Both the position numbers and the translations under genes were made by a program. From SAR202 cluster bacterium bin87 (GTDB lineage Bacteria > Chloroflexota > Dehalococcoidia > Lucifugimonadales > UBA3495), in the NCBI GenBank assembly GCA_002238825.1, contig MPNC01000002.1, positions 1-51,179 on the forward strand: a stretch of 51,179 nt of DNA, in the 5' to 3' direction. Position 1 is the stretch's first letter, and the number at the start of each line of letters is the position of its first letter. Positions 1 through 51,179 of this stretch are shown here, in pieces. A model generated the notes under the pieces. It did not search any database. It was given only the letters and a program-made list of their open reading frames with translations, and was not told the DNA's origin.

Positions 1-2472
<2,472 letters not shown>

Positions 2473-2531
2473 CACGCTAGGAACTTCAAATTCCTAAGAC
2501 TCGGTTCTTACAGTTCAAATTTCCTATTCAG

Positions 2532-2553
2532 TTGTTAAGGTCACCTTCTGACC
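2532..2553 (-). promoter_or_regulatory. boxA-like antitermination site with adjacent hairpin in 23S leader
   Basis: On the minus strand the leader carries TGACCTTAACAA (2532-2543), close to the rRNA boxA TGCTCTTTAACAA. It overlaps a small hairpin with stem GGTCA/TGACC (2539-2543 with 2549-2553) that could act as boxB. The position, about 60 nt before the mature 23S 5' end and downstream of the promoter, fits Nus-type antitermination. This is motif resemblance only. Confidence 0.45.
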
Positions 2554-2628
2554 GCTGCCTCAACGGCGTTTTGCCGGTGGCTGGGATCGCTCTCTGGAGC
2601 GCGCCCACAGGTCAGTTGGTGGGTAGAC

Positions 2629-2657
2629 ACTATAGCCTGTGACCTCCCTGTCGTCAA
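2629..2657 (-). promoter_or_regulatory. sigma-70-type promoter of the 23S rRNA gene
   Basis: Minus strand TTGACG (2652-2657), exactly 17 nt spacer, TATAGT (2629-2634). Start of transcription would be near 2622, giving a leader of about 150 nt before the 23S 5' end. It lies between the crotonase stop codon and the 23S gene, so the 23S does not need read-through from a 16S gene. Confidence 0.8.
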
Positions 2658-2706
2658 GGGCAACCAGCGGCTGTTTTCAGATCCGCCGGAAAATGTCGCT
2701 GATCAA

Positions 2707-3558
2707 TCAGCGACCCACGAAGGGGGGCATGCCGCGGTTCTTGTCCAGGAACCACTGCACGGCAATCTTGTGATCCTCGGTTCGACGCACATGTTCCTGG
2801 GCCGCGGAGGCCAACTCCAGCGCCCCCTGGAAGTCGAGGTCCATGCTCTCGTGCACCAGGTACTTGGTAAGCGAATGCGCGATTGTGGGTCCTTTCGCGA
2901 TCCGGGTCGCCAGTTCCATGGAACCTTCCATCAACTGGTCATCGGGGAAGCACTTGCTGGCCAGCCCGATGCGCACCGCGTCCTCGCCGCCCATCCAATC
3001 TCCCGTGTACTGGAGCAGCAGGGTGTTGCTGACGCCGATCAGCTTGGGCAACTGCCAGCAACTGCCGTCGCCGGGTATCAGCCCGTTGAGCACAAACCGT
3101 TCGGACAGGCGCCCGCTGTCGCCGACAACCCGGATATCGCAGGACAGTGCCAGTCCGCAGCCGACCCCGGCCGCCGGGCCGTTGACCACCGCGATGGACG
3201 GCTTCTGCAGGTCGTGGATACGGAGCGGCACGAAGTTGACCCGGGGGCCGCTTTCGACCCGGCTCGGACGACCCTTCATGTATTCCATCTTGCCCCAGGT
3301 CAGGGGTTCCGGCTCCGCCTCCCCTTCACGCTCTTCGATACGCTGGCGGAACCCGCGCACGTTGGCCCCGGAACAGAAGGACGGTTCTGTGCCGGTGAGC
3401 AGCAGCACGCGCTCCTCCGGGTTGTTTTCGAACTCGTCCAGCCGCTCGAACATCTCGGCGGCCATGTCCTGTCCCAACGCGTTGCGCGTGGGCGGGTCGT
3501 GCATGGTCATCACCAGCACGCCGTCCACGACTTCGGTCTTGATGAACTCGTAAGCCAT
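2707..3558 (-). CDS. crotonase-superfamily acyl-CoA hydratase/isomerase-like protein
   Basis: 283 aa crotonase fold. The CoA-binding and oxyanion-hole signatures are present: FCSGANVRGF (61-70) and NGPAAGVGCGLALSCDI (126-142). The two acidic residues used by classical enoyl-CoA hydratase are not conserved: the first glutamate position is Gly135 and the second is Phe155. The following IPGDG (161-165) resembles isomerase-type members. It may therefore isomerise, hydrolyse or decarboxylate an acyl-CoA rather than hydrate one. An insertion at about 71-110 (charged, with EREGEAEPEP) separates the first two strands. A GAGG ribosome site precedes the ATG by about 7 nt. It stands alone, with the 23S promoter directly downstream. 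Confidence 0.85.
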   Translation of the reverse strand: MAYEFIKTEVVDGVLVMTMHDPPTRNALGQDMAAEMFERLDEFENNPEERVLLLTGTEPSFCSGANVRGFRQRIEEREGEAEPEPLTWGKMEYMKGRPSRVESGPRVNFVPLRIHDLQKPSIAVVNGPAAGVGCGLALSCDIRVVGDSGRLSERFVLNGLIPGDGSCWQLPKLIGVSNTLLLQYTGDWMGGEDAVRIGLASKCFPDDQLMEGSMELATRIAKGPTIAHSLTKYLVHESMDLDFQGALELASAAQEHVRRTEDHKIAVQWFLDKNRGMPPFVGR

Positions 3559-3740
3559 ATCAAACGCCTCACTGCACCCCGGAACGCGCCGGGGTGAACG
3601 GATTGACGTGCATTCTACCCAATCGTTCTCACCTGCGGCAAAACGCCGATTGCCAATAGCCCGGCCATATCCTAAAATCCGGTTTGTTCGCCAACCGCAG
3701 ATACGAGGCCGGGCCCGGCCTGATACCGAGGAGCCATGCC

Positions 3741-4178
3741 ATGCAATCCGGCACCATTGTCAACCTGCACATCGCCCGCGTGAAGGGTACTCCGCCCGAC
3801 CCGGTGGAGGAGGCACGGGCCATTTCGGCCGAAGGGTTAGAGGGCGACCGGAGTCGCAACCCACGAAATCTCCGGCAAGTCCTGGTCATGGATAAAGAAA
3901 CGCTGGACCACTACGGACTCGAGCCGGGGCAGATAAAAGAAAACATCACCGTAACCGGCATGGACCTTTCGGAAGCCCGCCAGGGCCACGTCTTTTTCAT
4001 CGGAGACGAGAACAGTCACGTCACTCTGGAAGTCACCGGGGACTGCGAACCCTGCCAGAAGATGGATGCGCTGATCCCGGGATTGCAGAAAGAGATTTTC
4101 GGCAAGCGCGGCATATTGACCGTGGTTTTGCAAGGCGGGGATATCAAGCTCGGGGACTCGATCCGACTGGAACCGTAA
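3741..4178 (+). CDS. MOSC-domain protein
   Basis: 145 aa, essentially one MOSC domain (the C-terminal domain of molybdenum cofactor sulfurases, also found alone in YiiM-type proteins). Visible marks are GLEGDR (about 32-37), a central ITVTGMDL strand, and the conserved cysteine pair in CEPCQKMD. Such proteins are proposed to bind or transfer sulfur on Mo cofactor or to handle N-hydroxylated substrates; the substrate here is unknown. The ATG at 3741 is chosen because GAGGAG (3728-3733) lies 7 nt upstream; the open frame extends upstream to 3684 but that part is not MOSC-like. No Mo cofactor gene is adjacent. Confidence 0.85.
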   Translation: MQSGTIVNLHIARVKGTPPDPVEEARAISAEGLEGDRSRNPRNLRQVLVMDKETLDHYGLEPGQIKENITVTGMDLSEARQGHVFFIGDENSHVTLEVTGDCEPCQKMDALIPGLQKEIFGKRGILTVVLQGGDIKLGDSIRLEP

Positions 4179-4182
4179 TCGT

Positions 4183-4201
4183 CGCCCTCGGCTGGAGGGC
4201 G
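4183..4201. terminator. short GC hairpin after the MOSC gene
   Basis: Seven-base-pair stem CGCCCTC/GAGGGCG with a 5-nt loop, 5 nt after the stop codon of the MOSC gene. There is no T-run, so intrinsic termination is doubtful. Confidence 0.3.
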
Positions 4202-4369
4202 CGGCGCAAATACCGTTAAAGTTCCTCCCGGCATCGGGAGCCGATCCAGCCATGCCATCGCGGCAGGCGTGTAGAGGTGGATCGCAAAGGCAGGTTTCAG
4301 CTGCACTCAATAACAAGCAGCGCATTTTTGTAACGCGGCGAGCTTGACGCTCGAAAACGGAGCATAAAG

Positions 4370-5758
<1,389 letters not shown>

Positions 5759-5783
5759 GCCGGACGGGACCTCTCCAATAAAT

Positions 5784-5810
5784 CGGGGGCAAGCTCAAGG
5801 CTTGCCCCCG
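5784..5810. terminator. bidirectional hairpin terminator between amt and mmgE/prpD genes
   Basis: Perfect 11-bp stem CGGGGGCAAGC / GCTTGCCCCCG (5784-5794, 5800-5810) with loop TCAAG. It lies between two converging genes (amt ending at 5758, the MmgE/PrpD gene ending at 5842), so it can serve both. The T-tract is weak. Confidence 0.75.
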
Positions 5811-5841
5811 TTGCATTAGCGGCGATTGGACGCCTGGAAAC

Positions 5842-7209
5842 TTAGCGCACCAGCGTGCCCCGTATGGCCTCGCCAACGTCGCCGACCTGGGTAACGTCCT
5901 GCCACTGGCGGACGGCGTCATCGACACGGTCATCGGACAGCACCAGCGCGACGTTGTCGCGGAACTTGCCGGTGATGTTGTCCATCCCCCACGGAGCGGC
6001 CTGGCTGCCCATGATGGACCCGCGCGGCGTCTCGTGCTCCAACACGCGGCCATCCTTCAGGGTGACGCGGATGGGCACGCCCTTGGAGACCGTGCCGCCC
6101 CCCCGTTCAAACTTGGACTGGACCCGGATGTTGACCCGCTCCATCATGTCCGTCACGTCGGCGTCCGCGATCTTCGCATCGGTGAACGTGTCGATGGCGA
6201 TCTGACCGTCCACCAGGGCGGCCGCCATGTTGTACTTGGCGCTGAACTTGCCCTTCAGGTCGGTTTCCGGTTCCTCGTATAGCATGACCGTCGAGGCGTA
6301 GGACTGCGCGATTTCGGCGCTGGCCACGTCCTCGTAGCCAAACTCGTACTCCCGCATGAGGCCGAACACGCTATCCAGCATGGCGTGGTTGCCACCGCAG
6401 GACGGGTACTTCTTGATCATCAGCGCATCCTGCACCCGGAAAGGCTTGCCCAGCTTGTCGGCGGCTTCCTCCAGGTTGGTGTGCTCATCGCCGATGACTG
6501 TCGCGGTGAAGCCCACCGAGTGCTCCAGGATCTGGTCGCCAGCCGTGAAGCCGCGCTGCGCCAGCTGGGCGGCCATGACGCCATCGCGGCAGGTCATGCC
6601 GGCATGCAGCGGCTTGGTCATGGTGCCGAAGTTGTGGATGACGCCTCCGGCCATGGAACCGGCCATGCCCAGCGCCATGGTGGTCTGCTCCGCGTCCAGC
6701 TTGAGCAGCTTCGCGCACGCTGCCGCAGCCGCCAGCCGACCCAGGATCGCCGTGCTGTGGAAGCCCCGGTGCATCTGCTGAGTGTGGTAGTGGGTGGCGT
6801 AATCCACGGCCAGGCCGACCTCGCAACCCACCACGTAGGCTTCCATGAGGTCGCGGCCAGTGGCGCCGATGGTCTCACCCAGGGCCAGCAGAGCGGGGAA
6901 GATCGCTACGGTAGGGTGCCCGAACCCGCCGAAGTCATCGTAGTCCAGGGCGTGTCCCATTGTTCCGTTGACCAGCGCGGCGTTGAGCACCGAGGTGCGC
7001 TCGCCGGTGGCGAGGATGGTTGCCTCTGCATTGCCGCCCAGGTCTCCGGCGTAGCTGCGGATGATTTCGCCCACCTTCTGCGTGGAGCCGGCCAGGATCA
7101 CGCCAACCAGGTCGAAGCAGGATTCGTTGGCGACGCGTATGGCGTCCGGCGGAATATCCTCATACGTCGTATCTACGATCCATTTTGCCACCATTTCAGT
7201 TGCGCCCAT
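5842..7209 (-). CDS. MmgE/PrpD family protein (2-methylcitrate dehydratase-like)
   Basis: 455 aa member of the MmgE/PrpD family, which includes 2-methylcitrate dehydratase and cis-aconitate decarboxylase. Recognisable family blocks are NGTMGHALDYDDFGGFGHP, the helical SMAGGVIHNFGTMTKPLHAG region and KKYPSCGGNHAMLDS in the C-terminal half. Start: ATG at 7209 is preferred because AAGGAGG (7219-7225) sits 9 nt upstream; the frame extends 14 codons further but without a site. No citrate-cycle or propionate (prpB/prpC) genes adjoin, so the true substrate is open; many such stand-alone copies in environmental bacteria are of unknown specificity. Confidence 0.88.
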   Translation of the reverse strand: MGATEMVAKWIVDTTYEDIPPDAIRVANESCFDLVGVILAGSTQKVGEIIRSYAGDLGGNAEATILATGERTSVLNAALVNGTMGHALDYDDFGGFGHPTVAIFPALLALGETIGATGRDLMEAYVVGCEVGLAVDYATHYHTQQMHRGFHSTAILGRLAAAAACAKLLKLDAEQTTMALGMAGSMAGGVIHNFGTMTKPLHAGMTCRDGVMAAQLAQRGFTAGDQILEHSVGFTATVIGDEHTNLEEAADKLGKPFRVQDALMIKKYPSCGGNHAMLDSVFGLMREYEFGYEDVASAEIAQSYASTVMLYEEPETDLKGKFSAKYNMAAALVDGQIAIDTFTDAKIADADVTDMMERVNIRVQSKFERGGGTVSKGVPIRVTLKDGRVLEHETPRGSIMGSQAAPWGMDNITGKFRDNVALVLSDDRVDDAVRQWQDVTQVGDVGEAIRGTLVR

Positions 7210-7264
7210 GGTGCGAAACCTCCTTGCCGGGTTCATTTCTTCTATGCTCACGAAGAGCAGGCCG

Positions 7265-7296
7265 AGTATAGCATTCCCCGCGATGATACAATCGCG
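7265..7296. promoter_or_regulatory. possible divergent promoter/operator
   Basis: Between the divergent mmgE/prpD-like and dispanin-like genes. A TATACT -10-like hexamer reads on the minus strand (7265-7270), TACAAT reads on the plus strand (7287-7292), and the latter lies within an inverted repeat CGCGAT-6-ATCGCG (7279-7296). The -35 hexamers are poor, so this is a weak call. Confidence 0.3.
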
Positions 7297-7325
7297 CGCA
7301 TTCCGAAGCGTGCGCGGAGTACAGG

Positions 7326-7592
7326 ATGTCCGGATCGAACCACACCCTCAATCTGATACTGGCTATAGTGGTCACCGTTTTGTGCTGTCTGCCACTGGGC
7401 ATTGTGGCGATCGTATTCGCGGCCATAGGCATGTCGCGTCAAGGATCCGGGGACTACGCCGGCGCGGAATCCGCGGCCCGCACCGCTCGCATCTGCATCT
7501 GGATATCCTTCGGGTTGGGCTTGGCCATTCTCGCGATATACGTCCTGTTCTTCCTGCTTCTCGGCATCGGGACCGCCATACTTGGTTTCTGA
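7326..7592 (+). CDS. small CD225/dispanin-like membrane protein
   Basis: 88 aa with two hydrophobic segments (about 8-35 and 55-87). The first helix CCLPLGIVAIVFAAIG, followed by a short polar loop with GDYAGAESAARTAR and a second helix starting WISFGLGL, is the CD225/dispanin layout also seen in bacterial small membrane proteins. Function unknown; such proteins sit in the cytoplasmic membrane and are often next to DUF2752 genes, as here. The next gene overlaps its end by 11 nt. Confidence 0.75.
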   Translation: MSGSNHTLNLILAIVVTVLCCLPLGIVAIVFAAIGMSRQGSGDYAGAESAARTARICIWISFGLGLAILAIYVLFFLLLGIGTAILGF

Positions 7593-8040
7593 ATCCGCCA
7601 ACGCCCGGTCGCTCCCCTGGCCGCATCCCACGGCGCGCCGGCCCGTGACCCTTGCAGCATGGCTCACGCCACCGGCGCTGGTAATCTGCGGGCTCGCCCT
7701 GGTGAATGCAGTGGACCCGCGGATCCCGGGGAACTACCCACCCTGCCTTTTTCTCTTTGTTACCGGATGTTATTGCCCCGGGTGCGGCACGCTGCGGGCT
7801 CTGCACAGCCTGTTGCATGGCGACTTGCGCAGCGCGCTTGGTTACAACGCCCTGACCGTAGCGTTGTTGCCCATCCTCGGCGCAGCTTATTGTTACGGGG
7901 TGGCCCACGCGGTCGGCAGGCCGGCAATCCCAGCCTTACGCGTTTCGCAACGCGCAGCCTGGGCGGCGCTGGTTGTGGTCCTCGCGTTTTGGGCGCTGCG
8001 CAACATACCGGTGTCGCCGTTATCCGCGCTGGCCCCGTGA
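7582..8040 (+). CDS. DUF2752 membrane protein
   Basis: About 152 aa with three hydrophobic segments. The signature of DUF2752 is present: TGCYCPGCGTLRALHSLLHGD, that is a CPGCG knuckle followed by an R-A-x-H-x-L-x-x-G-D stretch, then NALTV. The start is uncertain: a TTG at 7582 overlaps the previous gene, and a GTG at 7645 would shorten the protein by 21 residues. The overlap suggests co-translation with the dispanin-like gene. Function unknown; the cysteine knuckle could bind metal. Confidence 0.75.
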   Translation: MVSESANARSLPWPHPTARRPVTLAAWLTPPALVICGLALVNAVDPRIPGNYPPCLFLFVTGCYCPGCGTLRALHSLLHGDLRSALGYNALTVALLPILGAAYCYGVAHAVGRPAIPALRVSQRAAWAALVVVLAFWALRNIPVSPLSALAP

Positions 8041-8204
8041 TCGGGCGGCCGCATGGCCTCGCGCATACCTGGTTTCCTGACAGGAACGAAGGGACGCGGC
8101 GACCCCGCCTGTGCTTAGGACGGCTTCCGGCGACGAGATAGCCGCGCTTCGCTCGAATTGCCGTGCTGGCAGCCTCTCCAGATGAGGGGGGACCACGGCG
8201 TCGG

Positions 8205-8233
8205 TTGCCCGGATTCCGGGGGTCTGCTAGACT
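8205..8233 (+). promoter_or_regulatory. possible promoter of the NIPSNAP gene
   Basis: TTGCCC (8205-8210), 17-nt spacer, TAGACT (8228-8233). Start of transcription would be near 8240, about 65 nt before the NIPSNAP start codon. It matches the sigma-70 layout but only moderately in sequence. Confidence 0.4.
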
Positions 8234-8304
8234 TTCGCCGTCGCACGGTTCATCCCGTCGGCGACCCAATTGACCAGAACCCCGTTTACCAGGAGTTACG
8301 GCTA

Positions 8305-8922
8305 ATGATTTACGAAGTTCGCACTTACGATCTCAAGCCTGGTGGAGTGCCCATTTTCGAGGACGCATTCGCGAAAGCGCTGCCCCATCGGGAAAAGTAC
8401 TCCAAGCTGGCCGCCTTCTTCCACACCGAAATCGGCCCGCTGAACCAGGTGATCCACATCTGGCCCTACGAGAGCCTGGACGAGCGCAACGAAGTACGCG
8501 CCGCTGCCGGCAAGGACCCCAACTGGCCCCCGGACAGCCAGGGCACCATCCTGCACATGGAGTCGGAGATCTTCAATCCCGCTCCCTTCATGCGCCCCAT
8601 GGGCGGTGGACAGAAGCAGGGCAACGTCTACGAAATGCGGATTTACGAGTACCAGAACGGCGCCATGCCCAAGGTGCTGGACATCTGGGGCGCCGCCATC
8701 GAGCATCGCGAAAAGTTCTCCCCGCTGGCTGCCGGCATGTACAGCGACATCGGCGGCCTGAACAAGTGGGTCCACATCTGGCCCTACAAGGACCTGGGCG
8801 AGCGCGACAAGATCCGCGCCGAAGCGTCCGCCACGCCGCACTGGCCCCCGCCGACCCGGGAGTTCCTGGTCAACCAGGAGACCAAGGTGCTGGTTCCTGC
8901 CAGCTTCTCACCCCACGCATAG
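8305..8922 (+). CDS. NIPSNAP-family protein with two tandem domains
   Basis: 205 aa built of two NIPSNAP/ferredoxin-like repeats: first about 1-100 (YEVRTYDLKPG...IHIWPYESLDERNEVR) and second about 110-205 (YEMRIYEYQNG...VHIWPYKDLGERDKIR). The internal duplication is plain from the repeated IWPY and ER-R motifs. NIPSNAP proteins are soluble; a biochemical role in bacteria is not settled, though they often accompany catabolic oxidoreductases. The ATG at 8305 has AGGAG about 9 nt upstream; a longer frame from 8158 lacks such a site. A luciferase-like oxidoreductase follows. Confidence 0.88.
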   Translation: MIYEVRTYDLKPGGVPIFEDAFAKALPHREKYSKLAAFFHTEIGPLNQVIHIWPYESLDERNEVRAAAGKDPNWPPDSQGTILHMESEIFNPAPFMRPMGGGQKQGNVYEMRIYEYQNGAMPKVLDIWGAAIEHREKFSPLAAGMYSDIGGLNKWVHIWPYKDLGERDKIRAEASATPHWPPPTREFLVNQETKVLVPASFSPHA

Positions 8923-8945
8923 CGCCGGTCACAACCGCTGCTACA

Positions 8946-8973
8946 GTAGGGGCGAATGATTATTCGCCCCTAC
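8946..8973. repeat. perfect hairpin, interspersed-repeat type
   Basis: GTAGGGGCGAAT / ATTCGCCCCTAC, a perfect 12-bp stem with a 4-nt loop. It lies 24 nt after the NIPSNAP stop and can work as a terminator, but its sequence resembles dispersed palindromes found in many genomes. A TATAAT hexamer (8976-8981) follows immediately and could be the -10 of the next gene, without a good -35. Confidence 0.65.
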
Positions 8974-9032
8974 GTTATAATGACGACACGCGGGGTTCTG
9001 CCCGCGACCCGTTTGGTCCAGAGGTTGTTTTC

Positions 9033-9878
9033 ATGAATATCGGCGTCGCAATGTTCGTCACCCAGTCGTCCATCGACATCGCTGAGCTGGCCCAGGCCTG
9101 CGAGGCCCACGGTTTCGAGTCGTTGTGGGTGCCCGAGCATCCGGCGATACCGGCCGGGCCCAAGACCCCGTGGCCGGGGTCTCCCGACGGGGTGATCCCA
9201 CAGATGTATTACGAGTGCGTCGATCCGTTCGTCGCGCTGGGGCGGGCTTCGGCGGTGACGTCAACCCTCAAACTTGGCACCGGAATCTGCCTGGTGCCCG
9301 AGCGCAACCCAATCCTGCTGGCCAAGGAGATTGCGACCCTGGACTACCTCAGCAACGGGCGGTTCCTGTTCGGCATCGGCACCGGCTGGCTGCGCGAGGA
9401 GACGGAACTCTTCGGCATCGACTTCTCGCAGCGGATCGGCTACACCCGCGAATCCATCGAAGCCATGAAGGAACTCTGGACCAAGGAAGTCGGTGAGTTT
9501 CACGGCCGGCACATCGATTTCCCGCCGATCTACTCGTCGCCAAAGCCGGTGCAGAAGCCGCACCCGCCGGTGCTCATTGGCGGCAACGCTCCCAACGTGG
9601 CCCGACGGGTGGTAGCCTGGGGCGACGGCTGGATGCCCAATCGCATCTCGCCCGACCAGTTGAAGGAGCGGCGCGAGGAAATCGTCCGCCTGGCCCAGGA
9701 AGCCGGTCGCGACCCTCACGAAATCGAGGTTTCGGTGTTCGGGCAGCCCGCCGACCCGGAGATCCTCAAAGCCTACGAGGAGGCCGGCGCGACCCGTGCC
9801 ATGGTCTTCGCCGAAAGTGCGCCCCGCGACCAGGCTTTGCGTCAAATAGACGATTTCGCCAGCCGGCTGCTGGCCTGA
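9033..9878 (+). CDS. LLM-class (luciferase-like) flavin-dependent oxidoreductase
   Basis: 281 aa TIM-barrel protein of the bacterial luciferase / F420-dependent family. Family marks: FESLWVPEHP near the N-terminus, LKLGTGICLVPERNP, ATLDYLSNGRFLFGIGTGWLREE, and KPHPPVLIGGNAPNVARR. These enzymes use FMNH2 or coenzyme F420; cofactor and substrate cannot be told from sequence alone. ATG at 9033 is preferred over the longer frame because GAGG lies about 8 nt upstream and the protein then begins with the usual first beta strand (MNIGVAMF). Confidence 0.9.
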   Translation: MNIGVAMFVTQSSIDIAELAQACEAHGFESLWVPEHPAIPAGPKTPWPGSPDGVIPQMYYECVDPFVALGRASAVTSTLKLGTGICLVPERNPILLAKEIATLDYLSNGRFLFGIGTGWLREETELFGIDFSQRIGYTRESIEAMKELWTKEVGEFHGRHIDFPPIYSSPKPVQKPHPPVLIGGNAPNVARRVVAWGDGWMPNRISPDQLKERREEIVRLAQEAGRDPHEIEVSVFGQPADPEILKAYEEAGATRAMVFAESAPRDQALRQIDDFASRLLA

Positions 9879-9921
9879 TCCCAAGCCCAACCCGTCATAC
9901 CGACGAGACAGTTCGACAATA

Positions 9922-10317
9922 ATGCTTCCCGACGACGCCAGCATCCTGTCCCTGCGAGACGCCAACCAGCGCTTCTACGAAGCGTTCGGGTCCCTGGACA
10001 TGGCCCAGATGGACACGGTCTGGGAGCAGTCCGAACGGGCGCTGTGCGTCCATCCCGGCTGGCAGCCGATAGTGGGCTGGCCGGATATCCGCCGGTCGTG
10101 GCAGGGCATATTCAACGGCGCGGCGCTGATGCACTTCAACATCCATTACGTGAACATCGCCCTGGAAGGCAACTGCGGTTTCGTTACCTGCATCGAGAGC
10201 ATCACCAGCGTGGTCGAAGGGCAGGCGCAGGGTTTTGGCGTCCTGGCCACGAATATATTTGTGAGATCCGGCGGTGACTGGCTGGTGATGGCCCACCACG
10301 CGTCGCCTCGCCTCTAG
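9922..10317 (+). CDS. SnoaL-like / NTF2-fold protein
   Basis: 131 aa. An N-terminal helix pair (LRDANQRFYEAFGSLDMAQMDTVW), the HPGWQPIVGWPDIRRSWQGIF block and a C-terminal GDWLVMAHHASP strand match the SnoaL_3-type NTF2 fold. Such domains bind small hydrophobic ligands; some are isomerases or cyclases. Function here unknown. It starts 43 nt after the luciferase-like gene and could be in the same transcript. Confidence 0.85.
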   Translation: MLPDDASILSLRDANQRFYEAFGSLDMAQMDTVWEQSERALCVHPGWQPIVGWPDIRRSWQGIFNGAALMHFNIHYVNIALEGNCGFVTCIESITSVVEGQAQGFGVLATNIFVRSGGDWLVMAHHASPRL

Positions 10318-10418
10318 AATAAATCTCACTCGAGGGTGAGACGGCACGGCATCGAGCCGTGTGGCCTGTCTGTAACCACCTCGCACAAACCGCTCAAAAC
10401 CGGGATCTGGAGCGAATC

Positions 10419-11675
10419 ATGTCACATTCCCCACCTGCGGTCGTCGACATCTCCGCCACCGACCGCAACCTGTGGCAGGCGATCATGGCCGAAGCCATCG
10501 CCAACCTCACGTACACTGCCTACGCCAACAAGGCCCGCGAGGAAGGGTACCCTGAGATCGCCGAGGTCTTCGAGCAAGTCGCCCGGGCCGAGACCCATCA
10601 CGGCCTGAATTACCTTTCCATTTCGGGCGGGGTGGACAGTACGGCCGTCAACCTGGCCCACGTGATCGCCGGCGAAACCCGGGAATACACACGCACCTAC
10701 CCACGCATGATCAACGATGCGATGAGGGACGACCGCTCCGACGCCTTTGACATCCTGACCGCGGCCATGGAGGAGGAAAAACAACACCAAATCGCCTTTT
10801 CCGATGCCCTGGCCCATTTGCAAATCAAGAGTGCGAACGATGCCCCCGTTGAACCGGATTTCCTGGTTGCCGCCCATTCACCAACAGCAGGGGATGTTGC
10901 CGATCTGGATGTTTCTGTCGAGAGGCCCGCACTGCCCATAGACCTGCAAACATACGTGGATGCTGCCCTGGCGCTGGATAGGGAACCGTTCCGCATCGCA
11001 AACCTGGGGCGACTTAGAGAGGTGGTGTTCGGCGCGCAGGACGGCATTATCAGCACCCTTGCCCTGACCACGTCAGTGGCCATCGCTGTTGGCACGACCG
11101 GAACCGTCCTCGTGGCGGGGTTGGCCGCCGCAGCAGCCGGGATGATCAGCATGGGCGCCGGCGCGTATTTGGGCTCCCGAGCCGAGGAGGACGTTCGAGA
11201 AACGGCAATCGCCAACCAGATTCGCGAATTGGATGAGAACCCGGCGGAGCAACTGGCCGAGCTCGTCATCCTGTTCCAACGAGAGGGCAAGACCTACGAC
11301 GAAGCCGTCCATCTGGCCAACGAGATATCGAGCAACGAAACGCTCTGGCTGAACACGCTCCTGGAAAAGAAGCTGGGGATCAGCCCGGACTTTGGTGGCA
11401 ACCCGCTGAAGGACGCGGGGGTGATGTGCGTCTCGTTTGGCTCAGCGGCGATCATACCCATAATCCCCTTCCTGTTCCTGGCCGTCGGGGCGATGGCGAT
11501 CGGATTGTCCGTGGGGCTGTCACTGACCGGGTTGTTCGCGCTGGGCCTGGCGAAAGGACGGCTGGTGCGCAAGTCAGCCATCCTGCAGGGGCTTGAGATA
11601 CTGGCGATCGGCGCGGTCTCCGCAGCCCTTGGGTTCGGTTTGGGCGAGTTGCTGCCGCGAGTGTTGGGGTTCTGA
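10419..11675 (+). CDS. ferritin-like/VIT1 fusion, MbfA-type iron (or Mn) exporter
   Basis: 418 aa in two parts. Residues about 15-135 form a rubrerythrin/ferritin-like four-helix domain with two ExxH iron motifs (Glu58-His61 and Glu120-His123) plus Glu25 and Glu85. Residues about 195-418 are a VIT1/CCC1 transporter domain: LREVVFGAQDGIISTLAL starts it, then an AAAAGMISMGAGAYLGSRAEED metal-binding segment and three further hydrophobic helices. This architecture is that of membrane-bound ferritin MbfA of alpha-proteobacteria, which exports iron. By analogy it protects against iron overload or peroxide. ATG 10419 has GGAG about 8 nt upstream. No Irr-type operator could be recognised. Confidence 0.88.
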   Translation: MSHSPPAVVDISATDRNLWQAIMAEAIANLTYTAYANKAREEGYPEIAEVFEQVARAETHHGLNYLSISGGVDSTAVNLAHVIAGETREYTRTYPRMINDAMRDDRSDAFDILTAAMEEEKQHQIAFSDALAHLQIKSANDAPVEPDFLVAAHSPTAGDVADLDVSVERPALPIDLQTYVDAALALDREPFRIANLGRLREVVFGAQDGIISTLALTTSVAIAVGTTGTVLVAGLAAAAAGMISMGAGAYLGSRAEEDVRETAIANQIRELDENPAEQLAELVILFQREGKTYDEAVHLANEISSNETLWLNTLLEKKLGISPDFGGNPLKDAGVMCVSFGSAAIIPIIPFLFLAVGAMAIGLSVGLSLTGLFALGLAKGRLVRKSAILQGLEILAIGAVSAALGFGLGELLPRVLGF

Positions 11676-11715
11676 CGCGAGGCTTTCACCGAAACAAGGA
11701 ACCAGACGCCGAAAA

Positions 11716-11743
11716 ACGGGGGCGGTCCGAAGACTGCCCCCGT
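11716..11743. terminator. bidirectional hairpin terminator
   Basis: Stem ACGGGGGCGGTC / GACTGCCCCCGT with a CGAA tetraloop and one G-T wobble, between the converging MbfA-like gene and the alpha/beta hydrolase gene. An A-run precedes it on the plus strand, which is a T-run for the minus-strand transcript. Confidence 0.75.
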
Positions 11744-11766
11744 CGTTTGTCCGCGTTGTTCACGTA

Positions 11767-12669
11767 TTAGGAGAACCGGCCCAACAAGCCTTTGACGGCC
11801 TTGAGAAAGTCTGGCGGGTTGTCTCCCTGGACGAGGTGGCCGGCGTTGTCAACCGTGACCGTGGTGCAGTCGTGGTGCTCTTCGGCCATCCGCATCATCG
11901 TCTCGTCGGCGAAGATATCGCTGCGCGCGCCGCGCACCACCAGGGCAGGGCAGTCGATCTTGCGCCAGCCGGCCCAGAGTTGTTCCGGAGTCCAGGCGGG
12001 CGCGCGAAAACCACGCCGTCGGATCACCTTGTCATATTTCCACGTCCACTTCCCGTCCTCGCGCCGGCGGATGCTGTACTTCAACGCGCCGAGGGTCTGC
12101 TCCCGGGTGCGGCCGGTGTACTCCATGACGCGCTGGGCAAATTCCTCCAGGGTGTCCAACTCGTCAGGAAGCTCACGGAACTGCTGGATGCGGTTCGAGC
12201 CGCGCCTTTGCGTCTCGGGGCCGGTATCGACGATGGTCAGTGACTTCAAGGTTCCGGGCCGGCCGGACGCCCAGGCCAGGCTGTTGCGGCCTCCCATGGA
12301 ATGGCCCATCAGGTGGAAATCTTTCAACCCGATGGCAGATACCAGCGCCTCTACGTCGCCGACATAAGCATCGGTGGAATAGTCTTCGTCGGGGGACCAA
12401 TCACTATCGCCGTGGCCCCGTTGGTCCACCGCAATCACACGGTAGTCTACGGACAACGGCAGGCTTATGAAGTCCCAGCTGTGCGCCTGCTGCTGGACGC
12501 CATGGAGCATCACGATCGTCGGCGAATTTGGATCGCCCCATTCCAGGTAATGGAGCTTCAGGCCGTTGACCTTGATATACCGGTCGACCGGCTCGTTCTC
12601 CACCGTAAAGGGAACACCCACCTGCCGCGCAGCGTCGTGCAGCGACAGACCCATGGAATGTGACGCCAT
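11767..12669 (-). CDS. alpha/beta hydrolase
   Basis: 300 aa. Canonical alpha/beta hydrolase signatures: oxyanion-hole LHGVQQQAHSWD (55-66), DQRGHGDSD (82-90), nucleophile elbow GHSMGG with Ser124, acid Asp251 in RGARSDIFAD and His278 in NAGHLV. Substrate is not predictable. ATG at 12669 is chosen because AGGAGG lies 8-14 nt upstream; the upstream extension of the frame runs into the neighbouring gene. It is the last gene of the minus-strand run that includes the inositol-lipid genes, 44 nt after the CDP-alcohol transferase, so a lipid ester role is conceivable but unproven. Confidence 0.9.
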   Translation of the reverse strand: MASHSMGLSLHDAARQVGVPFTVENEPVDRYIKVNGLKLHYLEWGDPNSPTIVMLHGVQQQAHSWDFISLPLSVDYRVIAVDQRGHGDSDWSPDEDYSTDAYVGDVEALVSAIGLKDFHLMGHSMGGRNSLAWASGRPGTLKSLTIVDTGPETQRRGSNRIQQFRELPDELDTLEEFAQRVMEYTGRTREQTLGALKYSIRRREDGKWTWKYDKVIRRRGFRAPAWTPEQLWAGWRKIDCPALVVRGARSDIFADETMMRMAEEHHDCTTVTVDNAGHLVQGDNPPDFLKAVKGLLGRFS

Positions 12670-12713
12670 CTTGAATACCTCCTGCCGTGAACGTGGCCGC
12701 CATGTTACCACGG

Positions 12714-13355
12714 CTAACCGTTTTCCTTCGCCTGGCGTTCCAGGATCCCCCTGATGGTGAACATGCGCTGGAACAGGGTGAAGCAGGACACGCCAGCGAT
12801 CACCCAGAGGACCCATACCATGATCGGCACGGGGGCCAGCCCTTCCACGATCAGGCCGATTCCCAGGATCGCGACGCGCTCGGTCCGGGTCATGATGCCC
12901 GAACGGGTGAACGCGCCGAGACCCTCGCCGCGAGCGCGCAGATAAGAGACCCCCTGCGAGAACACCAGGCCCAACAGGACCGATAACATGCTGAAGATCC
13001 TCTCTGGTTGGGACAAATCCGCGAGCAGGTAATACAGCCCCAACCCGACAAACAGCGCAGCCTCGCCCAACCGGTCGAAAACGGAATCGAGCAAGGCGCC
13101 AAAGGGTGACGCCCTTCCGGTGAGACGGGCCAACCCGCCGTCAAACAAATCCAGAATACCGCCGGCCAGGAACACGATGCCGCCGTACAGGGGGTATCCC
13201 AAAGCCACCAACGCCGCCCCGGCCGCGCACACCGCGAATCCGAAGACGGTGATGACATTTGGGGTCAGCCCCACGGCGTGGAGGGCCCGCGCCCCGGGCA
13301 ACTCGACGTAGCGCAGCATCGCCGCGCGCAACTCCTCTCTACCGGGCATTGCCAC
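12714..13355 (-). CDS. CDP-alcohol phosphatidyltransferase, probable phosphatidylinositol-phosphate synthase
   Basis: 213 aa integral membrane enzyme with about six hydrophobic helices. The complete catalytic signature D-x2-DG-x2-AR-x8-G-x3-D-x3-D is present: Asp69, Asp72, Gly73, Ala76, Arg77, Gly86, Asp90, Asp94. The family transfers a phosphatidyl group from CDP-diacylglycerol to an alcohol. Specificity is inferred from neighbours: inositol-3-phosphate synthase and a PimA-like mannosyltransferase precede it in the same direction, so inositol phosphate is the likely acceptor, as in mycobacterial PgsA1. It overlaps the PimA-like gene by 17 nt, indicating translational coupling. A phosphatidylglycerophosphate synthase cannot be excluded from the motif alone. 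Confidence 0.85.
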   Translation of the reverse strand: MAMPGREELRAAMLRYVELPGARALHAVGLTPNVITVFGFAVCAAGAALVALGYPLYGGIVFLAGGILDLFDGGLARLTGRASPFGALLDSVFDRLGEAALFVGLGLYYLLADLSQPERIFSMLSVLLGLVFSQGVSYLRARGEGLGAFTRSGIMTRTERVAILGIGLIVEGLAPVPIMVWVLWVIAGVSCFTLFQRMFTIRGILERQAKENG

Positions 13356-14493
13356 CGTGGTTGGCCTCCTCCATGCAGTGTTGGTAATAGTCTTCGACTT
13401 CCGAAGCGACCCGTTGCCAGCGATGATTTTGCGCCACGCGCTTTCCGGAGGCCGACAATCGCAGGACGAGTTCCGGGTTGTCGATCACGGCGGCGATGGC
13501 GGCGGCGATGGAACTCGGCTCACGCGGCGATGCCAGCAATCCGTTGCATTCGTGGGCCACGACGTCGCGGTAACCGTCGATATCCGATGCGACTACCGGA
13601 ACGCCGGCGGCCATTGCCTCCAACAGTACTATCCCGAAGCTCTCTCCGCCGGTGGCGGGACTGCAAAAAACGTCGGCGCTGGCGTAATAACGAGGCAGGT
13701 CATCGCCGCTGACCGCGCCGACCAATCGCACCATGTCGTCACCGACCCCGGCTATGGCGTTGATCCATGATGCGCATGCCTGATCCGGTTCGCCAGGGCC
13801 CACAACGACCAACCTGAGATCACGCCGACGTTCGAGCAAGCGAGCGAATGCCTCCAGAAGATAGCGCAGACCCTTGCGTTCATCCTTGCGCCCAACGAAC
13901 AGCACGTTTATCTTCCCGTCCAGCAACTCAGGCAGCGGGCTGGCATCAGCGAAACGCCCGAAGTCGATGCCATTGGGAATCACGCGATACGCCCGGTTCG
14001 GAAAGTGGGGAGCCACGAAGGATCGGGCGGCCTCGGAAACGGCGATATGTCCGTGGAGCCGGCGGTGCCAGGTCTTCAGGGCAAACCTTGACCAACGGTA
14101 CAACTGCTGACCGTCCGAAAACGCGTGGAAGGTGCCGATGTTAACGGCGTTGGAATGATGCAGGAACATCAAGGGCAGCAGTGGAGCCAGTGGTTCGTGC
14201 ACGTGGACCAGGTCGAACCGCTCGTGAGCCAAGATTTGCCTGACCCGCGGCCACAGCCACCACGCAAGCGTCACCCGCGCCGTTGATCCCCCAGCCGAAA
14301 GAGGAACGGATCCACCCATCGGGATGAAATTGTCGAGATTACCGTCTTCATTCGAAGGGTGCATCGGGGTTCGCGGAGCGACGATGGTCACTTCATGCCC
14401 GCGGCTCCGCAATTCATCGGAGAGTTGGGACACATGGGCATTGACACCGCCGGGCCACGCGAAGTCATAAGGGGAGACCATGGCTACTTTCAT
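13339..14493 (-). CDS. GT4 glycosyltransferase, PimA-like (phosphatidylinositol mannosyltransferase)
   Basis: 384 aa GT-B fold enzyme. The N-terminal Gly-rich loop VSPYDFAWPGGVNAHVSQL (6-24) is very close to that of mycobacterial PimA. His123 in TFHAFSD, Arg202/Lys207 in GRKDERKGL and TGGESFGIVLLEAMAAG (281-297) occupy the positions that bind GDP-mannose and the acceptor in PimA. The expected reaction is mannose transfer from GDP-mannose to the inositol of phosphatidylinositol at the inner membrane face. Other GT4 enzymes share the fold, so donor and acceptor need proof, but the adjacent inositol synthase and CDP-alcohol transferase genes support the call. A GGGGAG-like site precedes the ATG. 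Confidence 0.85.
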   Translation of the reverse strand: MKVAMVSPYDFAWPGGVNAHVSQLSDELRSRGHEVTIVAPRTPMHPSNEDGNLDNFIPMGGSVPLSAGGSTARVTLAWWLWPRVRQILAHERFDLVHVHEPLAPLLPLMFLHHSNAVNIGTFHAFSDGQQLYRWSRFALKTWHRRLHGHIAVSEAARSFVAPHFPNRAYRVIPNGIDFGRFADASPLPELLDGKINVLFVGRKDERKGLRYLLEAFARLLERRRDLRLVVVGPGEPDQACASWINAIAGVGDDMVRLVGAVSGDDLPRYYASADVFCSPATGGESFGIVLLEAMAAGVPVVASDIDGYRDVVAHECNGLLASPREPSSIAAAIAAVIDNPELVLRLSASGKRVAQNHRWQRVASEVEDYYQHCMEEANHGGNAR

Positions 14494-14546
14494 AGCCCGC
14501 TCCCCTCAGTAGATCCCAGCCCAGAAATGCAGGGAAGTAGCGCCGG

Positions 14547-15659
14547 TTATTCTTCTCCGTCGCCGTGCTTGACCTGCACGCTGACCACCGCCGGCTCGGA
14601 GATAAACGCCTCGACCATGTCGTGCGCTTCGGAGTCGGAGTACTGGACCGGCGGGCTCTTCATGAAGTAGGCAGAGGGGGCGAACACGGCGCCACCCTGA
14701 CCACGGTCCAAAGCCAGCTTGGCGCACCGGATGGCGTCCACCACGACGCCGGCAGAGTTTGGGCTGTCCCAGACCTCCAGCTTGACTTCCATCTTGACCG
14801 GAGCGCCGCCGAAGACCTTGCCGTCAATGTGGATGTAGCACCACTTGCGGTCCTGCAACCACGGCACGTGGTCGCTGGGTCCGATGTGAATGGTGTCCGC
14901 GTCGGGTTCTTCCTGCATCTGGCTAGTGACGGAGCCGGTTTTGGAGATCTTCTTGGACACCAGGCGTTCGCGTTCCAGCATGTTGAGGAAGTCGGTGTTG
15001 CCGCCGAAATTCAGCTGGTAGGTGTTGTCGATCTCGGCGCCGCGGTTCTCCATCAGCCGGGTCAGCACTCGGTGAACTATGGTCGCGCCGACCTGGGATT
15101 TTATGTCATCGCCGATGACGGGCACACCCCGCTCCTCGAAGCGGTTGCGCCAGTACTCTTCACGAGCGATGAAAACCGGGATGCAGTTGATCATGGCGCA
15201 GCGGGCGTCGAGGATCTGTTCGACGTACCATTTGGTTGCCATTTCGCTGCCCACGGGCAGGTAGTTGATCACCACGTCGACTTCGCGCTCGCGCAGGATG
15301 CCCGAGATGTCGGCGGTGCTGTGCTCCGATTTCACTACTACATCCGTGAGGTAACGTCCGATCCCATCGTGAGTCATGCCCCGTTCGACGGGCACTCCCA
15401 TGTAGGGAACTTCGGCGAACTTGATGGTGTTGTTAGGCTCGGTGAAAATGGCCTCCGACAGATCTTTCCCAACCTTATTGCGGTCGACGTCGAAAGCGGC
15501 AACGACTTCGATATCCTCGATTCGGTAATCTCCAATGCGATTGTGCATCACGCCGGGGATCGGGTCGTCGTCCGGCACCTCAACGTATTTGTGGATGCCC
15601 TGGACCAGCGAAGACGCGCAGTTGCCCACGCCGATAATGGCAACCTTAATCGTGCCCAA
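14547..15659 (-). CDS. ino1: inositol-3-phosphate synthase
   Basis: About 370 aa, the length of actinobacterial Ino1. NAD-binding [20 protein letters not shown] opens the protein, and [31 protein letters not shown] and a KISKTGSV active-site lysine segment follow. It converts glucose-6-phosphate to myo-inositol-3-phosphate with NAD as catalytic cofactor. Start: TTG at 15659 is preferred since AAGGAG (15667-15672) lies 7 nt upstream; an ATG at 15695 would add 12 residues but has poorly spaced ribosome binding. It is the first of three genes that together could make phosphatidylinositol phosphate and a mannosylated derivative. Confidence 0.93.
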
Positions 15660-15787
15660 TTGTGTACTCCTTGCGGCCCGCCCCGGGGCAGACATCCCTC
15701 AAAACCGGGACTGGAAATTATCGAGGCCAACCTGCATCAAACTGCCAGACAGTCTAACACACGCGGAATCTTGGTGCCCTTTTAGAG

Positions 15788-15818
15788 TCGCTAATCGCCG
15801 TGCAGGGGCGATCAGCGA
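15788..15818 (-). terminator. hairpin after the PP2C gene
   Basis: Near-perfect 12-bp inverted repeat TCGCTAATCGCC / GGCGATCAGCGA with a 7-nt loop, just downstream of the PP2C stop codon and upstream of ino1. It may separate the kinase-phosphatase unit from the inositol-lipid unit, or be a dispersed palindrome. Confidence 0.45.
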
Positions 15819-15842
15819 CGTAAAACGACTAACCGGCCCGGG

Positions 15843-16523
15843 CTAGTCCTCGGCGAAGAAACGGAAAATCGCGGTCTCGTCATCGTGGCGGAACCTGCCG
15901 CCGCGGAACCGGATGTCGCGCCCCTGCTCGATGTGGTGATCAACGAGTTCCTTCACTCGGCCGGATGCTTCCTCAGCATCCGCGGAGCCGCGAACGATCT
16001 CCATCAGTTCGTCGCCGAGCAGGTTGTCGCTGACGCCGTCGGTGCAGCATACCAAGCGGTCTGCGGCCGACAGATCAAGGGTGGTTTGAAACACCGACAG
16101 GCCAGGTTCTGCTCCGATGGCCTTGGAAACCCCCAGGCGTATCAACCCGCCCATGCGTCCGCTGTATTGCTCGTATCCGTCGGGGCGGATCACGTAAATC
16201 GGACTGTCGCCAGCGGAAATGATGTGGAGTTGGCCGTTGAGATACAAAGCTGCCGAGGCGGTGGTCAGCAGGAACCGTCCTCCCCCAACCTGGTGGAACT
16301 CGGCGTTCTGCTCGTCCAGAACGGCAACGATGTCCTCGGGTCCGGTTATGTTGATGGCTTTGAGGGCGTCAGCCACGGAACCACTGGCCTCGTCGCCGCC
16401 GTGACCGGTGACGCCGTCCAGCACCACGTCCAGGAAGTTGCCGTCGCCCAAATCGCGGGTCAGGTAGTTGTCCTCGCCGTGAGCGGCGTTGTCGTGAAGA
16501 ATAGCCAACGAACTGGTGAGCAT
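15843..16523 (-). CDS. PP2C-family serine/threonine protein phosphatase
   Basis: 226 aa, a compact PP2C/SpoIIE-type phosphatase. Motifs: GEDNYL (16-21, acidic metal ligand), VVLDGVTGHGG (33-43, the DGxxGH metal site), SAGDSPIYVIR, CCTDGVSDNLL and the terminal DDETAIF. All metal-binding aspartates expected for a two-metal centre are present. The gene follows an atypical protein kinase gene by 38 nt in the same direction, so the two probably form a reversible phosphorylation pair. Soluble; no membrane segment. Confidence 0.9.
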   Translation of the reverse strand: MLTSSLAILHDNAAHGEDNYLTRDLGDGNFLDVVLDGVTGHGGDEASGSVADALKAINITGPEDIVAVLDEQNAEFHQVGGGRFLLTTASAALYLNGQLHIISAGDSPIYVIRPDGYEQYSGRMGGLIRLGVSKAIGAEPGLSVFQTTLDLSAADRLVCCTDGVSDNLLGDELMEIVRGSADAEEASGRVKELVDHHIEQGRDIRFRGGRFRHDDETAIFRFFAED

Positions 16524-16561
16524 AGTTCCTGCATCCTCACATAAATTTGGTTTGCAGCGGA

Positions 16562-17587
16562 TCAGCCGGCCTGGACGGCCAGCTCAGTGTTCGCGTCGAA
16601 TCGATAGCGTGTCCAGTGGTCCTCGGAGAGCCGGTGCAGCGCGGCGACCCACGCTTCCATTGCTGCCGGCCGGTCTGACATATCGTCGTTTCGGATGGTA
16701 ATCAGACCCAGGCATTCGCGCAAGTCTGCTGCGAAATCCGCAACGGACGTGTACGCGCGTTGCCGCACTTTCCCCAAACATGCCGTGGCGGCTTCCCGCA
16801 ACGTGTCACCCGCCATTGCGAACGCGCCGGCCAGGCTGTCGCATTCGTCCTCTACGGAGATGACCGGCCGCTGGTTGTAGGGGTCGAAGTACCCGGACGC
16901 ATCCGTGGGCGGCAGCTCGGGAGCGAGGTAGAATTTCACCATTTCCACGTAAAAATCGTGAACGTCCTGGCGACCCCGGTTGGCCTGACTGGTCTCGACT
17001 CCGTGTCCAACCAGGGCGCTGGCATCGACCAGCGCGATCCGGCCGGTGCCGGGGGAGTAGAACACATTGTGGGGTCCAAGGTCGAGCAGCGCGTAGCCGG
17101 CGTTGGCGTAGATTTCCTGCGCTTCCAGCAGCTGCGTCTGGACCGGCCAGTCGTCCACTCCATCGGGAAGCGCGAGCGGATGCAACGCGAAGAGATTCTG
17201 ACCCAGGCCGATCGGCACCCGCAGGATACGACTTCGGGGGTCTCCAACCAGCGGGATCCCGGCGGCGCGTTCCTCGACGCGTACGGAATAGGGTTGGCCC
17301 AGATCCTCGCCGAAATACTCGTCGTGGAGGGCCACCTCGGTAACTCCGACAACTCGGGGCACGAAGTCGCAGTACTGTCCGGCTCGTTCGTAGGCTTCCA
17401 GGGCCCGCGCGGTGCGCTCCTCGATCGGGCCGTGCATTTGCCGGCGCACGGTTTGCGGAGAGGGGCGCTTGAGCACGACCGGTTCACCGGTCTGCCGGTC
17501 CACCGCGGCGCGCACATCGTAGTCGGCGCCGCTGCCCAGCGGACCGACCATCTCGAACCGATCCAGCGTTACAGTTTCCATACCCAT
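16562..17587 (-). CDS. atypical serine/threonine protein kinase-like protein
   Basis: 341 aa with a kinase-like core. Glycine loop VGPLGSGADYDVRAAVD (14-30), the ATP-lysine Lys40 in VVLKRP, a catalytic-loop equivalent LLDLGPHNVF with Asp169 and Asn174, and a metal aspartate Asp188 in IALVDAS where DFG is normal. HRD is replaced by LLD and DFG by VDA, so it is divergent, but Lys, Asp, Asn and Asp are retained and activity is plausible. No transmembrane or sensor domain follows. The C-terminal 80 residues (DLRECLGLI onward) are helical and unassigned. It starts 4 nt after prmA and precedes the PP2C gene. Confidence 0.65.
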   Translation of the reverse strand: MGMETVTLDRFEMVGPLGSGADYDVRAAVDRQTGEPVVLKRPSPQTVRRQMHGPIEERTARALEAYERAGQYCDFVPRVVGVTEVALHDEYFGEDLGQPYSVRVEERAAGIPLVGDPRSRILRVPIGLGQNLFALHPLALPDGVDDWPVQTQLLEAQEIYANAGYALLDLGPHNVFYSPGTGRIALVDASALVGHGVETSQANRGRQDVHDFYVEMVKFYLAPELPPTDASGYFDPYNQRPVISVEDECDSLAGAFAMAGDTLREAATACLGKVRQRAYTSVADFAADLRECLGLITIRNDDMSDRPAAMEAWVAALHRLSEDHWTRYRFDANTELAVQAG

Positions 17588-17591
17588 CGAT

Positions 17592-18458
17592 CTACGACTG
17601 GCCGTGTCCGCTCAGGATCGTAACCCAGTCTTCCTTCTGCCGGATTTCACTGATGACCAACCCCGCGTCGTTGATTGCCGAAACTGCCTCGTCATGCTGG
17701 TCCACGATGATGCCGGACGCGATGAACACTCCGTCACGGGTGAGAAGATCGGGGATCGCCGGGGATACGATACTGATGCCGCGGGCGCTGATATTGGCCA
17801 CTGCGATATCGTAATTCACCCCTCGTGTCGCGGCGCTGGGGATACTGCCGGATTGAGCGTTGACTCGCTCAGCGATGCCGGTGCGGCGGAAGTTGCGCTG
17901 GGCGGCGCGTACCGCGTGCCCGTCGATGTCCACGGCGGTAATATGGCCGGCGCCCAGCTTGGCGGCGGCGATCGTCAGGATGCCGGAGCCCGTTCCAACG
18001 TCGAGAACGTTACTTCCGGGCCGAACCAATTCTTCCAGGGCTTCCAGGCAAGAATAGGTCGTCGGGTGGTACCCGGTTCCGAACGCCAGACCCGGGTCCA
18101 ACTCGACCAACACGTCGCCAGGCTGGGTTTCGTAATCGATCCAGGAGGGCTTGATCACCAGGTTGTTCCCAACGCGGAGCAGGGTGAAGTGCTGTTTCCA
18201 GTTGTCGCGCCAGTCTTCGTTGTCGTCCAGGGGCCGAATTTGCAACTCGCCGAGATCGGCAACGCTGGACGCCAGCTTGATACCCACCTCGATGTGCGCC
18301 AATCGCTGGCGGGACAAACTGGGCAGATACGAACGCAGCACCGCGAACTCGCCGGGTCGAGTTTCAACACTCAACCCGTATCCGTACCGCTCGAAGAGGT
18401 AGGACACGGGCTCCACGTATTCGAAGGGAACGTTGATGCTCAGTTCGTGCCAGGACAT
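17592..18458 (-). CDS. prmA: ribosomal protein L11 methyltransferase
   Basis: 288 aa. N-terminal substrate-recognition domain (about 1-95) with the EDWRDNWKQHF linker motif, then a class I SAM-dependent methyltransferase domain: PGLAFGTGYHPTTYSCLEAL (121-140), VLDVGTGSGILTIAAAKLGA, DIDGHAVRAAQRNF, and VANISARGI in place of the usual NILA. It trimethylates ribosomal protein L11. Its place directly after dnaJ is the arrangement seen in many Gram-positive-type bacteria. Gap to dnaJ is 62 nt. Confidence 0.93.
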   Translation of the reverse strand: MSWHELSINVPFEYVEPVSYLFERYGYGLSVETRPGEFAVLRSYLPSLSRQRLAHIEVGIKLASSVADLGELQIRPLDDNEDWRDNWKQHFTLLRVGNNLVIKPSWIDYETQPGDVLVELDPGLAFGTGYHPTTYSCLEALEELVRPGSNVLDVGTGSGILTIAAAKLGAGHITAVDIDGHAVRAAQRNFRRTGIAERVNAQSGSIPSAATRGVNYDIAVANISARGISIVSPAIPDLLTRDGVFIASGIIVDQHDEAVSAINDAGLVISEIRQKEDWVTILSGHGQS

Positions 18459-18520
18459 CGCGCCGTCATAATCACTTTGAGAATCGGATCGGCAATCGGG
18501 AGCTTCGGAGTATAACCGAT

Positions 18521-19780
18521 CTATTCGCCACCGGAGGTCAGGGTGTCCTTAATCCGGTCGAACAGACCGCGCTGCTTGTCGTCCGGTTGTGGCTCCTGCG
18601 GTTCCGGGCTGGGGTCAGGAGTGGCTTCCTCCGGTTCCGTGGCTTCATTTTCTGCCGGTTTCCGGTTGCTGGCGCGTTTCTTCCGGGGAGGCGCGGGCGG
18701 CCTCTTGCCATTGTTGGCCAGGGAATAGGCCAAATCCTCGACCAGTTTGCGCTGGTACTTGTTCAGCTTGGACGGTATGTCCACGTCCACCAGGACTCGG
18801 ATGTCGCCGCGCCGGTCCGTTGGCCGACCGTCGCGTCGGATGCGTGGGACGCCCCGCGCGCGAACCCGGAACTCGCTGCCGGCCTGGGTCCCGGGCGGTA
18901 TTTCAAGATCCACATCGTCGCCTTCCAGGGTGGGGATCTGTTTGGTCGTGCCCAGGGCAGCTTCGGCCATATTAAGTGACGCGCGGTACAGCAGGTCGGA
19001 CTCGTCGCGCACGAATAATGGATGTTCCCTCACTCGTACCTGAACGTAGAGGTTCCCCGGGGGTCCGCCGTTGGCTCCGGCATCGCCTTCTCCGGTGATC
19101 CGCACCTGCATGCCGTTGTCGACCCCAGCGGGAATGGTGACAGTGCGGGTACGGCGACGCCGTTCATAGCCCCGGGCGCGACAGTTCGAACACGGGGTCT
19201 CTATGGACCGACCACTACCGTTGCAACTGGAACAGGGAGTGGTCACCGCAAACTGGCCAAAAACGCTGCGCTGAGCGCGGCGCACCTGCCCGCTGCCGTT
19301 GCACGTGCGGCACGTACTGACCGAGGTCCCAGGTTCGTTGCCGGCTCCAGAGCAATGGTGACATGGCTCCACCCGATTGATTTCGATATCCTTGTCGCAA
19401 CCGAACACGGCCTCTTCGAAGGTCAGGTTGACCCGTTGGCTGATGTCCTCCCCGGAACGGGGCTGACTGGCGGTACGACCGCCACCGCCGAAGAAGGTAT
19501 CGAAAATGTCCCCGAAGCCATTAAACGGGTCGAAACCGTCGAAGCCGCGTTCACCGCCACCGTTTACTCCGGCGTGGCCGAAGCGGTCGTACCGGGTCCG
19601 CTTTTCCTGGTCGCTGAGGACCTGATAGGCCTCGTTGATTTCCTTGAACCTATCCTCGGCGCCCGGCGTTTTATTCCGGTCAGGATGGAATTCCATCGCC
19701 TTCCTGCGGAAAGCGCGACGGATCTCCTCTTCATTGGCTCCCCGGTCGACGCCGAGGGTTTCGTAATAGTCTACGGGCAT
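18521..19780 (-). CDS. dnaJ: chaperone DnaJ
   Basis: About 419 aa. J domain (1-70) with HPD motif in EFHPDRNK, glycine/phenylalanine-rich linker (GGGERGFDGFDPFNGFG), four cysteine motifs CHHCSGAG, CRTCNGSG, CSSCNGSG and CSNCRARG, then two C-terminal substrate-binding domains. The fourth motif lacks its first glycine but keeps both cysteines. After the last domain comes an unusual 60-residue tail, first basic (PPRKKRASNRK) then rich in Glu and Pro. DnaJ stimulates DnaK; no dnaK or grpE gene is within the window. Start MPVDYYETLGV is the family-standard one; the frame extends 6 codons upstream to a GTG. Confidence 0.95.
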   Translation of the reverse strand: MPVDYYETLGVDRGANEEEIRRAFRRKAMEFHPDRNKTPGAEDRFKEINEAYQVLSDQEKRTRYDRFGHAGVNGGGERGFDGFDPFNGFGDIFDTFFGGGGRTASQPRSGEDISQRVNLTFEEAVFGCDKDIEINRVEPCHHCSGAGNEPGTSVSTCRTCNGSGQVRRAQRSVFGQFAVTTPCSSCNGSGRSIETPCSNCRARGYERRRRTRTVTIPAGVDNGMQVRITGEGDAGANGGPPGNLYVQVRVREHPLFVRDESDLLYRASLNMAEAALGTTKQIPTLEGDDVDLEIPPGTQAGSEFRVRARGVPRIRRDGRPTDRRGDIRVLVDVDIPSKLNKYQRKLVEDLAYSLANNGKRPPAPPRKKRASNRKPAENEATEPEEATPDPSPEPQEPQPDDKQRGLFDRIKDTLTSGGE

Positions 19781-19809
19781 AGCTTTCTGGCGAGTCACAA
19801 TTTGGTTCG

Positions 19810-19839
19810 ATTATAGCCGACGCCGCGCGGAATGCTCAA
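19810..19839 (-). promoter_or_regulatory. probable dnaJ promoter
   Basis: Minus strand TTGAGC (19834-19839), 18-nt spacer, TATAAT (19810-19815). The transcript would start near 19803, about 22 nt before the ATG. No CIRCE inverted repeat was found, so HrcA control is not supported. Confidence 0.6.
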
Positions 19840-19858
19840 CATCGCACTGCATCGGCCC

Positions 19859-19988
19859 AGGGCTTGTGCAAAGTCCGTCCTCCCGCTCATGGTGAGCTTG
19901 TCGAACCACGACTCCGGCAACGGCAGCATCCTTCGACAGGCTCAGGATGAGCGGAAACCAAAGAAGCCTATTACTTTGCACAGGCCCT
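19859..19988. repeat. 130-bp nested inverted-repeat element, copy 1
   Basis: Outer arms AGGGCTTGTGCAAAGT (19859-19874) and ACTTTGCACAGGCCCT (19973-19988) are inverted repeats with one mismatch. Inside lies a second inverted repeat, CCGCTCAT...GTCGAA with TTCGAC...ATGAGCGG (19883-19954). The same architecture and length recur at 30620-30749. It lies between the dnaJ promoter and crcB and contains no open frame. Confidence 0.85.
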
Positions 19989-20054
19989 GTCCATCAGCAA
20001 AGGTTCGCCGGCGCTGACGGGAAACGGCCCCCGGCGGCGAATATACCCAGCATT

Positions 20055-20429
20055 TCACGATAACGAACGGCCGACCAGGACGCCGGCGTAGGCGGCCGCC
20101 AATCCCAAAACCAGGTTGGCGGCAATTGATATACCGGCGCGACCCAACTCTCCGCCGGATACGAGCCTCACGCCGTCGTAGGCCAGAGTGGAAAAGGTTG
20201 TGAAACCGCCCAACAGTCCGACGGTCAGCATGGCGCGCAGTTCGAGAGGCCATTCGGACCGCGTGATGAAAACCGTTGCCAGCGCTCCCAGTGCGAAGGA
20301 CCCGATAAAGTTGACCGCAAAGGTTCCCGCCACCGTGTCCGCACCCAGGTATTGAGCAGCAAGGCGGCCGGCGCCGTAGCGGAGCACGGACCCGGCGGCG
20401 CCACCCACCGCCACCAGCAACCAGACCAC
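20055..20429 (-). CDS. crcB: fluoride exporter CrcB/FluC
   Basis: 124 aa, the standard FluC length, with four hydrophobic helices. Family motifs: GGAAGSVLRY near the N-terminus, FAVNFIGSFALG, and GLLGGFTTFSTLAYD, which carries the FTTFST track of the dimeric fluoride channel. A GTG start at 20429 lies 1 nt after the stop codon of the enolase-family gene, which fits both length and translational coupling; the open frame itself runs further upstream inside that gene. It expels fluoride. No fluoride riboswitch is seen, and it appears to be transcribed as the last gene of a catabolic operon. Confidence 0.9.
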   Translation of the reverse strand: MVWLLVAVGGAAGSVLRYGAGRLAAQYLGADTVAGTFAVNFIGSFALGALATVFITRSEWPLELRAMLTVGLLGGFTTFSTLAYDGVRLVSGGELGRAGISIAANLVLGLAAAYAGVLVGRSLS

Positions 20430-20430
20430 G

Positions 20431-21606
20431 CTACGCCCAGGTACCGCGCCGTTCCAGGGTGCGTTCGTCGAGTTCGATACCCCATCCGGGGCGGTCGGAC
20501 AGCGTGATCTTGCCGGCGACAATCTCGGGGCGGTCGGTAAAGAGCTCTTCCCAGATCGGGTCTCGATCCGCCGAGGGGAAGGTTTCGCAGATTTCGCCTA
20601 CTTCCAGGCCGGCCACCAGGTGACCGTGCACCTGCGGGTCGTGATGGGGAGCCAGCCGCACGTTGTCGGCAGCACACAGGCCGGCGATTCGCAAACACTC
20701 GGTAACGCCGCCGTTGCGGGTGCTGTCGTACTGCATCACGCGCACCCCGCCCCGTCGGATGAGATCCCGGGCATCCCAACGGGTCACCGCGTTTTCGCCG
20801 GACGCGATGGGGATGGTGGTCGACGCGGCAACTTTGCCCAACCCCTCGACCCGGTCGTACCAGTGGACGGGTTCCTCCAGCCAGCGAAGGTTGAGCGGTT
20901 CCAGCATGCGGGCGCCTCGAATTGCGGTGTCCACATCCCACCCTTCATTGACGTCCACCATTATGTCAATGCCGTCGCCTACAGAACTGCGAACCGCGCT
21001 GACCCGCTCGTAGTCCTCAGCCAGGCTGACGTGGCCGATCTTCAGCTTGATGGCTTCGTAGCCCATATCAACGTAGGATTCGCACTCCCGGACCAAATCG
21101 CGAGTTGACTTGCCCTCCTGGTAATACCCTCCGGTGACATAGCACGGCGCGGTGTTGGAATGACCACCAAGCAACTTGTACACGGGCATGTCGGCCGCTT
21201 TGCCCTTGATGTCCCAAAGCGCGATATCCACCGCCGCCAAAGCCGTCAGGATCTGCGGTCGTCCGAACCCGGAGGCAGCCCAGCCGATCTGATGGCACAG
21301 GCCGAACATGTCGTCCCACAGCCGTTCGTGGTCAACCGGGTCGCGGCCCAGGAGCATCGGTTTGAGCAGGTCGACCACCGCGCGCGAGGCGCCGTCCGCA
21401 TGAATGGCGCCGTCACTGTCCTGACGATAAATGCCGGCGAAACCCTGCCCCGCCCCGTGAGCCTCGCCGATACCGTAGTAACCGGCGTCAGTGTGGACGC
21501 GAACCAGGAGTTCGCTCACCCGTCCGATTGGCCGCAAGGCCGTCCAGTACTCGCGATCCGGCGCGGGCCAGACCAGCGCGATCGCCTCAACGTCGGTGAT
21601 TTTCAT
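20431..21606 (-). CDS. mandelate racemase/muconate lactonizing enzyme family (enolase superfamily) dehydratase or racemase
   Basis: 391 aa. N-terminal capping domain, then the beta/alpha barrel with the expected residues: KLK acid/base motif (Lys187, Lys189), metal ligands Asp218 (MVDVNEGW), Glu244 (WLEEPVHW) and Glu271 (ASGENAV), Asp294 and His321 (LAPHHDPQVHGHL). The Asp-His dyad and KxK are typical of the mandelate-racemase subgroup, which removes a proton alpha to a carboxylate; most members are sugar-acid dehydratases. Start overlaps the stop of the SolA-like gene by 4 nt (ATGA), and crcB starts immediately after. Substrate unknown. Confidence 0.9.
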   Translation of the reverse strand: MKITDVEAIALVWPAPDREYWTALRPIGRVSELLVRVHTDAGYYGIGEAHGAGQGFAGIYRQDSDGAIHADGASRAVVDLLKPMLLGRDPVDHERLWDDMFGLCHQIGWAASGFGRPQILTALAAVDIALWDIKGKAADMPVYKLLGGHSNTAPCYVTGGYYQEGKSTRDLVRECESYVDMGYEAIKLKIGHVSLAEDYERVSAVRSSVGDGIDIMVDVNEGWDVDTAIRGARMLEPLNLRWLEEPVHWYDRVEGLGKVAASTTIPIASGENAVTRWDARDLIRRGGVRVMQYDSTRNGGVTECLRIAGLCAADNVRLAPHHDPQVHGHLVAGLEVGEICETFPSADRDPIWEELFTDRPEIVAGKITLSDRPGWGIELDERTLERRGTWA

Positions 21607-22748
21607 GTGCCTTCCTTGCCGTCGAATCTGCCCAACCGGAAAAGCCCGATGTCGTGTTCGGTCTGGCCATGCTCCGCCAGGTCGGCCATGATTTCCCCCA
21701 CCACGCTGGAGAACTTGAAGCCGTGTCCGGAGAACCCGGCGGCGACCGAGACCTGCGGGTGCTCGGGCACCGTATCTATGATGAAATGCTCATCGGGCGT
21801 GTTGGTGAACATGCAGGTCTTCAGCGCGAGGGTCGGACCTGCCGCTTCCGGGAAATAACGTTCGGTGAACCCGCGCAGAGCGGCCTCGTCCCGGGCGTTG
21901 GGCTCGCGGTCCATGGTGTCCGGATCAACCTGCTCGCGGAAATGGTTGAACATGCCCAGCTTGAACCCCGGTATGCCGTAGGACGGAAAGCCGTAGAAAC
22001 GGCCCTCCTCGACCTCCATGCCGAAGCAGGGGAAATTTTCAGGCCGGAATAGCTCCGGGCGATAGGGCGCGAACCATCCCAGCACCTGCCGCTCCGGAAC
22101 GGCATGGGCGGCGACTTCGGGGGCCACCTTGCCGGCCCAGGCGCCGGCGGTTACCACCAGGCGACGGGCCGCGTAGGTGTCCTTGGCGGTAGTCACGACA
22201 ACACCACCGGCAGCCGTGGGTTCCCAGCTGAGCGCGGCTTCGCGGCCGTGCACTTCGGCGCCTATCTCCAGGGCCGCCGAGACGTGCCCCACGATGCACC
22301 GCTCCGAGAGCACGAACCCGCCCTGCTGCTCATAGAGCATTTCGGCTTCTTCGGGGAGTTGGTAACCAGGCCACTCCTGGTTCACCTCGGGGCCGCTGAG
22401 CATCCGGTACGGGAGATGATGCTGCGTCACCGTTTCCAGCGAACCTTCGAGCAACTGGCTCGCCCCGACGCCGCCGCGCACGCATCCGGTGGTGATTAGC
22501 AGCTTCTCGCCGGCGACGTTTTCCAACTGGTGCCAGAGTTCATACGCCCGGTAGAGCAGCGGCACATACGAAGGGTCCTCGTGGTAGGCCAGGCGTATCA
22601 TCCGGCTCACGCCGTGGGAGGAGCCCATCTCGTTGGGTATGTCGTACTGTTCCAGGCCCAGCACCCGCCAGCCGCGGCGGGCCAGGTGGTAGACGGCGGC
22701 GCTTCCCATGCCGCCCACGCCGATAACTATTGCATCGAATTCGCGCAT
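21603..22748 (-). CDS. SolA/monomeric sarcosine oxidase-like FAD enzyme
   Basis: 381 aa. N-terminal Rossmann motif IVIGVGGMGSAAVYHLARRG, the MGSSHGVSRMIR loop (41-52) typical of monomeric sarcosine and N-methyltryptophan oxidases, and Cys312 in LKTCMFTNTPDEHFI at the position that covalently binds FAD in that family. GFSGHGFKFSSVVG near the C-terminus completes the pattern. Oxidises an N-methyl or other secondary amino acid, giving peroxide. It lies in the catabolic operon between the SMP-30 lactonase and the enolase-family gene. Confidence 0.9.
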   Translation of the reverse strand: MREFDAIVIGVGGMGSAAVYHLARRGWRVLGLEQYDIPNEMGSSHGVSRMIRLAYHEDPSYVPLLYRAYELWHQLENVAGEKLLITTGCVRGGVGASQLLEGSLETVTQHHLPYRMLSGPEVNQEWPGYQLPEEAEMLYEQQGGFVLSERCIVGHVSAALEIGAEVHGREAALSWEPTAAGGVVVTTAKDTYAARRLVVTAGAWAGKVAPEVAAHAVPERQVLGWFAPYRPELFRPENFPCFGMEVEEGRFYGFPSYGIPGFKLGMFNHFREQVDPDTMDREPNARDEAALRGFTERYFPEAAGPTLALKTCMFTNTPDEHFIIDTVPEHPQVSVAAGFSGHGFKFSSVVGEIMADLAEHGQTEHDIGLFRLGRFDGKEGT

Positions 22749-22769
22749 TATTTTTCCTGCGTATTTTTT

Positions 22770-22839
22770 GGATTACCGCGTTTGCAAGAATGACGAAGTG
22801 AGTAGCGGGACCTACGCCCCGGGTAGCGAAACCTACGCT
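22770..22839. repeat. degenerate palindrome plus 17-bp direct repeat
   Basis: Between the SolA-like and SMP-30 genes. 22770-22795 resembles a decayed copy of the widespread GGATTCCCGCG...CGGGAATGACG palindrome. It is followed by GTAGCGGGACCTACGCC (22802-22818) and GTAGCGAAACCTACGCT (22823-22839), two near-identical direct repeats; the second runs into the SMP-30 stop codon. Confidence 0.4.
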
Positions 22840-23750
22840 CGCGGCAACGGGTTGCCCGGTGTGGTCATGCGCAGGCTGTACACCGAGGTGCGGGCCGTGA
22901 ATAGCATGGTGCGGAAATCGGGGCCACCGAAAGCGCAGTTCGCCGGAATCTCCGGGACCCGGATGATGCCCAGGTGCTCGCCGGCCGGCGAAAACACCCA
23001 AACGCCGCCGGAGCCGGTGCAATAAACCCGGCCCTCGGCGTCGACCTTCATGCCGTCCGGCACTCCGTCCTCGGCGGACGCCATGCTGCCGAAAACGCGG
23101 CTGTTGCTCAGCGAGCCGTCGGCCGCCACATCGTATGCCTGGATGAACTGGTTCTGCTTGACCTCGCCGTCCCAGTATTGGTCGGGCCGTTCCCCGAGTT
23201 TGCGGGTGTTGGACACGTACAGGACAGACTCGTCGGGCGAGAAAGCGATGCCGTTGGGGAAATCGATGTCGTGAGCCGACATTTCCACGGTGCCGTCCGG
23301 AGCAATTCGGTGAATGGTTCCGGGCCACTCGATTTCCTGCTCCTCTTCAGGGACGCGCCCGCTGGGGTTGGTGATGAAGATGCTGCCATCGCTGCGGCAC
23401 ACGATGTCGTTGGGCCGGTGGAATCGCTTACCGTCCCACCGGTCGGCCACCACGTTGATCGTGCCGTCGGGCTCCATCCGGGTGATGCGCCGATTGTCGC
23501 CCTCGCACATGAGCAGGCGGCCCTGCAGGTCCAGGGTCATGCCGTTGGTGCCTCCGCTGGGTTCGCGAATGATGTCGGGCGTGCCGCCGGCGGGGGACAT
23601 CCGGTGGATCACGGGCGGCTCGCGTCGCAAATCGACGAACAGCCAATAGCCGTCCGGGTGCCACAATGGGCCCTCGGTAAAGGCAAAATCGGAAGCCAGG
23701 TGCTGCGCTTCCTGGTTGGGTTCCACGATTCCTGGCAGGTATTCGGGCAT
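22833..23750 (-). CDS. SMP-30/gluconolactonase family protein
   Basis: 305 aa six-bladed beta-propeller. Metal ligands of the SMP-30 family are present: Glu26 (FTEGPLWH), Asn114 (HRPNDIV), Asn166 (DFPNGIAF) and Asp232 (GVPDGMKVD). Family members hydrolyse sugar lactones. GAGGAGG precedes the ATG by about 7 nt, a strong site. In the operon it follows the class IV aminotransferase by 37 nt. With a sugar-acid-type enolase-family enzyme downstream, lactone hydrolysis followed by acid dehydration is a sensible combination, though no substrate is shown. Confidence 0.92.
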   Translation of the reverse strand: MPEYLPGIVEPNQEAQHLASDFAFTEGPLWHPDGYWLFVDLRREPPVIHRMSPAGGTPDIIREPSGGTNGMTLDLQGRLLMCEGDNRRITRMEPDGTINVVADRWDGKRFHRPNDIVCRSDGSIFITNPSGRVPEEEQEIEWPGTIHRIAPDGTVEMSAHDIDFPNGIAFSPDESVLYVSNTRKLGERPDQYWDGEVKQNQFIQAYDVAADGSLSNSRVFGSMASAEDGVPDGMKVDAEGRVYCTGSGGVWVFSPAGEHLGIIRVPEIPANCAFGGPDFRTMLFTARTSVYSLRMTTPGNPLPRA

Positions 23751-23787
23751 GGTTCGCCTCCTCGGCGTGAGTGTGGGGTACGGGAGC

Positions 23788-24702
23788 CTACGACGGCAGG
23801 TGAGCCAGATATTGCTCGGCGAAGTCCATGCCGACGAGGTCGCTGAAAGCGGTCATGAGCCGTTCGGTGACGGGTCCGGGGACGTTGCCGTTCCCGACGG
23901 TTGCGCCGTTGACCGCCGACACCGGGCAGATGCACAGGCTGGTGGAGGTCAGGAACGCTTCATCGGCGGTGTAGGCGTCGTACAGATCAATGTCACATTC
24001 GGCGGTGGCAAGCCCCAACCCGTCGGCCAATTCCAGGGTCTGGTTGCGGGTGACGCCTTCCAGGACGTACTGCGACTTGGGGGTCATCACCGCGCCGTCC
24101 TTGACTAGGAAAACGTTGCTTCCCCGGCCCTCGGTGAGATTGCCAAATTCGTCCAGCAGGATGGCCCAGGCCTCCGAGTCCTCTCCCTGGACTTCCAGTT
24201 CGCCCATGATGAGGTTGAGGTAGTTGTGCGTCTTGGCGCGCGGACTGAGGAACCGGGGAGGTATGCGCGCCACGGACGGGGTGCTGATGCGCGCGCCGTC
24301 CCGATACAGGGGCGCGCGGGCGGCGAAGGGGATGGCATGGCTCTCGATGATGATGGTGGGCTGCGGGCCGCCCGAGCGGTTCGCGCCCTCCACGCCGCGG
24401 CTGATGCGCTGCATCACCCACATATCCTGACCCGGAGGCAGCAGGGGATGATTGTGCGCGACCACGGCCTCGGTGGCTTTCGTCATCTCGTCCTTGCTCA
24501 TGCCCACGTCGATGCGCAGGTACCGAAGGGAGTTGTAAAGACGATCGATATGGCGATCCAGCCGGAAGGTCTGGCCGCCGAAGGTGCGGGTAGCGTCAAA
24601 CACCGCGTCGCCGTACAGAAACCCGCGGTCGTAAATCGACAGCGCGACCTGACTGGCGGGGGTCATTTCACCGTTGAAATAGACGATCATTTCGTCTGCC
24701 AT
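23788..24702 (-). CDS. class IV PLP aminotransferase (branched-chain or D-amino acid type)
   Basis: 304 aa fold-type IV transaminase. FLYGDAVFDATRTFGG (28-43) is the family N-terminal block, Lys157 in RAKTHNYLN is the Schiff-base lysine and Glu191 in NLTEGRGSNVF binds the pyridine nitrogen. The family includes branched-chain, D-alanine and R-selective amine transaminases as well as aminodeoxychorismate lyase; the motif set does not separate these. ATG at 24702 is chosen as AAGGA lies 8 nt upstream; an ATG 9 nt earlier overlaps that site. Confidence 0.9.
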   Translation of the reverse strand: MADEMIVYFNGEMTPASQVALSIYDRGFLYGDAVFDATRTFGGQTFRLDRHIDRLYNSLRYLRIDVGMSKDEMTKATEAVVAHNHPLLPPGQDMWVMQRISRGVEGANRSGGPQPTIIIESHAIPFAARAPLYRDGARISTPSVARIPPRFLSPRAKTHNYLNLIMGELEVQGEDSEAWAILLDEFGNLTEGRGSNVFLVKDGAVMTPKSQYVLEGVTRNQTLELADGLGLATAECDIDLYDAYTADEAFLTSTSLCICPVSAVNGATVGNGNVPGPVTERLMTAFSDLVGMDFAEQYLAHLPS

Positions 24703-24744
24703 GTTTACCATCCTTTGGATTTATAAGGGTTTTCCCGACCGGGT

Positions 24745-25647
24745 TCACGCGTCCATGCGCTTGATCTGGAACTGGGCTTGCTCTTCCATGGGCAGCACGA
24801 TGGCCGCGCTATCCAGGTCGCCCAACCCTTGATCGACAGCCTCTGCCAGCAATTTGTACGCCAGGTCACCGGCGGCGATCGGCGTTCCCAGGTCGCGAGC
24901 CATCTCCTGGATGAGTCCCAGGTCCTTGAGGAACACCCGCAACTGGGTGCGAACTCCATCAAAATCCCGGTCCAGCATGGCCGGAGCGTTGCGCCCGAGG
25001 AGGAAACTCTGCCCCCACCCGGAATTGACCAGCTCGAAGACCAATGCCGGGTCTGCGCCCGACTTCGCGCCGAGCAACATCGCCTCGGCTGCGGCGACCA
25101 TATGAACGCCCACCAGCAACTGGTTCACCAGCTTGGCGGCCGTCCCGGAGCCCGTCGGGCCGACGTGGCGCACGACGGCGCCAATCACATCGAACAGCGG
25201 CTGGGCCGACTTGTAGGCTTCGGCCGGGCCGCCCACCATGATGGTCAGGGTGCCGTCGGTGGCGCGCTCGGTGCCGCCACTGATGGGGGCGTCGAGGAAC
25301 ATGGCGCCACGCTGTTCGGCGGCGGCGGCGCAGGCTTTCGAGGTGGATGCGCCCACGGTGCTGTGATCGACAATGATCTGCCCGGGGCGGGCGTTGGGCA
25401 GCGCGCCGTCGTCGCCAAGGAGCACGGCCTCGCAGGTCGCCACGTCAGGCAAGCAGGCCAGCACGATGTCGCAACTGGCCATCACCTCAAGGGTTGACGT
25501 CGCGGCCGTTGCCCCGGCGTCGGCGATCTGGCGGACTTTTTCCTGGCTCCGATTATGGACGGTGATGTCGTGGCCCGCGCGCAACAGGTTGTAGGCCATG
25601 GGTAACCCCATGCGGCCCAACCCGATGAAACCGATCTTTTCAGTCAA
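24745..25647 (-). CDS. 3-hydroxyisobutyrate dehydrogenase-family NAD(P)-dependent oxidoreductase
   Basis: 300 aa beta-hydroxyacid dehydrogenase. Rossmann motif GFIGLGRMGLPMAYNL (6-21), the substrate-binding DAPISGGTERA (119-129) and catalytic Lys172 in GTAAKLVNQLL are all in place. Oxidises a beta-hydroxyacid such as 3-hydroxyisobutyrate, tartronate semialdehyde (reverse) or similar. It appears to be the first gene of the minus-strand catabolic operon 25647-20055. A second member of the family lies at 40038 but is not a recent duplicate. Confidence 0.92.
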   Translation of the reverse strand: MTEKIGFIGLGRMGLPMAYNLLRAGHDITVHNRSQEKVRQIADAGATAATSTLEVMASCDIVLACLPDVATCEAVLLGDDGALPNARPGQIIVDHSTVGASTSKACAAAAEQRGAMFLDAPISGGTERATDGTLTIMVGGPAEAYKSAQPLFDVIGAVVRHVGPTGSGTAAKLVNQLLVGVHMVAAAEAMLLGAKSGADPALVFELVNSGWGQSFLLGRNAPAMLDRDFDGVRTQLRVFLKDLGLIQEMARDLGTPIAAGDLAYKLLAEAVDQGLGDLDSAAIVLPMEEQAQFQIKRMDA

Positions 25648-25754
25648 AATGCAAACTCCCGAGATCCGGAGCCATTACTTTCTGAGTGGCATAGGACAGC
25701 GAAGGATCTTCCCCAGATTATCGTAAGCGCCACCGCGCGCCCTCGGACCGAGGA

Positions 25755-26545
25755 TCAGATCAGCCCTTCCGCGATCGCAGCCGCCTCGACGAGATCCCAC
25801 CCGTCTTCGATGCCGGGCAGCAGTCGATCACAGGCCTCGGCTTTGAGCACCGCCCGGCCGACCTCGTCGCCATCGTCAACCGAAACCAACGCCGACGTCA
25901 CCTGGGCCGCCTCGGCCGGATCCACTTCGGGCCGGGCGGTGAAACAGCAATGGCTGTAGCCGGGGCTGCTCCAGAAAACCTTCAGTTCGTCGGTGTTGAT
26001 GCCATGCCGCTCGTTCAGGGTTTCGAACGCGCGCGCGCTGATGGCGCCCGCATCATACGAGCGGTTCAATACCTGCAGGGCCACGTCAACCTGATCGGAA
26101 CTATGCTGTTGTTCGCGTTGGTCATAAAAATCCGCGGCCGCCAGCGTGCGAGAAGGATGCATTCCCAGTTGCTTGAGGAAATAGACCGGCAGGAGGCCAG
26201 CTTCAACCGAGTCCGGGCGGCAAATGCGAAACGGGTTCCCGGCAGGTCCTCCACGGTGTCAATCGCGGAATCGGCGCGGGTGATGAACCGGGTGGTAAAC
26301 CCGATATCGACGTCGCGCAGAGCGAGCACCGGGGCGCCTTCCGGCATGGCGCGCCGCATCTTCACATGGGACAACGGACCGTTCCAAGCGAGGTTGATCT
26401 CGCCACGCGTGAAGGCGTCCACCATCTCGTCGTAGCCGGAATAAAGGACCCAATCGAACTCGACGCCATTGCGACGAAACACAGTCTCGAGCGCGCGGCA
26501 AAGGTCGAGGTGTGCCGGGGAACCTGTCGCACCCATTCGGATCAT
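25755..26545 (-). pseudogene. PhnD-like phosphate/phosphonate ABC substrate-binding protein, frameshifted
   Basis: Two frames together give one protein. The N-terminal part (26545 to about 26220) contains MIRMGATGSPAHLDLCRALE, YSGYDEMVDAFTRGEINLAW and SAIDTVEDLPGTRFAFAAR. The C-terminal part is read in another frame from about 26212: DSVEAGLLPVYFLKQLGMHP, then continues to the stop at 25755. Joined, the order matches PhnD-type periplasmic-binding proteins. The break is at a CCGGGCGG run (26212-26220) and needs one inserted base to mend, so it is either a real frameshift or a sequencing error. There is no signal peptide, and no ABC permease or ATPase gene adjoins. Confidence 0.7.
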
Positions 26546-26547
26546 CG

Positions 26548-26557
26548 GATCACCTCC
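26548..26557 (-). promoter_or_regulatory. unusually long Shine-Dalgarno match
   Basis: GGAGGTGATC on the minus strand ends 2 nt before the ATG at 26545. It is a 10-base complement to the anti-Shine-Dalgarno tail of 16S rRNA and fixes the start of the PhnD-like gene. Confidence 0.6.
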
Positions 26558-26706
26558 CGTGCTGAAGAGTTTCTACCGGATCGGACGCTGGGCTCAGTGC
26601 CGTTTTTCAGCCGCAGTCTATCACCAGGTCAAACCGCTGCCAATCGAAAAGGACTGTGCCTCTCGGGACGGTTTCTGAGTGGTGGCGGACGGCATGAGCC
26701 GCAGAA

Positions 26707-28245
26707 CTACGGGCCTACCGTCTTCGACCCTTCGGGGGTGCCGGGGCGCATCAGCAGGGCGGGGACGATAGAGATGACGGCGATAATTCCGGCGGCCCGG
26801 TAAAACGCGTGAAACAGGTCCAGGCTCGCCGTCTGCAAAAATCGCCGGTATTCAGCGAACTCCCGGGATCTGGCTTCGGCATCCAAACCGGGCATGGTCA
26901 GGGGAGAGGGCGTTTCGGTCAGTATCGCCAGCATCTGATTGATGCCCCACGCCGATAGGACGGCGATCCCAAGCGTCATGCCCAGCATGCGGGCGACAAC
27001 AATCATGGACGCGGCTACCGCCCGATAGTCCGCCCGCGCTGAGGCTATGGCTCCGTGCATCAGGGGCGCCACAACCAGGCCAAAGCCGGCGCCGGCCAGG
27101 ACCATATCAATCGTAAGACGGGGCTCGGCGATGTCGATCTGCCACCCGCTCAGACGCAACATGCCTGTGGCGATTAACCCCAACCCCACCACGGTGATCC
27201 GTCGCGCGTCGAACCGCCGCAAGAGCAACCCACCCACCACCGCGCCTACCGGGATAGTTGCGGTCATCCTGAGCAGCCACAGCGCGGCGGTGAACGGACC
27301 CACAGGACGATCCGGCACGTTCATCACCGTGTTGGCCATGATTACCGTGCTGGCCATGGCAACGACGAGGGATACGCCCACCAGCAATTGCACAGCGTTG
27401 GCCAGGATGAAAGCGCGAGACTGCAGCAGGATCGAGGAGAGGAGCGGCTGCGCGGTACGGAAATGGACCACAACCAGGGACGCCATGCACATTGAGCATC
27501 CTGCCAGAAGCCACCAGGGCATCCAGGAAGACAGCTCAAACAGGCCGTTGTGCGCCAAGGCCAGGCACAACAGAATCAGCGCGGCTGTAAGCAACACGGC
27601 GCCCATGTAGTCCATCCGGGCTCCCGGATTACGGCGTTCTGGAAGGAACACCAGGGCGGTCGCGATGGCGGCAGCCTGGGGAAGGTTGAGCCAGAATATG
27701 GCGCGCCATCCCCAGAGTTCTATCACTACTCCGCCGTACGCCGGGCCGAGCATGCTTCCAGCTTCGGCGGCGCCGGCCACGACGCCCAGGGCCAGGCCCC
27801 GTTGGGCTGGAGAAACCAGGGCGGCGGCGATAGCCAGGCTCACCGGCACCGCGCCGCCGCCCCCGATGGCCTGGATCACCCGGGCGGCGATGATCTGGTG
27901 CAGAGGCTCCACGTTGGCGTTCAACCACGCCCACTGCCCGGCCACGGCAACCAGGGTGGTTCCGATCACGAAAACTGCCAGCGACAGCAGGTAAATGCGC
28001 CGGTAACCGTGAACGTCAGCCAGCCTGCCGAGCAGCGGCATCGCCGCGGTGTAGCCCAACAGATAGGCGGTGACCACCCAGATCACCGATTCGAACCGCA
28101 GGATGGGGATCTTGAGATCGGCCATGATCGCGGGCAGCGCCGTGATCACCACGGTCTGGTCCAACGCGGTGACGAACGTACCCGCCGCGACGACTCCTAC
28201 CAATATCCACGGCGACAAGCGCCTCGACGCCAAGGCAGCAATCAT
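26707..28245 (-). CDS. MFS transporter of the DHA2 (EmrB/QacA) family
   Basis: 512 aa with about 14 hydrophobic segments. Motif C-like and family-defining ALDQTVVITALPAIMADL (27-44), then the cytoplasmic loop GRLADVHGYRRIYL. DHA2 members are proton-driven exporters of drugs and lipophilic cations in the cytoplasmic membrane. The C-terminal soluble loop before the last helix (MLAILTETPSPLTMPGLDAE) is typical. No regulator gene of the TetR or MarR type lies beside it. It ends 161 nt before the PhnD-like start codon. Confidence 0.92.
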   Translation of the reverse strand: MIAALASRRLSPWILVGVVAAGTFVTALDQTVVITALPAIMADLKIPILRFESVIWVVTAYLLGYTAAMPLLGRLADVHGYRRIYLLSLAVFVIGTTLVAVAGQWAWLNANVEPLHQIIAARVIQAIGGGGAVPVSLAIAAALVSPAQRGLALGVVAGAAEAGSMLGPAYGGVVIELWGWRAIFWLNLPQAAAIATALVFLPERRNPGARMDYMGAVLLTAALILLCLALAHNGLFELSSWMPWWLLAGCSMCMASLVVVHFRTAQPLLSSILLQSRAFILANAVQLLVGVSLVVAMASTVIMANTVMNVPDRPVGPFTAALWLLRMTATIPVGAVVGGLLLRRFDARRITVVGLGLIATGMLRLSGWQIDIAEPRLTIDMVLAGAGFGLVVAPLMHGAIASARADYRAVAASMIVVARMLGMTLGIAVLSAWGINQMLAILTETPSPLTMPGLDAEARSREFAEYRRFLQTASLDLFHAFYRAAGIIAVISIVPALLMRPGTPEGSKTVGP

Positions 28246-28272
28246 TGGGACAGCCGACCCGTTCCCCGGGCG

Positions 28273-29147
28273 CTAACCGCCGGACAGGTCGATGAACTGT
28301 TCCGGCGGTGAGATGTCGGCCCGCTCCCCAATGCCCGCAAGACGAATAGCGCGATGGGTATCGGGCGAGTCGAACTCACCGACCGCGCCGACGACGCTGA
28401 TCATTCGCGGCAACTTTTGCTCCGTGTCCGTCCAAACGTCTATCTGCAAGGATTGGCCCTCGGATGCTGAGATCGGGAGCCAATCCATGGAGGACGCGGG
28501 AGCGACACCGCTGATCCTGTAGGTCGAAACTTCGTCGACAGTCTCTTCGCCCGCCAGGACGGGATTTTGCACCGCTCCCACCAGATCCGCGACGATGTGC
28601 TGCAGCCGAGTCACCGAAAAGGGGGCTGTTTCCGCAGGTTGCTTGAGCCAGAGGCCCGATATTGGTTCGGTGGAAAAATATGCCTGCGGGGTGACCACGG
28701 CAAGCACCTGGATGTACGATCCGTCCTGGACGTCGGTCTCGGGTCCGCTCACCAGATAAGCATCAATGGAAACTGCTGCTCCGGCATCGGCATCCCATGC
28801 CCCGTCAATCTCAGTGATCTTGGCGCTGAAGGCGGGCAGGTACATGCTCCCAACCTGGTGCGTCACGTGGAACTGAGCCGACCGAATGGTTCGCAGGTTA
28901 TCGGCGGTTTCAGCCAGAAGCGCCGCAGCGTCGGGAACGGGTGTGGGCGTGGGTATATCCGCGGCGGGCGCCTCGGCCCCCCACCCCGCCACACTCCAGA
29001 CCGCCATCCCCAGAGAGGCGCCGCGGGGGGGGGAGGGGGGGGGGGGGGGGGTATCCCGGCGGCGGCCCCCCCCCCCCCCCCCCCCGCCATAGTCCAGACC
29101 GTCAAGACGAGAGCGACCGCAGCCAGGCCGACTCGAGCCGTTGTCAC
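28273..29147 (-). CDS. secreted LppX/LolA-fold protein, frame broken by an insertion
   Basis: The mature part (28273 to about 28970) reads IPTPTPVPDAAALLAETADN through QFIDLSGG and has the beta-rich pattern of LppX/LprG/LolA-type lipid-binding proteins (AQFHVTHQVGSM, WLKQPAETAPFSVTRLQ). Its signal peptide is in another frame: GTG at 29147 begins VTTARVGLAAVALVLTVWTM, and this GTG overlaps the stop of the upstream propeller gene (GTGA), a strong sign that it is the true start. Between them a 98-bp segment with G and C runs shifts the frame; removing exactly 98 bp restores VWTMAGWGAEAPAADIP. No lipobox cysteine is seen. Function would be carrying a lipid or apolar ligand outside the membrane. 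Confidence 0.7.
28984..29101. repeat. 98-bp direct-repeat insertion with poly-G and poly-C runs
   Basis: Direct repeats CCCCGCCACACTCCAGACCG (28984-29003) and CCCCGCCATAGTCCAGACCG (29082-29101) differ at 2 of 20 positions and are offset by 98 bp. Between them lie a 27-nt run of G with a single A (29025-29051) and a 20-nt run of C (29066-29085), which can fold back on each other. The insertion splits a secreted-protein gene. It may be real slippage/duplication or an assembly artefact. Confidence 0.8.
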
Positions 29148-30538
29148 CGCGTCGACCAAACCGCCATGCTGCCGTTGGCGATGTCGTGCAGTTCCCCGCC
29201 TTCGCCCGTCTCCACGACGTATACGCGTGAACCGCCCCCGCTGCTGCCGTTGCGCCTTTCGGACAGGTATTGTTGGGTTCCGGACACCACCAGGCCGGAA
29301 CCGTCCGGCGCCCACGGTGAATGGCTCCGTGCGTACTGGTCGAAGAACGCCAGCATGAGGAACGTTTCGCCGCTGGGCGAGAAGCGGAACCCGCCAACCG
29401 CTGTGTCCTCCGTCGCTTCGCCGCCGGCGCCGGAGGTCTGACCTGCGTCGATCCTCCACTCCATGGTGCGCTCTTCGGGATTCAACGCCACCCAGGCCAA
29501 ACGGTCCCCCTGGGGCTCCCAGAAGAAACCGAGAACCCAGTCGTCCTCCTTGATAGTCCGTTCCGCGCTGCCGTCGCCGGCCAACAGGCGCAAGCGGCGG
29601 TAAGCCGGTGAACCCGCAATCTGGCGATCCGCCACGGCGATAACCTCGCCGTTGGCTGACCACAGGAAAGCGCACGCCCCTTCAACCTCGGCCAGGCGGA
29701 GGGCGGCGTCATCGGGTTGGTCGGGCCGCCCAACCCACAACGCTTCACTGTCTCCGCCGGGGGCGGACCAAGCCAGCCGGCTCCCATCCGGAGACCAGGC
29801 CGGGGTGCGGAAAGAACGGGATTGAGCCAACGGCTGGACGCTGAACTGCTGGGTTTCGTAATCGGGCCGCACGAGCAGGACATCCTCGTTACTGTGAACC
29901 GCCAACGAAGCGCTGTCCGGAGACCAGTCGAAATACAGTGGCGCGCCCCGTTGCACCGCCAATGGCGGGTTGGGCGAATCGGACTGCGGCTCGGAGGTGG
30001 CATCAACGACAAACAGGGTGAGACCTTCGGGCGTTGCTGCCGTCACACCTAACTTTTGTCCGTCGGGCGACCATTGGACGTAGTGCGGAGTACCCTCAGC
30101 GATGGTCAGCGGGGCCTCGTTCACGAAGGCGGCTCCGCCTACCCCGGTGGACGATTCCAGCGAGTGGAGGCTGACCTGCGCCTCGCTGGGAGAGTCCCCC
30201 CGCAACAGTGAAACGGCGATGCGGGATCCATCCGGAGCCCAAACGGGCCAACTGTACATTGTGTCGCGGCGCTGCGGCTGAGCGAGGATGCCGCCAGCCC
30301 GCGCCACGGCGCCGGTCGTCAGCAGGCTGCGACCCGAGCCGTCAGGGTTGGAGGTGACCAATTGGCCGTCGGTATCGATGTATGCGATGCGATTGATAGT
30401 CATGGACACTTCGTTATTTTGGGCTCCGCCCGGATCCGGCGCGCACGCCACCACAACCGACAGCGCCACCACGGCGGCGACCAGGATGGTAGAACACCGG
30501 CTGACGTCCGCCGGTATCCGGGGAGCCGTCAGAACCAT
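29144..30538 (-). CDS. lipoprotein with TolB-like WD40/PD40 beta-propeller
   Basis: About 464 aa from the ATG at 30538; the open frame extends to 30601. A hydrophobic stretch LVAAVVALSVVVAC ends in a lipobox-like VVAC followed by APDPGG, so the mature protein is probably anchored to lipid. At least six PD40 repeats follow, recognisable by WAPDGSRIAV, WSPDGQKLGV, WSPDSASLAV, WSPDGSRLAW, FSPSGETFLM and WAPDGSGLVV. Such propellers act in binding or sensing at the cell surface. The stop overlaps the GTG start of the next gene, so the two are co-translated and probably work together. Start choice is uncertain because no good ribosome site is seen. Confidence 0.8.
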   Translation of the reverse strand: MVLTAPRIPADVSRCSTILVAAVVALSVVVACAPDPGGAQNNEVSMTINRIAYIDTDGQLVTSNPDGSGRSLLTTGAVARAGGILAQPQRRDTMYSWPVWAPDGSRIAVSLLRGDSPSEAQVSLHSLESSTGVGGAAFVNEAPLTIAEGTPHYVQWSPDGQKLGVTAATPEGLTLFVVDATSEPQSDSPNPPLAVQRGAPLYFDWSPDSASLAVHSNEDVLLVRPDYETQQFSVQPLAQSRSFRTPAWSPDGSRLAWSAPGGDSEALWVGRPDQPDDAALRLAEVEGACAFLWSANGEVIAVADRQIAGSPAYRRLRLLAGDGSAERTIKEDDWVLGFFWEPQGDRLAWVALNPEERTMEWRIDAGQTSGAGGEATEDTAVGGFRFSPSGETFLMLAFFDQYARSHSPWAPDGSGLVVSGTQQYLSERRNGSSGGGSRVYVVETGEGGELHDIANGSMAVWSTR

Positions 30539-30619
30539 CGGCCACGGGAATAATTTCGCGAGCACGCGGGTAACGGTAGCACCCAACATCCCAATAAGCA
30601 ACGGACGGGCCAGAGAACC

Positions 30620-30749
30620 AGGGCCGGTGCAAAGTCATTTCATCCGCTCATGGTGAACCTGTCGAACCATTCGCCGATTGGTCAGAAGCATCCTTCGACA
30701 ACCCCAGGATGAGCGGCGAAAGGCTATTAGGCAACTTTGCACCGGCCCT
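30620..30749. repeat. 130-bp nested inverted-repeat element, copy 2
   Basis: Outer arms AGGGCCGGTGCAAAGT (30620-30635) and ACTTTGCACCGGCCCT (30734-30749) are a perfect 16-bp inverted repeat. Inner arms CCGCTCATGGTGAACCTGTC and the matching GACAACCCCAGGATGAGCGG. Same length as copy 1 (130 bp). Compared with copy 1 the outer arms change together (GGCTTGTG/CACAGGCC versus GGCCGGTG/CACCGGCC). Confidence 0.9.
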
Positions 30750-30819
30750 GCCATCGAACAGTTCACCTATGAATCAGCTCGTCCAGGGACCGGATACCAC
30801 AGCGCGAAGCGGACGACGC

Positions 30820-30952
30820 AGGACGATTGCAAAGTCAGTTAACTGTCCGCTCACGGTGAGCCTGTCTAACCATGCTTCGCCGCCGAAAGGCCATGCTTCG
30901 ACAAGCTCAGGATGAGCGGGCCAGGAGGATTCATAGACTTTGCAATCGTCTT
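30820..30952. repeat. 133-bp nested inverted-repeat element, copy 3
   Basis: Outer arms AGGACGATTGCAAAGT (30820-30835) and ACTTTGCAATCGTCTT (30937-30952), inner arms CCGCTCACGGTGAGCCTGTC and the matching CTTCGACAAGCTCAGGATGA. The outer TGCAAAGT core is the same as in copies 1 and 2, while the rest of the arm differs and is still self-complementary. Confidence 0.85.
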
Positions 30953-31057
30953 GGCGGACGGCGCGAATTGAGGGTCACCGCCTCGAAAACTGTGGTTTAA
31001 TGCCGAGTGGATCGAGTTTCTCATGCGCGATCAATTGGGCGAGTTGAAGCACCTTCA

Positions 31058-32623
31058 ATGACGATACAAAACAACCCACCGGCCGGCCGCGTGATAATGG
31101 TCCAAGGCACGGCGTCCCACGTCGGCAAGAGCGTGCTGGTGTCGGCGCTGTGCCGAATATTCCGCCAGGATGGGCTGCGGGTTGCGCCGTTCAAGGCGCA
31201 GAACATGTCCAACAACTCGTACGTCACGCCGGACGGCGGTGAAATCGGTCGCGCCCAGGCCGTCCAGGCCGAGGCCGCCGGTGTCGAAGCTCGGGTGGAA
31301 ATGAACCCCGTTCTGCTCAAGCCTGAGGCAGACAGCCACGCCCAGGTGGTGCTGATGGGCCGACCTCTCACTTCCGCACGGGCTCGCGACTATTTCGACC
31401 TGAAGGCAACACTCTGGGAATCGGTATCGAGTTCGCTGGACGCGCTGCGCAGCCAGCACGACGTCGTGGTTATCGAAGGGGCGGGCAGCCCGGCGGAGAT
31501 CAACCTGAAAGCCACCGAGATCGTCAACATGCGGGTGGCGCTATACGCCAACGCACCGGTGCTCCTTTGCGGCGACATCGACCGGGGCGGCGTGTTCGCA
31601 TCGCTGGTGGGAACCTTGCAACTGCTGGATGATGCTGAGCGGGACCAAGTCAAGGGACTGTTGATCAACAAGTTCCGCGGCGACGCATCGCTACTGACCG
31701 ACGGCCTGACGTGGCTGGAGGACTACACCAGCAAGCCGGTGGTGGGCGTGGTCCACCACTATCGGGACATACACATCCCCGAAGAGGATTCGGTGGCGCT
31801 GGACTTCACCCCGCCGCACGCATCCTCTCCCGACGTGCTGGACGTCGCGGTGGTCCAGGTTCCCCACATCTCGAACTTCGACGACTTTGACCCGCTGGCA
31901 AGGGAGCCCGGCGTCTCGCTGCGGTACGTGCAGAGCGGTGACCGGCTCGGCAAGCCGGACCTCGTCATCTTGCCCGGCAGCAAGACCACCATCCCCGATC
32001 TGATGTGGATGGAACGACAGGGATTGTCCCAAGCCGTGTTGGACGCCACGGAAAGCGGTTCCTCGATCATGGGCATCTGCGGCGGTTACCAGATGCTGGG
32101 CAAGACCCTGCTGGACCCGGACCGCATCGAGTCTAACATCGGAGCAGCGGACGGACTGGGCCTGCTCCCCCTGGTGACGACGTTCGCCGGAACCAAGGAG
32201 ACTCACCGGGTTGAGGCCACGGTGCGACAGGAGGCATCCACGCGCGGGCACCTGATGTCCGGAGCCGACGGGGAAACCGTAATTGGCTACGAGATCCACA
32301 TGGGCCGGACCTCGGGCGAAGGCATCATCCCCGCGTTCAACCTGGTGGACCGGGCCGATGCGGCGATCACGCCGGAAACGGCCTTCGATGGAGCGCTGGC
32401 CGCCAACGGCAGGGTGATGGGAACGTACATCCACGGGCTGTTCCACAACGCCGGTGTCCGACGGGCGATCCTGCGCGAGTTGGCCCGCCGCAAGGGGGTT
32501 GGGTTGCCCGAAGGCGTGGACGTGGCACGCGACCGGGAGTATGACCGGCTCGCCGACTGGGTGCGCGACAGCCTGCGCATGGACCTGGTCTATGACATGG
32601 CAGGTCTCACGCCGGCGCTATGA
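31058..32623 (+). CDS. cobQ: cobyric acid synthase (glutamine-hydrolysing)
   Basis: 521 aa. N-terminal dethiobiotin-synthetase-like ATPase domain: VQGTASHVGKSVLVSALCRI and FKAQNMSNNSYVT. C-terminal glutamine amidotransferase domain with nucleophile Cys341 (GICGGYQMLG) and catalytic His459 (TYIHGLFHN). It amidates four side-chain carboxylates of adenosylcobyrinic acid a,c-diamide in cobalamin synthesis. ATG at 31058 gives the family N-terminus; a GTG at 31007 would add 17 residues. Its stop overlaps the cobU start (ATGA). Confidence 0.95.
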   Translation: MTIQNNPPAGRVIMVQGTASHVGKSVLVSALCRIFRQDGLRVAPFKAQNMSNNSYVTPDGGEIGRAQAVQAEAAGVEARVEMNPVLLKPEADSHAQVVLMGRPLTSARARDYFDLKATLWESVSSSLDALRSQHDVVVIEGAGSPAEINLKATEIVNMRVALYANAPVLLCGDIDRGGVFASLVGTLQLLDDAERDQVKGLLINKFRGDASLLTDGLTWLEDYTSKPVVGVVHHYRDIHIPEEDSVALDFTPPHASSPDVLDVAVVQVPHISNFDDFDPLAREPGVSLRYVQSGDRLGKPDLVILPGSKTTIPDLMWMERQGLSQAVLDATESGSSIMGICGGYQMLGKTLLDPDRIESNIGAADGLGLLPLVTTFAGTKETHRVEATVRQEASTRGHLMSGADGETVIGYEIHMGRTSGEGIIPAFNLVDRADAAITPETAFDGALAANGRVMGTYIHGLFHNAGVRRAILRELARRKGVGLPEGVDVARDREYDRLADWVRDSLRMDLVYDMAGLTPAL

Positions 32624-33192
32624 GCTCGATACACCTCGTATTGGGCGGCATACGGTCGGGGAAAAGCGCTTACGCGGAACGGTTGGCGGCCGCAATCGCC
32701 GGATGCCAGCCCGTCCTGTACATTGCGACCGGCATCGCCATCGACACGGAAATGGAAGAGCGCATCCAAAGGCACCAACAGAGGAGACCGCCGAATTGGC
32801 AAACTCTTGAAGCCTCGCTCAATCCGGTGGGTGCGCTGCAAGATCGGGTCGGAACCATCGACCCAGCTCCCGTGGTGTTGCTCGACTCCATGGACGTTTG
32901 GGTATCCAATCTGATGCTGGAACACGAAGGCACGCCGAGGCTGGAACTGGACTCCCGCATCGTCGGCGCGGCGCGGCGCTTCGCGGACTACATCAGTGAG
33001 ACGGATCGCCAGGCGGTGGTCGTGAGCAGCGAGGTTGGCTATTCGTTGGTTGCCACGACCTCGATGGGCCGCCAGTTCCAGGATCTGCTGGGGACGGTGA
33101 ACCAGGCGATGGCAGAGGCGGCGGATCAGGTCACGATGGTGGTCGCCGGCTTGCCGGTTCCAATCAAGCCTGCGGCAACCGGCGCCTACTAG
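32620..33192 (+). CDS. cobU: adenosylcobinamide kinase / adenosylcobinamide-phosphate guanylyltransferase
   Basis: 190 aa. P-loop GGIRSGKS (9-16), then IATGIAIDTEMEERIQRHQ, a WQTLEA motif and VVVSSEVGYSLVATTSMGR, all typical of CobU/CobP. It phosphorylates adenosylcobinamide and transfers GMP, activating it for addition of the lower ligand. It overlaps cobQ by 4 nt and precedes the PduX-like kinase, so the three form one operon. Confidence 0.95.
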   Translation: MSSIHLVLGGIRSGKSAYAERLAAAIAGCQPVLYIATGIAIDTEMEERIQRHQQRRPPNWQTLEASLNPVGALQDRVGTIDPAPVVLLDSMDVWVSNLMLEHEGTPRLELDSRIVGAARRFADYISETDRQAVVVSSEVGYSLVATTSMGRQFQDLLGTVNQAMAEAADQVTMVVAGLPVPIKPAATGAY

Positions 33193-33225
33193 CCGCCAGT
33201 ATGGGTTTGGCGGCACGGCGGCGCT

Positions 33226-34131
33226 ATGGCTGACGAGATTCTGGGCACAGCTTCGGTTCTGGCCCCGGGGACCTGCGGCGAACTGGTGCAGGGAATGACC
33301 GGAGGTGTGGACTTCCTGGTGACCTGCCCCATCAACCAGTTCTCGAGAGCCACAGTGACGGTGTCCCGAGGTGATGGTCCCGGCGATCAGGTGCGAGGCA
33401 TCGACCATCTGCCCAAAACCCGGCAGGCGGTAACGGCTGCGCTGGCACGATTGGCGCGCTGCCTCGGCGTGCCTGGGTTGCTTGCCGACGTCACGGTGGC
33501 CAATCCCATCCCGGTGGGCAAAGGCATGGGCAGCAGCAGCGCGGACATCACGGCCGCGGTGTGCGCGACGGGCCGGGCCGCGGGCAGCGAGTTGCCTCCA
33601 GAAACCATCGCAGAGATCGCCCTGTCGGTGGAGCCGACGGACGGCGTGATGTTTCCCGGTATCGCCCTGCTCGATCATCGACGAGGCAAAATCGTAGATC
33701 TGCTGGGCGCTCCCCCGCCGATGGAGGTGATTGTCATCGACCGTGGCGGTCAGGTGGACACGCTGGAATTCAACCGGATCGATCGCGAAGAGCACTGGCG
33801 GTCGGTGGCTTCCGCCACTGGCGAGGCCCTGGAATTGGTGCGGGAAGGCATCCGCCGCTGCGATCCGGAGCTGGTCGGCCGGGGCGCTACGATCAGCGCG
33901 CGTGCCGGGCGGCCCGATGACGCGGGCCCCTGGGTGGAACATGCATCAGATTTCGCGGCTGAGATCGGCGCGGCCGGCGTGAACGTGGCCCACAGCGGCA
34001 CGGTGATTGGCATCCTGCTGGACGCGCGGAAACGGCAGAGCAAGCCGGCATTCCGCGAGGCGCAGCGGGAGTTTGCGGGGGCGGAGAGTGTGCAGCACTT
34101 CCGGATTATCGGCGGGGGCGTGCGGTTCTAA
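33226..34131 (+). CDS. GHMP kinase, probable L-threonine kinase (PduX-like)
   Basis: 301 aa GHMP-family kinase. The N-terminal LAPGTCGELVQG (12-23) closely matches PduX, the L-threonine kinase of cobalamin synthesis, and the ATP loop PVGKGMGSSSADITAA is the GHMP motif 2. Its place directly after cobQ and cobU supports production of L-threonine-3-phosphate, precursor of the aminopropanol linker of cobalamin. No cobD-type decarboxylase or cobS/cobT gene is in the window. Its last 26 nt overlap the convergent glycosylase gene. Confidence 0.85.
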   Translation: MADEILGTASVLAPGTCGELVQGMTGGVDFLVTCPINQFSRATVTVSRGDGPGDQVRGIDHLPKTRQAVTAALARLARCLGVPGLLADVTVANPIPVGKGMGSSSADITAAVCATGRAAGSELPPETIAEIALSVEPTDGVMFPGIALLDHRRGKIVDLLGAPPPMEVIVIDRGGQVDTLEFNRIDREEHWRSVASATGEALELVREGIRRCDPELVGRGATISARAGRPDDAGPWVEHASDFAAEIGAAGVNVAHSGTVIGILLDARKRQSKPAFREAQREFAGAESVQHFRIIGGGVRF

Positions 34132-35251
34132 TCGCTCTCCTCGCCGGCGAACGGCGATCACTATGGCCTTGGAGCAGGTAGTACCCTCCCGGGGTTTTGC
34201 AATGGCTACCCGGTGACGCCCCGCAAAATGGACACGGACGCGCCCGGTGGTCTGCAAAAATGCCGCTTCTGCTCTTTGCGGTATCTTGGACCTTCGTCCG
34301 CGATGTACTGGACACGGTTCGATTTCCAGCCTGTGCCCGGTCACAAAATATGAACTGGCCGACATAGCCGGCATTAGGCCCGAAATAGTTTTGCGCCCAT
34401 TGCAAGATTCTAGAGTCAGAGGGAGGCTTTTCCCAGCCGAACCACCGATCGTTCACCAGCCTCCTGATGTGAGTGTCCACTGGAAACGCTTCCAGTTTAT
34501 CGAGCGACATCAAGGCAACACAGTTCGCAATTTTCGCACCGATTCCGTTGGGAACTTTACTACCGTACCTTCTTCCTTGCATCAAACCCTGTATGACGAC
34601 TGGATAACCCCATGGCTTCATCCCGTCAAAATCCAGCTGGCCATCATGAACCCGCTGTGCAGCGCCGAGTATTGCAGATGGGAAGTCACGGGTAAATCTG
34701 CCCGCGAACTCCAGCTCAATCAATCCCTCAAGCTTGACTTCCAATATCCGTTGTGGTGGTGGGAATGGGCGTCGCTCGTCGTGGCCCAGATTCATCGTTT
34801 GACGGCTCAGCGCGGCAATCTCAGACACACACTGCCTGATATTGGGGATTTTGTTACTTCGTGAGCAGATATACGACGCCAGGCACTCCCAAGGTTCTTG
34901 CCTCAGGACGCGCATTCCGGAGTACTTTCGCACTAATCCAGCAATATGGATGTCCCGGTTGCTAATGTCAGCGTAGATGGCGGCCGCGTCATCATCGTCC
35001 CGAAAATACCTACGCAGCAACACGTCATCGCCGTCGGTGGCCTTCCTCTCTCCATCCGGCCCGCCCACCCGATACGCTACCCCAGTTCCGGTCCGCCGAA
35101 TGTGGATGAGGTTATTGCCCAGCACGCCCGAAAACCACCGATGGCCATCTGAGTAGAACCCTTCGGGCAATAGCTTCCACCGAAACGCCTGGCCCATCGT
35201 AAGCGACAGTTGCAGGTCAAAGGGCTGCTGGATTTCTATCTCTCTGACCAT
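34106..35251 (-). CDS. OGG1-like 8-oxoguanine DNA glycosylase with C-terminal zinc-finger-like tail
   Basis: 381 aa. Residues about 1-305 are an OGG1-type glycosylase: N-terminal domain (SLTMGQAFRW, FSGVLGNNLIHIR), LRQEPWECLASYICS, and a helix-hairpin-helix-GPD segment VPNGIGAKIANCVALMSLDK with catalytic Lys240 and Asp259 in FPVDTHI. A tail of about 75 residues follows, with CPFCGASPGSHCKTPGGYY and His363, a likely zinc site (Cys340, Cys343, Cys351, His363). It would excise 8-oxoG and nick by beta-elimination. Base composition is visibly more AT-rich than neighbours, hinting at transfer. A paralogue without the tail lies 12 nt upstream. Confidence 0.85.
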   Translation of the reverse strand: MVREIEIQQPFDLQLSLTMGQAFRWKLLPEGFYSDGHRWFSGVLGNNLIHIRRTGTGVAYRVGGPDGERKATDGDDVLLRRYFRDDDDAAAIYADISNRDIHIAGLVRKYSGMRVLRQEPWECLASYICSRSNKIPNIRQCVSEIAALSRQTMNLGHDERRPFPPPQRILEVKLEGLIELEFAGRFTRDFPSAILGAAQRVHDGQLDFDGMKPWGYPVVIQGLMQGRRYGSKVPNGIGAKIANCVALMSLDKLEAFPVDTHIRRLVNDRWFGWEKPPSDSRILQWAQNYFGPNAGYVGQFIFCDRAQAGNRTVSSTSRTKVQDTAKSRSGIFADHRARPCPFCGASPGSHCKTPGGYYLLQGHSDRRSPARRAIRTARPRR

Positions 35252-35263
35252 GTGAACACTCCG

Positions 35264-36124
35264 TCAACGACCCTCACGCCGCCGCGCGTGAAAGAGGTAC
35301 TGCTGGGAGTAGCCGGCGTATTGGCCGAAGTGGTTCTGGGCCCATTCCACCATCACTCGGTCGGGCGGCTTTTTCTGCATGGGGAAATACCACTCCGCCA
35401 GCGCGCGACGCACCCACACGTCCACCGGAAATGCCTGGAGCTTTTCCAATGAGAACACGGCGATGCAGTCGGCGATCTTGGCCCCGATCCCGTAGCACTC
35501 CATGAGCCTGGACTTGGTCTCCGGATAGGGCAGGCGGATCAATTCGTCCAGGTCCAGTTCGCCATCGCATACGCGCCGAGCCGCAGCGACGACGTATGGC
35601 GCGCGGAACCCCAGGCCCAATTCTCGCAGGAACCCTTCGCCGGCAGAGGCGATTTGTTCGGCGGAGGCGAAGGTGTGCCGGACCTCTCCGTCCAATTCCA
35701 GTGGATCGCCGAGGCTGTCCGCCATGGCCTCCATGTTCTGGTGAATGCGGGGTATGTTCGACGTGGCCGAGCAAATAAACGCGACCGTGCACTCCCATGG
35801 TTCCTGCCGCAAAATGCGCAGGCCCGGATAGCGGGACACCATTTCCGAAACCCGACGGTCCCGGCAAATGTCCGCGTAAATCGCGCCGATATCGTCGTCG
35901 AGGCGGAAATATGACCGCAACAGGCGGTTCAGCGTCTCTGGTTCTGGGGCATCGCCGGCGCCCGCGACGCGATACTCCACCCCTTCGCATCGCTGCCGGA
36001 CGTGGATGAGCCATGGGCCCAGTACGCCCGAATACCAACCATCCCCCAGGTTGTTCCAGCGATGGGCTTGCCCGCTTTCCAGGCTCTCCGCCAGGTTGAA
36101 CGGTTGGTCTATGGCTAGCTGCAC
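35264..36124 (-). CDS. OGG1-like 8-oxoguanine DNA glycosylase
   Basis: 286 aa, colinear with the glycosylase gene that follows: LAESLESGQAHRW, YSGVLGPWLIHVR, LRQEPWECTVAFICS, then the helix-hairpin-helix YGIGAKIADCIAVFSLEK with catalytic Lys216 and Asp235 (FPVDVWV). No zinc tail. Codon use is GC-rich like the rest of the window. It removes oxidised guanine from DNA. The pair may have arisen by duplication or by arrival of a second copy; divergence is considerable, so it is not recent. Confidence 0.9.
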   Translation of the reverse strand: MQLAIDQPFNLAESLESGQAHRWNNLGDGWYSGVLGPWLIHVRQRCEGVEYRVAGAGDAPEPETLNRLLRSYFRLDDDIGAIYADICRDRRVSEMVSRYPGLRILRQEPWECTVAFICSATSNIPRIHQNMEAMADSLGDPLELDGEVRHTFASAEQIASAGEGFLRELGLGFRAPYVVAAARRVCDGELDLDELIRLPYPETKSRLMECYGIGAKIADCIAVFSLEKLQAFPVDVWVRRALAEWYFPMQKKPPDRVMVEWAQNHFGQYAGYSQQYLFHARRREGR

Positions 36125-36172
36125 GGTGCGTTCCGGTATTGCCGACCCCTCGTCCGCGCTCGTCCCGAAAGC

Positions 36173-39016
36173 TCAGCCGGCCACCGGACGATCGAGTTGC
36201 AGCCAGCGGGCCGCCTGGTCGCCGACGCTGCTGACGCTGGACCGCTCGACGGTACACGGTGGCAACGCGTTCAGGAAGCGGTCGCCGTAGTTAGCGGTCT
36301 GGATACGGCGGTCCAGGATGACCACGGCTCCTCGGTCCACCTTGTTCCGGATCAGCCGGCCGAATCCCTGGCGAAAACGCAGCACTGCCGAAGGCACCTG
36401 GTATTCGTTGAACGGGTTGTTGAACAGGTTCCCCCGGGCTTTGACGATGGGATCCGTGGGTACGGGGAAAGGGAGGCGACACAGCAGCAGTCCGCGCAGA
36501 ATGCCCGACTCCATGTCCACGCCTTCCCAGAAACTGGCGGTGCCGAGGAGAACCGCGCGCGGGTCGGCGTGGATCCGGTCCACGAGTTGTCGAGGTGTGC
36601 CGTCAATTCCCTGAGCCAGGACGTTGATCCCCGACGCGCGCAGGGGTCCCCGTACCTGGAACGATGCTTCCCGCAAGGCGCTGTGCGAGGTGAACAGCGC
36701 CATCAGATGGCCGTCCAGGGCCTGCGCCATGTTCAGGATCACCTGGGCAGTGCCTCGGGCGTGGTCGGCGCCGCGACGCGGATCCGGCAGGTCGTCCGGA
36801 ACCAGGAGCAGGGTGTTGCGCCGATAGTTGAACGGACTGTCAACCAGCAACTCGTCGCAATCGTCGGGGAACCCCAGGCGCTCACGCAGGAACCCGAAGT
36901 TGCTGTCCGTCGCAAGGGTCGCGCTCGTCAACACCACCGTTTCTTTCTGCTGGAACAGCATCTCGGACAGGATGGGACCGACGGACAGTGGGGTAGAGTG
37001 CAGCATGATGTTGCGTCGCACCATGTCGATCCACTGGATTTGCTCATCATCGAACCGTCCGAAGACCGAAGCCAGGCGTTCGTTGAACTCGGACATCGTG
37101 TCGACGGCGCTCAGCAGCTCGTTACCCTGGCTGTCGTCGGAAAGATCGAATATCCCCTGGTCGACCAGCCTCCACACATCGTTCAGCCGATTGACGCTGT
37201 CGGCCATGAACGTCGCGAAGGACTCCCACTCGCGGGCGGCGGAGCCCCATTCCGCGGTCTGGCGGACAGCAATCTCGAAAGACACCGGCTGACGATCGTT
37301 GTCCCCCCGGGTGTGGGATTGATAGAGGTTCGTGATCGCAGCCCACAGCTGTTGCCACGCCTGCAGGGCCTGGTTACAACTGGCCGTCGCGTTGGTGAGA
37401 GCATCCCGGGCGCGACCGAGGTTCTCGTCGTGGGGCGACTGGTTGGCAATACCGGTCAGGTGCCGGAACAGCCGGTAGACGCCGTCCAACTCCTGCGGGA
37501 GGTCATCCTCGGCGATTTCAAAACCCAATTGCCGGCTCGCCTCCTCCTCCAGGTGGTGGGCTTCGTCGACGATGAGGTGCTGGTAATCCTGCAACACGGT
37601 GCCGCCCACGGCCAGATCGGCCAGCAGCAGGGCGTGGTTCACCACCAGGATGTTCGCCGCTTCAGCACGCTGCCGGGCCTGACGCAGGAAACAGGGAGCC
37701 CCGCCGCGGAATGACTGGCACACGCCCTGGTTGTCGGCGCACACCCGCAACCAGGCGCGGTGGTCTCCGAAGTTCAGGTTGAGGTCGGTGCGGTCGCCGT
37801 TTTCGGTGTCATCCAGCCAGACAGCGGTTTTGCCGAGCACCCGAGCCTCGTCCTCGGTCAAGGTGTCCGACGCGCCGAGGCTGGTCCACCGGCGCAGGCA
37901 CACGTAGTTGGAGCGACCCTTTAGCTGGGCCGCGCGAACCGCTCCCGGTTCGAGGATGCCGGCTTCTTCCAGGATTGAGATTACTGCAGGTATGTCCTTG
38001 TCCATCAGCTGTTCCTGCAGGCTGATGGTGTTGGTGGATATCACCACCCGGTGCCCATGGGTGGCGGAGTAAAGCACCGCCGGAAGCAGATAGGCGATGC
38101 TTTTGCCGATACCGGTTCCGCCTTCCACGATGAGCTTCCTGCCCTGGTAGATGGCGCGGGTGACGGCCTTGAGCATCTCGGCCTGTTGGGGCCGGTTTTC
38201 AAACCCGGGAAAAGCGCTGGCAAATACGCCCTCGGGCGCCAGAAGATCCTCGAGCTGCTGTTCGGTGAGTTCGCGCCTTACCGCGTTGCCGGTCTGTTCA
38301 TCGGTATCGCTGGCCAGCCGCCTGGCCAGGCTATCGAGGTTCAGACCATTGAGTCCGACGGCCCCGGCAGTCCCGGGCGCCGCGTTAGCTCCCGGGGCAT
38401 GAGGCACGAGCGCTTCGAGCAGGTCCGCAACCGAGCCGTTGGCGGCTCGGGCAGCGCGGGCGATGAACGCAACCTTCGCCGCCGGGTAAGAAGCGCCCAG
38501 TTTCAGCAACTGGTGGAACACCAGCGCGGTGGTTTCCGCGTCGGCCACGGCGCGGTGGGCCTGGTTGTGCTCGAGGTCCAAATGCCTGGCGAGGGCGCTC
38601 AGGTTGTATTCCGACAGGCTGGGCAGGAATATCGACGCCAGGTCCCAGGTGTTGTAGCTGCGGTTGGTCAGGTGGAGACCATGGGATGACAGGAACGCGA
38701 TATCGAAAGCGATGTTGTGCCCGACGATGGGCAAATCGCCAACGAACGCGGCGAACTGGGCCGCAACCTGCTGGAACCGCGGCGCCCGTTCGATTTGGGC
38801 GGGGCTAATGGAGGTCAGTTGCTGGACGAATGTGGGGATCTGACGGCCCGGATTGACAAAGGTCTGGTAACGCTCTGAAACCTCTCCACCCCGAAACTTG
38901 ACGGCTCCAATCTCGATTATGGCATCGGATTGCGCTTGCAGCCCGGTGGTTTCCAGATCGACACAAACGAATTCGCGCTCGAATATGTCGCTCTGCGGCA
39001 ACAGCGTCGGGGTCAT
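36173..39016 (-). CDS. dinG: DnaQ-like exonuclease / DinG-family helicase fusion
   Basis: 947 aa. Residues 1-170 form a DEDDh 3'-5' exonuclease: Asp20 and Glu22 (VDLETTG), Asp105 (AFDIAF), His154 and Asp159. From about 265 the XPD/DinG superfamily 2 helicase: Walker A EGGTGIGKS (298-306), cysteines 373, 426, 433 and 442 placed like an iron-sulfur cluster, and DEAH 484-487. C-terminal motifs GTASFWEGVDMESG and FRQGFGRLIRN. In Firmicutes a related fusion lacks the cluster cysteines; here they are present, so 5'-3' helicase activity is plausible. Role in repair of damaged or structured DNA. Next to two base-excision glycosylases. Confidence 0.93.
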   Translation of the reverse strand: MTPTLLPQSDIFEREFVCVDLETTGLQAQSDAIIEIGAVKFRGGEVSERYQTFVNPGRQIPTFVQQLTSISPAQIERAPRFQQVAAQFAAFVGDLPIVGHNIAFDIAFLSSHGLHLTNRSYNTWDLASIFLPSLSEYNLSALARHLDLEHNQAHRAVADAETTALVFHQLLKLGASYPAAKVAFIARAARAANGSVADLLEALVPHAPGANAAPGTAGAVGLNGLNLDSLARRLASDTDEQTGNAVRRELTEQQLEDLLAPEGVFASAFPGFENRPQQAEMLKAVTRAIYQGRKLIVEGGTGIGKSIAYLLPAVLYSATHGHRVVISTNTISLQEQLMDKDIPAVISILEEAGILEPGAVRAAQLKGRSNYVCLRRWTSLGASDTLTEDEARVLGKTAVWLDDTENGDRTDLNLNFGDHRAWLRVCADNQGVCQSFRGGAPCFLRQARQRAEAANILVVNHALLLADLAVGGTVLQDYQHLIVDEAHHLEEEASRQLGFEIAEDDLPQELDGVYRLFRHLTGIANQSPHDENLGRARDALTNATASCNQALQAWQQLWAAITNLYQSHTRGDNDRQPVSFEIAVRQTAEWGSAAREWESFATFMADSVNRLNDVWRLVDQGIFDLSDDSQGNELLSAVDTMSEFNERLASVFGRFDDEQIQWIDMVRRNIMLHSTPLSVGPILSEMLFQQKETVVLTSATLATDSNFGFLRERLGFPDDCDELLVDSPFNYRRNTLLLVPDDLPDPRRGADHARGTAQVILNMAQALDGHLMALFTSHSALREASFQVRGPLRASGINVLAQGIDGTPRQLVDRIHADPRAVLLGTASFWEGVDMESGILRGLLLCRLPFPVPTDPIVKARGNLFNNPFNEYQVPSAVLRFRQGFGRLIRNKVDRGAVVILDRRIQTANYGDRFLNALPPCTVERSSVSSVGDQAARWLQLDRPVAG

Positions 39017-39048
39017 CGAAATGAACTGCAGTCGAGGACGAGTCGTAC

Positions 39049-39753
39049 CTACGCTGAGCGCAGGCGGTACGGCCGCAACGATCCCTGCCGTAGCCCTTCC
39101 AGTGGGCGGAAGTCCCCCCGATGCAGAGCGGTGAGGAACTGGGCCTCGTCTAATACTTCGTCGGGGAACTCGGTGACGAATTTACCCAGCCCGTGGGTGC
39201 TGTGAGCGTCGCTGCCCCCGGTCACCGGCAAGTTCAGCCGGTGGGCCACCTCGGCGGCGAAACGGTTTTCCTCGTCCGACGTGCCGCCGTTGGCAATTTC
39301 GATGGCGTCGACCAGTTTGAATACCGCATGCTCCATAGCCGTCTCCGCATCCTGCGGGATAGGTTCGTTGGGATCCGGATAGAGGTACGGACGTGTCCGG
39401 TGATGCTGCCCGAGGACGCCACGGAACGGGTGCGCCGACACCACGAATCCGCCGACAGCGTGGGCCGCCCGACTCAGTTCGTCGGCGCGGTGAAATCCGC
39501 TCTGGTACCGGTCCACGCCAAAAGCCAGGATGTGACCCATATCGGTGTCGGCTTCCATGGCGCGGATCAGCACCACGTTATGTTTGGCAGCGAAGGCGGC
39601 GAATTCGTGCCGGTCCCATGGCCCGGAGTGTTCCGTAATGCACAGTCCGCGCAATCCCAAACGTTCTGCCTCAAGGATGAGATCTTCGGGCGAAAGGCTG
39701 GAATCGGCGCTACCTTTGGTCGTATGGATGTGTAAATCAAAAATGCGTGACAT
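39049..39753 (-). CDS. PHP-domain metal-dependent phosphoesterase
   Basis: 234 aa from the ATG at 39753, which begins MSRIFDLHIHTTKGSADSSL; the open frame extends upstream to 39837 without homology-like sequence and into a repeat. PHP metal ligands are visible: HIH, Asp17, ITEHSG, EADTD, SAHPFRG and the terminal GGSDAH. Phosphoesterase of unknown substrate, related to histidinol phosphatase and to the PHP domain of DNA polymerases. It lies 32 nt before dinG in the same direction and may be co-transcribed with the repair genes. Confidence 0.88.
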   Translation of the reverse strand: MSRIFDLHIHTTKGSADSSLSPEDLILEAERLGLRGLCITEHSGPWDRHEFAAFAAKHNVVLIRAMEADTDMGHILAFGVDRYQSGFHRADELSRAAHAVGGFVVSAHPFRGVLGQHHRTRPYLYPDPNEPIPQDAETAMEHAVFKLVDAIEIANGGTSDEENRFAAEVAHRLNLPVTGGSDAHSTHGLGKFVTEFPDEVLDEAQFLTALHRGDFRPLEGLRQGSLRPYRLRSA

Positions 39754-39834
39754 AAGCTCTACCAGTCTATGCGTAGCCCGAAACGGCGTCAACGCCGACT
39801 CGGCCTCACGCGTACCCGTTTTCGGCTCAGTTGT

Positions 39835-39921
39835 CATTGCGAGCGCAGCGTGGCAATCTCGTCGAGGCCGGAGCCGTCGCTACGCCAACGAGATTGCCGC
39901 ATCGCTTTGCTCCTCGCAATG
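39835..39921. repeat. CATTGCGAG-type palindromic repeat
   Basis: Left arm CATTGCGAGCGCAGCG...GGCAATCTCGT (39835-39862), right arm ACGAGATTGCC...GCTCCTCGCAATG (39888-39921). The arms are inverted copies, the left one about 6 nt shorter. This belongs to a class of dispersed palindromes common in many bacterial genomes. It lies in the divergent region between the PHP gene and the following dehydrogenase gene. Confidence 0.75.
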
Positions 39922-40037
39922 AACGGTTTACGGAAATTGGGTCCGCGTGAGCGACTCGTCATGCCAGACGGTTCGCCTCTGATAGAATGCGGTCGAATCC
40001 CTTCCTCGAAGGGCGATATTCCCAGGAGATGAAAGAG

Positions 40038-40973
40038 ATGGCGAAAGTAGGTTTTATCGGTCTCGGAACCATGGGCGCCAGCATGGCGTACAACTGCCTG
40101 AGCGGCGGAAACGAGATGGTGGTCCACGACATCCGTCGGGAAGCCGCCACCCAGCATCTGGAGGCGGGGGCACAGTGGGCGGACACCCCCCGCGAGGTGG
40201 CTGAGGCCACCGACGTGGTGTTCACCTCGCTGCCCGGCCCGGTGGAGGTCGAAGCCGTGTCGTTGGGTGAAGACGGGATCATGTCGGGCATGGCCGCTGG
40301 CAAGACCTACTTTGACCTCAGCACCAGCTCGCCCACTCTGATCCGGCAGATCCACGACCGCGTCGCGGCGCAGGGCATCAACGTGCTGGACGCGCCGGTG
40401 AGCGGCGGTCCGGCCGGCGCCGCCAGCGGCCGGCTGGCCATCTGGGTCGGCGGAGACAAGGCGGTGTTCGACCAGCACAAGGCGGTCCTCGACTCCATCG
40501 GCGACGCCGCCTACTACGTCGGCCCCATCGGCAGCGGGGCCGTCGCCAAGCTGGTGCACAACTGCGCCGGCTACATTGTCCAGACCGCGCTGGCCGAGGT
40601 GTTCACCATGGGCATCAAGGCGGGAGTGGACCCGTTGGCCCTGTGGCTGGCGGTGCGCAAAGGGGCCGGCGGACGCCGCGGAATGTTCGAAGGGCTGGCC
40701 CAGCACTTCCTGATCAACGATTACGATCCGCCGGACTTCGCCCTGCGGCTGGCCCGCAAAGACGTGGACCTGGCCGTAGCGGTCGGCCGCGAGTTCGACG
40801 TACCCATGAAACTGGCCAACACGACGCTGGCTGAGATGACCGAGGCCATCAATCGAGGTTGGGCCGGTCGCGACTCCCGGGTGGCAATGCTCTTGCAGGA
40901 GGAACGGGCCGGCATCGAGGTCGAGGTCGACCCGGAGGATCTGCGGCGGGCGCTCGAGGAACAGGGCGGGTAA
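40038..40973 (+). CDS. 3-hydroxyisobutyrate dehydrogenase-family NAD(P)-dependent oxidoreductase
   Basis: 311 aa. VGFIGLGTMGASMAYN (4-19) NAD-binding motif, DAPVSGGPAGAASG (118-131) substrate loop, and catalytic Lys171 in GAVAKLVHNCAG. Beta-hydroxyacid dehydrogenase family; physiological substrate not assignable. ATG at 40038 has AGGAG 9 nt upstream; an ATG at 40029 abuts the site and is less likely. Monocistronic, with a strong terminator hairpin downstream. Confidence 0.92.
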   Translation: MAKVGFIGLGTMGASMAYNCLSGGNEMVVHDIRREAATQHLEAGAQWADTPREVAEATDVVFTSLPGPVEVEAVSLGEDGIMSGMAAGKTYFDLSTSSPTLIRQIHDRVAAQGINVLDAPVSGGPAGAASGRLAIWVGGDKAVFDQHKAVLDSIGDAAYYVGPIGSGAVAKLVHNCAGYIVQTALAEVFTMGIKAGVDPLALWLAVRKGAGGRRGMFEGLAQHFLINDYDPPDFALRLARKDVDLAVAVGREFDVPMKLANTTLAEMTEAINRGWAGRDSRVAMLLQEERAGIEVEVDPEDLRRALEEQGG

Positions 40974-41000
40974 GAACATCCCGCATGCACCAATGAAGCG

Positions 41001-41026
41001 GGCCGCTCTTCTTCGGAAGAGCGGCC
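41001..41026. terminator. hairpin terminator with TTCG tetraloop
   Basis: Perfect stem GGCCGCTCTTC / GAAGAGCGGCC capped by TTCG, flanked by AATGAA and TTCATT that extend it, followed on the plus strand by ATTTTC. Terminates the dehydrogenase gene that ends at 40973. Confidence 0.88.
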
Positions 41027-41044
41027 ATTCATTTTCAGCGAATC

Positions 41045-41067
41045 AGCGGGTCGGAGGCCGACCCGCT
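41045..41067 (-). terminator. hairpin terminator after gcvPB
   Basis: Perfect 10-bp stem AGCGGGTCGG / CCGACCCGCT with a 3-nt loop, ending 4 nt from the gcvPB stop codon. With the hairpin at 41001-41026 it makes a double terminator between converging genes. Confidence 0.7.
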
Positions 41068-41070
41068 CGA

Positions 41071-42540
41071 TCAGTCAGCGGCCGCCTCCCAGCGCAACAC
41101 CGGACGCCGTGCCGCCGTAGCTTCGTCAAGCCGGGAAACCGGCGTGGTGTGCGGGGCGTGCTGAACCAGTTCGGGCTCGGTTGTTGCCTCCGAGTCGATG
41201 ATGCGCAGGGCATCGATGAACGCGTCCAGCGTTTCCTTGGTTTCCGATTCGGTGGGCTCGATCATCAGCGCTTCGTGGACGATCAATGGGAAGTACATCG
41301 TCGGCGCGTGGAAACCGTAGTCCAGCAGCCGCTTCGCCACTTCCAGCCCGCTGACCCCACGCTCACGCTGCCGGTCGGCGGAGAATACCACCTCGTGCAT
41401 GCACGTGCGGTCGTAGGGCAGTTCGTAAATGTCCTTGAGCGACTCCATGATGTAGTTGGCGTTGAGGACAGCGTTACCGCTGATGGAGAGCAGACCGGCC
41501 GCGCCGAGGGTGCGGATGTAGGTGTAGGCGCGAACCAGCACGCCAAAGTTGCCGTGGAACCCGCTGATCTTGCCGATGCTCTGTTCGGGCTCAACCAGGG
41601 AGTACTCGCCGTCGTCGTTCACTGCCACGACCGGAGCGGCCAGATAGGGCGCCAGGTTCTCGCCGCAACAGACGGGACCGGCGCCGGGTCCGCCGCCGCC
41701 GTGCGGAGTGCTGAAGGTCTTGTGCAGGTTCAGGTGGCAGACGTCGAAGCCCAGCTCTCCGAGCTTGGCGCGCCCGAGCAGCGCGTTCATGTTCGCGCCG
41801 TCGCCGTAGACCAGGCCGCCGCAATCGTGGACGATCTGGCAGACCTCGAGGATGTTGGTGTCGAACAGTCCCAGCGTGCTGGGCAGGGTGATCATCACGC
41901 CGGCCAGGTCGTCGCCGGCGATCTCACGCAAAGCAGCGAGATCGGTGTTGCCGTCGGCGTCGGACGGGATGGTAACCACGTCGAAGCCAGCCATCGCCGC
42001 TGAGGCGGGGTTGGTGCCGTGGGCGCTGTCCGGGATGCCCATCTTGGTGCGGCCGGAGTCGCCGCGGGCCAGGTGATACGCGCGCATCATGAGCACGCCG
42101 CCCAGCTCCCCGTGGGCGCCGGCGAGAGTGGCCAGGCTGGTGGCGGCCATACCGGTGACCTCGGTCAGGAAGTCCTGCAACCGGTAGAGCAGCTCCAGCG
42201 CTCCCTGGGATTGCTCGGCCGGCTGTTGGGGATGGATCCCCGCGAACCCGGGCAGGAAGGCAATCTCATCGTTGATCTTGGGGTTGTACTTCATGGTGCA
42301 CGAACCCAGCGGGTAGAAGTGGGTATCTATGCTGAAGTTCAACTGGCTCAGGGAGGTGAAATACTGCACCACCTCGGGCTCCGAAACCTCGGGGAGCGGC
42401 AGATCGTCCCGCAGGTAAGCTGCGTCCGGCAGGGGGGCCGCGGGCACGTCCAGACCGGGAGTGACCACCCCGACCCGACCCGGCACACTGCGGTCCATCA
42501 GCAGCCTCGTGGTGTCTCGGTTGCCGCCTTTGTTTAACAT
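41071..42540 (-). CDS. gcvPB: glycine dehydrogenase (decarboxylating) subunit 2
   Basis: 489 aa. PLP-enzyme with HLNLHKTFSTPHGGGGPG, the Schiff-base lysine being Lys274; also FYPLGSCTMKYNPKIN (76-90) and PDSAHGTNPASA. This is the C-terminal half of P-protein as found in bacteria with split GcvP. It decarboxylates glycine and passes the aminomethyl group to lipoyl H-protein. ATG at 42540 has AGGAG 10 nt upstream. The partner subunit gcvPA is two genes upstream, with a membrane-protein gene between. gcvH and gcvT are not in the window. Confidence 0.95.
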   Translation of the reverse strand: MLNKGGNRDTTRLLMDRSVPGRVGVVTPGLDVPAAPLPDAAYLRDDLPLPEVSEPEVVQYFTSLSQLNFSIDTHFYPLGSCTMKYNPKINDEIAFLPGFAGIHPQQPAEQSQGALELLYRLQDFLTEVTGMAATSLATLAGAHGELGGVLMMRAYHLARGDSGRTKMGIPDSAHGTNPASAAMAGFDVVTIPSDADGNTDLAALREIAGDDLAGVMITLPSTLGLFDTNILEVCQIVHDCGGLVYGDGANMNALLGRAKLGELGFDVCHLNLHKTFSTPHGGGGPGAGPVCCGENLAPYLAAPVVAVNDDGEYSLVEPEQSIGKISGFHGNFGVLVRAYTYIRTLGAAGLLSISGNAVLNANYIMESLKDIYELPYDRTCMHEVVFSADRQRERGVSGLEVAKRLLDYGFHAPTMYFPLIVHEALMIEPTESETKETLDAFIDALRIIDSEATTEPELVQHAPHTTPVSRLDEATAARRPVLRWEAAAD

Positions 42541-42659
42541 CGTCCGTAGTCTCCTGGTGTTGCGACAGTTGCGGCCACTGCTTGCCCGAGTGTCGGGGTT
42601 GCGGGCCGGAATAGCCAAGTCATCGATTGTTCAATGTCTAATTTCCGCGGGACCCGCCC

Positions 42660-43283
42660 TCATGGTGAGCGTTTCACCCGGCGACTTCCAAGGGACAAGA
42701 TACGGTCGCCCTGCCAAGTCCACACTACACTCACCACCACAGCCGCCACCATGCTCGACACGAAGGCCGCTATGCCTCCCCAGGGGAGCAACCAGGTGGT
42801 CCCAAAAATCGCGAACAGGGCTGCCATGGCAATCAGCCAGAAAATCGTCCGCGTCCAAATGCGCCGATTCAGTCTCCGGTCCGTGGCGCGCACGATCTCC
42901 TCGACCTCTTCCGGGGTCGCGTCGTCCCAGCGAGCCATCTGGGCGTTCATGTGGCTGATCTGCCTCCGGACAGCAATGGACCCGCAAACGAACATGCTGC
43001 ACGAGACGCCGCACATCAGCACGATCCCTGCCAGGAACCCAATCTCGAACCACCACTCGCCTGCGGGCAGCCAGGCGGCGCGACCGACGAGCAGCGCCCG
43101 AGCGATCACCAGCGCCAGCATGACCCCGGCCAGCGAAAAACCCACGGCGAACAGCGTGGGTTCCCGGACCCACAACCCCAACCATTTGACGTATCCCTCT
43201 CGATCTGCCGAAGGCGCTTCGTCTTCGAAGGGATCGGTATAGCGCCGCATTCGGCGCAGTTGGGACAAGTCGCGGTCAATCAT
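42660..43283 (-). CDS. membrane protein of unknown function
   Basis: 207 aa. Four hydrophobic segments at about 43-66, 77-104, 144-165 and 169-190; N-terminus acidic/basic and cytoplasmic in appearance (RRMRRYTDPFEDEAPSADRE). A charged loop with ARWDDATPEEVEEIVRATD lies between helices 2 and 3. I do not recognise the family. It lies between gcvPA and gcvPB in the same direction, 76 nt after gcvPA and 119 nt before gcvPB, which is an unusual place. It may be an insertion into the operon rather than part of glycine metabolism. Confidence 0.75.
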   Translation of the reverse strand: MIDRDLSQLRRMRRYTDPFEDEAPSADREGYVKWLGLWVREPTLFAVGFSLAGVMLALVIARALLVGRAAWLPAGEWWFEIGFLAGIVLMCGVSCSMFVCGSIAVRRQISHMNAQMARWDDATPEEVEEIVRATDRRLNRRIWTRTIFWLIAMAALFAIFGTTWLLPWGGIAAFVSSMVAAVVVSVVWTWQGDRILSLGSRRVKRSP

Positions 43284-43359
43284 GGCGAATCGCCTGCATC
43301 GTTACGGCCTGGCATGGATGCTCGCGTCCGTTGTCAGACCGGGTCAGGGCCGATATCCG

Positions 43360-44685
43360 TTACTTCTCCGCCCGCAACGCGTCCACCAGCAGGTCGATGT
43401 CCTCGCGGGAGTTCATCTCGGTAACGCAGAGAAGCATGCCGTTTTCGAAGCGGTCACTCACGTCAAGGCCGCCCAGGATGTTGCGTTCCATGAGCCGGCG
43501 GTTGACCTTTGCCGGGGCTTCGGGACAGCCGACCACAAACTCCTGGAAGAACTCTCCCGACTGCGGCAGGGAATATCCGTCCAGGCCAGCGATGGCAGAG
43601 GCGGCGTAGTGCGCCTTGTGATAGCAGAGTTCGGCGACCTGGCGCAGGCCGTGCCGACCCATTGCGGCCAGATATATCGTCGACGCCAGGGCGTACAGCG
43701 CCTCGTTGGTGCAGATGTTGGAGGTTGCCCGCTCACGACGGATGTGCTGCTCGCGGGTCTGCAGGGTCAGCACATAGCCGGTGCGACCCTGAGTGTCGGT
43801 GGTGCGGCCAACCAAACGGCTGGGCATCTGGCGGATATATTGCTGTTTGCAACTGAACAGTCCCAGGTACGGGCCGCCAAATGAAGGCGGAATTCCTATG
43901 GGCTGGCCCTCGCCGGTCACGATGTCAGCGCCGAATCCACCCGGGGGTTTGAGCATCCCCATGGCCAGCGGGTCGGCTGACACCACCAGCAGGGCTCCGT
44001 CATCGTGGGCGGTGGCCGCCAGGCCGGCAAGATCGTCGAGGCCGCCGTAGAAGTTGGGATACTGGGCCACCACGCCGGCGGTTGCCTCCGTGACGCTGGC
44101 GCCGATATCCGCCGTTGGGACAATGTCGATGGCGACCCCCTGGGCCTGGCAATAAGTGGCGATTACCTGGCGGTAGGCCGGGGCCACGGTGTCGCTGACT
44201 ACCACCTGCTGCCGGCGCGTGACCCGGCAGGCCATCAGCACCGCTTCGGCCAGGCTCGTGGCGCCGTCGTACATGCCCGCGTTGGCCACTTCCATACCGT
44301 AGAGGGAGCTGATCATCGTCTGAAACTCGAAGATGACCTGAAGGGTCCCCTGGGACACCTCTGGCTGGTAGGGAGTGTAGGCAGTCAGAAATTCGCCACG
44401 GGTCATGACCGCTTTCACTATGGACGGGATGAAATGGTAATAACTGCCGGCGCCCAGGAAGGACGGTCCGCTGGCCAAAGGTCGATTGCGACCGGCCATC
44501 GCGCCGAGTTCCCGCTGGATTTCCAGCTCCGACATGGGGTCGGGCAACCGCAAGGGCGGATTCCGGTAATCGTCCGGTATATCAGCGAACAGATCGTCGA
44601 CGCTGCTCAGGCCCACCGCTGAAAGCAGTTCGTCCTGCTCGGCGATGGTGTTGGGGATGTAGTGTGATTGAAAATTCGTGACCAT
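43360..44685 (-). CDS. gcvPA: glycine dehydrogenase (decarboxylating) subunit 1
   Basis: 441 aa, the N-terminal half of split P-protein. Marks: MVTNFQSHYIPNTIAEQDEL start, FLGAGSYYHFIPSIVKAVMT, YTPYQPEVSQGTLQVIFEFQ and YDGATSLAEAVLMA. It pairs with GcvPB to form the active decarboxylase; the lysine that binds PLP is on GcvPB. GGAG lies about 9 nt before the ATG. The DAO-family oxidase gene lies 118 nt upstream in the same direction. Confidence 0.95.
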   Translation of the reverse strand: MVTNFQSHYIPNTIAEQDELLSAVGLSSVDDLFADIPDDYRNPPLRLPDPMSELEIQRELGAMAGRNRPLASGPSFLGAGSYYHFIPSIVKAVMTRGEFLTAYTPYQPEVSQGTLQVIFEFQTMISSLYGMEVANAGMYDGATSLAEAVLMACRVTRRQQVVVSDTVAPAYRQVIATYCQAQGVAIDIVPTADIGASVTEATAGVVAQYPNFYGGLDDLAGLAATAHDDGALLVVSADPLAMGMLKPPGGFGADIVTGEGQPIGIPPSFGGPYLGLFSCKQQYIRQMPSRLVGRTTDTQGRTGYVLTLQTREQHIRRERATSNICTNEALYALASTIYLAAMGRHGLRQVAELCYHKAHYAASAIAGLDGYSLPQSGEFFQEFVVGCPEAPAKVNRRLMERNILGGLDVSDRFENGMLLCVTEMNSREDIDLLVDALRAEK

Positions 44686-44803
44686 TCGGGGTTGCTCCGT
44701 TTGGCGGATAGTTGGCTAGCTCGGCGTATGCGCAGTACGCATGGGAAACTCGAAATGGGTGGCCGCAGTCTTCAGAGAGGATGACCGATGCCGGTACACC
44801 GGG

Positions 44804-45991
44804 TCAGGCCAGCACCCGGTAGCGATAGCTTGATTCCATGAGATCGTCCTCCGCAAAGCGGCTGAACCGCAACGGCGAGAGATCCACGTCACGGGCCTTG
44901 CCCTCGGCCACCAGTTCGGCCACCGCTTTTCCGATGGCAGGGGAAAGCTTGAAACCGTGTCCGCTGAAACCGACAGCGCAGAACAGGCCTTCGACTCCGG
45001 GCACGCTGTCCAGGATAGGATGCCAGTCCGGCGTGGTGGTGAACAGCCCAGACCATCCGCCCCGGTAATAGGACTCTGACATGCCTGGGATGCGGCGGGC
45101 CAGTCTCGCTCGCGCCGAGGCGGCGGACTGCAGATCGATGCCCTGGGGATATGCCTCAGGGTCCGGCTGCTCTTCGTCGTCACCGAAGCCCATGGTGGTG
45201 AAGTTTGTGCCGTCAGGGCGGAAAGAGAAAGACTGGCTGATGTCCCCAACCGTCGGATGCTGCGGTACCAGTTCGACCGGCCGGGCCACGGTGGCGACCT
45301 GATGGCGCACCGGAAGCAATGGCACATTTACACCGACGTCCGCCAACACCCGCTTGGACCAGGGACCGGCCGCAACAATCACAGTATCCGTGGCTATGCG
45401 GTCGCCGGCTGCGGTGACCACGGCCTGCGTGCGTCCGGCGACGGTTTCGATCCCCGACGCGGGGTTGCGTGAGGCAATCACGGCGCCGGCCTCACGGGCG
45501 CGAGCGGCGTATGCCACAGTGGTCTGGTACGGGTCGGCACAACCGGATTCGGGTTCCCAGGCGGCGCGTTCGTCGTCGTACAGCGTCACCATGGGAGCCA
45601 GGCGCGCCAGGTCATCGTGCGAAACCACCGATGTAGGCACTCCCAGTTCCTGGTGCATGGCGATGTTGCGTTGCAAACCGCCCTGGTCAACCTCGTTGAC
45701 CACCACCAGGTAGCCGGTCCGCACGAATCCTGAAGTTCCGCCCACGCGAGCGTCGAAGTCGGCGAAGACCTGCAGGCTTTGCCAGGCCAGCTGCGTGGTA
45801 ACGCGGTTGGAGTAGTGCATCCGGCAAATGGCCTGAGAGCGGCCCGTACTGCCCGAGGCCAGGACGTCCCGCTCCAGCAGAACCGTATTGGGGATTCCCA
45901 GCTGCGCCAGGTGATACTGGATGGCGCAACCGATGACGCCGCCGCCGATGATTACCGCGTCGGCTACGTTGGGTAGGCTGCTACTGGTCAA
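44804..45991 (-). CDS. DAO-family FAD-dependent oxidoreductase (sarcosine-oxidase-beta-like)
   Basis: 395 aa. ADBP motif AVIIGGGVIGCAIQYHLAQ, LLERDVLASGSTGRSQAICR flavin loop, GGWSGLFTTTPDWHPILDSV and VGFSGHGFKLSPAIGKAVAE. The last two blocks are characteristic of sarcosine oxidase beta, dimethylglycine dehydrogenase and related amine oxidoreductases. Probable N-methyl amino acid or D-amino acid oxidation. It overlaps the PPOX-like gene by 11 nt. Glycine decarboxylase genes follow, so sarcosine to glycine to C1 units is an attractive but unproven route. Confidence 0.88.
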   Translation of the reverse strand: MTSSSLPNVADAVIIGGGVIGCAIQYHLAQLGIPNTVLLERDVLASGSTGRSQAICRMHYSNRVTTQLAWQSLQVFADFDARVGGTSGFVRTGYLVVVNEVDQGGLQRNIAMHQELGVPTSVVSHDDLARLAPMVTLYDDERAAWEPESGCADPYQTTVAYAARAREAGAVIASRNPASGIETVAGRTQAVVTAAGDRIATDTVIVAAGPWSKRVLADVGVNVPLLPVRHQVATVARPVELVPQHPTVGDISQSFSFRPDGTNFTTMGFGDDEEQPDPEAYPQGIDLQSAASARARLARRIPGMSESYYRGGWSGLFTTTPDWHPILDSVPGVEGLFCAVGFSGHGFKLSPAIGKAVAELVAEGKARDVDLSPLRFSRFAEDDLMESSYRYRVLA

Positions 45992-46403
45992 TGCCCTTCC
46001 ACGACATGACGCGGTTCACGTCGATCTCGATGGCCACCAGTTTCTGGTCGCCTTCGGCCAGGTCGGCGGCGTCCTGCTCGCCTCGTTCCTCGCCTTCGTA
46101 GCGGGAGAAGATCCGGCGAACCGCGTCCTTGAGGTTATCGTTGCGTACCGTGGCGTCGCCCTCGAGTATGACGTACTGATACGGCCACTCGTCGGTTGCG
46201 ACCGACAACGTCACCTTCGGGTTGCGGCGCACGTTCCGGGTCTTGACCGCCGCGTCGCCGGAAACCACGGTCACCTTGCCGTCTTCCCACTGGTACCATA
46301 CCGGCGAGACATGGGGGGAACCGTCCTCGCGAATCGAAGCGAAGTGGGCCACGTGCGGTCCGGCAAGGTAGGCGTCAATTTCCTGTGGCGTCAGTCGCGG
46401 CAT
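45981..46403 (-). CDS. pyridoxamine-5'-phosphate-oxidase-like (PPOX-fold) flavin/F420-binding protein
   Basis: 140 aa split-barrel protein: HVAHFASIREDGSPHVSPVW, VVSGDAAVKTRNVRRNPKV and YVILEGDATV. This pattern matches the small PPOX-class family, several members of which bind FMN, heme or F420 and act as reductases. Partner unknown. First gene of the minus-strand group continuing into the DAO-family oxidase; a promoter candidate precedes it. Confidence 0.88.
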   Translation of the reverse strand: MPRLTPQEIDAYLAGPHVAHFASIREDGSPHVSPVWYQWEDGKVTVVSGDAAVKTRNVRRNPKVTLSVATDEWPYQYVILEGDATVRNDNLKDAVRRIFSRYEGEERGEQDAADLAEGDQKLVAIEIDVNRVMSWKGIDQ

Positions 46404-46764
46404 GAGTACCTCTGATTACGGCCGGCGACCTCACACGGACGAGTTCGTGCTCGGTCTTGGGGTGCGAATATCATACCATAACCGGTAGCTGGCCCAAGAT
46501 CGGATCAGCGATCCCATGCCCAATTGACCCGTGAAATTAATGGTTCAGTAAGACGCTATTTTTGGCATCCAACTGCTGGGACAATGGCTGCCGCGCGTTG
46601 GCAGCCGACGCCCTGTGGTACAATCCGCCCGCACGGCGGGGCGCGGGTATTCTACCGCGCCCTTACGTAACGCTGGCTTATCACACCACCCCGATAATGG
46701 CATTCAATAACCCATCCCACCCGTCCGAGGCGCAGCGTCTCCAAAGACCCAGAGGCCGCAGCTG
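46404..46764. other. 361-bp divergent intergenic region
   Basis: Between the PPOX-like gene (minus) and the MFS gene (plus). It holds a minus-strand promoter candidate (46470-46497) and two hairpins on the MFS side: GGCTGCC/GGCAGCC (46586-46606) and GGGCGCGG/CCGCGCCC (46639-46662), separated by a TACAAT hexamer. These could form a 5' leader structure for the MFS gene. No tRNA or riboswitch was recognised. Confidence 0.5.
46470..46497 (-). promoter_or_regulatory. probable promoter of the PPOX-oxidase-gcvP group
   Basis: Minus strand TTGGGC (46492-46497), 16-nt spacer, TATGAT (46470-46475). The transcript would start near 46463, about 60 nt before the start codon. Confidence 0.5.
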
Positions 46765-48288
46765 ATGCGCCGGCCCAGGATCTTTTACGGGTGGTGGATT
46801 GTCATCGTCAGCCTCGTTGCCGACGGGATGAAACACGGCAGTTTCAACCGCGGATTTACCGTTCTCTACGTTCCAATAGAGACCGACGTCATTTTCCCCA
46901 AGAGCGTCCTGGGGTTCAGTCCGCAATCGAGGACCATGCTGGGACTGGCGGAAGGTCTGGGGAGGTTCATGGGCGGTGTGCAGGGTCCGCTCATGGGATA
47001 TTGCACCGACCGGTTTGGCCCGCGCGTGATGCTGGCGTTCGGCGGGTTGATGTCCGGCGTGGGGTTCATCCTGCTGGCGCGCACCACCAACTTCTGGTGG
47101 TTCCTGCTCGTGTTTGTGATCTTCCTGTCCGTGGGGTTCAGATCGGGCTACAACAACGCGTCGATAGCCGCGGTGAACAACTGGTTCCGCCGCCGCCGCG
47201 GGTTGGCGATGTCCGTGGTCAGCATGGGCAACGGCCTGGGCGGCGCGTCCGCCTATCTCGTCGGCCTGCTGGTTTTCCTGGTGGGATGGCGCGACGCCTG
47301 CACCATCCTGGGAGTCGCCATCCTGGCGGTGGTAATCCCATTGTCGTACTTCCTGCGCCGCTCTCCCGAAGACATGGGCCAACTGCCCGACGGTGATCCG
47401 CCAGAACCGGCGGAGGCTAACGCATCGGAGAGAGGCACGGCGGCGCGGCGGCGTCCGGCCAACGGAGGGGATACGGATTTCACCGCCCGCGAAGCGATGC
47501 GAACGCCGTCGTACTGGCTGCTGGTGATGTCGACCGGTTTCCGCAACATTGTCCACGCCGGCGCCTCTTTCCTGATGGCCCCGATGATCATCTGGTTCAT
47601 GGAGGCCGGAACGCCGGTGGACCCGGCATCGGAACAGGCCCAGAGACACATCATCATCGCCGCGGCATTCGTCAGCGCTTTTTCGTTGGCAAACATGGTG
47701 TTTAACCCGTGCATGGGGTGGATCGGCGACAAGGTGGACCGGCGCAAGTTGAGCGCACTGTGCATGCTCTCCGGAGCGGCGGCGCTGGCGTCATTGATCA
47801 CTCAGAGCGGACATATCTGGCAGGTCGTATTGTTCGTCCTGTTGCTGGCTTTCGCCGAGAGCGCCAATCCGCTGAACTGGGCCATTATGGGGGACTTCTT
47901 TGGGAGGAGGGCTTACGCGACGCTGCGCGGGTGGCAGCATCTGCCCGACCAATTGGCGTCAATGTGGACCGCGATGTGGATGGGTGCAATCTACGACTAC
48001 ACCAACAGTTTCTACTGGGCGCTGTTCCCGCTGGTGATCCTGTACATCGCGGCGGCCATCGGCTACTCGTTCCTGCCCCCGCCGCCCATGCCCCGGCGGG
48101 TGCAGGTGCCGCAGGGACACAGCGCTCGCCGGCCAGACCCGGTCGCGGGCCCCTCCGGCGGCCGCCGATGCCGAGGCGGTTGCAGTTGCAGCAGGAACGC
48201 AGCGTTCGCCGCCACGACCGGGCGATGGGCGCGGCGCCTGAGCCCGCAGGCTAGGCCCCTCCAGCGGAGGTCTCACGCAGACCGGTAA
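46765..48288 (+). CDS. MFS transporter, monocarboxylate/oxalate-type, with altered C-terminus
   Basis: 507 aa. About 12 hydrophobic helices end near residue 437 (IGYSFLPPPPMPRR). FYGWWIVIVSLVADGMKHG at the start and MGYCTDRFGPRVMLAFGGLM (motif A) fit the MCT/OFA-type branch that carries carboxylates. After the last helix, about 70 residues rich in Arg, Gly and Cys follow. These arise from a tandem duplication of at least 50 bp that puts the second copy out of frame; in its own frame the copy ends PPMPRRLQLQQERSVRRH and a stop at 48254. The tail here is thus probably recent and non-functional. Confidence 0.85.
   Translation: MRRPRIFYGWWIVIVSLVADGMKHGSFNRGFTVLYVPIETDVIFPKSVLGFSPQSRTMLGLAEGLGRFMGGVQGPLMGYCTDRFGPRVMLAFGGLMSGVGFILLARTTNFWWFLLVFVIFLSVGFRSGYNNASIAAVNNWFRRRRGLAMSVVSMGNGLGGASAYLVGLLVFLVGWRDACTILGVAILAVVIPLSYFLRRSPEDMGQLPDGDPPEPAEANASERGTAARRRPANGGDTDFTAREAMRTPSYWLLVMSTGFRNIVHAGASFLMAPMIIWFMEAGTPVDPASEQAQRHIIIAAAFVSAFSLANMVFNPCMGWIGDKVDRRKLSALCMLSGAAALASLITQSGHIWQVVLFVLLLAFAESANPLNWAIMGDFFGRRAYATLRGWQHLPDQLASMWTAMWMGAIYDYTNSFYWALFPLVILYIAAAIGYSFLPPPPMPRRVQVPQGHSARRPDPVAGPSGGRRCRGGCSCSRNAAFAATTGRWARRLSPQARPLQRRSHADR
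48081..48210. repeat. imperfect tandem duplication at the 3' end of the MFS gene
   Basis: 48081-48130 and 48161-48210 are 50-nt copies with 41 matches, offset 80 nt; similarity fades after that. Because 80 is not a multiple of three, the second copy is read in another frame by the MFS gene. Confidence 0.75.
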
Positions 48289-48369
48289 CAAATCGCAACA
48301 AATCCTGACCGCACGCCTCGGGAGGCGACGGATCTCACGATCCGTCCTACGGCCGACTTAGAAGCAACG

Positions 48370-49683
48370 ATGAACAGCAGCGATACGTCCGCACAAAGGT
48401 TGGTACAACTTCTCGCGGGCGACCTGTCGTTCCAGGGAACAGATCGCCACGCCCACCCGCTGTACGCGCTGCACCCCTTTGCGGCCCGTTTTCCGTACGG
48501 CCTGCCCGGGTATTTCATCGACGCCCTTACGTATCCGGGCGACACCGTGCTGGACCCGATGTGCGGCTCAGGCATCACGCTGCTGGAGGGTTGGGCCGCC
48601 GGCCGGTCAGTCATCGGCGTGGATCTGGACCCGTTGGCGCGACGGCAAGCGCAGGCGCGCACCACGGCTCTGGACGGCACACAGGTCAGGGAGGCCGGTC
48701 AGGCGGCGCTCCGGAGGACGGCCGTCCTCATTGAGGGTCTGGGTTCACGCCGGGACCCGCTGGAAGCCGTAAAGGCAGACATGGACTCACCTACCCGGGA
48801 ATTTCTCGACTACTGGTTTTTCCCGGAAACCCAGCGTGAGCTCGCCTGCCTGACGCTGGCAATCAGGGAAGAGCCCGAGGCGGACCTTCGCAACCTGTTG
48901 GAAGTGATTTTCTCGTCCACGATCGTCACCAAATCGGGTGGGGTTTCCCGTGCACGGGATCTGGCCCACACGCGTCCCCACCGGGTTTCGGATAAGGTTC
49001 CCAGGAGCCCCATGCAGCTGTTCGCCAACCTCGTCGAACGCGCCGGTGACGCTTACGCCAGTATCGACCGGGCTGCGGTGGGCGACGGTCGTGTTATCGC
49101 CGGCGACGCGCGTTCGCTGCCACTGCCGGACTGCAGCGTGGACCTGATCGTTACGTCGCCGCCCTACGCCAACGCGCTGGACTACATGCGGGCGCATAAG
49201 TTCTCGCTGGCATGGCTGGGCGACCCCATACCGTCCCTCACCGCGTTGCGACGAGAGTACATCGGCTCGGAATCTGCGGGCGGCTCGGCAACCGGGAGAT
49301 GGGGAGGCTCGCTGCCGCCGACCGTCGCCGACGTGGTTGACCGTGTCGGCGAGGCCGATGCCGCGAAATCACGTGTCTTGGGACGGTATTTCACCGACAT
49401 GGCGGCAGCGATCTCGGAGATGCAGCGGGTCCTACGAGCCGGGTCGGCGGCAGTAATCGTGGTGGGAGCTTCCACCATGCGCGGGATACTGGTGCCTACC
49501 CACAAATGCCTGGCTGACCTTGCCACTGCGGCGGGATTCGACGTGGCGGGCGTGGCGCCGCGGAACCTTGACCGCGACCGCCGGATGATGCCGGCGCGGA
49601 AATTCGGACGTGCCGTCAGCGGCGCCACGGGGATCGAGTTACGGATGCACACCGAGTACATCATCGGCGCGGTCAAACCCTGA
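48370..49683 (+). CDS. orphan DNA methyltransferase (SPPY-type, N4-cytosine or N6-adenine)
   Basis: 437 aa. SAM-binding motif I VLDPMCGSGITLLEG (60-74), followed by acidic IGVDLDPLA, and catalytic motif IV TSPPYANALDY (262-272). A long helical stretch (about 100-230) separates the two and may hold target recognition. The motif order and SPPY favour amino-methyltransferases acting on cytosine N4 or adenine N6, though RNA methyltransferases of related fold cannot be excluded. No restriction endonuclease or specificity gene adjoins. It is directly upstream of dnaA in the same orientation. Confidence 0.75.
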   Translation: MNSSDTSAQRLVQLLAGDLSFQGTDRHAHPLYALHPFAARFPYGLPGYFIDALTYPGDTVLDPMCGSGITLLEGWAAGRSVIGVDLDPLARRQAQARTTALDGTQVREAGQAALRRTAVLIEGLGSRRDPLEAVKADMDSPTREFLDYWFFPETQRELACLTLAIREEPEADLRNLLEVIFSSTIVTKSGGVSRARDLAHTRPHRVSDKVPRSPMQLFANLVERAGDAYASIDRAAVGDGRVIAGDARSLPLPDCSVDLIVTSPPYANALDYMRAHKFSLAWLGDPIPSLTALRREYIGSESAGGSATGRWGGSLPPTVADVVDRVGEADAAKSRVLGRYFTDMAAAISEMQRVLRAGSAAVIVVGASTMRGILVPTHKCLADLATAAGFDVAGVAPRNLDRDRRMMPARKFGRAVSGATGIELRMHTEYIIGAVKP

Positions 49684-50065
49684 CCACGGCGGAAGATTGC
49701 GTCGGATGATCCAATGCCGACAGCCTGGCGCGGGCCCGGCGATCTAGTCTCAAACTGCAACCCGGTTCGCCCCGGCGCGGCTTTCTACCAGATATTGTTA
49801 TCGACGATTGAACGTGGCGCAAAGCCTCCGCCGTGTCACGCCCCCGGTCCCATCGAAACGGATATTCCATTGCGAGCGCTAGCCAGCCGGCGCAAGATTG
49901 GTTTTCGCCATACGTTTTGTTATGCGACCAAATATGAGCGAATTTTCATTTGCGGGCGAAACATTACATCTACGCTTTCGTCTAGCGGGGCCTGAGGTCA
50001 CCCCATTACCATTGTCTGCCATACGATCCCGCGATTATGTTCAGTTTGATGCAGGAAAACAGACG
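49684..50065. other. 382-bp region upstream of dnaA, origin-like in position only
   Basis: Between the methyltransferase gene and dnaA. A stretch at about 49901-49975 is clearly more AT-rich than its surroundings and is flanked by a TTTCGCC/GGCGAAA inverted repeat. The only near DnaA-box is TTATCGACG (49798-49806), 7 of 9 to TTATCCACA. No cluster of boxes is seen, so an origin is not supported. Confidence 0.35.
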
Positions 50066-51179
50066 ATGCAAGACCGCCCCGACCCCGGATCAGCATGGCA
50101 AGCGGCGCTCGGCCGCCTGCAGTTGGAAATACCCCAGGAGCAGTTCGACACCTTCCTCAGGCCCTGCGCCGGCCTTCGGTGGGAGGGTGATTGCCTGGTG
50201 GTAGGCGCGGCGACGACCTTCGCCGTGTCGTGGCTGGAATTGCCGCTCCACCAGGAGATGGTGCGCGAGGCAGTGGCGAAAACGGTGGGCGCGCAATCGA
50301 ACGTCCGCTACCAGGCGAAACCGGTTAGCCCGCTGGAGGGGACACACGAGCGCTCTGCGTCGGTTCACCGGATAGTCGCAGAACCGGCATCACGACTCGC
50401 CGACCTGACCGACGGCGACGACGACCGGCTAGATCAGGAATCCGCGGTCGAGTGGCACAACGCTCAGACGCGCCAATCGGCGGGTCTCAACCCCCGCTAT
50501 ACCTTTGACAATTTTGTCGTCGGCGAAAGCAATCAACTGGCCTACCATGCCGCGAGAGCCATAAACGCCGAAGGCACGGACACAGCCCCGGGCTACAATC
50601 CGTTGCTGCTCTACGCAGGGGCGGGAATGGGCAAGACCCATCTGCTGCACGCAATCGGGAACCTGGCTCTTGAGCGGCGGGTTTCGGTCCGTTACGTGAC
50701 GTCCGAACAGTTTACCAACGAGTTCGTGTCGGCGATCAACCGCCGGGAGATGCCGGAATTTCGGGAGCGCTATCGCGGCGTCGACCTGCTGCTGCTGGAC
50801 GACGTGCAGTTTCTGGTGGGCAAGGAACAGACGCAGGAAGCGCTGTTCCACACCTTCAACGACCTGCACCAGGCGGGAGCGCAGATCGTCCTGACCAGCG
50901 ACCGTCCGCCCGAGACCATCACGCCTTTGGAAGACCGGTTGCGCTCGCGTTTCCAATGGGGACTGGTGGCAGATATCCGTCCGCCCTCGTTGGAAACGCG
51001 TTTGGCAATGCTCCACGCCTGGGCTTCGGGGAACGGATCTGAGGTTCCGTCGTCAGTGCTGGATATCATCGCGCAGCGGGTGAGCCGGAATGTGCGCCAG
51101 CTCCTGGGGGCCTTCAACCGGGTGGTGGCAAGCTCACAGCTCCTCGGCGCCCCACTGACCGCAGAAAGCGTGGCCGCGC
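50066..51179 (+). CDS. dnaA: chromosomal replication initiator DnaA, C-terminus beyond window
   Basis: 371 codons to the window edge without a stop. Domain I (about 1-80, WQAALGRLQLEIPQEQFDTF), a variable acidic domain II, then the AAA+ domain III beginning NPRYTFDNFVVGESNQLAYH. Walker A is AGAGMGKTHLLHAIGN with Lys190, a slight departure from the common GGVGLGKTHL; Walker B is LLLLDDVQFL (241-250); sensor regions VLTSDRPP and LRSRFQWGL (arginine finger) follow. Domain IV that binds DnaA boxes is outside. ATG at 50066 has AGGA about 9 nt upstream; the two ATGs before it are out of frame. Confidence 0.97.
   Translation, partial: MQDRPDPGSAWQAALGRLQLEIPQEQFDTFLRPCAGLRWEGDCLVVGAATTFAVSWLELPLHQEMVREAVAKTVGAQSNVRYQAKPVSPLEGTHERSASVHRIVAEPASRLADLTDGDDDRLDQESAVEWHNAQTRQSAGLNPRYTFDNFVVGESNQLAYHAARAINAEGTDTAPGYNPLLLYAGAGMGKTHLLHAIGNLALERRVSVRYVTSEQFTNEFVSAINRREMPEFRERYRGVDLLLLDDVQFLVGKEQTQEALFHTFNDLHQAGAQIVLTSDRPPETITPLEDRLRSRFQWGLVADIRPPSLETRLAMLHAWASGNGSEVPSSVLDIIAQRVSRNVRQLLGAFNRVVASSQLLGAPLTAESVAA

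Follow-up and report, generated by a model that had tools for sequence, protein, structure and literature searches.

An atypical eukaryotic-like kinase paired with a PP2C-type phosphatase in one order of uncultured Chloroflexota: a probable soluble phosphorylation switch

Background

Bacterial Ser/Thr kinases of the Hanks type are known with PP2C-type phosphatases as their partners, among them PknB with PstP, PrkC with PrpC and Stk1 with Stp1. Another phosphatase, PppA of the Pseudomonas type VI secretion system, partners the kinase PpkA. An account of the eukaryotic-like kinases (ELKs) by Kannan et al. (PMC1821047) lists G52, K72, E91, P104, H158, H164, D166, N171, D184 and D220 as their key residues, with 36 residues from D184 to D220 in PKA numbering, and in the same account and in PMC4702295 a short activation segment is described as more usual among small-molecule kinases.

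The window analyzed here, 51,179 nucleotides at the start of contig MPNC01000002.1 of SAR202 cluster bacterium bin87, carries a gene for an atypical kinase (gene and protein are both called KIN below) followed by a gene for a PP2C-type phosphatase. A literature search found no account of the KIN-PP2C pair, and one may still be in print. The window's own family is labeled f1, and other families, genera (g), genomes (G) and loci (L) are numbered where they need to be told apart.

The locus and its gene models

The features of the locus are listed in Table 1. Both reading frames of the original prediction, the kinase-like one at 16562-17587 and the PP2C one at 15843-16523, were found as described, with the same spacer between them; both lie on the reverse strand. 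The start of KIN is best placed at the ATG at 17581 because a start codon occupies the position of this ATG (METVTL...) in all 28 of the f1 relatives read. KIN is then 10 nt from prmA; the 4 nt originally given holds for the upstream ATG at 17587, which yields 341 aa, and does not hold for the conserved start. The residues and strings named for the kinase (K40, D169, N174 and D188; LLDLGPHN and VDAS) are all present in the 341-aa numbering. The 339-aa numbering is used from here on.

Table 1. Features of the KIN-PP2C locus in the window
Feature	Coordinates	Strand	Length, evidence or remarks
KIN, atypical eukaryotic-like kinase	16562..17581	-	339 aa; ORF, start placed by relatives
KIN landmarks: G16/G18 loop, K38, D167, N172, D186, F-helix D206			339-aa numbering
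Two codons (ATG GGT) 5' of KIN	17582..17587	-	start in the original prediction; not conserved among relatives
PP2C-type Ser/Thr phosphatase	15843..16523	-	226 aa; Pfam, alignment, model
KIN-PP2C spacer	16524..16561	-	38 nt
prmA (ribosomal protein L11 methyltransferase), neighbor	17592..18458	-	TIGR00406 201.4 bits, cut-off 183.15
dnaJ, neighbor	18521..19798	-	TIGR02349 425.1 bits, cut-off 377.2
ino1-type inositol-phosphate synthase, neighbor	14547..15695	-	PF01658 over cut-off; TIGR03450 495 bits, under cut-off 638
GT4 glycosyltransferase (GT), neighbor	13339..14493	-	PF00534 and PF13439 over cut-off; no NCBIfam cut-off passed
CDP-alcohol phosphatidyltransferase ("pgsA"), neighbor	12714..13355	-	PF01066

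Fold and active site of KIN

Searched on its own, the window KIN matched nothing in Pfam, NCBIfam or the PDB sequences at E<=1. PF00069 was matched weakly by 11 of 32 relatives (best E 3.2e-4), and the named ELK families gave weak Pfam matches in the KIN alignment, RIO1 at 0.096 and ABC1 at 0.29, in one member each. The sensitive profile search that had been proposed for the kinase was made with a profile of 35 relatives, and 147 PDB sequences were matched at E<=0.001 (best E 2e-6); the best 60 of the 147 were all protein kinases, and the one alignment that was examined covers the glycine loop and the catalytic loop. The AlphaFold model (pLDDT 91.9, pTM 0.91) forms one compact domain with further helices at the C terminus. 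Among the 50 rows listed by VIA-align, the nearest folds were YabT (6g4j; Z 15.5, 230 residues aligned, rmsd 3.3, 14% identity) and PknB (Z 15.2), and the other 48, tied within 1, were protein kinases; small-molecule kinases are absent from these 50 rows, which shows nothing either way. Foldseek TM-scores, normalized by query length, were modest (0.33-0.52 in the best 50 rows). Structure prediction, the check named as able to refute an atypical kinase core, thus bears that core out.

No sensor or membrane segment was seen in KIN, either in the model or by hydropathy. The best 19-residue hydropathy in the window KIN is 1.05, and values above 1.6 occur in one of 32 kinase rows and four of 32 PP2C rows. 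This agrees with the original description of a kinase lacking any such part, and both KIN and PP2C are predicted to be soluble proteins of a single domain.

Residues were counted over 49 aligned sequences, out of the 63 genomes with KIN. G16, G18, K38, D167, N172 and D186 are invariant in all 49, so that the ELK key residues G52 (taken as G18), K72, D166, N171 and D184 each have an equivalent, and the F-helix aspartate D206, equivalent to D220, is Asp in 46. The candidate for the C-helix E91 is E54 (Glu in 45, Asp in three, Gln in one), the register of which against CaMK1D is uncertain. H158 and H164 are not kept: position 159 is variable, with His in seven sequences, and position 165 is Leu, Ile, Val or Ala throughout. 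Because K38, D167, N172 and D186 are invariant, KIN looks from its sequence to be an active kinase.

The departures from Hanks kinases lie in and after the catalytic loop, which reads LDLGPHN in the window protein, with VDAS at the place of DFG. The third DFG position is Gly in 33 of 49 sequences. The HRD arginine is missing, being Leu in the window, and by eye an arginine precedes the catalytic aspartate in one of the 49 (L066) only. At the position of PKA K168 the family has Gly (25/49, window included), Arg (22/49) or Asn (2/49). From the Mg-binding D186 to D206 there are 18-26 residues (median 20, 49 rows), 14 residues separate the strand at 190-192 from the helix at 207-218 in the model, and no APE was read in the aligned stretch of the family. 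Held against the features of a Hanks-type kinase, KIN has the ATP-site lysine, the catalytic Asp and Asn, the Mg-binding Asp and the overall fold, and lacks a PF00069 gathering score, the HRD arginine and an extended segment ending in APE. KIN thus resembles the protein kinases while missing several Hanks features, and its family appears to be an unnamed one.

The PP2C-type phosphatase

The PP2C protein passes the cut-offs of PF07228 (SpoIIE; 50.3 bits, cut-off 25) and PF13672 (PP2C_2; 25.1, cut-off 24), scores under that of PF00481 (19.2, cut-off 20.3), and fails the Stp1/IreP-type equivalog of NCBIfam (45.6 bits, cut-off 230). D18, D36-G37, D162 and D214-D215 are invariant in an alignment of 32 rows, and we take D36, D162 and D214-D215 to be the aspartates that bind metal. 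The model (pLDDT 90.9) lies nearest to PppA (6jkv; Z 25.9, 206 residues aligned, 22% identity), with Stp1, PstP and tPphA at Z 24.2-24.6 (PstP 24.3), the Stp-type enzymes being tied with PppA within about 1. In a phmmer search of the PDB the designed "Cake" repeat proteins came out on top over repeated short stretches, which was taken as an artefact, and the better relatives were PP2C chains at E 0.001-0.05. The family cut-offs, the metal-site aspartates and the fold confirm that the gene beside the kinase is a genuine PP2C gene, as had been predicted.

Distribution and pairing

One copy of KIN was found in the window's own genome. KIN was present in 36 of 60 genomes sampled as relatives, in two of 393 genomes sampled from the class (both f1), and as matches in four of 400 sampled from the phylum, where the only full-length match was that of the own genome and the other three were N-lobe fragments. 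A scan of genome contigs with short peptide patterns from the window protein gave eight loci, all in close relatives. In the order sample, 65 of 250 genomes had matches, of which 63 were kept; G401 and G471 were left out because their fragments of about 50 residues were taken as other kinases. The 63 consist of 46 of the 50 f1 genomes, the own genome included, and 17 genomes in families f6, f10, f116, f117 and f121. The f1 genomes without KIN (G008, G018, G565 and G566) are 56-86% complete. By the samples of class and phylum, KIN was found only in this one order. On a midpoint-rooted tree of KIN, the f1 kinases, the f10 kinases and the kinases without a phosphatase partner each form one group.

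PP2C of the window type, called present at E<=1e-20, occurred in 47 of the 250 order genomes (45 of the 50 in f1, and two in f10), and all 47 also have KIN; in the f1 genome G574, KIN is a fragment of 43 residues and PP2C is missing. Three pairs are split over two contigs (G004, G035 and G576), and 44 share a contig. In 43 of these 44 the two genes lie on the same strand no more than 160 nt apart; those of L114 overlap, by 1-4 nt according to which start is taken. These 43 close pairs and the co-occurrence in 47 of 47 genomes rule out that KIN and PP2C are neighbors by chance. In G575 they are 2.5 kb apart with two lipid-type genes between them. This insert (L134:2625-4589) encodes one further GT4 and one further CDP-alcohol phosphatidyltransferase, which in part align with the downstream copies at 26-32% identity.

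KIN occurs without a window-type PP2C in 15 genomes of f6, f116, f117 and f121. No PP2C adjoins KIN at the 14 loci that were read, which cover all of these genomes but G478, and a genome-wide search for PP2C in 14 lone-KIN genomes at E<=1e-5 gave nothing beyond weak hits, each within a larger frame, in G040 and G551. This suggests that the phosphatase is not needed for the basic role of KIN.

Other contexts were also considered for the locus. The only PADLOC match was to mad6 (E 0.026 over 37 KIN residues); it was taken as chance, and a defence system was rejected. A plasmid or phage gene was likewise rejected, as KIN matched no plasmid and no PHROGs family. PP2C matched one unnamed PHROGs family at 1.7e-5.

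Gene neighborhood

The order dnaJ-prmA-pair-ino1-GT-pgsA holds in f1 only, where the neighborhoods of 30 genomes were read. Upstream of the pair, prmA and dnaJ were found in 29 of the 30, and not within 6 kb in G028. Downstream, 26 of the 29 that could be judged have ino1 (L038 stops at a contig edge). GT follows in every one of 29, as a cut gene in L031, and pgsA in every one of 28 judged. The three without ino1 belong to genus g7 (L051, L052 and L120), which has lost the adjacent ino1 and kept the row pair-GT-pgsA; in two g7 genomes, G019 and G032, the only ino1-type match is a distant one elsewhere (31% over about 175 residues). The closest model for "pgsA" is the phosphatidylinositol phosphate (PIP) synthase NF045883 (134.7 bits, under the cut-off of 170), and the cluster of ino1, GT4 and CDP-alcohol phosphatidyltransferase (window 12714-15695; L067-L085) is a candidate inositol-phospholipid pathway.

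Several rows are interrupted. In two genera prmA and KIN are separated by an opposite-strand gene that by eye resembles cysteine synthase (L050:2431-3345 and L059:7140-8054), and what is by eye an MFS gene breaks the row in L036. All three insertions leave KIN beside PP2C.

Outside f1 the two parts of this neighborhood come apart. Nineteen ino1 loci in 18 genomes have no KIN, PP2C, prmA or dnaJ in the fetched flanks; GT adjoins ino1 in 18 loci (17 genomes) without the pair, and pgsA does so as well in 16 (15 genomes). Conversely, none of eight queried neighbor genes was found in the fetched flanks of the f10 pairs (two genomes) or of 14 lone KIN genes, some on short contigs, and in the f10 genome G044 an ino1-GT-pgsA row is present (L071) with the pair located elsewhere. 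Thus the f1 pair has a block on either side, and the ino1-GT block is the older, order-wide one. Acetamidase-like, SDR and other genes recur by eye among the clustered neighbors of the lone and f10 KIN genes, many of them in the opposite orientation; antisense frames add noise to these clusters, which pointed to no partner gene. A plsY-like gene (by eye) starts divergently beside the lone KIN of G040 (L066:7019-7786). In another genome (G038:C1), an identical-type ino1-GT-pgsA block lies near both ends of a 3.4-Mb contig (L068 and L069), perhaps an unclosed circular overlap.

Conservation of the pair with ino1 or prmA, proposed as a check on its role, is therefore found within f1 and fails outside it. 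Since the neighbors vary outside f1 and in g7, the target of the pair cannot be read from its position alone. A regulator dedicated to ino1 or to prmA is unsupported, as the neighbors change outside f1 and g7 keeps the pair without ino1. The suggestion that the pair controls the downstream lipid genes or ribosome-linked functions is weakened by the location of the pair elsewhere in f10, by the loss of ino1 in g7 and by the 17 genomes with ino1-GT alone.

Other kinases and phosphatases, and distance correlations

PF00069, the one kinase family covered, was searched in 26 f1 genomes at least 91% complete, all of them with KIN and PP2C. Eight had no match at E<=0.001, 14 had a match over the cut-off, and five had one above 100 bits. 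The own genome has three matches, one of 142 bits. Besides the window-type PP2C, a SpoIIE-type match above 180 bits was found in six of seven genomes searched, the own genome included. In the eight genomes without a PF00069 match KIN would be the natural partner kinase of PP2C; since further kinases and phosphatases exist, neither protein is proven to be the exclusive partner of the other.

Distances between KIN sequences were compared with those of other genes as partial correlations allowing for four neighbors, in 20 genomes that are not independent, and the values are a lead rather than a test. The partial r was 0.67 for KIN against PP2C (jackknife 0.62-0.69), 0.59 against GT (0.38-0.66), 0.21 against prmA, 0.01 against ino1 and -0.06 against dnaJ. 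When genus g1 was removed, the value for GT (0.56) exceeded that for PP2C (0.48).

Proposed function and alternatives

KIN and PP2C probably form a soluble switch for reversible protein phosphorylation. The folds predicted for both proteins, the unvarying residues of the active site, and the pairing with its spread are as described above; the switch would further require that KIN is catalytic, that it acts on a protein rather than a small molecule, and that KIN and PP2C oppose one another. ATP-Mg would be held by the glycine loop, K38, N172 and D186, and with D167 as the base a phosphate would be passed to a cytoplasmic protein, from which PP2C, the product of the next gene, would strip it. 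The activity of KIN might be set by a ligand, by the state of the substrate, or by the balance with the phosphatase; because the HRD arginine and APE are missing and the activation segment is short, KIN is probably not turned on by activation-loop phosphorylation. The products of the adjoining inositol-lipid genes are no more than candidate substrates.

The alternative that KIN phosphorylates a small molecule (inositol, a sugar or a lipid headgroup), with PP2C acting on other phosphoproteins or as a regulator and the two genes adjoining for expression only, is in our judgment unlikely. It draws its weight from the short segment and from the 15 genomes with a lone kinase, and the missing APE and HRD arginine, together with the glycine that 25 of 49 sequences have in place of K168, belong to the features described for small-molecule ELKs in PMC1821047 and PMC4702295. 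It can also draw on the extra C-terminal helices of the model, on the lipid genes that adjoin KIN within f1 and on the genomes that offer PP2C other kinases to oppose. A protein substrate is favored by the constant presence of KIN wherever PP2C is found (47/47), including the eight f1 genomes, out of 26, that gave no PF00069 match, by nearest listed folds that are protein kinases, by the lone KIN genes without those lipid genes in the fetched flanks, and by Arg at the K168 position in 22 of 49. We consider it highly improbable that KIN is a pseudokinase which binds nucleotide and serves PP2C as an allosteric partner. The odd catalytic loop, VDAS at the place of DFG and the glycine that the window protein has in place of K168 would fit such a protein; the invariance of K38, D167, N172 and D186 (49 of 49 sequences), the DFG glycine kept in 33 of the 49, and the persistence of KIN without PP2C in four families argue against it.

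A more specific proposal, compatible with the switch in that it names the substrate, has the pair dedicated to controlling the inositol-lipid pathway encoded beside it, through the GT4 or the PIP synthase rather than ino1. We hold this to be quite unlikely: GT and pgsA follow the pair in every judged f1 genome (29/29 and 28/28), even in g7 without ino1, the G575 insert places lipid-type genes between KIN and PP2C, and KIN distances follow those of GT, above PP2C once g1 is removed, but the f10 pair of G044 lies away from its ino1-GT-pgsA row, 18 ino1-GT loci in 17 genomes lack the pair, lone KIN genes have other neighbors, and the row is broken by inserted genes in L036, L050 and L059. We give next to no probability to the reading that KIN and PP2C are simply another Hanks-type Ser/Thr pair like PknB/PstP or PrkC/PrpC. 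The folds near PknB and YabT and near PstP and Stp1, and the pairing of the genes, are what such a pair would show, but that reading fails because the defining features that were tested are lacking: the window KIN had no Pfam or NCBIfam match at E<=1, has no HRD arginine, no extended segment and no membrane part or further domain, and PP2C reached 45.6 bits against the Stp1 cut-off of 230.

If the switch exists as proposed, KIN would represent a kinase family with the predicted fold and active site of a protein kinase, but without the peptide-positioning, regulatory activation segment of Hanks kinases. PP2C was never found without KIN in 250 genomes of the order. The pair offers a compact test of a short-segment kinase in reversible signaling and of the way in which it would reach protein substrates, and where PF00069 went unmatched, in eight of 26 f1 genomes, the pair may supply the kinase side of Ser/Thr signaling. 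It is tempting to speculate further, on what is a very doubtful reading taken as a whole, that this is a new family of short-segment eukaryotic-like protein kinases in one uncultured Chloroflexota order, with its own PP2C and in some genomes as the sole Pkinase-like enzyme found, which tunes the synthesis of glycosylated inositol phospholipids via the GT4 and the PIP synthase.

Comparison with known systems

The pair resembles the known Hanks-type pairs in the two-lobe kinase fold, in the kept Lys, Asp, Asn and Asp of the active site, in the adjoining PP2C gene and in the fold of PP2C near Stp1 and PstP. KIN differs from those kinases in the absence of the HRD arginine and APE and in the 18-26 rather than 36 residues between the two aspartates, and the pair differs in having no membrane or sensor part, in scoring under the family cut-offs and in having turned up in a single order. 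YabT of Bacillus subtilis stands first in the list for KIN at 14% identity, tied within 1 with many protein kinases, and PppA stands first in the list for PP2C at Z 25.9 and 22% identity, tied within about 1 with Stp-type enzymes. With the ELKs, as they are presented by Kannan et al. (PMC1821047), KIN shares a short post-DFG segment, the F-helix aspartate and a family-specific catalytic Asp-Asn stretch; it differs from them in its weak Pfam matches to the named ELK families and in having a PP2C partner.

Follow-up and report, generated by a model that had tools for sequence, protein, structure and literature searches.

The 51,179-nt stretch of contig MPNC01000002.1 analysed here (the window) carries two OGG1-type genes in tandem, and the downstream one, p1, encodes an OGG1-fold glycosylase paralogue with a zinc-knuckle-like tail and, by its sequence, a predicted glycosylase activity. 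We consider it rather probable that p1 is an active enzyme with a relaxed or shifted choice of opposite base or lesion, a nucleic-acid-binding tail and a history of diversification by recombination. The fold, the residues, their conservation, the homology of the tail and the exchange of segments are documented below.

The OGG1 gene pair and the p1 slot

The genes of the locus are:
32620-33192: CobU cobinamide kinase, the next gene beyond the GHMP kinase
33226..34131, plus strand: GHMP kinase, convergent with p1 and conserved neighbour of the p1 slot (PF00288, E 4.8e-12; synteny)
34106..35251, minus strand: p1, OGG1-fold glycosylase paralogue with a C-terminal zinc-knuckle-like tail (381 aa; ATG start; Pfam OGG_N, E 1.2e-17)
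35264..36124, minus strand: p2, canonical bacterial OGG1 (286 aa; GTG start; Pfam OGG_N, E 9.4e-20; HhH-GPD above cut-off)
36173..39016, minus strand: DnaQ-type exonuclease/DinG-type helicase (dinG), conserved neighbour of p2 (profile matches and synteny)

The tandem arrangement of the original prediction, two OGG1 genes in the same direction, was recovered from the open reading frames, the Pfam OGG_N matches and the matches to OGG1 structures. Both genes lie on the minus strand with a gap of 12 nt (35252-35263). A GGAG element was read from the sequence ahead of the p1 ATG, thus a single transcript probably serves the translation of both p1 and p2. At its stop, p1 runs 26 nt (34106-34131) into the 3' end of the GHMP kinase gene. 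This overlap had been described correctly, but its partner had been taken for a cobalamin kinase; Pfam assigns it to the GHMP superfamily, and CobU follows one gene further. The overlap measures 59 nt in the genomes G012, G010 and G013 (L033:8992-9050, L034:8073-8131, L035:2297-2355), and part of the sequence for the Arg-rich end of p1 there lies antisense to the 3' end of the GHMP kinase.

Comparisons were made with 14 genomes of this Dehalococcoidia genus, within 250 genomes of the order. p2 was present in 14 of the 14, next to dinG on all contigs that extend to this neighbour, and p2-dinG-PHP is a stable repair neighbourhood. Up to two divergent OGG1 paralogues occupy a slot by the GHMP-kinase/cobU/cobQ cluster: two in G003 and G006, none in G002, and one in further genomes. 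Where the slot and p2-dinG are on separate contigs (G007, G001, G009, G011, G004, G005), the slot genes stay by the GHMP kinase. The proposed repair island is borne out only in part: p2 and dinG form a conserved pair, but p1 remains on the GHMP-kinase/cob side where the loci lie apart. The gene order p2-dinG-PHP (window 35264-39837) recurs outside the genus but within the family (G025, G038; L057, L058), and in G025 a second divergent OGG1 without a zinc tail overlaps the end of p2 (L057:4594-5601). An OGG1 remnant was sought in the slot of G002 and none was found; 1.15 kb separate p2 from the GHMP kinase there (L053:5575-6727). The third OGG1 copy of G003 (L043:5802-6824) has an open reading frame, with Glu at the Lys249 position and Arg at Cys253, so it probably lacks glycosylase activity. 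A search for a source of p1 in phage, plasmid and viral-contig collections yielded only distant OGG1 relatives with at most ~34% identity.

Fold, base-reading residues and tail of p1

The p1 gene is divided as follows:
34880..35227, minus strand: A-domain (OGG_N), residues 9-124, an allele divergent from that of G012 (synonymous divergence 0.74)
34583..34861, minus strand: exchanged middle block (residues 131-223), which covers the positions of 149, 154, 203 and 204 in human OGG1
34319..34582, minus strand: HhH and catalytic segment (residues 224-311), containing K240 (34532-34534), D259 (34475-34477) and, in place of Gln315, G298
34247..34318, minus strand: linker, residues 312-335, probably flexible (pLDDT < 50)
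34154..34246, minus strand: zinc-knuckle-like domain, residues 336-366, with C340, C343, C351 and H363 (PF24623 match)
34106..34153, minus strand: Arg-rich C-terminal extension and stop, the last 26 nt antisense to the GHMP kinase end

The OGG_N profile scored 64.6 bits on p1 and 71.4 bits on p2 (Pfam cut-off 23). HhH-GPD stayed below the cut-off in p1 (14.6 vs 26.2) and exceeded it in p2. Both proteins match OGG1 structures, the best noted for p2 being PDB 4ejy (E 1.8e-46). The AF2 model of p1 (mean pLDDT 85.7, 33 sequences in the alignment) has the HhH-GPD core fold, with a Z of 34.2 and an rmsd of 2.1 over 289 residues of human OGG1. Lys249, Asp268 and Cys253 of the catalytic site correspond to K240, D259 and C244 in p1 and are kept in p2. 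The prediction of catalytic Lys and Asp in both genes agrees with the K240 and D259 columns, which like that of C244 are invariant in the 33-sequence alignment including p2. Gly42 and Phe319 of the 8-oxoG pocket are present as G20 and F302. The NCBIfam model TIGR00588 scored 96.1 on p1 and 197.8 on p2, both below its cut-off of 397.85; as the canonical-looking p2 also fails, the model seems to be set for close relatives only.

In human OGG1, Asn149, Arg154, Tyr203 and Arg204 hold and read the orphan cytosine opposite 8-oxoG, and Gln315 hydrogen-bonds 8-oxoG (PMC3397491; its text prints Asn104 in places, its figure legend Asn149). CacOGG1, in which Met replaces Arg154 and Phe replaces Tyr203, cleaves 8-oxoG whichever base lies opposite (PMC3397491). 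The human-type residue set for opposite C (Asn149, Arg154, Tyr203, Arg204) is absent from p1: residues 132, 133, 134 and 137, aligned with Asn149, Asn150, Asn151 and Arg154, are S, N, K and N, and a five-residue insert at the Tyr203-Arg204 position gives FAGRFTRDFPSAI vs GFRAPYV in p2. The Gln315 position is G298 in p1, Gly in all tailed copies and Q in p2. p2 has T, R, F and R at 149, 154, 203 and 204, with R154, F203-R204 and Q315 uniform in all six p2 of the genus that were checked. An alignment of bacterial and archaeal OGG1 showed Gln315 in 24 of 33 sequences and Arg154 in 12 of 33. As neither residue is universal, Gly298 does not exclude p1 from the OGG1 family, and the changes in p1 at these positions may be neutral. 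These differences at the opposite-cytosine contacts and at Gln315 lend support, at the sequence level, to the suggestion that the two enzymes may split substrates. A reading of the 5- and 8-residue inserts of p1 as frameshift scars was dropped, since relatives share them in frame: both occur in G012 and G013, the first and most of the second in G007.

The predicted CPFC...C...H tail of the downstream gene was found as C340-x2-C343-x7-C351-x11-H363. A profile search revealed a homologue, PF24623 (Phage_zn_bind_8), which Pfam describes as a putative DNA-binding phage zinc finger; the score of 25.7 bits (E 9.8e-6) exceeds the gathering cut-off of 24 by only 1.7 bits. Nine of the 14 genus genomes encode a CxxC...C...H tail, and eight of the nine tailed copies have the full ligand set; in G007 the first Cys is a Tyr. 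Two types were distinguished: type A (CPFCGAxxGxHCKTPGG and an Arg-rich end) in the window, G012, G010, G013 and G001, and type B (CGxxxGxxCRxPSGYxYxxGHxxRGPR, no Arg-rich end) in G007, G008, G003 and G009. The tail types are spread over the species tree, with a minimum of four changes for three states. Searching the relatives with the PF24623 profile yielded 21-23 bits for G003, G009 and G001, under the cut-off, and no reported match for G010 and G007; tails below the cut-off were recognised via whole-protein alignment. Among the matches listed for the 250 genomes of the order, tail-covering matches without stop codons were confined to this genus. The nonsynonymous/synonymous ratio of the knuckle, ~0.2, indicates that the tail is under purifying selection. 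AlphaFold modelling of p1 without metal gave intermediate confidence for the knuckle and low confidence for the linker (312-335), and the tail predicted alone without metal had low confidence. The tail is predicted to bind zinc and nucleic acid.

Elsewhere in the genus, small proteins with two PF24623-type knuckles each are encoded in frames of 206 and 167 aa (L065, L068 in G005:C37; L072, L073 in G001:C83). Another conserved tail is present on knuckle-less slot paralogues at L043:5802-6824 and L046:6135-7244 (PFGTRWRGKxRITPPGGRQLDDxYLDELRYxYLxAKYL) and, shorter, at L048:8123-9109.

Mosaicism and allele turnover

Comparison of the window with G012, G010 and G003 gave ~82-94% identity for p2, dinG and the GHMP kinase, and 77, 65 and 50% for p1. 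The flanks of the slot are ~80-97% identical among close species despite the allele turnover. Synonymous sites were chosen for the segment comparison, being little affected by protein constraint. The synonymous divergence of p1 from sister species jumps by segment, from 0.19 to 0.80. Between the window and G012 it was 0.74 in the A domain vs 0.28 in the middle (Fisher p 1.4e-8); between the window and G010 the A domain had 0.80, the middle 0.62 and the tail 0.19 (tail vs A domain, Fisher p 8.5e-13); between G012 and G010 the middle had 0.72 vs 0.22-0.40 elsewhere in p1. The control genes were even along their length: quarters of p2, GHMP kinase and dinG ranged from 0.32 to 0.60, with no p < 0.01. 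The middle block (~131-223) of G010 groups with the distant genus member G001 (support 100/100), and forcing the middle blocks of the window, G012, G013 and G010 into one clade was rejected (log-likelihood 71.7 worse, AU p 5e-63). The C segment, unlike the middle block, places G010 near the window and G012. A wider clade test of the middle block with seven rows (p 0.086) and two C-segment tests (0.085-0.088) were non-significant, so it is the synonymous test and the four-row tree test that carry the case for a mosaic. A site-permutation mosaic test was set aside; it fires on control genes as well, because constraint varies along any protein.

Read from these segment comparisons, p1 is a mosaic produced by recombination. 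It sits at a slot with allele turnover, where recombination and the replacement of alleles have created diversity within the genus. The exchanged block 131-223 holds the known opposite-base residues; outside it, the catalytic Lys, Asp and Cys are fixed. A segment exchange over the opposite-base reader goes beyond the original prediction. An open-access literature search found neither OGG1 shuffling nor an OGG1 with a zinc finger in Chloroflexi.

The base composition of p1 differs as well. Its GC is 0.557 and its GC3 0.61, compared to 0.626 and 0.77 for p2 and a GC3 of 0.79 for dinG and 0.77 for the GHMP kinase, which bears out the earlier remark that the downstream gene is more AT-rich than its neighbours. 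The AT-richness extends to the p1 orthologues of every species (GC3 0.52-0.65 vs ~0.78 for p2) and thus marks the slot in the long term, rather than a recent arrival in this genome. Other slot paralogues have an intermediate GC.

Alternative explanations and known systems

In the explanation given at the outset, p2 would be the housekeeping OGG1 of the genus and p1 a second OGG1-fold base-excision glycosylase that would flip the damaged base into its pocket and, judging by fold and residues, cut with K240/D259 by the standard OGG1 mechanism. With a rebuilt opposite-base reader and Gly for Gln315, it would probably tolerate other opposite bases, single-stranded contexts or purine lesions besides 8-oxoG:C. 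The flexible linker would carry the CxxC-C-H knuckle and the Arg-rich end, which probably add nucleic-acid binding. Because the slot has been diversified, the p1 variants differ between species while p2 stays the same. Activity, altered base or lesion choice, the tail's binding of zinc and nucleic acid and the reason for the exchange are what we infer here. Counting against the explanation are the HhH-GPD score of p1, the non-universal Gln315 and Arg154, the faster evolution of p1 than of p2, the low-confidence tail model, the non-significant topology tests, the Cys loss in G007 and the lack of p1 in G002.

The same losses would suit a redundant or weakly constrained duplicate doing the job of p2, with a divergence due mostly to relaxed selection and a slot that keeps, then loses duplicates. 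The dN/dS of p1 against G012 and G013 is ~0.18, that of p2 0.08-0.09 and that of the GHMP kinase 0.16-0.17 (dinG against G012, 0.05); relaxed constraint could also cause the faster evolution of p1. The G002 genome without p1, the G003 slot copy without catalytic Lys and Cys (L043:5802-6824) and the G007 tail minus a Cys fit as well. We hold this origin to be rather unlikely: tailed reading frames are intact across nine species, sister species included, their catalytic residues are invariant, their tail is under purifying selection, and simple decay would not predict segment exchange at synonymous sites. The intact frames and the purifying selection also dispose of the second gene as a decayed copy in relatives; p1 probably represents a sister enzyme whose targets have changed.

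Very unlikely is an antiviral or anti-mobile-element glycosylase that would excise modified bases, its exchanged block being a target-recognition region in an arms race and its function Brig-like. Such a role would be consistent with the allele turnover at a fixed slot between flanks conserved among close species, the block swapping, the lasting AT-richness and the naming of PF24623 after phage proteins, and immunity by glycosylases has a precedent in the phage-defence enzymes Brig1/2/3 (PMC13160076). However, these belong to the uracil-glycosylase superfamily and not to the HhH fold (PMC13160076), a PADLOC defence-library scan of p1 and p2 was negative, the neighbours are cobalamin and repair genes, and the catalytic pocket looks OGG1-like. 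Still less credence is due to an RNA- or protein-directed role, in which the knuckle and the Arg-rich end would guide p1 to RNA, ribosomes or a partner, with the glycosylase domain serving mainly as a damage sensor. The Cys-Cys-Cys-His knuckle and Arg-rich end of the type-A copies would agree with it, but all tailed copies keep the catalytic residues and the type-B tails lack the Arg-rich end.

For a glycosylase with altered targets and a recombining gene, as we favour, the unchanged p2 and the shuffled p1 form a natural mutant series with fixed catalytic residues and variable opposite-base readers. Thus natural alleles allow a direct test of what determines the opposite-base choice of OGG1. 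OGG1 is generally regarded as a conserved single-copy housekeeping gene, and the question arises whether enzymes of this kind could work on lesions or in contexts beyond those assayed so far. The swapping of an opposite-base block and a nucleic-acid-binding tail between alleles at a fixed slot may even characterise p1 as a specificity-cassette repair enzyme, possibly directed against foreign modified DNA. We regard this as unlikely; if true, the genus would have a changing repertoire of base-excision specificities.

With the OGG1 family (human OGG1; CacOGG1, MBOgg1; PDB 3i0w, 4ejy), p1 shares the A-domain and HhH fold, the catalytic Lys and Asp, and the equivalents of G42, C253 and F319. It differs in the replacement of N149 and R154, the insert at Tyr203-Arg204, the Gly at Gln315, an 8-residue insert ahead of the HhH and the zinc-knuckle tail. 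PF24623 has the CxxC-C-H knuckle in common with the p1 tail, but in p1 the knuckle is fused to an OGG1 glycosylase. Brig1/2/3 would be alike as DNA glycosylases turned toward unusual bases only if p1 were antiviral; their fold is that of uracil-DNA glycosylases, whereas p1 adopts the OGG1 type of HhH fold. Rapid turnover of alleles at one fixed slot together with an exchanged recognition block is the pattern of restriction-specificity or antiviral genes. In HsdS, the specificity subunits of type I restriction systems, recognition blocks are exchanged inside a conserved frame, as in p1; unlike HsdS, p1 is a base-excision glycosylase without a methylase or nuclease partner, and its exchanged part would read the opposite base.
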